A DNA stretch of 34,325 bases, from assembly GCA_016870865.1 (NCBI GenBank), contig VGAC01000019.1, positions 1-34,325 on the forward strand. The letters are read 5' to 3'. The position numbers were made by a program, and so were the translations under genes. Origin of the DNA: Actinomycetota bacterium (GTDB lineage Bacteria; Actinomycetota; Acidimicrobiia; Acidimicrobiales; Ilumatobacteraceae). This document shows, piece by piece, positions 1 through 34,325 of this stretch (positions are counted from its first letter, which is position 1; each line of letters starts with the position of its first letter). The notes under the pieces are model-generated. The model was not told the origin of the DNA and did not search any database. It saw only the letters and a list, made by a program, of their open reading frames with translations.

Positions 1-38
1 TTGGTTTTTCGTTCGATTCAGGCAGCAGGGGGAAACTG

Positions 39-2189
39 ATGACAACAATCACGAAGCGCACGTTCTGTCGGTTCTGCCACGCGGGGTGTGCGATCGACGT
101 TGACATCGATGTCGATACAAACACGGTCCGAACCGTTCGCGGTGTTCTCGAGGACCCGGTGTACGAGGGTTACACGTGTGTCAAGGGTCGTCACCTCGGT
201 CACCAGCACGAACACGCCGGCCGCCTGCGTCAGAGCATGAAGAAGGTGGGTGACTCGCATCGGCCGATCGCCACCGACTCGGCCTTTGATGAGATCGCTG
301 ACAAGATTGCGGGGATTCTTGCCAAGCACGGTCCGCGATCGGTGGCGTCGTACTGCGGTACTGCCGCGTATCAAAACGCGACGGGCCTCCCAGTCGCAAT
401 GGCATTCCATTCTTCGATCGGATCACCCAGTTTCTACACCTCGTCGTCGATCGACCAGCCAGGCAAGGCAATTGCGCCGTTGCGCCACGGGGCGTGGGCG
501 GCGGGTGTCCAGGCTCTCGAAACGGCCGACGTCGCATGCATGGTTGGGTGCAACACGCTCGTCAGCAGCTTTGGCTATTCGGGAGGTCTGCGCGGCTTCA
601 ATCCCCTGATGCGGCTCAAGCGCCTGAAGGAAAACGGGCTGTTTCTCATCGTCGTTGACCCACGTTTCACCGAACTAGCGCACTATGCCGATCTATACCT
701 GCCGGTCCGAGCGGGCGAGGACCCGACGCTGCTGTCGGCGTTCATTCGCGAGATCCTCGAACATGGCATGTTCGATCGCGACTTCGTCGCGCAGTACGTG
801 AATGGCGTGGACGAACTTCGCCTTGCCGTCGATCCATTCACGCTCGACTACGCAAGCCAGCGCACCGGCATCGACAAGGGTCTGATAGCTGAGGCTGCAA
901 GGCGTTTTGCTGGTGGCAAACGCGGTGCGTTGACAACGGGAACGGGCCCCGACATGGCGCCCCACTCGTCGTTGTTTGAGCATCTTGTTCTTGTCATCAA
1001 CACCCTTTGTGGTCGGTACAACCGCGCCGGCGAGACGGTACGCAATCCGGGTGGATTGCTGACGCCACCTGGATCGATGCGGGCGCAGGTTGTTCCACCG
1101 CGGCCAGAAACTCTGACGGCGGGTCCAAAGGCGCGCATCCGCGACATTCACAACCACCGCGGACAAGCGGCGACATCGACGCTCGCCGAGGAGATCCTCC
1201 TCGAAGGCGAAGGCCAGATTCGTGCTCTCTTCACATTGGGTGGCAACCCCGTCGTGGCATGGCCCGACCAACGCACCACGATCGAGGCGTTGTCGGCGCT
1301 CGACTTGCACGTCCTCATGGACGTTCACATGTCGCCGACGGCAAAGCTGGCGCACTACGTCATTGCCAGCACTCTCAGTCTCGAGCGGCCCGACGTTCCG
1401 ACGACGATCGATCGTTGGTTCGAAGAGCCGTACCAGCACTACACACCCCCAGTGCTGGAAATGCGCGGAGATATCCGTCAGGAATGGCAGGTGTACGTGG
1501 AAGTTGCGGCACGGCTCGGTGTGACGATCAAAATGTCGGGCGGCGACATCGCGCCGGGACAAAAGATCAATGCCGACGATGTCCTCGACCTGATCTACTC
1601 AAATACAAAGTTGCCCCTTGCCGAACTGCGAAAGCACGTTGGTGGCACATTATTTCCTGAGTACGTAACCTCTGTCCTTCCGGCAGAAGAGGGACACGAC
1701 GCACGTTTCGAGATGGTTCCCGCTGGAGTTGCCGACGAACTGCGCGAAGTTGCCTTGGAACAAACATCGGCTGTCGTTATCAAGGGTTTCGATCCCGATG
1801 TGCATACATTCCGCATGAGTACGCGGCGATTGAAGAGTGTCTTCAACTCATCGGGCCGTGAGGTTGAGAAATTGCGTGCACGCGAAGGTATGAACTTTGC
1901 CCACATGAATCCGGATGACCTTGCCGACCTTGGGATTGCTGATGGCGGCGTAATTGAGGTCTCCTCGCCGCGTGGGTCCATTCGAACGATCGCGAAGGCA
2001 GCGACCGACGTGAGTCGTGGAACCGTATCGATGGCTCACGCCTGGGGTGGTCTTCCTGATACGCCTTCGGACTTGGCAACTTTCGGCTCAAACACCGGAG
2101 CATTGATCGACTTGCAAAGCGGCTACGACGTGATCACGGGCATCCCGGTGATGAGCGCAATTCCGGTTGCCGTTCGCGCCGCTAGCTGA
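39..2189 (+). CDS. Molybdopterin-dependent oxidoreductase (FdhF/BisC-like large subunit)
   Basis: This is a 716-residue complete molybdopterin oxidoreductase. Cys10, Cys13, Cys17 and Cys47 form the N-terminal [4Fe-4S] site (CxxCxxxC followed by CVKGR). The cofactor-binding core follows, and residues from about 600 to the end form the molybdopterin-dinucleotide-binding beta-barrel domain. No Tat or Sec signal is visible, so the enzyme is probably cytoplasmic. The segment where family members usually place a Cys, Sec, Ser or Asp ligand to Mo/W reads SSSIDQPGK (about 134-144), so the ligand is not an obvious Cys or Sec. The start is supported by AGGGGGA at 27-33, 5 bases upstream. No electron-transfer subunit or cofactor gene lies downstream; upstream context is cut by the window. 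The family is certain, but the substrate (formate, sulfur or nitrogen oxide, other) cannot be read from the sequence. Confidence 0.9.
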   Translation: MTTITKRTFCRFCHAGCAIDVDIDVDTNTVRTVRGVLEDPVYEGYTCVKGRHLGHQHEHAGRLRQSMKKVGDSHRPIATDSAFDEIADKIAGILAKHGPRSVASYCGTAAYQNATGLPVAMAFHSSIGSPSFYTSSSIDQPGKAIAPLRHGAWAAGVQALETADVACMVGCNTLVSSFGYSGGLRGFNPLMRLKRLKENGLFLIVVDPRFTELAHYADLYLPVRAGEDPTLLSAFIREILEHGMFDRDFVAQYVNGVDELRLAVDPFTLDYASQRTGIDKGLIAEAARRFAGGKRGALTTGTGPDMAPHSSLFEHLVLVINTLCGRYNRAGETVRNPGGLLTPPGSMRAQVVPPRPETLTAGPKARIRDIHNHRGQAATSTLAEEILLEGEGQIRALFTLGGNPVVAWPDQRTTIEALSALDLHVLMDVHMSPTAKLAHYVIASTLSLERPDVPTTIDRWFEEPYQHYTPPVLEMRGDIRQEWQVYVEVAARLGVTIKMSGGDIAPGQKINADDVLDLIYSNTKLPLAELRKHVGGTLFPEYVTSVLPAEEGHDARFEMVPAGVADELREVALEQTSAVVIKGFDPDVHTFRMSTRRLKSVFNSSGREVEKLRAREGMNFAHMNPDDLADLGIADGGVIEVSSPRGSIRTIAKAATDVSRGTVSMAHAWGGLPDTPSDLATFGSNTGALIDLQSGYDVITGIPVMSAIPVAVRAAS

Positions 2190-2577
2190 CGGTCAGCGTT
2201 GCCTTCATGTTTTGGTGACCAGGCACGTCGCAGAGCAATTGGTACACGCCGGCGTCGAGTTTGATCGTACCGACCACGGCGTCCCCCTTCTTGCCGGTCA
2301 CCAACTTGAAGTTCGGAATCTTTGTTCCGTCCTGGGCGATGATCAGACTGTGGCGCACCGAATCTTCGTTGGCGAAGCCGACCGAAATCTCTCCCGCAGG
2401 TGCGGTGTAGTCGGCGGCGTCGAAACGAAGAGACGGAACGTTGGTCACGGTGAAGTCAAGACCCGCCGGCAAGGTGTCGGCGGGCGCGGAGTCCCCTCCG
2501 CCACAAGCGGCCATAGCCAGGCCCGAGCCGAGCAGGAAAAGAACGGAACTACGACGAAAAAAGCTCTTGGGATCCAT
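2182..2577 (-). CDS. Cupredoxin-like (plastocyanin-type) lipoprotein
   Basis: This 131-residue protein has a basic N-terminus, a hydrophobic stretch and a lipobox-like AMAAC with Cys25. It is therefore probably exported and lipid-anchored on the outer face of the membrane. The rest is a beta-rich cupredoxin domain. The likely type 1 copper ligands are His76 (in SVRHSL), Cys116, His121 and Met124, the last three in CDVPGHQNM with the usual Cx4HxxM spacing. It probably carries single electrons or handles copper. ATG at 2577 was preferred over GTG at 2598 because a TACTCT hexamer ends 7 bases before it. The 3' end overlaps the convergent oxidoreductase gene by 8 bases. Its redox partner is unknown; a link to the neighbouring oxidoreductase is only positional. 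Confidence 0.85.
   Translation of the reverse strand: MDPKSFFRRSSVLFLLGSGLAMAACGGGDSAPADTLPAGLDFTVTNVPSLRFDAADYTAPAGEISVGFANEDSVRHSLIIAQDGTKIPNFKLVTGKKGDAVVGTIKLDAGVYQLLCDVPGHQNMKATLTVS
2185..2197. repeat. Palindrome at the convergent stop codons
   Basis: GCTGACGGTCAGC is a perfect 6-bp inverted repeat around one base, covering the end of the oxidoreductase gene and the last codons of the cupredoxin gene. It could form a small hairpin in both transcripts, but there is no T-run. Confidence 0.4.
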
Positions 2578-2584
2578 GAAAAAA

Positions 2585-2590
2585 AGAGTA
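2585..2590 (-). promoter_or_regulatory. -10 hexamer TACTCT for the cupredoxin gene
   Basis: Read on the minus strand, TACTCT is followed by 7 bases (mostly T) and then the ATG at 2577. This spacing predicts a leaderless transcript. No clear -35 box is seen. Confidence 0.5.
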
Positions 2591-2654
2591 CAAGGCACAC
2601 CCGGCCGATGTCATCTCGTGGCACAGGTGGGCGACTCGGAGGGGAGTCGGAGAG

Positions 2655-2660
2655 TACGAT
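2655..2660 (+). promoter_or_regulatory. -10 hexamer TACGAT for kgd
   Basis: TACGAT lies 8 bases before the kgd ATG at 2669, so transcription would begin at or within one or two bases of the start codon. The only Shine-Dalgarno-like purine run (2638-2646) is over 20 bases upstream, too far to act. Confidence 0.5.
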
Positions 2661-2668
2661 TTTGGTTG

Positions 2669-5600
2669 ATGACGACAACGCCCCCCTCCGCGTCGGACTC
2701 CTTCGGTACGAATTCCTGGCTCGTGGACGAAATGTACGAGCAGTACCGCATCGACCCGACCTCCGTGGCCGACACGTGGCGCGAATTTTTCAGTGACTAC
2801 ACGCCCGGGCATGCCGGTTCGGTGCCGGGTGTCGCTGTGGCCGCTCCGACGCTGTTGACCAACGGCACGTCGCAAGTTGCCGCCCCCGGGGTGGCCTCTG
2901 CGGGTGCCGCGGGCGAGCCGATTCGGGGTGCGGGTGCGGCCATCGTCGCCAACATGGAGCGCAGCCTCAGCGTGCCGACCGCGACGAGTTTCCGCAACGT
3001 ACCAGCGCGTCTGCTCGAGGTGAACCGCCAGGGGATCAATGCGTACATGACGCGCGACGGTATGGGGAAAGTGTCCTTCACCCACCTCATCGGCTACGCC
3101 GTCGTACGGGCGATCGCCGACTCGGTGCCGGCAATGAACAATTCCTTCACCGTTGACGATGCGGGAAATCCCCAGATCGTCCGCAAGGCTGAAGTGAACA
3201 TGGGCCTTGCGGTCGACGTTGCGAAGGCCGACGGAACGCGAACACTCGTAGTGCCGGTTTTGCGCAATGCGGGCGCACTGAGCTTCGCGGAGTTCCTCAA
3301 TGCCTACGAGGAACTGATTCGCAAGGTCAAGACGAACAAGCTCGCCGTGGCCGATTCCCATGGAGCGACGATCACGCTCACCAATCCCGGAACCATCGGC
3401 ACCGTGCAGTCGGTCCCGCGCCTCATGCCCGGGCAGGGTGTCATCATCGGTGTCGGTTCGATCGACTATCCCGCCGAGTTCCAGGGTGCCGACGAAAAGG
3501 CGTTGTCGAAGTTGGGTGTGTCGAAGGTTGTCACCATCACCAGCACCTACGACCATCGCATCATCCAGGGCGCCGAGAGCGGCATGTTCCTGAAGCGTGT
3601 TCACGAGTTGTTGATCGGTGGGCACGGTTTCTACGACTCGGTCTTTGCCAGCCTCGGCGTGCCCTACAAGGCCAAGCAGTGGCGTCACGACAGCAACGTG
3701 TCCGACGACGACGAACAGCGACTGCACAAGCAACTGCAGGTGACCAACCTCATCCGTGCGCATCGTGTGCGTGGCCACCTGATGGCCGATCTCGACCCAT
3801 TGCGTTGGAAGGAACCCACGCTCCCCGAGGAGCTCGACCCCGAAACGTACGGCTTGTCGATCTGGGACCTTGAACGCGAATTCCTCACCGGTGGAGTTGG
3901 AGGCCACACGAAGCAGGAACTCGGCGACATGCTCGCCGTGTTGCGCGATGCATACTGCGGCACGATCGGCGTGGAGTACATGCACATCCAGAACACGGCG
4001 GAGCAGCGCTGGTTCCAAAAGCGCCTGGAGGGCGTGGTGTTTCGGCCCACGATGTCGCAGAAGAACCGCTTGATGGAGCGCTTGAACGCCGCGGAGGCGT
4101 TCGAGAAGTTCCTTGCCACCAAGTACGTCGGAACGAAGCGTTTCGGTCTCGACGGCTCGGAGGCCGCGATTCCGATCATCGACACGATTCTCTCCGCTGC
4201 CGCGGGTGACCACCTCGACGGATCAGTCATCGGTATGGCCCACCGTGGGCGCCTCAACGTGCTGGCGAACATCGTCGGCAAGAGTTACGACCAAATTTTC
4301 AAGGAGTTCGAAGGCCACATCAAGCCCGATTCGGTGCAGGGGTCGGGTGACGTGAAGTACCACCTCGGTGCGCACGGCAAATTCGTCTCGGTCGATGGTG
4401 ATTCCATCGACGTCGAACTGGCCGCCAACCCGAGCCATCTCGAGGCGGTCGATCCGGTCGTGCTCGGCATGGTGCGCGCTTCCCAGGACCAGATTGCACC
4501 CGCCATGTCGTTCAGCGTCCTTCCGTTGTTGATCCATGGTGATGCCGCGTTTGCGGGCCAGGGTGTGGTGGCCGAATGCCTCGCGATGAGTGACATCAGC
4601 GGCTACCGCGTGGGCGGGTCCGTCCATCTCATCATCAACAACCAGATCGGATTCACCACCGCACCGCAGTTCTCTCGCTCGTCCCCCTACAGCTCCGACG
4701 TCGCCAAGACCGTGCAGGCCCCGATTTTGCACGTGAATGGTGATGATGCCGAGGCATGCATTCGCGTTGCGAGGTTGGCGTACGACTACCGGCAGGAATT
4801 CCACAAGGACGTGGTGATCGACTTGATCACATACCGCAGGCACGGCCACAACGAGGGTGACGACCCGAGCTACACGCAGCCCCTCATGTACAAGAAAATC
4901 GCCGAGCACCGCAGTGTGCGCAAGCAGTACGTCGAGACGTTGGTGAAACGCGGCGACATCACCCTCGAACAAGCCGAGCAACACCTGGCCGACTACCAAG
5001 GAAAGCTTCAGGCGGCACTCGATGAAACGCGTGCGCATGCACCGGCGCCGATCAAGGCCGCGAAACCCCCTCAGCCGCTGGGCGTCGTGCCCCACCTCGA
5101 GACCGGTGTCGATCGAAGTGTTCTCGACGGGGTCATCTCCGCTCTCACCGCCTATCCCAAGGGGTTCACGCCGCACCCCAAACTCGCCAAGCAGTTCGAG
5201 ACCCGCGAAAAGCTCTACCGCGACGAGGGCGAGATCGAATGGGCGCTCGGCGAAGCTCTTGCGATCGGTTCACTGCTTGCCGGCGGAACGAGTGTGCGAC
5301 TTACCGGCGAGGACTCGCGGCGCGGCACCTTCAGTCAGCGGCACGCTGCGCTCATCGATTACGAGAACGAGCGCAACTGGGTGCCTCTGGCGGATCTTGC
5401 CACCCAAGGGGCGAACTTCTGGGTGTACGACTCCTTGCTCTCGGAGTACGCCGCTCTCGGGTTCGAGTACGGGTACGCGCACACCAATCGATCTGCCCTG
5501 GTCATATGGGAGGCACAGTTCGGCGACTTCGTCAACGGTGCGCAGATCATCATCGACCAGTACATCGTTGCGGCCGAGGACAAGTGGGGCCAGGACAATG

Positions 5601-6262
5601 GACTAGTGATGCTCCTGCCTCACGGCTTCGAAGGCCAGGGCCCCGAACATTCCTCGGCTCACATCGAGCGGTTCCTCCAGGCATGTGCCGAGGACAACAT
5701 CCAGGTGGTCAATTGCACGACCGCAGCCCAGTATTTTCACGTCCTGCGCCGTCAGGCGCTCCGCGAGGTTCGCAAGCCCCTGGTGATCTTCACACCAAAA
5801 CAGCCGCTTCGCATGAAAGAAAGCCGGTCGAAGATCGGCGACTTCACCCGTGCCAGTTTCGAAGAGGTTCTAGGAGATCCGTTCGCTCCGCCGGCCGCAG
5901 AGGTGAAACGAATCATCATGTGCAGCGGCAAGGTTGCATGGGATGCGATGAACGAGCGGACCAAGCGCGGTGTTCCCGCGGCGGTTGTCCGCATCGAACA
6001 GTTGTACCCGTTCCCCTTCGAGCAGTTGGTCACCGAGATTGCCAAGTACCCGAACGCCAGGGAACTGGTGTGGCTGCAAGAAGAGCCGGAGAACATGGGC
6101 GCTTGGCACTGGGTCGAGCACCGAATCTGGCGCCTCAAGGAGCGCGGGTACGACCTTCGTCACGTTGCCCGTGTCGAATCGGGCAGCCCCGCCACGGGGT
6201 CGATGATCATCCACCAGCAGGAACTCGCCGACCTGATGGATGAGACACTCAACGCCCGGTGA
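2669..6262 (+). CDS. kgd: Multifunctional 2-oxoglutarate decarboxylase/dehydrogenase, E2-E1 fusion
   Basis: This 1197-residue protein matches the actinobacterial Kgd/OdhA architecture. A short N-terminal helical segment (about 10-45) is followed by a Pro/Ala-rich linker. An E2-type succinyltransferase domain without a lipoyl domain spans about 90-340, with the catalytic TYDHRIIQGA motif near residue 295. A thiamine-diphosphate E1 domain runs from about 345 to the end, with MAHRGRLN near 523 and the ThDP-binding stretch from HGDAAFAGQG to INNQIGF (about 620-660). It decarboxylates 2-oxoglutarate in the TCA cycle, acting with E2p and E3 encoded elsewhere. The reading frame opens further upstream at 2441, but homology begins at the ATG at 2669, which also sits 8 bases after a -10 hexamer. 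In mycobacteria the enzyme is controlled by GarA; no garA is seen here. Confidence 0.96.
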   Translation: MTTTPPSASDSFGTNSWLVDEMYEQYRIDPTSVADTWREFFSDYTPGHAGSVPGVAVAAPTLLTNGTSQVAAPGVASAGAAGEPIRGAGAAIVANMERSLSVPTATSFRNVPARLLEVNRQGINAYMTRDGMGKVSFTHLIGYAVVRAIADSVPAMNNSFTVDDAGNPQIVRKAEVNMGLAVDVAKADGTRTLVVPVLRNAGALSFAEFLNAYEELIRKVKTNKLAVADSHGATITLTNPGTIGTVQSVPRLMPGQGVIIGVGSIDYPAEFQGADEKALSKLGVSKVVTITSTYDHRIIQGAESGMFLKRVHELLIGGHGFYDSVFASLGVPYKAKQWRHDSNVSDDDEQRLHKQLQVTNLIRAHRVRGHLMADLDPLRWKEPTLPEELDPETYGLSIWDLEREFLTGGVGGHTKQELGDMLAVLRDAYCGTIGVEYMHIQNTAEQRWFQKRLEGVVFRPTMSQKNRLMERLNAAEAFEKFLATKYVGTKRFGLDGSEAAIPIIDTILSAAAGDHLDGSVIGMAHRGRLNVLANIVGKSYDQIFKEFEGHIKPDSVQGSGDVKYHLGAHGKFVSVDGDSIDVELAANPSHLEAVDPVVLGMVRASQDQIAPAMSFSVLPLLIHGDAAFAGQGVVAECLAMSDISGYRVGGSVHLIINNQIGFTTAPQFSRSSPYSSDVAKTVQAPILHVNGDDAEACIRVARLAYDYRQEFHKDVVIDLITYRRHGHNEGDDPSYTQPLMYKKIAEHRSVRKQYVETLVKRGDITLEQAEQHLADYQGKLQAALDETRAHAPAPIKAAKPPQPLGVVPHLETGVDRSVLDGVISALTAYPKGFTPHPKLAKQFETREKLYRDEGEIEWALGEALAIGSLLAGGTSVRLTGEDSRRGTFSQRHAALIDYENERNWVPLADLATQGANFWVYDSLLSEYAALGFEYGYAHTNRSALVIWEAQFGDFVNGAQIIIDQYIVAAEDKWGQDNGLVMLLPHGFEGQGPEHSSAHIERFLQACAEDNIQVVNCTTAAQYFHVLRRQALREVRKPLVIFTPKQPLRMKESRSKIGDFTRASFEEVLGDPFAPPAAEVKRIIMCSGKVAWDAMNERTKRGVPAAVVRIEQLYPFPFEQLVTEIAKYPNARELVWLQEEPENMGAWHWVEHRIWRLKERGYDLRHVARVESGSPATGSMIIHQQELADLMDETLNAR

Positions 6263-6265
6263 ACC

Positions 6266-6937
6266 TCAGCCAAGGTCGACGGAGATCGCCTCGCTCAGTT
6301 GTGACAGAGCGTCGGCGGGATCGACGACCTTGATGGTGTGCATTCCCAATGCTGCAGCCGGTTTCAGGTTGATGCCGAGGTCGTCGAGAAATACGCACTC
6401 GTGCGGCATCACATCCACGAGTTTGCAGGCGATCTCGTAGAACCGTGTCTCGGGTTTGCGACAGCCGACCTTGCTGCTCTCGACGACCGCATCGAAGCGT
6501 GCCATCACTTCGTTGACGGCGGTCGCCCGCGCCGCGGTCGCCTTGTCACCCCCAACGACATTGTTCGTCAGGCACGCCGTCTTGAAGCCCGCAGCCTTCA
6601 CGCGGTCGAGGGCGGCGACCATGGGCGGGCGGATCTCGCCGGCAAGAAGACCCAGCACGTCTGCTCCGGGTACGCGGTGACCAAGCCGCTCGCTTTCGTC
6701 TGCAAAAAGGGTGTCGAAGGCCGGTGGCGCAATCTCGTTGCGCTCCAGCAGGGCCCAGGCGTTCGTATCGGGGTCGGTGGCGTTGACCCTGCGGAGGAAC
6801 CCCGGGGGCAGGCCGCGGCTCTTTTCGTAGCGCGCGAAAGCTTCAAACGGGCTTTCGAGGATCACGCCCCCGAAGTCCCAGAAAACTGCGCGAAAGCGGT
6901 CGTGCGGCACGTGGAAATTCCCCTCGGAGTCGGTCAT
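6266..6937 (-). CDS. HAD-superfamily (IA) hydrolase, DFGGV-type motif I
   Basis: This 223-residue HAD protein resembles the N-terminal domain of ACAD10 and epoxide-hydrolase-linked HAD proteins. Motif I is WDFGGVI, with the nucleophile at Asp21. The Asp normally found two residues later, the acid/base of HAD phosphatases, is Gly23. Motif II is CLTNN (Thr124), the motif III lysine is Lys156 or Lys161 (SKVGCRKPETRFYE), and motif IV is FLDDLG (Asp185/186). It may be a dehalogenase-like or specialised phosphatase; the substrate is unknown. The gene converges on kgd with 3 bases between stops, and it diverges from the NYN nuclease gene. GAGG lies 8 bases before the start, a plausible ribosome site. 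Confidence 0.85.
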   Translation of the reverse strand: MTDSEGNFHVPHDRFRAVFWDFGGVILESPFEAFARYEKSRGLPPGFLRRVNATDPDTNAWALLERNEIAPPAFDTLFADESERLGHRVPGADVLGLLAGEIRPPMVAALDRVKAAGFKTACLTNNVVGGDKATAARATAVNEVMARFDAVVESSKVGCRKPETRFYEIACKLVDVMPHECVFLDDLGINLKPAAALGMHTIKVVDPADALSQLSEAISVDLG

Positions 6938-6976
6938 GTTCGACGCCTCGGGCGCGGCCCGGGACGCAGAATCTGG

Positions 6977-6982
6977 ATGCTA
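6977..6982 (-). promoter_or_regulatory. Candidate -10 hexamer TAGCAT for the HAD gene
   Basis: TAGCAT reads on the minus strand in the 92-base divergent gap 6938-7029. It would give a 5' leader of about 33 bases, consistent with the GAGG ribosome site of the HAD gene. No -35 box is clear. I found no convincing hexamer for the plus-strand gene at 7030. Confidence 0.3.
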
Positions 6983-7029
6983 CGTCTGGATTCGCCGAGG
7001 CCACCCCGTTGGCTGCTTGACTTGCCTTC

Positions 7030-8160
7030 ATGCCCGCCCCAAAGAGTCCGAAACACGTGGTCGTGGACGGCTCCAACATCGCAACCGAGGGGCGCAGCGC
7101 GCCGAGCCTCAAGCAGTTGAATGAGGCCGTCCTGGCCTTCATGAACGAGTCCCCCGAAACCAAGGTCACCGTCGTCGTCGATGCAAGCTTTGGACACCGT
7201 ATCGACAAGAAGGAAGTCGCTGAGTTCGATGCTGCGGTCGACAACAACGAACTCGTCACGCCGCCCGCGGGCGCCATCGGCCGTGGTGACGCTTTCGTCC
7301 TGGCAATAGCCGACAAGGTGAAGGCTTCGATTCTCTCGAACGACAGCTACCAAGAGTTTCATGGCCAGTATCCGTGGCTCTTCGAACAAGGTCGGCTGCT
7401 CGGCGGCAAGCCAGTGCCGCATGTCGGATGGATCTTCGTCGAGCGTACGCCCGTTCGCGGCGAGAAGAGCAAACGCGCGATGCGCGTGCAAGACTCGGGC
7501 AAGCGTGCGGCCGTCACCACTGTGAAGAAGGCGAGCAAAGCCGCCAGTGCACCCATGCCGGTTCCCAAGACACCGCCGCCCGGCGCGCGGGTCCAACCGG
7601 TCAAGCCGAAGTCCGCGCCGGCGGCAGAGTCACCGTCGAATGCTTCGCGCGCGGTCAACGACGTCCTGCCGTTTCTCGCTTTCGTCGAAAAGCATCCGGT
7701 CGGCAGGAAGGTCAAGTGCCTCGTCGAGTCCTACAGCGCCCATGGCGCCCATGTCAGCGTGGACGGGATAAAGGCATACGCGCCGCTGCGCCTCCTCGGA
7801 AGCCCGCCCCCACGCAGCGCGCGGGATGCGCTCAAACTCGGTGAGGTGGTGCAGTTGGTGATCGCCGGATACACGCCATCACGGCGCAGTGTGGAGGTCG
7901 GGGTGGTCGAGGCCGTCAAGGTTGCTGCCCCAACGAAGGCCCCGGCACAACCCAAGGCCGCGGTCAAGAAACACAAAAAGTCGCCGCCAAAGAGGAGCGT
8001 TGCGAAGCCGGTCAGAAAAAAGACAACGCCGAGGCCGCCCGCGAAAAAGGTCCTGGCGGCCAAGAAGGCGGGCGGGAAGAAGGCAGCAGCAAAAAATTCC
8101 TCCGTCCGCAAGGCGCCGGCAAAAAAAGTGCCTGCGAAGAAGTCCATGACGAGGAAGTGA
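7030..8160 (+). CDS. NYN/Zc3h12a-like ribonuclease with S1-like domain and lysine/alanine-rich tail
   Basis: This 376-residue protein has three parts. Residues 8-140 are a NYN (PIN-like) ribonuclease domain of the Zc3h12a/Regnase type. It has VVDGSN (Asp13, Asn16), VVVDAS (Asp51), RGDAF (Asp87) and SNDSY (Asn104, Asp105), then FEQGRLL, which matches the FIEERLL region of animal Regnase. After a Pro/Ala-rich linker, about 225-293 forms an S1/OB-like RNA-binding domain (VGRKVKCLVESYSAHGAHV, then LKLGEVVQLVIAGY). Residues from about 300 to 376 are a histone H1-like tail of KK, AKK and PAKK units. The combination predicts a cytoplasmic endoribonuclease held on RNA or the nucleoid. xthA follows after 9 bases, so the two are probably co-transcribed. 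No ribosome site or hexamer supports the start, but the domain begins directly after it. Domain calls are by motif; the cellular target is unknown. Confidence 0.85.
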   Translation: MPAPKSPKHVVVDGSNIATEGRSAPSLKQLNEAVLAFMNESPETKVTVVVDASFGHRIDKKEVAEFDAAVDNNELVTPPAGAIGRGDAFVLAIADKVKASILSNDSYQEFHGQYPWLFEQGRLLGGKPVPHVGWIFVERTPVRGEKSKRAMRVQDSGKRAAVTTVKKASKAASAPMPVPKTPPPGARVQPVKPKSAPAAESPSNASRAVNDVLPFLAFVEKHPVGRKVKCLVESYSAHGAHVSVDGIKAYAPLRLLGSPPPRSARDALKLGEVVQLVIAGYTPSRRSVEVGVVEAVKVAAPTKAPAQPKAAVKKHKKSPPKRSVAKPVRKKTTPRPPAKKVLAAKKAGGKKAAAKNSSVRKAPAKKVPAKKSMTRK

Positions 8161-8169
8161 GGTTCAGCC

Positions 8170-8940
8170 TTGCTGATCGCAACCTGGAACGTGAACTCGC
8201 TCAAGGCACGGCTGCCACGGGTGACCGAATGGTTGGCCGAGGTACAACCCGACGTCGTGTGCATCCAGGAAACGAAAATGGCCGATGCCGCTTTTCCTGC
8301 ACTCGCTTTCGGCGAGATGGGGTACGACTCGGTGCATTTCGGCCAGGGCCAATGGAACGGTGTCGCGATACTGTCGCGGGTTGGCCTCGACAAGCCGCGG
8401 GTGAACTTCGCATCCGGTGAACCCGATCCCGAGGCGCGCATCATCACCGCCGACTGTGGGGGAGTGACGGTTGCATCGGTTTACGTTCCGAACGGTCGTG
8501 CGCTCGATCACGATCACTACACGTACAAGTTGCGTTGGATGGCGCAGCTTCACGCGCATGCTGCCGCGGTGTCGAGACCTGACGGCAGTCTTGTCATCGC
8601 CGGCGACTACAACATTGCCCCCGATGACCGCGACGTGTGGGATCCCGCGAAACTCGAGGGGCAGACACACGTCAGCAAGGCCGAGCGTGACACGCTCACC
8701 GTGCTCGAAGACTGGGGTTTGCGCGACGTGTTCCGCGACCACTACCGAGACGAAAAGCTGTTCTCGTGGTGGGACTATCGGGGCGGCGACTTCCATCAAG
8801 GGCGCGGCATGCGCATCGACTTGATGTACGCAACCAAGTCGGTGGCCGAGCGGACGACGTGGTGCGGTATCGATCGCAACGCCCGCAAAGGAGAGCAGCC
8901 GAGCGATCACGCGCCCGTCATGATGCTCCTCGGTCCGTAG
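8170..8940 (+). CDS. xthA: Exodeoxyribonuclease III
   Basis: This 256-residue endonuclease/exonuclease/phosphatase-fold protein has every exonuclease III signature: Asn7 (WNVNS), Glu34 (IQETK), Tyr105 (VYVPNG), Asp146 and Asn148 (GDYNIAP), and Asp246/His247 (SDHAP). It cleaves DNA at abasic sites and degrades 3' ends in base-excision repair, using Mg2+. The start is a TTG 9 bases after the upstream stop codon. It is the only usable start, because the fold begins with the next residues and an in-frame stop lies just upstream. The TAG stop of this gene is also the beginning of the -10 hexamer of the next gene. Confidence 0.95.
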   Translation: MLIATWNVNSLKARLPRVTEWLAEVQPDVVCIQETKMADAAFPALAFGEMGYDSVHFGQGQWNGVAILSRVGLDKPRVNFASGEPDPEARIITADCGGVTVASVYVPNGRALDHDHYTYKLRWMAQLHAHAAAVSRPDGSLVIAGDYNIAPDDRDVWDPAKLEGQTHVSKAERDTLTVLEDWGLRDVFRDHYRDEKLFSWWDYRGGDFHQGRGMRIDLMYATKSVAERTTWCGIDRNARKGEQPSDHAPVMMLLGP

Positions 8941-8943
8941 GAT
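8938..8943 (+). promoter_or_regulatory. -10 hexamer TAGGAT fused to the xthA stop codon
   Basis: The xthA stop TAG (8938-8940) forms the first half of TAGGAT. Exactly 6 bases follow, then the ATG at 8950, which predicts a leaderless transcript. No -35 match is seen 16-18 bases upstream. Confidence 0.55.
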
Positions 8944-8949
8944 CGTCCC

Positions 8950-9681
8950 ATGGCGGATCGGTACGAGCGAGAGTTTCGCGGCCTTGGCGGGCATGAAAGC
9001 GAAAAGACCGATGTCGACATCGCGCGCCACGGCCTCGCCGATGCAGTTCGTGAATTCCACGATCTCGCCGTGCGCGGTGCAGCCGACGTTGCCCACTTGC
9101 TGGAGGCGACGGAGAAGATTCGGTTGATCGCCCAACACCTCAACGACAAGGTTCCGACCGAGTCGTACGGGTCCCTGGTCGGGATGTCCGACCACGTTTC
9201 GGGGGTCGAAGGGCGCACCTCGTTCCTCGACCGCAGTCCGATCAGCGGCAGCATGAACCCGATCGCCGCACCGATGCGGATGTCCATCGAGTATCCCGAC
9301 CCGGCGCGGGGAATCGAGGCTTCGGTGACGGGGCGGGTCACCTACGGCCTCGCCTACGAAGGGCCGCCCGGCTGCGTCCATGGGGGTTTCGTGGCGGCCG
9401 CCCTCGACGAGGTGCTGGGTCAGACGCAGTCACTCACGGGCGAACCCGGAATGACCGGCGAATTGGTGGTGCGCTACAAAGCGCCGACACCCCTGTACGT
9501 GGAGCTCGTGATCACGGGTCGGGTGGTCAAAGTCGACGGACGCAAGATCTACACGCATGCGACAGTGATGGCGGGCGACACTCTGTGTGCCGAATCCGAG
9601 GCCTTGTTCATCTCGATGAACAAGGAAGTATTTGCGCGCCTATTGCGGATTCGAACCCGAGAAGCCGACAACAACGGCTAA
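8950..9681 (+). CDS. PaaI-type hotdog-fold thioesterase with N-terminal extension
   Basis: This is a 243-residue protein. The C-terminal part, about 105-235, is a hotdog thioesterase domain with GCVHGGFVAAALDE (His144, Asp153/Glu154), the active-site pattern of PaaI-like acyl-CoA thioesterases. It probably hydrolyses an acyl-CoA in the cytoplasm. The first 100 residues are a charged helical extension not found in minimal PaaI proteins (about 140 residues), and its role is unknown. The start lies 9 bases after the xthA stop and exactly 6 bases after TAGGAT. The last 42 bases overlap the 3' end of the convergent helicase gene. Confidence 0.85.
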   Translation: MADRYEREFRGLGGHESEKTDVDIARHGLADAVREFHDLAVRGAADVAHLLEATEKIRLIAQHLNDKVPTESYGSLVGMSDHVSGVEGRTSFLDRSPISGSMNPIAAPMRMSIEYPDPARGIEASVTGRVTYGLAYEGPPGCVHGGFVAAALDEVLGQTQSLTGEPGMTGELVVRYKAPTPLYVELVITGRVVKVDGRKIYTHATVMAGDTLCAESEALFISMNKEVFARLLRIRTREADNNG

Positions 9682-11508
9682 CACCTCGCCGGCAAGGACC
9701 GCAGCGGTCATCGGTCCGACGATCTGGGCAAGTTGCTCGGTTGTCGTGGGTTTGCGATCGGCGATGCGCTGCAGCAACACGTCGGCGCAGACGGCTGACT
9801 CGGTGGTGCCGAGGCGACGGGCTCGTTCCCGACGCCAGTCGCGCAACGCACCCAGAGCAGTACCCGTGTTCCTCGCGTTTCCTATTTCACGCAGGTCGGC
9901 GGGCATCGCAGCATGTGTGGTCTCGCCCATCGGCAGGCCGACGACGAACGGTGAGAGCGCCGTTGCGCGACTGCCGCGTCGGCGGGCCCAGGTGATGCAG
10001 AGGCGCTCGGCTGCACGGGTGACTGCGACGTAGGCGAGGCGCACCTCTTCGGCGCGCCCGGCCGGGGTCTTGGCCGACGAGTGGGGGAGAACACCCTTCT
10101 CGGCCCCGGCGATGAAGACGGTGTGCCATTCGCGTCCCTTGGCGGCGTGGAAAGTGAGCACCTCGACACCGTCATCCCCCGATGGCCGCGGCGCCGAGGT
10201 GCTGAACCACGACATGAACATGGTCCCATTGGCAGGACCCATGGGGTGCGCCGCGAGGAACTCGTTGACGAGCAGGGCGAGTTCGTGTTCGGCTGAATCC
10301 TTCTCGGATGCGATGCGAAGTTCCAGCGACCAATCGGCGAGCGCGTAGCGGTTGGTCAGGGCGGCGACCTCCTGGAGCAGCGGCGCAACGACGGCCGATG
10401 CGGCGGATGCGGAAAGTGGAATGCCCGCCTTTTCGAAAGCGGCGACGATGAGGTCGCGTTGCGCTCGGGTGCGAACGAGAACTGCGACATCGGCCCAGCG
10501 GCGCACACCGCGGCGCGAGTTCGAGACCCGAGTCGCGATTCCTCTGGCTTCTGCGGTCTCGTCGTCGAATGCATCGAGGGTGATTGCCTCGCCGTCGAGT
10601 TTCACCGCCGTCGCCTCGGCGGCAACGCCGTTCGACCGTAAAATGTGCAACCCCGCGTCGATGACGACGGGTGAGCAGCGGTAATTGTTGCGCAGATGGA
10701 CGACGGTCGCTCCGCCCAGCGTTTGGGGCAGATCGTCGAAGAGGCGTGGGTCGGCACCGTTCCATCCGTAGATGGCCTGGAGTGGGTCGCCGACCATGAA
10801 GATGTCGCGTCGGCCCCCCCGTAATGCTTCGAGAAAAGCGAACTGCTGGGGGTTCATGTCCTGTGCCTCGTCGACGAGCAAGTGGCGATAGCGCCAGTGG
10901 ACTGCCCCGGCGTAGTCGACCGAGCCCTTGATTTCATCGGTGGCGCGTACCAACAGGTCACCGATGTCGAGTACGCCCCGGAACTTCTTGAGCCGCTCGA
11001 ACTCCTCGAACAGCCGCACAAACGCCTCGGGTGCCTTGACGTTGCGCTTGGCAGCCGTCGCCGCGCCGGGATAGCCGTTGGGTGAAAGTGCGCGGGCCTG
11101 CATCCATTCGTACTCGGTGAGCGCCTCGAAGATCGGCGTCCGCATGCCAAGGGTGTGGGTCGCCTCCCGCATCATGCTGCTGCTGTTCGTGAGGATTGTC
11201 GGCATGGTCTTGTTGAGGTCGGTGAGACGCTGGCGTAAGAGCGCGAAGGCAATCGCGTGGAAGGTGCCGGTGTGAATGCCCCGCGGCGAGCGCCTCTTCA
11301 ACTGTGCGGCCGCCTCGCGCGTGAACGTGATCGCGAGAGTATGTTCGGCGTCGGCGCTGGCATCTTCGATGCGGTACACGATGCGTCGTGTGAGGACCGT
11401 GGTCTTGCCCGAACCTGCACCGGCGAGCACGATCACCGCGTCGGCCGGCGCGGTCACGGCGGCGCGCTGCTCGGCATCCAGGGCGAGGAGGAGCGAGGCC
11501 GCGGTCAT
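9640..11508 (-). CDS. uvrD2: UvrD/PcrA-family DNA helicase with HRDC domain, UvrD2-like
   Basis: This SF1A helicase has about 622 residues, shorter than typical UvrD (700 or more). Motif I is GAGSGKTT (about 30-37), motif II is LLVDEAQD, and motif III is VGDPLQAIYGWNGAD. NYRCSP (IV), TFHAAKGREW (V) and YVAVTRAAERL (VI) follow. The last 80 residues form an HRDC domain (RARRLG to PTTTEQLAQIVGPM), as in mycobacterial UvrD2. It unwinds DNA with 3'-5' polarity in repair. Two starts are possible, GTG at 11517 and ATG at 11508. I prefer the ATG because TAGCGT lies 7 bases upstream of it. The gene is divergent from the PH-domain gene with only 29 bases between starts. Confidence 0.92.
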   Translation of the reverse strand: MTAASLLLALDAEQRAAVTAPADAVIVLAGAGSGKTTVLTRRIVYRIEDASADAEHTLAITFTREAAAQLKRRSPRGIHTGTFHAIAFALLRQRLTDLNKTMPTILTNSSSMMREATHTLGMRTPIFEALTEYEWMQARALSPNGYPGAATAAKRNVKAPEAFVRLFEEFERLKKFRGVLDIGDLLVRATDEIKGSVDYAGAVHWRYRHLLVDEAQDMNPQQFAFLEALRGGRRDIFMVGDPLQAIYGWNGADPRLFDDLPQTLGGATVVHLRNNYRCSPVVIDAGLHILRSNGVAAEATAVKLDGEAITLDAFDDETAEARGIATRVSNSRRGVRRWADVAVLVRTRAQRDLIVAAFEKAGIPLSASAASAVVAPLLQEVAALTNRYALADWSLELRIASEKDSAEHELALLVNEFLAAHPMGPANGTMFMSWFSTSAPRPSGDDGVEVLTFHAAKGREWHTVFIAGAEKGVLPHSSAKTPAGRAEEVRLAYVAVTRAAERLCITWARRRGSRATALSPFVVGLPMGETTHAAMPADLREIGNARNTGTALGALRDWRRERARRLGTTESAVCADVLLQRIADRKPTTTEQLAQIVGPMTAAVLAGEVLAVVVGFSGSNPQ

Positions 11509-11515
11509 GGGCGTC

Positions 11516-11521
11516 ACGCTA
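11516..11521 (-). promoter_or_regulatory. -10 hexamer TAGCGT for the helicase gene
   Basis: On the minus strand, TAGCGT ends 7 bases before the ATG at 11508. It lies within 5 bases of the plus-strand hexamer of the divergent gene, so the two promoters must overlap. Confidence 0.4.
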
Positions 11522-11525
11522 GTAA

Positions 11526-11531
11526 TAAGGT
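11526..11531 (+). promoter_or_regulatory. -10 hexamer TAAGGT for the PH-SHOCT gene
   Basis: TAAGGT is followed by exactly 6 bases and then the ATG at 11538. The same stretch also reads AGGTGGAG, a possible Shine-Dalgarno. If transcription starts at the ATG, that ribosome site is not in the mRNA. Confidence 0.45.
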
Positions 11532-11537
11532 GGAGTC

Positions 11538-12155
11538 ATGCCGCTCTCACCCAAGCATCTCAACGAAAACGAAGAGTTGATTCTCGACGTTCACCCCCAC
11601 TGGTGGTACTTCGCCCAGTCCGGTGGGGCGGCGGTGGCTGCCCTCATCGCGTGGTATCTGGGTGCGGTTTCCATCGACGGCGGTTTCATGGAATGGCTGC
11701 CGAAGGTTCTCGGCGTCGTCGTCGCGCTTGGGCTGGTCTGGGTCGGATACGAATACCTTCAGTGGCGCTTCACCAACTTCGCCATCACCAGCGCCCGCGT
11801 CATTTACCAAGAGGGTCTGATCTCCAGAAAGGGGGTCGAGATACCCCTGGAGCGGGTGAACAACGTGAACTTCAACCAGACGATCATCGAACGCCTTCTC
11901 GGAGCGGGCGATCTTCTCATCGAGTCGGGCGGCGAGGATGGCCAGCAGCGCTTCACCGATATCAAACGCCCGCAGGAAGTGAAGAAGATCCTGCTCAACT
12001 ACGTGCAACGGCGCATCGACCTGCGGGCGGGATACGTACAGGGTGGGCGTGACGATGTCGCGACGCAGCTCGAGAAGCTCGAGGGACTCCTGCAGCGCGG
12101 CAGCCTCACGCGCGATGAATTCGAGCGCGAAAAACGCCGTATTCTGGGCAACTGA
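11538..12155 (+). CDS. Membrane protein with bacterial PH domain and SHOCT tail
   Basis: This 205-residue protein has two predicted membrane helices (about 27-45 and 53-73). A bacterial PH-like domain (bPH_2, about 76-160) follows, with the typical TNFAITSARVIYQEGLISRK and IPLERVNNV strands. It ends in a SHOCT motif (about 175-203, LEKLEGLLQRGSLTRDEFE). The PH domain would face the cytoplasm. Such proteins are thought to act in envelope stress or oligomerisation, but the precise function is unknown. The gene is monocistronic or leads into the BtuF-like gene 29 bases downstream. Confidence 0.85.
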   Translation: MPLSPKHLNENEELILDVHPHWWYFAQSGGAAVAALIAWYLGAVSIDGGFMEWLPKVLGVVVALGLVWVGYEYLQWRFTNFAITSARVIYQEGLISRKGVEIPLERVNNVNFNQTIIERLLGAGDLLIESGGEDGQQRFTDIKRPQEVKKILLNYVQRRIDLRAGYVQGGRDDVATQLEKLEGLLQRGSLTRDEFEREKRRILGN

Positions 12156-12184
12156 GCCGCAGTACCGGGACATCGTCGGGGACC

Positions 12185-12886
12185 ATGCGGATCGTCAGCC
12201 TCGTTCCCAGCGTCACCGAGTCCCTGCTCGCCTGGGGCATCGAGCCCGTCGCCTGCACCCGGTTCTGCGAACAGCCGCAATTGCGCCACGTGGGGGGGAC
12301 CAAGGACCCGGACATCACCGCGATCGTGGGTCTTTCACCCGACATGGTTGTCGTCGATCGTGAGGAGAATCGTCGCGACGACGCAGTGGAACTGGCGCGT
12401 CGGGGTTTGCGTGTCGCCGACCTGCACGTCACGTCGCTCGCATCGGCCGAAGCCGAAACCCGGCGACTTGCCGAACTTGTCGGAGCCAAGTTCGACCCGT
12501 CCCGCGCAACGACGTGCACGCCTCCGCGCGTCAGGGCGTTCGTGCCGATCTGGCGTCGTCCGTGGATGACGATCAACGCGGCAACCTACGGCGCCTCCCT
12601 CCTCGCATCGATTGGTGTCGCAGTTTCGCATGGCGATGCGTCCTCGCCCTATCCCACGGTGTCGTCGGGTGAACTTGCGCGGTTGTGCGAAGAGCGTGGG
12701 GTTGGTGTCGTTTTGCTACCCACCGAGCCCTACGCGTTCGCCGACCGCCACGTTCCCGAGGTCGTCTCGGCAACGGGTATCAACGATGTGCGCATCATCG
12801 ACGGACGCGATCTTTTCTGGTGGGGTGTGCGCACAAAGGGTGCGCGGGAGCGCCTCACGGGGGTGCTCGCGGATCTTCTAGGTTGA
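12185..12886 (+). CDS. BtuF-like helical-backbone metal/cobalamin receptor without signal peptide
   Basis: This 233-residue protein resembles periplasmic cobalamin/siderophore-binding proteins (BtuF, FepB). It begins directly with the first beta strand, MRIVSLVPSVTESL, then ACTRFCEQPQL, a GGTKDPD loop, and LSPDMVVVDREENRRDD. No signal peptide, lipobox or TAT motif precedes it, and no ABC transporter genes adjoin it. It is therefore probably cytoplasmic, binding a corrinoid or other metal chelate, or having some other role. A GGGGA stretch just before the ATG may help initiation. Fold confidence is good; ligand confidence is low. Confidence 0.75.
   Translation: MRIVSLVPSVTESLLAWGIEPVACTRFCEQPQLRHVGGTKDPDITAIVGLSPDMVVVDREENRRDDAVELARRGLRVADLHVTSLASAEAETRRLAELVGAKFDPSRATTCTPPRVRAFVPIWRRPWMTINAATYGASLLASIGVAVSHGDASSPYPTVSSGELARLCEERGVGVVLLPTEPYAFADRHVPEVVSATGINDVRIIDGRDLFWWGVRTKGARERLTGVLADLLG
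12879..12884 (+). promoter_or_regulatory. -10 hexamer TAGGTT for the aldo/keto reductase gene
   Basis: TAGGTT ends on the first base of the upstream TGA stop. Exactly 6 bases separate it from the ATG at 12891, predicting a leaderless mRNA. Confidence 0.5.
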
Positions 12887-12890
12887 CGGC

Positions 12891-13934
12891 ATGAACTACA
12901 GACCTCTCGGCCGCAGCGGCATGCTCGTGTCGCCGCTTTGCCTGGGCAACATGATGTTCGGCTCGTGGGGCAACACCGACCACGACGACTGTGTGCGGAT
13001 CATCGACCGCGCCCTGGACCATGGGATCAACTTCGTCGACACGGCCGACGTGTATTCAGCGGGGGAGAGTGAAGTCATCACGGGCAAGGCGCTCAAGGGC
13101 GCGAAGCGCGACGGGGTGGTGTTGGCGACGAAGTGCCACTTCCCGCTCGAAGGTGGGCCCTTCTCGACGAACCGTGTCCCAAACACGTGGGGCAACAGCC
13201 GGCGCTACATCATCAAGGCATGCGACGACAGTCTTCGTCGTCTCGGCACCGACTGGATCGATCTTTACCAGTTGCACCGACCCGACCCACTCGTACCGAT
13301 CGAAGAGTCGCTGTCGGCGCTGAACGATCTCGTGCACATGGGCAAGATCCGCGCGTTCGGCTGTTCCACGTTCCCGGCCGAATACCTCGTCGAGGCGGCG
13401 TGGGCGGCCGACAAGCACAACCTCATTCCCTTCAGTACCGAGCAACCGCCGTACAGCATCTTCGTGCGTTGGATCGAACGTGACCTTCTGCCCACCTGCC
13501 AGAAACTGAACATGGGCACCTTGGTGTGGAGTCCGCTCAACGGTGGATGGTTGTCGGGGATCTACAGGAAGTCGGCCGGCCCGCGCAGTGAGGGTCGCGC
13601 GGCGCGCGCACCCGCGCGCTACGACCTGGCAGACCCTGCGAATCAGCAGAAAATCGAACTGGTCGAGTCCCTCGTCGGAATCGCCGACTCGATCGGGGTG
13701 ACGCTTGCACATCTGTCGCTCGCCTGGGTGCTGCACCACCCGGGCGTCACCTCGGCGATCATCGGCCCGCGCGTCATGGACCACCTCACGACCCTGCTCG
13801 GTGCCCAGGACATCTCGCTGTCGAGTGAAGTGCTCGACAAGATCGATGCCCTCGTGGCGCCGGGCCGCACGGTCACGCCCGATGAGGCCCGTTGGGAAAC
13901 CCCCGCGCTGTCGCGCCGCAATCGTCGCGTCTGA
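12891..13934 (+). CDS. Aldo/keto reductase
   Basis: This 347-residue NADPH-dependent (beta/alpha)8-barrel oxidoreductase has the full catalytic tetrad: Asp50 and Tyr55 (FVDTADVY), Lys81 (LATKCH) and His129 (YQLHRPD). The sequence LSLAWVLHHPGVTSAIIGPR near the C-terminus is the coenzyme-binding region typical of the AKR/YghZ-like group. It reduces aldehydes or ketones, substrate unknown. It starts 4 bases after the BtuF-like gene, but TAGGTT suggests its own promoter. Confidence 0.92.
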   Translation: MNYRPLGRSGMLVSPLCLGNMMFGSWGNTDHDDCVRIIDRALDHGINFVDTADVYSAGESEVITGKALKGAKRDGVVLATKCHFPLEGGPFSTNRVPNTWGNSRRYIIKACDDSLRRLGTDWIDLYQLHRPDPLVPIEESLSALNDLVHMGKIRAFGCSTFPAEYLVEAAWAADKHNLIPFSTEQPPYSIFVRWIERDLLPTCQKLNMGTLVWSPLNGGWLSGIYRKSAGPRSEGRAARAPARYDLADPANQQKIELVESLVGIADSIGVTLAHLSLAWVLHHPGVTSAIIGPRVMDHLTTLLGAQDISLSSEVLDKIDALVAPGRTVTPDEARWETPALSRRNRRV

Positions 13935-13950
13935 GAGTTCCCGGCGGGTT

Positions 13951-13979
13951 TTGACCCCCGACGTGTTCTCGGTGAAACT
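13951..13979 (+). promoter_or_regulatory. Promoter with -35 TTGACC, 17-base spacer and -10 GAAACT
   Basis: TTGACC (13951-13956), a 17-base spacer and GAAACT (13974-13979) are followed by exactly 6 bases and the ATG at 13986. This is the best two-element promoter in the window. It would start the four-gene operon 13986-17381 with a leaderless transcript. Confidence 0.6.
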
Positions 13980-13985
13980 TGCGGA

Positions 13986-14879
13986 ATGCCGAAAGTCGGG
14001 GTTGCCACAGGAATAGAGATCGAATACGAGACATTCGGTTCACCGTCACAACCGACCGTGTTGCTGGTCTCGGGCTTCACCGCACAGATGCTGATGTGGC
14101 CCGTCGACTTCTGTCGGATCATCGCCGACGCCGGGTTCCATGTGGTTAGGTTCGACAACCGTGACTGCGGTCTGAGTACCAAACTCGACGGCAAGGCGGT
14201 CGACACCGACGGGGTCATACGGGCAGCGTTGCTCGACGACCCCGTACCGGCCGTGCCGTACAACCTGTCCGACATGGCAGCCGACGCGGTGGGTCTCCTC
14301 GACGCACTCGGTATCGGCGCGGCCCACGTCATCGGCGGGTCGATGGGCGGAATGATCGTACAGATCATGGCGATCGAGCACCCGACGCGCGTCGCCTCGC
14401 TGACCTCGATCATGTCGAACTCGGGCGAGCCCGAGTTCGGCCAGCCCACAGCCGAGGCGATGACGGCTCTCGTCACCCCACCACCCACCGATCGCGCCGC
14501 CTACATCGAATCTTCACAGAAATGGATGGTGTGGCAGTCCAAGAAGTACGCCACCGTCGAGCAGAACCGGATCGATGCCGCGGCATCGTTCGACCGTGCG
14601 TTCTATCCCGAGGGTGCGCCACGACAGTTGGCGGCGATTTACGCGAGCGGCCGGCGCACCGACGGCTTGCGTGCCGTGACTGCACCGACGCTCGTCATCC
14701 ACGGCACCGACGACACGCTGATCGCACCGAGTGGCGGCCAGCGGGCAGCGGAGTTGATTCCGAACGCACGACTCGACATGGTCACGGACATGGGTCACGA
14801 CCTGCCGCGGCCGTTGTGGCCGCGCATCACCGGATCGATCATCTCGCACCTCAAGGAGACACCGTGCCCGGCCCGCTGA
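13986..14879 (+). CDS. Alpha/beta hydrolase
   Basis: This 297-residue alpha/beta-hydrolase has a nucleophile elbow GGSMGG (Ser119), an acid in IHGTDDTLI (about 240) and a histidine in TDMGHDLP (about 270). The oxyanion region is SGFTAQ near residue 30. It is probably a cytoplasmic esterase, lactonase or epoxide-type hydrolase. It is the first gene of an overlapping operon; its last 16 bases overlap the start of the acyl-CoA racemase gene. That linkage suggests a role in acyl-ester or acyl-CoA metabolism (inference). Confidence 0.9.
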   Translation: MPKVGVATGIEIEYETFGSPSQPTVLLVSGFTAQMLMWPVDFCRIIADAGFHVVRFDNRDCGLSTKLDGKAVDTDGVIRAALLDDPVPAVPYNLSDMAADAVGLLDALGIGAAHVIGGSMGGMIVQIMAIEHPTRVASLTSIMSNSGEPEFGQPTAEAMTALVTPPPTDRAAYIESSQKWMVWQSKKYATVEQNRIDAAASFDRAFYPEGAPRQLAAIYASGRRTDGLRAVTAPTLVIHGTDDTLIAPSGGQRAAELIPNARLDMVTDMGHDLPRPLWPRITGSIISHLKETPCPAR

Positions 14880-16021
14880 ACGGCTATCGCGTCATCGAAA
14901 TCGCCGGTATCGGGCCCGGTCCTTTCGCCGCGATGCTGTTGTCCGACCTCGGCGCCGAGGTCGTGCGCGTCGAACGCGCGCAGTCGGTGCGTGGTCCCGC
15001 CCCCGACACCCCGCATTTCGACATCCTGTTGCGCGGTCGGCGCAACATTGCCATCGACTTGAAGAATCCCGACGGTGTCGAGGTACTTCTCACCCTCGTC
15101 GAGTCGGCCGACGCGATCATCGAGGGATTCCGTCCCGGTGTCATGGAACGCCTCGGTGCGGGTCCCGAGGCGTGTCTTGCACGCAACCCACGCCTCGTGT
15201 TTGGTCGTATGACCGGGTGGGGTCAGTACGGCATGTACGGCCAGGCGGCCGGACACGACATCAACTACATCGCCCTCGCGGGTGCGCTGGCGCACTTCGG
15301 CCGTGCGGGCGAAATGCCGACGCCACCCCTGAACATGGTCGGCGACTTCGGTGGTGGCGGGATGTTTCTCGCGCTCGGCGTCGTGGCCGCGCTGCTCGAA
15401 GCACAAAAGAGCGGCAAGGGTCAGATCGTCGACACCGCGATGGTCGACGGTACGGCGATTCTCATGACCATGTTCTGGGCGATGAAGAACGTCGGCCTCT
15501 TCGACGAGAACTCACCGGGCACCAACCTGCTCGACACGGGAGCGCACTTCTATGACGTCTACCGCTGCAAGGACGACCGATATATCTCGCTCGGCTCGAT
15601 CGAACCACAGTTCTACGCCGAGTTGTTGCGCCTCACCGGCCTCGACAGAGACGCCGAATTCGCAAAGCAAATGGATCGCTCACAGTGGCCGCACCTGAAC
15701 GCACGCCTCACCGAGGTATTCCTGCAAAAGACACAGGCCGAGTGGTGCGCGATCATGGAGGCGACCGATGTCTGTTTCGCCCCGGTGCTCACGATGAGCG
15801 AGGCTGCGCGCCATCCTCACAACGTCGAGCGCAAGACCTTCGTCGAGCATCACGGAGTCACCCAGCCCGCACCCGCGCCACGTTTCTCGCGCACCTCGGG
15901 TGAACTCACGCTCGCCCCCGCGCATGCCGGGCAGAACTCCCGTGAAGTACTCGAACGCTGGGGCTTTGCCGCTGATCGCGTCGAGGCACTCGTAGAGTCG
16001 GGCGCGGTGAAGCAAGCCTGA
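14864..16021 (+). CDS. Alpha-methylacyl-CoA racemase, CaiB/BaiF (class III CoA-transferase) family
   Basis: This 385-residue protein aligns with mycobacterial MCR and animal AMACR. The catalytic residues are His131 (AGHDINY), Asp161 (GDFGGGG) and Glu246 (IEPQFY). Each is offset by five from the known His126, Asp156 and Glu241 of MCR. The motif LDTGAHFYDVY is also diagnostic. It epimerises 2-methylacyl-CoA esters so that beta-oxidation of branched or sterol side chains can proceed. The start is GTG with AAGGAG at 14853-14858 and a 5-base spacer. The open frame extends further upstream but is not used. The stop overlaps the next ATG by one base (TGATG), indicating translational coupling. Confidence 0.93.
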   Translation: MPGPLNGYRVIEIAGIGPGPFAAMLLSDLGAEVVRVERAQSVRGPAPDTPHFDILLRGRRNIAIDLKNPDGVEVLLTLVESADAIIEGFRPGVMERLGAGPEACLARNPRLVFGRMTGWGQYGMYGQAAGHDINYIALAGALAHFGRAGEMPTPPLNMVGDFGGGGMFLALGVVAALLEAQKSGKGQIVDTAMVDGTAILMTMFWAMKNVGLFDENSPGTNLLDTGAHFYDVYRCKDDRYISLGSIEPQFYAELLRLTGLDRDAEFAKQMDRSQWPHLNARLTEVFLQKTQAEWCAIMEATDVCFAPVLTMSEAARHPHNVERKTFVEHHGVTQPAPAPRFSRTSGELTLAPAHAGQNSREVLERWGFAADRVEALVESGAVKQA

Positions 16022-16815
16022 TGGGCACCCTCGTCTGCTTTCACGCACACCCCGACGACGAGGCCATTGCGACGGGTGGAACGATGGCGCGGGCCGCCAA
16101 AGAAGGTCACACCGTGGTGCTCGTCGTTGCAACGGGCGGGGAACACGGCGAGGTGCCCGACGATCTCGCACCGGGCGAGAGCCTCGCCGAGCGTCGTCGC
16201 CGCGAGACCGAGGCATCGTGTGCGGAACTTGGTGTTGCCCACGTCGAATGGCTGGGTTACCGCGACAGCGGCATGACGGGTTGGGAACAAAACGGTCACG
16301 ACGGCGCATTCGTCGGTGCGGCCGTCGACGAGGCTGCGGGGCGGCTGGCCGCGATTCTCGCCAGGCACAAAACCGACGTCCTTACCGTCTACGACTGGCA
16401 CGGGAATTACGGCCACCCCGACCACATCATGGTGCACAGGGTCGGCCACCGCGCCGCGGAATTGGCAGGGGTGGCACATGTCTACGAGGCAACGATGAAC
16501 CGCGACGACATGCGCCGCATGCGCGATCAGGCGTACGCCGCGGGATTGATCGACCCGGACAATGACTGGGATCCCGATGGTCCCGCCGACGACGGCAACC
16601 CGATGGGTCTGCTCGAGAGCGAACTCACGCATCGGATCGATGTCGCCGATTTCATCGACGTGAAGCGTCGCGCGATACAAAGCCACCGCAGTCAGATCAC
16701 CGACACGGGCTGGTTCGCAAAGATGCCCGAGGAGGCGTTCCGCAGTGCGTTCGGAGCCGAGTGGTACCGCAAGGCGGGCGATCCGGGTCCGTTGCGCGAC
16801 GGCTGGTTCTTTTGA
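16021..16815 (+). CDS. PIG-L/LmbE-family zinc deacetylase (Mca/MshB-like)
   Basis: This 264-residue protein has the two zinc motifs of the family: AHPDDE (9-14) and HPDH (His132-His135), plus the YRDSGM motif. The YDWHGNYGHPDH context resembles mycothiol S-conjugate amidase (Mca) and MshB. It could remove an acetyl group from GlcNAc-inositol or cleave mycothiol conjugates, but the exact substrate is not decidable here. It is coupled to the racemase upstream (1-base overlap) and to the histidine phosphatase downstream (1-base overlap). Confidence 0.9.
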   Translation: MGTLVCFHAHPDDEAIATGGTMARAAKEGHTVVLVVATGGEHGEVPDDLAPGESLAERRRRETEASCAELGVAHVEWLGYRDSGMTGWEQNGHDGAFVGAAVDEAAGRLAAILARHKTDVLTVYDWHGNYGHPDHIMVHRVGHRAAELAGVAHVYEATMNRDDMRRMRDQAYAAGLIDPDNDWDPDGPADDGNPMGLLESELTHRIDVADFIDVKRRAIQSHRSQITDTGWFAKMPEEAFRSAFGAEWYRKAGDPGPLRDGWFF

Positions 16816-17381
16816 TGCCACGGCTCCACCTCGTGCGGCACGGACGCGCGACTGCAGGTTGGAACGTCGACCCCGACCCGGCCCTGGATGATCTTGGTCG
16901 AAGGCAGGCGCATGGGGTCAGCGACAAACTCTTCGTTCTCGGCCCGCTACCGGTGTTGTCGAGTCCGTTGCGGCGATGCCGCGAGACCTCCCAGCCCTTG
17001 GCGTCACGGTGGGGTGTCGATGTGGTCATTGATCCACGCGTCTCGGAAATTCCCTCACCCCAGGGTCACACACTCGAAACGAGAATGGATTGGCTGCGCT
17101 CGGCAATGGCAGGCACGTGGTCGCAGGTGATCGCCTCCGACGGCCTGCGCTACGCCGACTACCGGGACAATCTTCTCGGTGCGCTGGCGTCGCTTTCCAC
17201 TGACACGGTGATCTTCAGTCACTTCATTGCCATCAACGTCGTGATCAGTGCCGCAACGGGCGATGATCGCATGGTGATCGCGAGCCTTGACAACTGTTCG
17301 GTGACCACCGTCTCTTCCGATGGATGTGGAGGTTTCACGATCGAGTCGATGGGCAACGAAGCCGACACCCTCATTCGCTAG
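16815..17381 (+). CDS. Histidine phosphatase (phosphoglycerate-mutase-like)
   Basis: This 188-residue protein has LVRHG (Arg8, His9, Gly10), SPLRRCRET (Arg53/54), the Glu78 region VSEIPSP, and a second catalytic histidine at His136 (FSHF). This is the branch-1 histidine phosphatase core. The substrate is a phosphomonoester of unknown identity. The ATG overlaps the upstream TGA by one base, so it is translated with the operon. The TAG stop forms the start of the -10 hexamer of the next gene. Confidence 0.88.
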   Translation: MPRLHLVRHGRATAGWNVDPDPALDDLGRRQAHGVSDKLFVLGPLPVLSSPLRRCRETSQPLASRWGVDVVIDPRVSEIPSPQGHTLETRMDWLRSAMAGTWSQVIASDGLRYADYRDNLLGALASLSTDTVIFSHFIAINVVISAATGDDRMVIASLDNCSVTTVSSDGCGGFTIESMGNEADTLIR

Positions 17382-17384
17382 ATT
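17379..17384 (+). promoter_or_regulatory. -10 hexamer TAGATT fused to the phosphatase stop codon
   Basis: The TAG stop (17379-17381) is the first half of TAGATT. Exactly 6 bases follow, then the GTG at 17391. Confidence 0.55.
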
Positions 17385-17390
17385 CGAGTC

Positions 17391-17762
17391 GTGGTCGCCC
17401 TGCTCCTCCGTGATTTCCACCAGAACTGGTCGTGGTTCATGATCATCGGCAACGGTTTCGCGGGCCTGTGGTCACTGGGTGCCCACAGATGGGAGGCGCT
17501 GCGGTCGCGGGCATTGTGGTGGTTCATCGCAGTGGCCGAGGCTGCCGTGTTCGTCCAAGTCGCCCTCGGTGTTGCGCTTGTCAACAAGTACAAGCTCGAG
17601 TTTCCGGCGTTTCATGCCTTCTACGGATTCGTGGCCATCATTGCTGTCGCGATCATTTACTCGTACCGCAACCAGATGAAGAAGAAGCTTTACCTGCTCT
17701 ACGGCGGGGGAGGACTATTCCTGATGGGCCTCGGAATCCGCGCCTTCCTCGTCGGCCAATAG
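17391..17762 (+). CDS. Small four-helix integral membrane protein of unknown function
   Basis: This 123-residue protein has four predicted membrane helices (about 14-32, 42-64, 73-92 and 100-121). Its only charged loop of note is YRNQMKKK, placing that loop in the cytoplasm by the positive-inside rule. Histidines at 10, 32 and 75 (AFHAFYGF) lie near or in helices, but I cannot claim cofactor binding. I do not recognise the family. The GTG start is supported by TAGATT exactly 6 bases upstream. The gene converges on pckG. Confidence 0.75.
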   Translation: MVALLLRDFHQNWSWFMIIGNGFAGLWSLGAHRWEALRSRALWWFIAVAEAAVFVQVALGVALVNKYKLEFPAFHAFYGFVAIIAVAIIYSYRNQMKKKLYLLYGGGGLFLMGLGIRAFLVGQ

Positions 17763-17770
17763 GGTTCTTG

Positions 17771-17786
17771 GCGCACAGCGGTGCGC
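17771..17786. terminator. Inverted repeat between convergent genes, possible terminator stem
   Basis: GCGCAC, AGCG, GTGCGC forms a perfect 6-bp GC-rich stem with a 4-base loop just after the membrane protein stop. No T-run follows, so an intrinsic terminator is not proven. Confidence 0.35.
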
Positions 17787-17794
17787 AACCTGCA

Positions 17795-17817
17795 CCTGAG
17801 CGCCGAGAAGCCTCAGG
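17795..17817. terminator. Second inverted repeat spanning the pckG stop
   Basis: CCTGAG and CTCAGG pair across an 11-base loop and include the pckG stop codon. This is a weak stem without a T-run. Confidence 0.25.
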
Positions 17818-19609
17818 CGTTGGTGAGGGATTTGTCGAGTGAGTCGAGGGACTCGCGCAACTGATGCGGCAGCTTCGGTCCGAAGGCCGCATAGTGCTCG
17901 CGAATCTGGGGAATCACCTCGCGCCAGCCGGTGACGTCGACGGACAAAAGTGTGTCGAGGTCAGCGCCGTCCAGCGAGAGGCCGCTGGTATCGAGATCCG
18001 CCGGCGTCGGCAGAAAACCGATCGGTGTCTCGACGGCCGCGGCCGAGCCGTCGACGCGCTCGAACACCCACTTGAGGACCCGGCTGTTCTCGCCGTAACC
18101 CGGCCACAGGAAGCGGCCGTCTTCGTCGCGCCGGAACCAGTTGACGAAGAAGATCTGCGGGAGGTTCTCCGCCTTGGCGCGCGAACCGACGCGCAACCAG
18201 TGACCGAAGTAGTCGGCCATGTTGTAGCCGCAGAAGGGCAACATCGCCATCGGATCAAAGCGCAACTTGCCCACGGCCCCTGCCTGAGCAGCCGTGGTTT
18301 CCGAGGCCATGATGGATCCGAGGAACACTCCGTGCACCCAGTCGAATGCCTGGGTCACCAGCGGAACGGTGGTGCGCCGCCGGCCGCCGAAGAGGATGGC
18401 CGAGATCGGTACGCCACGGGGGTCTTCCCACTCGGATGCGATCGACGGACACTGTGATGCGGGGGCGGTGAAACGAGCGTTCGGGTGCGCCGCCGGTGTC
18501 TCGGTCTCCGGCGTCCATGCGTTGCCGCGCCAGTCGGTTGCGCGAGGAGGTGCATCGTCGCTCATTCCCTCCCACCACACGTCGCCATCGGGCGTGAGCG
18601 CGGTGTTCGTAAACAGACAGTTGCCCCAGAGCGTTTCCATCGCATTCGCATTGGTGTCGTAACCGGTGCCGGGGGCGACACCAAAAAACCCAGCCTCGGG
18701 ATTGATGGCGTACAGGCGGCCATCGTCCCCGAACTTCATCCAGCAGATGTCGTCGCCGATGGTCTCGGCCTTCCAGCCCGGGATCGTCGGCACGAGCATC
18801 GCAAGATTGGTCTTGCCACAGGCCGACGGGAACGCTGCGGCGATGTACTTGGCAACGCCGCGGGGGTTGGTGAGTTTGAGGATCAGCATGTGCTCGGCGA
18901 GCCAGCCATGGTCGCGGGCCATCACCGAGGCAATGCGCAGTGCGAAACACTTCTTGCCGAGCAGGGCGTTGCCTCCGTAACCCGAGCCGTAGCTCCAAAT
19001 CTCGCGCGTCTCGGGGAAGTGGACGATGTACTTGTTGTCGGGGTTGCACGGCCAAGCCGAATCCTGTTGACCTGCCGCGAGTGGAGCGCCGACCGAGTGC
19101 ACGCAGGGCACCCACTGGCTCTCGCCCAGGACATCGAGGGCACCCTGGCCCATGCGCGTCATGATGCGCATGCTCACGGCCACGTACGCCGAGTCGGTGA
19201 GCTGCACGCCGATGTGGGCAATCGGTGATCCGAGGGGTCCCATCGAGAAGGGCACGACGTACATCGTGCGACCCCTCATCGCGCCCCGATAGAGCGACAT
19301 GAGTTCCTCGCGCATTTCGTCGGGGTGGCGCCAGTTGTTGTTGGGCCCGGCATCGGCCGCATCCGCCGAGCAGATGAACGTGCGGTCTTCGACACGCGCC
19401 ACGTCACCCGGGTCGGAGTGCGCCCAGTAACTGTTCGGACGCTTTGCCTCGTCGAGTTTCGTGAAAGTCCCGGCACCGACGAGTTGCTGGCAGAGACGCT
19501 CGTACTCTTGTGCGCTGCCGTCACACCAATAGATGTCGCTCGGTTCGAGAACTGCAGCCCAGTCCTTGACCCATTGCTGCAGTTTGGCGTTCTTGGTGGT
19601 GGCGCTCAC
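17813..19609 (-). CDS. pckG: Phosphoenolpyruvate carboxykinase (GTP)
   Basis: This 598-residue protein is of usual length for GTP-dependent PEPCK. The P-loop is FPSACGKTN (260-268), with the reactive Cys264 typical of the GTP class. [16 protein letters not shown] (about 207-222) carries the substrate and Mn2+ region, and [12 protein letters not shown] and [16 protein letters not shown] are nucleotide-site motifs. It interconverts oxaloacetate and PEP, mainly for gluconeogenesis. The start is GTG with GAGGAGG ending 3 bases before it. It lies downstream of rpmB and the cold-shock-like gene on the same strand but has its own candidate promoter in the 112-base gap. Confidence 0.97.
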
Positions 19610-19647
19610 GCGTCCTCCTCGGCGGGGTTTTCAAACGGGGGTATCGA

Positions 19648-19676
19648 AGTCTGCCTACGAAAAACTCGGTGGACAA
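19648..19676 (-). promoter_or_regulatory. Candidate pckG promoter, TTGTCC-17-CAGACT
   Basis: On the minus strand, TTGTCC (19671-19676) and CAGACT (19648-19653) are separated by 17 bases. A leader of about 30 bases would contain the pckG Shine-Dalgarno at 19613-19618. The rest of the gap 19610-19721 shows nothing else clear. Confidence 0.4.
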
Positions 19677-19721
19677 ACGATAAACGCTGGGGGGCTGGGG
19701 CGAGAACTTCGGGTCAACCGG

Positions 19722-19943
19722 TCAGAAACCAGGGGTGCCCATGTCGGACTCGGAACCAAGGCCCAGTCCCGTCGCCCGGCCCTCTGAATCGAGGGCGAAA
19801 ACCACGCGTTGGCCCTGCCGCAACATGCGAAAGATCGAACCTTCGAGAGCGTTGGGTGCGAGGTTGTACTCGCTGAGATCCTTGTCACTGATCACAATGC
19901 CATCGCCCGAACCCGGGTCGTAGGCCTTGATGATCCCTTGCAT
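19722..19943 (-). CDS. Small cold-shock-like (OB-fold) protein
   Basis: This 73-residue protein begins MQGIIKAYDPGSGDGIVISD, resembling the first strands of a cold-shock domain (G-x-I/V-K-x-Y/F-D, then G-D/F-G-x-I). It then has FRMLRQGQRVVFALD, the usual QG-V-F strand near the end. The aromatic RNP motifs of CspA are replaced, so nucleic-acid binding may differ. It lies 34 bases after rpmB on the same strand, so it may be co-transcribed. GAAACT lies 7 bases before the ATG as a possible promoter. The longer reading frame upstream overlaps rpmB and is not used. Confidence 0.7.
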   Translation of the reverse strand: MQGIIKAYDPGSGDGIVISDKDLSEYNLAPNALEGSIFRMLRQGQRVVFALDSEGRATGLGLGSESDMGTPGF

Positions 19944-19950
19944 GCGGTCC

Positions 19951-19956
19951 AGTTTC
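19951..19956 (-). promoter_or_regulatory. -10 hexamer GAAACT for the cold-shock-like gene
   Basis: GAAACT on the minus strand ends 7 bases before the ATG at 19943. It is identical to the hexamer of the hydrolase operon at 13974. It lies in the short rpmB gap, so it may be dispensable. Confidence 0.35.
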
Positions 19957-19977
19957 GCAGACTTTGGTCGCGGCGGG

Positions 19978-20172
19978 CTAGCGAGCGGCCTTGACGACCT
20001 TGCCGGACTTGGTGCAGGCGGTGCATACGTAGAGACGCCTGGGCACGCCATCGACGAGGGCTCGCACACGCTGGACGTTCGGGTTCCAGCGGCGCTTGGT
20101 GCGCACATGCGAGTGCGACACCGACATACCCCACGAAGGGCCTTTACCGCAGATCTCACACTTGGCCGACAT
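19978..20172 (-). CDS. rpmB: 50S ribosomal protein L28
   Basis: This is a 64-residue L28 of the zinc-binding type. Cys5 and Cys8 (CEICGK) and Cys50 and Cys53 (CTAC) form a zinc ribbon. The core GMSVSHSHVRTKRRWNPN is diagnostic. It binds 23S rRNA in the large subunit. The gene diverges from the FakA-like gene. The four-cysteine form implies dependence on zinc. Confidence 0.95.
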   Translation of the reverse strand: MSAKCEICGKGPSWGMSVSHSHVRTKRRWNPNVQRVRALVDGVPRRLYVCTACTKSGKVVKAAR

Positions 20173-20180
20173 GGATGCCG

Positions 20181-20209
20181 AGGCTAACAGCGAGCGGTGC
20201 GGGGCCCAA
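20181..20209 (-). promoter_or_regulatory. rpmB promoter TTGGGC-17-TAGCCT
   Basis: On the minus strand, TTGGGC (20204-20209) and TAGCCT (20181-20186) are 17 bases apart. The hexamer ends 8 bases before the rpmB ATG, predicting a leader of 0-2 bases. Confidence 0.5.
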
Positions 20210-20273
20210 CCAGCGGGAACCCGAATCCCAAGGGCCAATCGGAGCGGGGAACAACCGCGGCGCGGCGTTTCAT

Positions 20274-20279
20274 TACGCT
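20274..20279 (+). promoter_or_regulatory. -10 hexamer TACGCT for the FakA-like gene
   Basis: TACGCT is followed by 7 bases and the GTG at 20287, which predicts a leaderless transcript and fixes the start. The rest of the 114-base divergent gap holds only the rpmB promoter. Confidence 0.55.
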
Positions 20280-20286
20280 TTGCCCC

Positions 20287-22017
20287 GTGTCTGGCACCGA
20301 TCGGCTCTCTGCTGGCCAAATCCGCGACGTCGTCGCCACGTTCCGCGAGACGATCCGCCGCCATCAATCGGCGATCAACCGCCTCAACGTCTATCCGGTG
20401 CCCGACGGCGACACCGGAACGAACATGGCGCGAACCCTCGATGCCGTGGTCGCCGAAGTCGACGATCGCATCGCCAAGGCCGGACTGTCCTTCGAATCGG
20501 TCTGTGGAGGTATCAGCCACGGTGCGCTGATGGGTGCGCGCGGCAACAGCGGTGTCATCTTGTCGCAGGTCTTGCGTGGTCTCGCCGCCAGGTTCGTGTC
20601 ACCCGATGGGGGCGGTGTCACCGCCGTGCGGCTCGCCGACGGAATGCTCGAAGCCTCGAAATCAGCCTATGAAGCGGTGTTGAAGCCGATCGAGGGCACG
20701 ATCCTCACCGTGGTTCGCGAGTCGGCGGATGCCGCCGTCGCGTGTGCAGCCACGGGAGGCGACCTCGCGTCGGTGCTTCGCGCGGCACGTGACACCGGCC
20801 GTGACGCCTTGCGCCGCACGCCCGAACTGCTGCCTGTGCTCAAACAGGCGGGGGTGGTCGACGCGGGGGGTGCGGGTTATCTCCTGCTGCTCGATGCGTT
20901 CCTTCACGTGGTCGCCGCCGAGGCCCTGCCCGAACCCGACGAATCGGTCGGTCCTGATCTCGTCGCGCTCGAGGCGGTCGCGCACCGGCCGGCCCCGAAC
21001 GGCGTCGACATCAGTGAACTGCGCTACGAGGTGATGTTCCTCTTGGACATCGCCGACGCGCAACACCGCGCGTTCATCGAGGCCTGGGGCCGCATCGGTG
21101 ACTCGATTGTCGTCGTCGGTGGCGAGGGGCTCTACAACTGCCACATCCACACGAACGACATCGGTGCGGCAATCGAGGCACCGCTCGAACTTGGTGGTCG
21201 TCCGCGGGCCATTCGTGTCACCGACCTCTTTGAAGAAGTCGCCGACGAACATGCCAAACGGGAGGCCGAACTCGGGGTCGTGGCGGGCGATGTCGTGCAC
21301 CCCGCACGTGCCGGCCTTGTCGGACTTGCAGGTCAGCACTCGAGCTCGCTGCCGCCCGTGACGTGCGCGGTCGTCGCGGTTGCGAGCGGCGACGGTGTTG
21401 CCGAACTGTTCGGCCAACTCGGTGTTCATGGCGTCGTGTCCGGCGGGCAGTCGTTGAATCCCTCGACGGCCGAACTTCTCGACGCCGTCGAGCGCATGAA
21501 CGCGAACCAAATCGTTCTGTTGCCGAACAACAAGAACATCATCCCGGTCGCCAACCAGGTCGGTGAACTGACCAACAAGGATGTCCGTGTGGTGCCCTCA
21601 TGTTCGATGCCCGAGGCCCTGGCATCGCTTGTTGTGTACGACCCCGAGGCATCGGCCGAACGCAATGCAACCGAAATGAGCGCCGCTGCCGCGAGTGTGG
21701 CGACGGGTGAAATCACCCGGGCCGTCCGCGACACCGACAGCGATGCCGGCCCCATCGCCACGGGTGACTGGATCGGCATCGTCCGAGGCGATGGAATCGT
21801 TGCGATCGGTGGAACCTGGCTCGCTGCGGCGACGCGACTGCTCGACCACCTCATTTCATCCGACCGGGAAATCCTGACCGTGCTGGTGGGGGCCGAGGCC
21901 ACGGGTGAAATGACGGCCGAATTGTCGGCTTGGATGGTCGATCACCACCCGAGCATCACGGTCGAGATCCACCACGGTGGGCAGCCGCTCTATCCATACT
22001 TGTTCGGTGCCGAGTAA
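20287..22017 (+). CDS. DAK2/DhaL-domain kinase, FakA (YloV)-like
   Basis: This 576-residue protein has an N-terminal DhaL domain with NVYPVPDGDTGTNM (Asp40 and Asp42 bind Mg-ATP) and GARGNSGVILSQVLRG. A long C-terminal FakA domain follows (EVMFLLD, GEGLYNCHIHTND, LLPNNKNIIPVANQ). In Firmicutes, FakA phosphorylates FakB-bound fatty acids for phospholipid synthesis. No fakB is present here. The neighbour recG is the conserved partner of yloV. The frame opens at 20197, but the GTG at 20287 is preferred because of TACGCT 7 bases upstream and the start of homology. The last 11 bases overlap recG. Confidence 0.9.
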   Translation: MSGTDRLSAGQIRDVVATFRETIRRHQSAINRLNVYPVPDGDTGTNMARTLDAVVAEVDDRIAKAGLSFESVCGGISHGALMGARGNSGVILSQVLRGLAARFVSPDGGGVTAVRLADGMLEASKSAYEAVLKPIEGTILTVVRESADAAVACAATGGDLASVLRAARDTGRDALRRTPELLPVLKQAGVVDAGGAGYLLLLDAFLHVVAAEALPEPDESVGPDLVALEAVAHRPAPNGVDISELRYEVMFLLDIADAQHRAFIEAWGRIGDSIVVVGGEGLYNCHIHTNDIGAAIEAPLELGGRPRAIRVTDLFEEVADEHAKREAELGVVAGDVVHPARAGLVGLAGQHSSSLPPVTCAVVAVASGDGVAELFGQLGVHGVVSGGQSLNPSTAELLDAVERMNANQIVLLPNNKNIIPVANQVGELTNKDVRVVPSCSMPEALASLVVYDPEASAERNATEMSAAAASVATGEITRAVRDTDSDAGPIATGDWIGIVRGDGIVAIGGTWLAAATRLLDHLISSDREILTVLVGAEATGEMTAELSAWMVDHHPSITVEIHHGGQPLYPYLFGAE

Positions 22018-24184
22018 GACCGCCGACTCCGCCGAGGAGACCAGCGCGGGTCCATTGACCCTCGCCGAACTGCAGGCGAAGAACTTCGACAGTTTCAGGG
22101 GCATCGGCGAGAAACGCGCGGCCGACCTCCACGCCCTGGATGTCGACAACGTCCTTGACCTCCTCATGTACTACCCCCGCCGCTGGGTGGACCGCACTGC
22201 GGAGTGTCGGGTCCGCGATCTTGCCCCCAACGTGTCGGCGCTGGTCGTCGTGGACGTGTTGTCGGTTGACAAGCGCACCACACGCAACAGGAAATCGATG
22301 GTCACCGTTCGGGTGGGCGATGCCACGGGCAAGTTCACGCTGACCTTCTTCAATCAACCGTGGCGCAGCCGACAGTTGTATGCGGGTCTCACGATTTCCG
22401 TGTGGGGAAAACCCGACACCTTCCGGGGTGTGCTGCAGATGACGAATCCCATCGTCGACCTCATTGGTGACCGCACCGGTCGTATCGTGCCCATCTACCC
22501 GCAGAGCGGCGACAACGGGGTCAAGACCTGGGAGATGGCGAAGTGGGTCGAGAGCGCCCTTTCCAAATGTTCACCGCGGGGTGTGGTCGATCCGGTTCCC
22601 GAAGACGTACGACACAAATACGGTCTCGCGCCCCGCTTCGAGGCGATGAAGTCGATTCACCTGCCGTCCTCGATGGACGAAATGGAAGGTGCGCGGCGTC
22701 GGCTGGCCTTCGACGAATGTTTGCGCGTTCAGACGTACCTCGTGCGGGAGAAGAAGCGGATCGAGCTCTCCGCACGAGGCATCGCCCATTCCACGCGAGG
22801 CGTGTTCGTCGACCAGTTCATCGAGAACCTCGCGTTTCCCTTGACGTCGGCGCAGCACCGTGTCATCGCCGAAGTCGCCGCCGACATGTCACGAACCGTG
22901 CCGATGAACCGCCTCCTGCAGGGCGACGTCGGCAGCGGCAAAACTGTCGTCGCCGTCGCGACTTTGTTGACCGCCGTCGAAGGCGGCTACCAGGGTGCGT
23001 TGATGGCCCCGACCGAAGTCCTGGCCGAACAACACTTTGCTGGAGTCACGCGACTCCTCGATGGCCTCGTCGTCTCCGACCCCGAGAACCTCTTCGGCGA
23101 CCGACCGGTGCGCGTGGAACTGCTGACCAACCGTGTCACCGGTGAACAACGTCGTCGTGTCGTTGCCGGACTGGCCGACGGATCGATCGACATCGCAATC
23201 GGAACCCACGCTCTCATCCAGAAGGGGATCGAGTTCAAGTCACTCGGCGCGGTGGTGGTCGACGAACAGCACCGCTTCGGAGTCGAGCAACGGGCGAGAT
23301 TGCGTGAAATGTCGGAGATCCGCCCCGACACGCTGGTCATGACCGCGACACCGATTCCTCGCACGGCGGCATTGACGATTTTCGGAGACCTCGATGTCAG
23401 CGTGCTCGATGAGATGCCCCCGGGCCGTACCCCGATCGTCACGCACTCGGTTGCGGGTCGGGCCGAGACGGGTGCGATGTGGGCCGCGGTTCGCGCTGCC
23501 GTCGGTCGCGGGGACCAGGTCTACGTGGTGTGTCCGCTCATCGAAGAGAGCGAGAAGCTCGAGGCGGCCTCGGCCGAGGCGACCTTCGCCGAACTTCGAG
23601 ACGGGGAACTCTCGGGTCTGCGAATCGGGCTCATGCACGGTCGCATGAAGTCCGTGGAGAAGGACGCGGTGATGGAGTCGTTCCGTCACGCCGATCTCGA
23701 TGTGCTCGTCGCCACGACGGTCATCGAGGTCGGAGTCGACGTGCCCAACGCGACGCAGATGGTGATTCTCGACGCCGACCTCTTCGGCATCGCTCAGTTG
23801 CACCAGTTGCGCGGCCGCGTGGGTCGTGGAGAGAAGGCTTCGGAGTGCTGGCTCGTGACACGCCTGTCCGACGACGAACTGATCGCTGAAATGAAGCCGC
23901 GTATAGAGGCGCTCGTGGCCTCGACCGATGGTTTCGAGCTGGCCGAGGTGGACCTGCAGTTGCGTGGTGAGGGAACGATCATGGACAAGCGGCAGAGCGG
24001 CGGCAGCGACGATCTCAAACTTGCTTCGTTGAGGACCGACCGCGATCTGATCGAGGCGGCCCGCGATGTCGCGATCGACTTAGTCGGTGACGACGTCACC
24101 CTGTCGGCCCATCCCGAGATTCGCGACGAAGTGCGACTCTTCATCGAGGATCGTGGCCGTGAGGACTTTGTCGTCAGAAACTGA
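22007..24184 (+). CDS. recG: ATP-dependent DNA helicase RecG
   Basis: This is a 725-residue SF2 branch-migration helicase. The N-terminal wedge/OB domain starts with FRGIGEKRAADLHAL and continues in VRVGDATGKFTLTFFNQPW. Motif I is GDVGSGKTV (about 306), II is DEQHRFG (about 419), III is TATPIPRT, V is TVIEVGVDVPN and VI is QLRGRVGRG. It remodels stalled replication forks. The likely start is GTG at 22007, overlapping the upstream stop by 11 bases, which implies coupling. No separate ribosome site is clear. Confidence 0.95.
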   Translation: MPSKTADSAEETSAGPLTLAELQAKNFDSFRGIGEKRAADLHALDVDNVLDLLMYYPRRWVDRTAECRVRDLAPNVSALVVVDVLSVDKRTTRNRKSMVTVRVGDATGKFTLTFFNQPWRSRQLYAGLTISVWGKPDTFRGVLQMTNPIVDLIGDRTGRIVPIYPQSGDNGVKTWEMAKWVESALSKCSPRGVVDPVPEDVRHKYGLAPRFEAMKSIHLPSSMDEMEGARRRLAFDECLRVQTYLVREKKRIELSARGIAHSTRGVFVDQFIENLAFPLTSAQHRVIAEVAADMSRTVPMNRLLQGDVGSGKTVVAVATLLTAVEGGYQGALMAPTEVLAEQHFAGVTRLLDGLVVSDPENLFGDRPVRVELLTNRVTGEQRRRVVAGLADGSIDIAIGTHALIQKGIEFKSLGAVVVDEQHRFGVEQRARLREMSEIRPDTLVMTATPIPRTAALTIFGDLDVSVLDEMPPGRTPIVTHSVAGRAETGAMWAAVRAAVGRGDQVYVVCPLIEESEKLEAASAEATFAELRDGELSGLRIGLMHGRMKSVEKDAVMESFRHADLDVLVATTVIEVGVDVPNATQMVILDADLFGIAQLHQLRGRVGRGEKASECWLVTRLSDDELIAEMKPRIEALVASTDGFELAEVDLQLRGEGTIMDKRQSGGSDDLKLASLRTDRDLIEAARDVAIDLVGDDVTLSAHPEIRDEVRLFIEDRGREDFVVRN

Positions 24185-24195
24185 GTGGCCGGAAA

Positions 24196-24378
24196 TCAGG
24201 TACCGGACGAGTCGACGTCGTCGCTCTCAAGAATGATGTCCCACCGGTCCCGGCAGTCCCGACAGCGGTAGGCCACGACATCCCCGACCACCCATGTTCC
24301 GTCCTCGCGCGGGGGAGTGAGCAGGTGGGCGACCCCGCCGCAGTCGACGCAGATGCTCTCGGGCGGTGGTTGCTGCAC
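24196..24378 (-). CDS. Small zinc-ribbon protein
   Basis: This 60-residue protein has CVDC (Cys10, Cys13) and CRDC (Cys39, Cys42), one four-cysteine zinc ribbon, and an acidic C-terminus. Function unknown. The GTG at 24378 was chosen because AATAAT ends exactly 6 bases before it; the frame stays open to 24498 but overlaps rsmD. It converges on recG with 11 bases between stops and diverges from rsmD. It is the only minus-strand gene within the 20287-34325 block. Confidence 0.6.
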   Translation of the reverse strand: MQQPPPESICVDCGGVAHLLTPPREDGTWVVGDVVAYRCRDCRDRWDIILESDDVDSSGT

Positions 24379-24384
24379 GGTTTG

Positions 24385-24390
24385 ATTATT
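24385..24390 (-). promoter_or_regulatory. -10 hexamer AATAAT for the zinc-ribbon gene
   Basis: On the minus strand, AATAAT lies exactly 6 bases before the GTG at 24378. Only the first base departs from TATAAT at a major position. Confidence 0.45.
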
Positions 24391-24396
24391 GCCTGA

Positions 24397-24402
24397 CAGA
24401 CT
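24397..24402 (+). promoter_or_regulatory. -10 hexamer CAGACT for rsmD
   Basis: CAGACT is followed by exactly 6 bases and the ATG at 24409. It lies 6 bases from the opposing AATAAT, so the divergent promoters overlap. No -35 is seen. Confidence 0.35.
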
Positions 24403-24408
24403 GCTCCC

Positions 24409-24996
24409 ATGCGTGTGGTTGCGGGCGAGTTGCGAGGTCGCCGCATCGACGGTCCCGAGGGTGATGCCATACGTCCGACAACCGACAAGGTGCGCCAAGC
24501 AGTGTTCAACGCACTCGGCAGTCTCGATGTCGTCGAAGACGCCGTGGTCGTCGACCTCTTTGCCGGTTCGGGCGCCCTTGGTATCGAGGCACTCTCACGC
24601 GGGGCGGTGCGATGCACCTTCGTGGAGAACGACCGTCGCGCTCTTGGTGCCATGAAAGCAAACATCGAGGCACTCGGTATCGGGAGCCTGTCCAGGGTCG
24701 CCCCAATCGACATCGTGCGCGACGTCACGTCGGCCGGGGCGCTGCGCCTGCGCGAGGAACTCTCCGACGCGACGCTCGTTCTTGCCGATCCGCCTTACGG
24801 CTTCCAACAATGGAACGAGATCTTCACCGCGGTCGAATCAGCCGCCGCCTCGGTGGTGTTCGTCGTCGAGACCGAATCGCGGGCCGCCCCGCACCACGAA
24901 GTGCCCAGGGGCTGGCGGGCCATCCGTCGCCGTGACTACGGGCGCACAACCGTGGGGTTTTTCGTCCGCGACGGCGCGAATGCCGACGGGTCATGA
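24409..24996 (+). CDS. rsmD: 16S rRNA (guanine966-N2)-methyltransferase
   Basis: This 195-residue class I SAM methyltransferase begins MRVVAGELRGRRI and has RPTTDKVRQAVFN. DLFAGSGALGIEALSRGA (about 49-66) is the SAM site and ADPPY (126-130) the catalytic N-methylation motif. It methylates G966 of 16S rRNA during small-subunit assembly. Synteny with coaD is conserved across bacteria. Confidence 0.94.
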   Translation: MRVVAGELRGRRIDGPEGDAIRPTTDKVRQAVFNALGSLDVVEDAVVVDLFAGSGALGIEALSRGAVRCTFVENDRRALGAMKANIEALGIGSLSRVAPIDIVRDVTSAGALRLREELSDATLVLADPPYGFQQWNEIFTAVESAAASVVFVVETESRAAPHHEVPRGWRAIRRRDYGRTTVGFFVRDGANADGS

Positions 24997-25036
24997 ACGC
25001 GCGGTTGTACCGTTGCAGATGGAAGGTACGCGCATC

Positions 25037-25519
25037 ATGAAGGCTCTATACCCGGGCAGTTTCGATCCGATACATCTCGGTCACATCGACGTGATCGAAC
25101 AGGCATCCCGACTCTTCGGCCATGTCGTTGTCGCCGTCCTTCACAACCCCGAAAAGCAGGGTGGTCTCTTCGGCATCGACCAGCGCATTCATCTGATCAA
25201 TGGTGCGCTTGGCGACGGTCCGTGCGCGGGTAAGTATTCGGTCGGGGCATTTTCCGGCCTTGCGGTCGACGCAGCGAAGGCCACCGGCGTCGACTTCATC
25301 GTCAAGGGCCTGCGCAACGCAGGTGACTTCGAGATGGAACAGCAGATGGCCCACACCAACTTCGCGATCGCCGGTATCCGAACCATCTATCTGCCCTGCA
25401 GCCCCGAACGCTCGTGGGTGAGCAGCCGCTTCGTCCGCGAGATCGCCCGGTATGGAGGCGACCCCTCGTCCATGGTGCCGGCCAACGTCACTGCCGCGCT
25501 GAAGGAGATGTTCTCATGA
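25037..25519 (+). CDS. coaD: Phosphopantetheine adenylyltransferase
   Basis: This 160-residue nucleotidyltransferase begins with the canonical ALYPGSFDPIHLGH, carrying the HxGH motif. It also has VKGLRNAGDFEMEQQMA and the C-terminal WVSSRFVRE ATP-site motif. It makes dephospho-CoA, the penultimate step of CoA synthesis. An in-frame ATG at 25019 would add six residues and lies 5 bases after TACCGT, so a leaderless longer form is possible. I chose 25037 because homologues start there and GGAAGG lies 10 bases upstream. The stop overlaps the next ATG by four bases (ATGA). Confidence 0.95.
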   Translation: MKALYPGSFDPIHLGHIDVIEQASRLFGHVVVAVLHNPEKQGGLFGIDQRIHLINGALGDGPCAGKYSVGAFSGLAVDAAKATGVDFIVKGLRNAGDFEMEQQMAHTNFAIAGIRTIYLPCSPERSWVSSRFVREIARYGGDPSSMVPANVTAALKEMFS

Positions 25520-26094
25520 GCTACGACGATGACCACAGCGACTTCGATCAACGACCCGTCGAGCCCCAGATGGGTGACGCCGAGGCTCTCGTGCGACGCA
25601 CACTCGACATCATCGCATCGGCGCCGAACATGCCGCTCTCGAGCACCCCGCGCCTCGACCGCGACGAAATAATCGAGATCCTCGAAGACGCTCTCGGCCG
25701 ACTGCCCGAAGAAATACGTCAAGCAAGGTGGATGCTGCGAGAGAAACAGGAATTCGTCAACAAGGCACGCCGCGAAGCCGATGAAATCATCGAAGCTGCT
25801 CGCGTGCAGGCCGAGCGCATGGTTCAGCGCACCGAAGTTGTCCGCGCGGCCGAGTCCCGCGCGCGCTCAGTGATCGAGAACGCCGAGGCCGATGCACGTC
25901 GTTTGCGAATGGAAACCGAGGACTTCCTCGATCAACGCCTCGGCAGCTTCGAAATCCTCCTCGATCGTTTGATCAAGACCGTGGCCGCGGGTCGCCAGCG
26001 CCTCTCGATCGGCAACCGTCGAGAGACCGACGAACCGCAACCGACCGACCCCTCGGGCGAGATCCAGGGGTTCTTCGACCAAGACCGTTTCTGA
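25516..26094 (+). CDS. DivIVA/SepIVA-like coiled-coil septation protein
   Basis: This 192-residue soluble protein has an acidic N-terminus and a long coiled coil from about 65 to 160 (LREKQEFVNKARREADEI, then VQAERMVQR). It has no membrane segment. Its position, near coaD and directly before DUF177, matches mycobacterial SepIVA (Rv2927c before Rv2926c). SepIVA is an essential septal factor that also affects intracellular membranes. Sequence evidence is weaker than synteny. AAGGAG at 25502-25507, 8 bases before the ATG, and the ATGA overlap with coaD indicate coupled translation. Confidence 0.8.
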   Translation: MSYDDDHSDFDQRPVEPQMGDAEALVRRTLDIIASAPNMPLSSTPRLDRDEIIEILEDALGRLPEEIRQARWMLREKQEFVNKARREADEIIEAARVQAERMVQRTEVVRAAESRARSVIENAEADARRLRMETEDFLDQRLGSFEILLDRLIKTVAAGRQRLSIGNRRETDEPQPTDPSGEIQGFFDQDRF

Positions 26095-26110
26095 TCTTCG
26101 CCGGGCCGTT

Positions 26111-26641
26111 GTGACATCTCCGCTCTCGGGTCTCGTCGTCAACGTTGCCGAGGTGCTGCGGCGCGTCGGCAACGTCAAGGAGATCGACGTGTCGGTTGAC
26201 AGTGACCTGCTCGAACTTGGAGACGATCGCGTCGCAACCCAAGACGTGCCGATTGCTTTTCATCTCGAATCGACGAACACCGGAATCCTCGTGTGCGGCA
26301 CGGTTTCGGCCGCATACAGCGACACGTGCAGGCGGTGCCTGGCCGATGTGCGCGACACGGTCACCGTCGCGATCGGCGAGTTGTACCAGCGCGAGATCAC
26401 CGACCCGGATGCCTACCCGATCGAGGGCGAGCAGTTGCTTCTGGCGCCGCTGGTCCGAGAGCACCTGTTGCTGGCCCTGCCCGATGCGCCCCTTTGTCGC
26501 ACCGACTGCCCCGGGTTGTGTCCGGTCTGTGGCGCAGACAAAGCGAACCCCGCCGAGGCCGACTGCGGCTGCGCCGTTGGCGCCTCGGACCCCCGTTGGG
26601 CCGCGCTCGATGCCCTACGCGCAGACCTTGACGACCGTTGA
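26111..26641 (+). CDS. DUF177/YceD family protein linked to L32
   Basis: This 176-residue protein has the YceD pattern: an N-terminal beta domain, then TCRRCLADV (Cys73, Cys76), then a Cys-rich C-terminus (CPGLCPVCG, Cys133, 137 and 140, and CGC at 152-154). The C-terminal cysteines probably bind zinc. The family is required for 23S rRNA accumulation and is almost always next to rpmF, as here. The GTG start is 16 bases after the previous stop and lacks a clear ribosome site. Confidence 0.9.
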   Translation: MTSPLSGLVVNVAEVLRRVGNVKEIDVSVDSDLLELGDDRVATQDVPIAFHLESTNTGILVCGTVSAAYSDTCRRCLADVRDTVTVAIGELYQREITDPDAYPIEGEQLLLAPLVREHLLLALPDAPLCRTDCPGLCPVCGADKANPAEADCGCAVGASDPRWAALDALRADLDDR

Positions 26642-26672
26642 ATGCGGGTGGGCGCAACCGCCGTCGCGCCGA

Positions 26673-26678
26673 TAACCT
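26673..26678 (+). promoter_or_regulatory. Candidate -10 hexamer TAACCT for rpmF
   Basis: TAACCT lies in the 72-base gap 26642-26713. It would give a leader of about 29 bases containing GGAG at 26704-26707. No -35 match is seen. Confidence 0.3.
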
Positions 26679-26713
26679 CTCGGGGCTGAGATAGACGCCC
26701 ATCGGAGACAATC

Positions 26714-26893
26714 GTGGCTGTACCAAAGAAAAAGAAGTCGAAGGCGAAGACCCACAGCCGCAAGTCCGCAAACATGCGTCTGGGAATGCCGTCGCGCAGT
26801 GTGTGCCCCCGCTGTGGTGCGACGAAGAAGCCACACGTGGTGTGCGGTGTGTGCGGTTGGTACAAGGGTCGTACCGCCGTCGAAGTCGCCTAA
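26714..26893 (+). CDS. rpmF: 50S ribosomal protein L32
   Basis: This 59-residue protein begins VAVPKKKKSKAKTHSRKS, the hallmark of L32, and has a zinc ribbon CPRC and CGVC (31-34 and 44-47). The start is GTG with GGAG 6 bases upstream. The DUF177-rpmF-plsX order is conserved in many phyla. The TAA stop serves as the first half of the next gene's -10 hexamer. Confidence 0.96.
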   Translation: MAVPKKKKSKAKTHSRKSANMRLGMPSRSVCPRCGATKKPHVVCGVCGWYKGRTAVEVA

Positions 26894-26896
26894 TCT
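26891..26896 (+). promoter_or_regulatory. -10 hexamer TAATCT fused to the rpmF stop codon
   Basis: The rpmF stop TAA (26891-26893) is the first half of TAATCT. Exactly 6 bases follow, then the plsX GTG at 26903. Confidence 0.55.
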
Positions 26897-26902
26897 CGAT
26901 CC

Positions 26903-27913
26903 GTGAATCTTCCCGTGGCGGTCGACGCTCTCGGCGGCGACAAGGCTCCCGATGAAGTCCTGAAGGGAACCCTCGACGCGGTCGATGCCGGTATTCCCTG
27001 CGTGCTCGTGGGCCCGGACAACCTCGCCGAGTTGACCTCGGTCGACCTTTCGTCCCTCGAGGTGATCCGTGCGAACGAAGTCATCGCAATGGACGAAGAC
27101 CCGGCGGGTGCGGTGCGTCGCAAGAAAGATTCGACGCTTGTTCGCGCGGCCGAAGCAGTGCGCGATGGCAAGGCCTCGGCGATGATCTCAGCCGGCAACA
27201 CCGGTGCCACGATGGCCTCGGCCCTCTTGCGCATGGGTCGGGTGAAGGGCGTCAACCGCCCGGCCATCGCCACGCCGATCCCCGTCCCTGGTCACACGCC
27301 GACGGTTCTCCTCGACGCGGGCGCCAACACCGAAGTGCAGGCCGACTGGCTGGTTCAGTTTGCCGTCATGGGCTCCATCTATTCTGCGCGCCGCTTCGGC
27401 ATCGCACAGCCGCGTGTCGGTTTGTTGTCGATCGGTGAAGAGCCCGGCAAAGGTGACACCCTGCGCAAAGAGGCGTACGAACTGCTCGCTGTCGCACCCG
27501 GGATCAACTTCATCGGCAACGTCGAGGGTCGTGACATCATGACGCCCGACGTCGACGTGGTCGTCGCCGACGGCTTCACGGGGAACGTGGTCCTCAAGAC
27601 GCTCGAAGGCAGCCTCAAGACCGTGGTGAGGGCACTTTTTTCGGCCTTCGGGTCCAACCCCGACCACAAAGTGCACGCGGATGCGTTGCTTCCCACACTG
27701 TTGCCGTTGTACGAATCGCTCGACCCCGACACGTATGGCGGTGCGATCCTTCTCGGTGTCGATGGCGTGTGCATCATCTCGCACGGTTCGTCATCGGCTC
27801 GAGCGATGCTCAACGGCATCAAGGTCGCCAGAGAAATGGTCGACTCCGGCATGGTCGAGGCCATCCGCTCGGCGATCGGTCTAATCTCGAGCGCGTCCGT
27901 CAATGATGGATGA
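26903..27913 (+). CDS. plsX: Phosphate acyltransferase PlsX
   Basis: This 336-residue protein has the PlsX hallmarks: VAVDALGGDKAPDEVLKG at the N-terminus, SAGNTGATMASAL, LLDAGANTEVQ, NVEGRDIMTPDVDVVVADG and GNVVLKTLEG. It converts acyl-ACP to acyl-phosphate for phospholipid synthesis. It lies just upstream of acpP, whose product is its substrate carrier. The GTG start lies 9 bases after the rpmF stop, with TAATCT directly upstream. Confidence 0.96.
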   Translation: MNLPVAVDALGGDKAPDEVLKGTLDAVDAGIPCVLVGPDNLAELTSVDLSSLEVIRANEVIAMDEDPAGAVRRKKDSTLVRAAEAVRDGKASAMISAGNTGATMASALLRMGRVKGVNRPAIATPIPVPGHTPTVLLDAGANTEVQADWLVQFAVMGSIYSARRFGIAQPRVGLLSIGEEPGKGDTLRKEAYELLAVAPGINFIGNVEGRDIMTPDVDVVVADGFTGNVVLKTLEGSLKTVVRALFSAFGSNPDHKVHADALLPTLLPLYESLDPDTYGGAILLGVDGVCIISHGSSSARAMLNGIKVAREMVDSGMVEAIRSAIGLISSASVNDG

Positions 27914-27950
27914 TGACAAGAACCCGACTGCAACACCACAGGAGACAGAC

Positions 27951-28226
27951 ATGGCATCAATTGATCGGGCCGGAGTCCTTGCGATTGTTCGCGCCCAACT
28001 TTCCGAGATTCTCGAAATCGATCCGGGTGCGATCTCCGAAGGCCAGTCCTTCGTCGACGACCTCGACGCCGACTCGCTGGCACTCATCGAGCTCGTCGAG
28101 GCCCTCGAGGAAGAACTCGCCGACGTCGTCGCCGGTTTTCGCATCGAGGACGAAGACCTCCAGGACCTAAAGACGGTCCGGGATGCCGTCGACTATGTCT
28201 ATGGTCGAGTCTCATCCGGATCCTGA
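27951..28226 (+). CDS. acpP: Acyl carrier protein
   Basis: This is a 91-residue ACP. Ser42 in DDLDADSLALIELVE is the 4'-phosphopantetheine site; helices II and III are acidic as usual. It carries acyl chains in fatty-acid synthesis and feeds PlsX. The start at 27951 is supported by AGGAG at 27940-27944. The frame opens upstream at 27903, overlapping the plsX stop, but that 16-residue leader is not conserved in ACPs. The C-terminal 32 bases overlap rnc. Confidence 0.95.
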   Translation: MASIDRAGVLAIVRAQLSEILEIDPGAISEGQSFVDDLDADSLALIELVEALEEELADVVAGFRIEDEDLQDLKTVRDAVDYVYGRVSSGS

Positions 28227-28911
28227 GGCGCTCGGTCGGTTGGCGGCCGGCTTCGACCACGGGTTCGCCGATCCGACACTGCTCGTGCGCGCGATGCAGC
28301 ACCGGTCGTGGCAGGCCGAGTACGACGCACCCGAATCCAACGAGCGCCTCGAGTTCCTGGGAGATGCGGTTCTCGGCTGGGTTGTTGCCGACATTGCCTT
28401 CACCACGTTCGGCGAACTTTCCGAGGGGCGCCTGACGGACCTGCGCAAGAGCGTCGTCAACGCCAAGGCTCTCGCATCGTTGGCGCGCCAGGTGAACCTC
28501 GGTCCGGCCCTGTTGTTGGGCCGCGGTGAGGATGCGGCGGGTGGACGGACGAAAACGTCGATTCTCTCCGATGCTTTCGAGGCCGTCATCGGTGCGATCT
28601 ACCTCGATGCAGGGCCGACCGTCGCCTATGAGAAGGTGAGGCGTCTGTTGCTGCCGGCGATGCAACGCGCGTTGCCCAACATAGACAAGTTCGACGCAAA
28701 GACCGTGCTCCAAGAGCGTGCCGCACGGCTTGGTTTGTCCGCACCCAGGTACGTGGTCGTGAGCGACGGACCTGACCACGCGCGAACCTTCACGGCACGT
28801 GTCATCGTCGGTGACGTCGAGGCGCTCGGTGCGGGGGCATCGAAGAAGACCGCCGAACAAGTGGCGGCGGAGGGCGCACTGGGTCGTTTGTCCGAGCCGA
28901 TCGACGGCTGA
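28195..28911 (+). CDS. rnc: Ribonuclease III
   Basis: This is a 238-residue RNase III. NERLEFLGDAVL (about 49-60) carries the catalytic acids Glu53 and Asp57. SDAFEAVIGAIYLD carries the second acidic pair. The double-stranded RNA-binding domain runs from about 165 to the end (KTVLQERAARLGL to GASKKTAEQVAAEGAL). It processes rRNA and other dsRNA. Three ATGs at 28183, 28195 and 28201 are all in frame; I chose the middle one without strong evidence. The start overlaps acpP by about 32 bases. Confidence 0.94.
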   Translation: MSMVESHPDPEALGRLAAGFDHGFADPTLLVRAMQHRSWQAEYDAPESNERLEFLGDAVLGWVVADIAFTTFGELSEGRLTDLRKSVVNAKALASLARQVNLGPALLLGRGEDAAGGRTKTSILSDAFEAVIGAIYLDAGPTVAYEKVRRLLLPAMQRALPNIDKFDAKTVLQERAARLGLSAPRYVVVSDGPDHARTFTARVIVGDVEALGAGASKKTAEQVAAEGALGRLSEPIDG

Positions 28912-28919
28912 GCCGCGAC

Positions 28920-29762
28920 ATGCCCGAGCTGCCCGAAGTCGAGACGGTACGAAGGTCACTCGATGCCGCCGTCGTCGGTTCACGCGTGACCAGGGTCGAC
29001 ATTGACCGGCTCCGCAGCGTCCGCCGGACGGGCCCCGACGTGGTGCGGGCGGGTCTTGTCGGCGAGACCTTCATCGGGACCCGTCGACGGGGCAAGTACC
29101 TCTTTTTCGATCTTGCGAACGGCAATTCGATGATGGTGCACCTGCGCATGAGCGGGCGTTTGTTGCTCGCGGCCCCGGACTCTCCTCGTGAGGCTCACAC
29201 GCACGTGGTGTTGCGGCTGGAGCGGACCGGGGCCGCGTCGAGCGAGTTGAGGTTCGTCGACCCCCGCACGTTCGGTGAGGTCGTGGTGTTCAATCCCGAC
29301 GACGACCTCGTTCCCGAAGTCGACCGACTGGGCCTCGATCCGCTCGTCGACGAGTTCAGTTTCGACCAATTCCATGCGGCGGTCGGGGGCCGCCGCCGCG
29401 GTTTGAAGGCCGTGCTTCTGGATCAGTCAGTGATCGCGGGGATCGGCAACATCTACGCCGATGAGATCATGCACCGCGCACGTCTGCGGTGGGATCGCCG
29501 GGTGGACACCCTCGCAACCGCTCGGTTGAAGCTGTTGCACCGCACGACGGTCGAGGTGCTGTGCGAAGCAGTCGCCGCCGGCGGGTCGACCCTCTCCGAC
29601 ACGCAGTACGTCGACGCGCTCGGCCGCGAGGGCATCTTCCAGACCGAGCACCGCGTCTACGCGCGGGAGGGGGAGAGGTGCATCACGTGCGGGCGGGGGA
29701 TCATCCGCCGCGTCACGGGGGCAGGTCGCTCCACGCATTTTTGTCCCGTCTGTCAGCGCTGA
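28920..29762 (+). CDS. mutM: Formamidopyrimidine-DNA glycosylase
   Basis: This 280-residue glycosylase/AP lyase starts PELPEVETV (Pro2 nucleophile, Glu3). Lys59 is in RRRGKYLFF, the H2TH segment is VIAGIGNIYADEIMHRA, and the C-terminal zinc finger is CITC and CPVC with GRSTHF before the last pair. It removes 8-oxoguanine and formamidopyrimidines. It starts 8 bases after rnc. Confidence 0.96.
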   Translation: MPELPEVETVRRSLDAAVVGSRVTRVDIDRLRSVRRTGPDVVRAGLVGETFIGTRRRGKYLFFDLANGNSMMVHLRMSGRLLLAAPDSPREAHTHVVLRLERTGAASSELRFVDPRTFGEVVVFNPDDDLVPEVDRLGLDPLVDEFSFDQFHAAVGGRRRGLKAVLLDQSVIAGIGNIYADEIMHRARLRWDRRVDTLATARLKLLHRTTVEVLCEAVAAGGSTLSDTQYVDALGREGIFQTEHRVYAREGERCITCGRGIIRRVTGAGRSTHFCPVCQR

Positions 29763-29800
29763 ACGACTCGGGAAAGACGTAGCGAAACGGCGCGATCTTG

Positions 29801-29806
29801 TAAGTT
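29801..29806 (+). promoter_or_regulatory. -10 hexamer TAAGTT for smc
   Basis: TAAGTT lies 9 bases before the smc GTG at 29816, giving a leader of 0-3 bases. No Shine-Dalgarno is seen in the 53-base gap. Confidence 0.45.
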
Positions 29807-29815
29807 CGGATTGCT

Positions 29816-32800
29816 GTGTTTCTCAAGTCCCTGACCCTGAAAGGCTTCAAATCCTTCGCCGACACCACGGTGCTGGAACTAGAACCGGGAATCACGGTCG
29901 TCGTGGGCCCGAACGGGTCGGGCAAGTCGAATGTCGTCGATGCCATCGCGTGGGTTCTCGGTGCGCAGGCGCCCTCAGCGGTGCGTAGCCAGAAGATGGA
30001 CGATGTCATCTTTGCCGGCACGGAAAAGCGCCCTGCGCTCGGGCGCGCCGAGGTGGTGCTGACACTCGACAACTCGGCCGGTCTTTTGCCGATCGAATTC
30101 ACCGAGGTCACCGTGGGTCGCACGCTCTTCCGTTCCGGTGAGAGCGAGTACTCGATCAACGGTGTCGAGTGTCGTCTACTCGACGTGCAGGAACTGCTCT
30201 CCGACGCGGGTGTCGGTCGTCAGCAGCACGTCATCGTCAGCCAGGGCCAGATCGATGCGGTGCTCAACGCACGACCCGAAGACCGCCGCGCCATCATCGA
30301 GGAAGCAGCCGGTGTCTTGAAGTACCGCAAGCGGAAGGAAAAAGCGGAACGACGCCTCGATGGTACCGAGGCAAACCTCCTGCGCGTCCAGGACCTCATC
30401 CGTGAGGTACGCCGGCAGTTGCGCCCGCTGGAACGGCAGGCCGAGGCAGCGCGCCGTCACGGCGCGCTCGTCACCGAATTGAAGGCCCTTCAGATCTACG
30501 TCGCAGGGCGCGAAATCGCCGCTACCCGCGCCCGCCTGGTGGTTCTCGCCGGCGACAAAGCAAACGGCGCGCGCACCGAACGCGAGCAGCGTGCCCGCCT
30601 GGCCGAACTCGACGCGCTGGTGCTGTCGTCGGAAGCCGACCTGACCGCTCTCGGTGATACCGGTGTGAGTGATCAGCTGGTGCGTGTCGAACAGTTACGC
30701 GAGCGCGCCCGAGGCCTCGCGGCACTTCTCGCCGAACGCCGCCGTTCGATGGAGCGTGAACGCAGCCAGTTCATGGACGCCGATGTCATGGCTTCACTCG
30801 AAGTCGATGCCGCGGCGCTGCGCGGGGAGCTCGATTCGATCAATTCCGAGCTGTCGCTCGTCGACCCCGAGCGTGAGTCGCTCGAGCGTGACGAGGCAGA
30901 CTTTGCACTGCGTCGGCAAGCCGCGGGTGACGAGGACGTCGCCGAGCTGCCGACACCCGTTGCCGCAAGCGCGGCGGCCGAGGTGCGCGGGGAGTTACGA
31001 ACCCTGCGTGCGAACGACGAACGTGACCATGCCGAACTGCAGCGTGTCGTGACCCGCATCGCGCAACTAGACGATCGTGCGCTGCGTTTGGCAGCCGACA
31101 TCGAGCGCCTCGGCAACGATTACGAGTCTGCGGAGGGTGCCGCCAAGCGGATCGAAGACGAGGTGCGTGGTCAGTCCGAACGTCGGGCCGCAGCCGAAGC
31201 CACGCTCGACGCGGCCACGCAAGCCGGCGCAACCGCAGCCGCTTCGCTGGCGCACTGGAATGCCCGTGTCGAGGTGTTGCGCGAGGCACTCGAAACCGCG
31301 CGGTCTCGCGCCGGGCTGCAACATCTCGCCGACGTGGGCGGCGTGGTCGGTGCCCTCGTCGATCTCATCCGTGTCGAAGATGGTTGGGAGGCCGCGGTGC
31401 ACGCGGCGCTCGGTGATGCCGTCGCCGGAATCGTCCTGCGCGATGCCTCGGCTGCGCGTGAAGCATTGTCGAGCCTGGACTCGAAGAGTGTGAACGGAGC
31501 GGTGCTGGCGCTCGGTGGCACGCAGAAGGCAGCCGTGGTGACTCCCGCCGGTGTGCGACCCGTTCGGGGTGTCGTGCGCGCAGCAGGACCGGATGCCGCC
31601 GCGATCGACTCACTGCTCGACACGCTGCTGTCGCGCGCGGTCATCGCCGATTCCTGGGCAACCGCCGTCGACATAGCGCTATCCAACCCCACCCTGCACG
31701 TCGTCACGCGTCGTGGTGACCGCTTTGCACCCTCGGGCTGGCGTATCGGCGGCCAGGCCGGTGCCGTCACTGCAGCAGCGCTCGAGGACGCAGTGGCCCG
31801 TCAGTCCGAGGCGAACACCGAATCCGATCGACGTGCGGGCGAGTTGGCGCGGACCCGCGCCGAAATGCAATCCGCGCGCAGCTCCTTCGCCGAACTCGAG
31901 CGTCGCCACGAACAACTGACGCGGGCGCGTCTCGCGGCGGCCGACAGCCTGCAGCGCGTCACAGGGGAGCGGCGCGAAGTCATCGCCGAGCTGGATGCGG
32001 TGCGTTCGCAGCGCGATGACGTCTCCGGCCGTCTCGAGCGGGCGGTATCGCGAATCGCGGAACTGGAAGTCGTCCTGCCCCGTCTCGAGGCCGACGAGGC
32101 GATGGAAGCCGAGACGATGCGCACCATCGGCGTGGCGCGAGCGGGGCTCGACGCCGAGGTATCGCGCCTCGCGCTGCGCCGCAAGGATCTCGAAGTGAGG
32201 TCCGTCGGCCTCGTCGAGCGTCAGCAGTTCGTGCAGCGACGTCTCGACGAAACCGAGTCCCGTCTCGCCGCAGACGCCGATGCTCGTGCACAAGCTGCCG
32301 GGGCACGTATTCGCCTGCAGCGGGCCTTCGACGCAATAGTCGGTCTCAGCGACCTGGTCGACCGTCACCGCATCACGACCGAGGCGTTACTCGTCGAGCT
32401 CCACGAGGCTCGTCGTCGCCAGAGCGACGAGGTGCGCGAAGTGGCCGCACGACTCGACACGGCACGCCGAGACCGTCAGGCGACCGAGCGCGAACTCGAC
32501 GAGCAGCGTGAACGCGGTCGGCGTATCGATATCGACGAGGCCGAAGTGCGCATGCGACTCGAAGCCACCGTCGAGTCACTGCGCCGCGACCTGGAGGTCG
32601 AGCCCGAAGTCGCCGAGGCAACCGAGATGCCGGCGATCGCCGAGGGTGTCACCCCGATCGCGCGCGTGCGTGAACTCGAACGCGAACTCCGTCTGATGGG
32701 CCCGATCAACCCCTTGGCTCTCCAGGAGTTCACCGAACTCCAGAAGCGCCACGAATTCCTCGAGTCCCAGTTGGAGGACGTTCGCAACACGCGTCGTGAT

Positions 32801-33298
32801 CTGCTGCGTGTGATCAAGGCCGTCGACGAGGAGATTCAGTCGGTGTTCGGCACCGCGTTCCACGACGTTGCGCGCAACTTCCAGGAACTGTTCGGCGGTC
32901 TCTTTCCCGGGGGTTCGGGCCGCCTCACTTTGACCCTGCCGGAAGATCTGCTGAACACGGGCATCGAAGTCGAGGCCCGACCGGGTGGGAAGAACGTCAA
33001 GAAACTGTCGCTTCTTTCGGGTGGCGAGCGGTCGCTCACCGCGCTCGCTTTTCTCTTCGCCGTGTTCCGCAGCCGCCCTTCGCCGTTCTACGTGATGGAC
33101 GAAGTGGAGGCCGCCCTCGACGACGTGAACCTCTCGCGCTTTCTTGGCCTGCTCGGTGAGTTCCGCCGCGACGCTCAACTTCTCGTCGTTAGTCACCAAA
33201 AGCGCACGATGGAAGCGGCCGATTGTCTGCTTGGCGTCACCATGCAGCCGGGCGGTTCGTCGAAGGTGATAGTCGAGCGCGCGTCGAGCACCAACTAA
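29816..33298 (+). CDS. smc: Chromosome segregation ATPase SMC
   Basis: This 1160-residue protein starts MFLKSLTLKGFKSFAD. Walker A is GPNGSGKSN (31-39). Two long coiled coils flank the hinge (about 500-640, beginning near LQHLADVGGVVGALVD). The C-terminal head has LSGGERSLTALAF (about 1067) and Walker B FYVMDEVEAALDD (about 1091). It organises and segregates chromosomes with ScpAB, which are not in the window. ftsY follows after 5 bases, the usual actinobacterial arrangement. Confidence 0.97.
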   Translation: MFLKSLTLKGFKSFADTTVLELEPGITVVVGPNGSGKSNVVDAIAWVLGAQAPSAVRSQKMDDVIFAGTEKRPALGRAEVVLTLDNSAGLLPIEFTEVTVGRTLFRSGESEYSINGVECRLLDVQELLSDAGVGRQQHVIVSQGQIDAVLNARPEDRRAIIEEAAGVLKYRKRKEKAERRLDGTEANLLRVQDLIREVRRQLRPLERQAEAARRHGALVTELKALQIYVAGREIAATRARLVVLAGDKANGARTEREQRARLAELDALVLSSEADLTALGDTGVSDQLVRVEQLRERARGLAALLAERRRSMERERSQFMDADVMASLEVDAAALRGELDSINSELSLVDPERESLERDEADFALRRQAAGDEDVAELPTPVAASAAAEVRGELRTLRANDERDHAELQRVVTRIAQLDDRALRLAADIERLGNDYESAEGAAKRIEDEVRGQSERRAAAEATLDAATQAGATAAASLAHWNARVEVLREALETARSRAGLQHLADVGGVVGALVDLIRVEDGWEAAVHAALGDAVAGIVLRDASAAREALSSLDSKSVNGAVLALGGTQKAAVVTPAGVRPVRGVVRAAGPDAAAIDSLLDTLLSRAVIADSWATAVDIALSNPTLHVVTRRGDRFAPSGWRIGGQAGAVTAAALEDAVARQSEANTESDRRAGELARTRAEMQSARSSFAELERRHEQLTRARLAAADSLQRVTGERREVIAELDAVRSQRDDVSGRLERAVSRIAELEVVLPRLEADEAMEAETMRTIGVARAGLDAEVSRLALRRKDLEVRSVGLVERQQFVQRRLDETESRLAADADARAQAAGARIRLQRAFDAIVGLSDLVDRHRITTEALLVELHEARRRQSDEVREVAARLDTARRDRQATERELDEQRERGRRIDIDEAEVRMRLEATVESLRRDLEVEPEVAEATEMPAIAEGVTPIARVRELERELRLMGPINPLALQEFTELQKRHEFLESQLEDVRNTRRDLLRVIKAVDEEIQSVFGTAFHDVARNFQELFGGLFPGGSGRLTLTLPEDLLNTGIEVEARPGGKNVKKLSLLSGGERSLTALAFLFAVFRSRPSPFYVMDEVEAALDDVNLSRFLGLLGEFRRDAQLLVVSHQKRTMEAADCLLGVTMQPGGSSKVIVERASSTN

Positions 33299-33303
33299 CG
33301 GCC

Positions 33304-34325
33304 ATGGACAACGCGCCCCTCGTACTTCTTCTCCTCGTCGGCCTCGTCGTCGTCTTCGGTCTTGGTGTGGTCGTACTCAACCGTCGAAAGGCCGGCGACC
33401 GGGTGGCCGTCGAGTCGCCGCCCGCACCGAGCATCGAAAAGCCCCCCTCGGTTGCGGAGCCCGCGCCCCTCGCCCCGACGCGTCGTTTCACCAAGGCTGC
33501 GGGCATTTTCACGGGGGCGTTTGCCGGTGTGCGGGCGAGGGAAAAGATCACGGCCGACACCTGGGACGACCTGGAAGAAACACTTCTACGCGCCGACGTC
33601 GGCTTGACGGTGACGACGTCGCTGCTGTCGGGTGTGAGGTCCCGCGTCGACAAAAAGGAGGTCGTCGATCCCTCAGGTTTGGTCGATGCGCTGCAGACCG
33701 ACATGGCCGCGCAGTTGAGTGCCAATGCGCGGGAGCTGATTTTCGATGCGTCGGTGAAGCAGCCCAACATCTGGCTCTTCGTTGGCGTCAACGGCGTGGG
33801 CAAGACGACGACGATCGGCAAGGTTGCCTTTGCGCAAAAGGCGAACGGTCGCAACGTCCTTCTCGCCGCCGGCGACACGTTCCGTGCCGCTGCCGGTGAA
33901 CAGCTGCAAACCTGGGCTGCTCGGGTCGAGGTTCCGATCGTGCGTGGCAATGAAGGGGGCGACCCGAGTGCCGTCATCTTCGACGCCGTCCAGAGCGCGG
34001 CCGCGCGCGGATGCGACCTCGTTCTGGCCGACACAGCGGGCCGACTGCAGAACAAGACCAATCTCATGGAGGAACTGAAAAAGGTTCGCCGAGTCGCCGA
34101 GAAAGATGCCGGCACCGTCACCGAGGTCCTTCTTGTCATCGACGCCACGACCGGCCAGAACGGACTCTCGCAGGCGGCTCAATTCACCGAAGCGACCAAC
34201 GTCACCGGAGTGGTGTTGACGAAACTCGACGGCTCGGCAAAGGGCGGTATCGTCTTTGCAATCGAGACGCAACTCGGGATTCCCGTGAAACTGGTGGGCC
34301 TCGGAGAGACCATCGCCGACCTCGT
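33304..34325 (+). CDS. ftsY: Signal recognition particle receptor FtsY (partial, cut by window end)
   Basis: The first 340 residues are present. The N-terminus has a hydrophobic segment (about 5-26) followed by RRK, acting as a membrane anchor, as in actinobacterial FtsY. A Pro-rich linker leads to the N domain (about 75-150) and the GTPase. G1 is GVNGVGKTT (161-169), then DTFRAAAGEQL, DTAGRLQNK and TKLDGSAKGG. It docks ribosomes to the translocon through Ffh. The gene runs off the end of the window intact. Confidence 0.96.
   Translation, partial: MDNAPLVLLLLVGLVVVFGLGVVVLNRRKAGDRVAVESPPAPSIEKPPSVAEPAPLAPTRRFTKAAGIFTGAFAGVRAREKITADTWDDLEETLLRADVGLTVTTSLLSGVRSRVDKKEVVDPSGLVDALQTDMAAQLSANARELIFDASVKQPNIWLFVGVNGVGKTTTIGKVAFAQKANGRNVLLAAGDTFRAAAGEQLQTWAARVEVPIVRGNEGGDPSAVIFDAVQSAAARGCDLVLADTAGRLQNKTNLMEELKKVRRVAEKDAGTVTEVLLVIDATTGQNGLSQAAQFTEATNVTGVVLTKLDGSAKGGIVFAIETQLGIPVKLVGLGETIADL

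Follow-up and report, generated by a model that had tools for sequence, protein, structure and literature searches.

The window, by which we mean the whole stretch of 34,325 nucleotides that was analysed, carries on its forward strand an open reading frame (ORF) at 7030-8160, with an ATG start and 376 codons, whose product combines a NYN nuclease domain, an S1 domain and a basic tail. This architecture had been proposed in an earlier reading of the letters alone (hereafter the sequence-only reading); it is indeed present, and its domains are backed by profile matches and by the predicted fold. The features of the gene and its surroundings are as follows.

2441-6262: multifunctional 2-oxoglutarate dehydrogenase, a 1273-residue ORF with E2-type acyltransferase, E1 and transketolase domains
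6266..6937, - strand: divergent HAD-type phosphatase (TIGR02247, E 4e-64)
7030..8160, + strand: NYN-S1-basic-tail gene, 376 aa plus stop (ORF; matches in 93 of 101 family genomes)
7042..7464, + strand: NYN (Zc3h12a/Regnase-type) nuclease domain, residues 5-145 (PF11977, invariant residues, predicted fold)
7465..7659, + strand: disordered linker, residues 146-210 (pLDDT; PMPVPK-x-PPP at residues 175-184)
7660..7920, + strand: S1 (OB-fold) domain, residues 211-297 (PF00575 in 28 of 32 orthologues; pLDDT; RpsA fold match)
7921..8157, + strand: Lys/Ala/Pro tail, residues 298-376 (composition; pLDDT)
8170..8940, + strand: exonuclease III (xthA), TTG start 9 bases past the NYN stop (TIGR00633, E 1e-74)
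29816-33298: SMC chromosome-condensation ATPase, 1160 aa, with N-terminal and hinge domains

The 2-oxoglutarate dehydrogenase is presumably of the actinobacterial Kgd type. A 4HBT thioesterase also lies near the NYN gene, with a UvrD/HRDC helicase further out, on the opposite side from the dehydrogenase. The genes belong to a syntenic block, sucA-HAD-NYN-xthA, often with the thioesterase and uvrD beyond. The xthA gene had been placed 9 bases downstream in the sequence-only reading, and a TTG-start ORF is found at just that distance from the NYN stop. Among the neighbour ORFs that were identified, none is an RNA-processing gene.

Nuclease domain and predicted metal site

In a Pfam scan of the window protein, PF11977 (RNase_Zc3h12a) matches residues 8-113 with an E value of 7.4e-8 and 32.7 bits, against a cut-off of 23, and the same family is matched at E<=0.01 by all 32 aligned orthologues. 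When a profile built from the NYN domains of this protein family was compared with the PDB, the 10 distinct sequences retrieved at E<0.01 were all ZC3H12A/B/C or KHNYN (E 6e-5 to 2e-3); no other PDB family appeared at that threshold, the next matches having E values of 0.053 and 0.74. The AlphaFold2 model of the window protein, for which the 32-sequence alignment served as input, has pLDDT above 80 in 13/13 ten-residue blocks of residues 11-140 and above 90 in nine of them. Superposition of residues 5-143 of this predicted fold with VIA-align gives Z values of 13.7 for ZC3H12C, 13.6 for MCPIP1 and 13.4 for KHNYN, and matches to MCPIP1, ZC3H12B/C and KHNYN as a whole span Z 12.4-13.7; several of those structures were solved with RNA or metal. 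Foldseek places the same two groups as VIA-align in its top ranks, namely Regnase/KHNYN-type nucleases and ribosomal S1 domains. The sequence-only reading had proposed structure prediction of residues 1-145, with a placement outside the PIN/NYN fold as the refuting outcome; since the nearest solved nuclease folds and the PDB profile matches are ZC3H12/KHNYN, the domain is instead predicted to fall within that fold (Z 13.2-13.7 to ZC3H12C/MCPIP1 for residues 5-143). Profile, predicted fold and motifs together place the protein in the PF11977 NYN group.

The sequence-only reading had listed Asp13, Asn16, Asp51, Asp87 and Asp105 as the acidic residues kept from Regnase. The positions were correct, and all five are invariant both in the 32 aligned orthologues and in a larger set of 61; D51, however, is not a Regnase catalytic acid. 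In our reading of the profile alignments its counterpart is Pro in ZC3H12A and Gln in KHNYN; judged by these alignments, it is a family-specific invariant. The remaining four align with the DGSN motif, the second Asp of DD (D-x-F / DD-RF) and the SND motif of Regnase/KHNYN, and are the predicted metal-site residues. The SNDSY...FEQGRLL pattern noticed earlier is found as well, at 103-107 and 118-124.

The paired catalytic Asp of Regnase, which we take to be D225-D226 in Regnase-1 numbering, is replaced here by Gly86-Asp87, with Gly86 present in 61/61 sequences. The metal site would consequently have one acid fewer than that of Regnase, unless D51 or E20, both additional invariants of the bacterial protein, substitutes. 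By this sequence comparison the site is related to that of Regnase, not identical to it. The close copies are under strong purifying selection: dN/dS of the NYN domain is 0.01-0.02 against the three closest (L048, L049 and L050), rising to 0.14-0.17 against the more distant L062 and L068.

S1 domain, linker and basic tail

The RNA-binding S1-like domain claimed in the sequence-only reading is weak in the window protein's own sequence but clear in the family and in the predicted fold. In the window protein alone there is no Pfam S1 match at E<=1, and NCBIfam ribosomal-S1 models match residues 214-304 weakly (E 0.0056-0.12), while 28 of 32 orthologues match PF00575 at E<=0.01. Residues 211-290 have AlphaFold2 pLDDT values of 94-97 across ten-residue blocks, and residues 211-296 of the predicted fold superpose on mycobacterial RpsA with a VIA-align Z of 14.5. 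The S1 fold is shared with the RpsA S1 domains of Mycobacterium tuberculosis and Vibrio (Z 11.7-14.5); unlike RpsA, the protein has a single S1 domain, the identity is 16-18%, and most orthologues carry His at position 238 and Tyr/Phe at 241. His occupies position 238 in 60 of 61 sequences; at position 241, 55 of 61 have Tyr or Phe, and the window protein has His. If, as we assume, these are the usual aromatic RNA-contact positions of S1, the alignment suggests that they are only partly kept. The dN/dS of S1 is 0.02-0.04 against L048, L049 and L050 and 0.40-0.44 against L062 and L068; in the latter comparison it is well above the NYN value, so that S1 is clearly less constrained over longer times. 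Synonymous sites were saturated in the comparison with L052.

Across the blocks covering residues 141-210, the linker has pLDDT values of 52-69; its dN/dS is 0.26-0.29 against L048, L049 and L050 and 0.33-0.52 against L062 and L068. A Pro-rich motif, AS-x-PMPVPK-x-PPPGA, stands out in this otherwise variable segment (window 7540-7590, residues about 171-187). The strict pattern is found in 36 of 61 orthologues, corresponding to 36 of the 42 in the window's family group and 0/19 of the others; five of the six family-group misses have a near-identical form, and in most sequences of other orders an AIAxATAxA-like segment stands there instead. From its conservation pattern, the motif could be a docking site for a partner.

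The tail, previously estimated at about 75 residues of KK/AKK/PAKK repeats, was counted at 79 residues (298-376) with 29% Lys, 22% Ala and 14% Pro, no Asp or Glu and a net charge of +28; from residue 301 it is predicted to be disordered (pLDDT 42-51). It is net positive in all 32 aligned orthologues (+9 to +48), at lengths of 26 to 234 residues. Its dN/dS is 0.25-0.31 against the closest copies, where two pairs could be computed, and 0.25-0.94 against L062 and L068. The charge of the tail is kept and its sequence drifts. The description 'histone H1-like' holds for composition but not for the profile: the window protein reaches 17.3 bits with Histone H1-like HC2 (PF07382), whose cut-off is 40, although 17 of 32 orthologues match that profile at E<=0.01. 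A similar PAKK/KAAK tail is described as required for nucleoid association of mycobacterial HupB, and such tails are also reported on Ku and topoisomerase I (PMC5676037, PMC7398561). The likeness to the actinobacterial HupB and topoisomerase I tails extends to the Lys/Ala/Pro repeats and the PAKK/AKK units (PMC5676037); those tails, however, sit on DNA-binding proteins, whereas the present one is attached to a predicted RNase.

Distribution and gene order

The phyletic survey that had been suggested earlier shows that the protein is not an oddity of one strain. It was matched in 93 of 101 sampled genomes of the window's family, a count that includes a match of 37 N-terminal residues alone (G049), a gene split over two contigs (G078) and two matches to the C-terminal part only (G091 and G097). 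Across the class, 58 of 198 genomes have it, two of them in partial form (G193 and G227): 15/15 of its own family, 28/36 of the other families of the order and 15/147 of other orders, the total having been reduced from 62 raw matches by dropping G113, G148, G163 and G252, where the match lay in or mostly in the basic tail. At phylum level, in samples that both overlap with those of family and class, the NYN profile was matched in 20 of 296 genomes and PF11977 in 12 of 198, with every match inside the Acidimicrobiia. PF11977 had no match in 14 named control genomes. Among cultured members of the class, Desertimonas flava carries the gene (L071).

The alignments drew on 32, 23 or 61 sequences rather than on all matches. 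In a tree of the 61, the own-family group (42 sequences) is split off with support 1.0 and the other orders (10 sequences) with support 0.996, which fits vertical descent. A mobile or defence origin was set aside, as no relative was found in viral contigs, plasmids or phages: 8 stretches of viral contigs matched a pattern in the protein search and 27 in the profile search, with none confirmed in either, and a search with the NYN domain through 72,556 plasmid records and 50,697 phage records gave no match at E<=0.01.

In the genome G178 there is, besides the full-length gene, a separate NYN-like ORF of 154 aa that stands alone (L096:1342-1806, - strand); it is related to this family but the DGSN Asn is lost, and short matches similar to it, at 29-33% identity, occur in G185, G238, G270 and G276. 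Some public MAG records with close orthologues are titled Bifidobacterium breve (L056 and L057) or Acidobacteria (L050 and L068); the titles of L050, L056 and L057 look wrong.

Gene order was compared in 65 distinct loci out of 75, comprising 46 of Ilumatobacteraceae type (same-family loci plus named records assigned from their sequence and gene order; the tree separates this group with support 1.0) and 19 others; the adjacency counts leave out 5/65 loci (4/46 and 1/19) with fewer than 200 bases downstream. On this basis, each of the 42 Ilumatobacteraceae-type loci has xthA downstream in the same orientation, at a distance of -4 to +44 bases. Among the 18 loci outside that group, it is adjacent in two, a rhodanese gene is adjacent in seven and neither is found in nine. 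Wider stretches were taken from 20 out-of-family genomes. In f4, f7, f9 (two genomes) and f17, xthA follows the NYN gene in the same orientation, either directly or after no more than about 0.7 kb; in f8 and f13 the distance is up to about 5 kb, and the stretches of f3 (two genomes, where it is 8-10 kb away), f5, f11 and f16 do not contain it. All eight wider stretches from other orders, which include two (L037 and L040) of the nine loci with neither neighbour, are without xthA and have a rhodanese domain no more than about 1.5 kb past the NYN stop. This domain is located at L109:8374-8703 and is seen also in L099, L102-L106 and L108, the names having been assigned by eye from sequence; in L102 it is part of a larger metallo-beta-lactamase-like/rhodanese ORF.

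In five other-order genomes that were compared, xthA is on another contig (four) or more than 1 Mb away (one), with the NYN architecture kept. Of 15 genomes taken as NYN-negative, a set defined by protein search of which six (G112, G120, G166, G101, G106 and G111) were also empty by profile, 12 have xthA and one more has a weak partial match to it. The variable adjacency indicates that the sucA-HAD-NYN-xthA block is an old but not a fixed feature of the order. In the window's family xthA is probably co-transcribed with the NYN gene; elsewhere it is not a fixed partner. The sequence-only reading had taken the pairing as support for a role in nucleic-acid maintenance: the pairing itself is real, but outside the Ilumatobacteraceae-type loci it is mostly absent, a rhodanese gene following instead in 7/18, and it is accordingly weak evidence for a role in DNA repair.

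Proposed function and alternatives

We suggest, with a probability of roughly 0.6, that the protein is a Zc3h12a-type (Regnase/KHNYN) endoribonuclease that depends on metal and is held on its substrate by the S1 domain and the tail. The N-terminal NYN domain would cut single-stranded RNA, and S1 and the long polycationic tail, on flexible linkers, would keep the enzyme on structured RNA, on the ribosome or on nascent nucleoid transcripts. The protein might then serve as a housekeeping enzyme of mRNA or rRNA processing or decay beside RNase E/G and RNase J. Catalysis, RNA as the substrate and anchoring through S1 and tail are all inferred, RNA cleavage from related enzymes. Two bacterial cases are described in PMC11346440 and PMC10100781: a CRISPR-associated NYN protein of B. 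fragilis, which is a Mn-dependent ribonuclease on single-stranded RNA, and B. subtilis Rae1/YacP, a NYN protein that acts on mRNA in a ribosome-dependent manner.

RNase E/G and RNase J are both encoded in the window's genome. RNase E/G (TIGR00757) is found in 187 of 198 class genomes, including that of the window, and RNase J (TIGR00649) in 19 of 20 genomes chosen as NYN-positive and in 14 of the 15 taken as NYN-negative. The corresponding figures for YacP (PF05991) are 9/20 and 4/15. Replacement of RNase E/G, RNase J or YacP by the NYN-S1-tail protein is unsupported, since none of them alternates with the NYN gene. Neither PF05991 (NYN_YacP / Rae1) nor, at E<=0.001, PF01936 (NYN) is matched in the genome of the window.

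Comparison with known systems shows both resemblances and differences. With the eukaryotic endoribonucleases ZC3H12A-C/Regnase (MCPIP1) and KHNYN the protein shares the NYN/PIN fold, the DGSN, D-x-F and SND motifs and the profile match. Unlike these it is bacterial and has an S1 domain and a basic tail, and unlike Regnase/ZC3H12 it has no CCCH zinc finger, its single Cys being residue 230. Given the lack of a zinc finger and of the DD pair, it is not a Regnase proper. A precedent for joining a PIN-superfamily nuclease to an S1-like OB fold is provided by bacterial DUF88/LK-nuclease proteins, for which fusions to OST-HTH and to S1/cold-shock OB folds are described in PMC2848206; these differ from the present protein in belonging to another nuclease family and in carrying OST-HTH. 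In the open-licence PubMed Central literature searched, the triple NYN-S1-basic-tail architecture was not found, nor was any work on Acidimicrobiia with a NYN domain or on Ilumatobacter with an endoribonuclease. For DUF88 we assume the Pfam family to be PF01936.

A broader reading, which we offer tentatively and consider somewhat unlikely, is that the Acidimicrobiia hold a bacterial Regnase/KHNYN branch, near-core in one family and common in the order, in which S1 and a histone-like tail replace the zinc finger or KH; the protein would act in mRNA decay, anchored at the nucleoid or the ribosome, and would share ancestry with animal immune RNases. A Regnase-type nuclease, of a kind studied mainly in animal immunity, is strongly conserved in one class of Actinomycetota and was found nowhere else among the sampled genomes of the phylum; it carries accessory modules unlike those of the eukaryotic enzymes. 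Should the activity be confirmed, the protein would add one more RNase to actinobacterial RNA turnover and could be used to ask whether tails of the PAKK type work on RNA enzymes and not just on DNA-binding proteins.

Four other explanations were weighed. A ribosome-dependent mRNA endonuclease like B. subtilis Rae1/YacP, with S1 and tail acting as the ribosome grip, would be a more specific form of the endoribonuclease proposal, and one that we judge unlikely. Rae1 and the present protein are alike in being bacterial members of the NYN class with a possible link to the ribosome; the S1 fold is nearest to ribosomal protein S1, and the window genome is one in which YacP is unmatched. YacP-type genes do not, however, alternate with the NYN gene across the chosen genomes, PF05991 is a different Pfam family, and Rae1, as we understand it, has neither S1 nor tail.

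A DNA-repair or R-loop nuclease, in which the tail would keep it on the chromosome, NYN would remove RNA or flaps at sites of damage and XthA would then process the product, seems distinctly improbable. The invariable proximity of xthA in the 42 Ilumatobacteraceae-type loci and the presence of a UvrD-like helicase near the NYN gene in many loci speak for this explanation. Basic tails of this type are known from DNA-binding actinobacterial proteins (PMC5676037), and PIN-like proteins act in DNA replication and repair, among other roles (PMC11346440). Against this, xthA is adjacent in only 2/18 loci outside the Ilumatobacteraceae, where a rhodanese-domain gene is the neighbour in 7/18; it is unlinked in 5/5 of the other-order genomes compared, which have the NYN architecture intact; and it occurs in 12/15 genomes taken as having no NYN gene. 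Moreover, S1 is an RNA-binding fold and the nearest nuclease folds are those of RNA endonucleases.

We hold it equally improbable that the protein processes the ends of stable RNAs (tRNA or rRNA) as protein-only RNase P does; the NYN-type domain of that enzyme shares the fold. PRORP1 and PRORP2 are indeed among the fold matches (Z 12.4-12.6), S1 is a ribosome-type domain, and the gene, at 93/101, is nearly family-wide. Yet the sequence profile retrieves Regnase/KHNYN, not PRORP, and the lack of a NYN match in 8/36 genomes of the order's other families makes the function look dispensable. The window's genome, furthermore, keeps its RNase P RNA (RF00010, 224 bits), so that no protein-only RNase P is needed; displacement of that RNA by the NYN-S1-tail protein was set aside for this reason.

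Finally, a catalytically dead NYN scaffold, active in RNA binding only, appears very improbable: one of Regnase's two adjacent Asp residues is missing and the stand-alone relative in G178 is also without the DGSN Asn, but loss of catalysis usually lets metal-site residues drift, and here D13, N16, D87 and D105 remain invariant in 61/61 sequences, with the low NYN dN/dS of 0.01-0.02 against the three closest copies.
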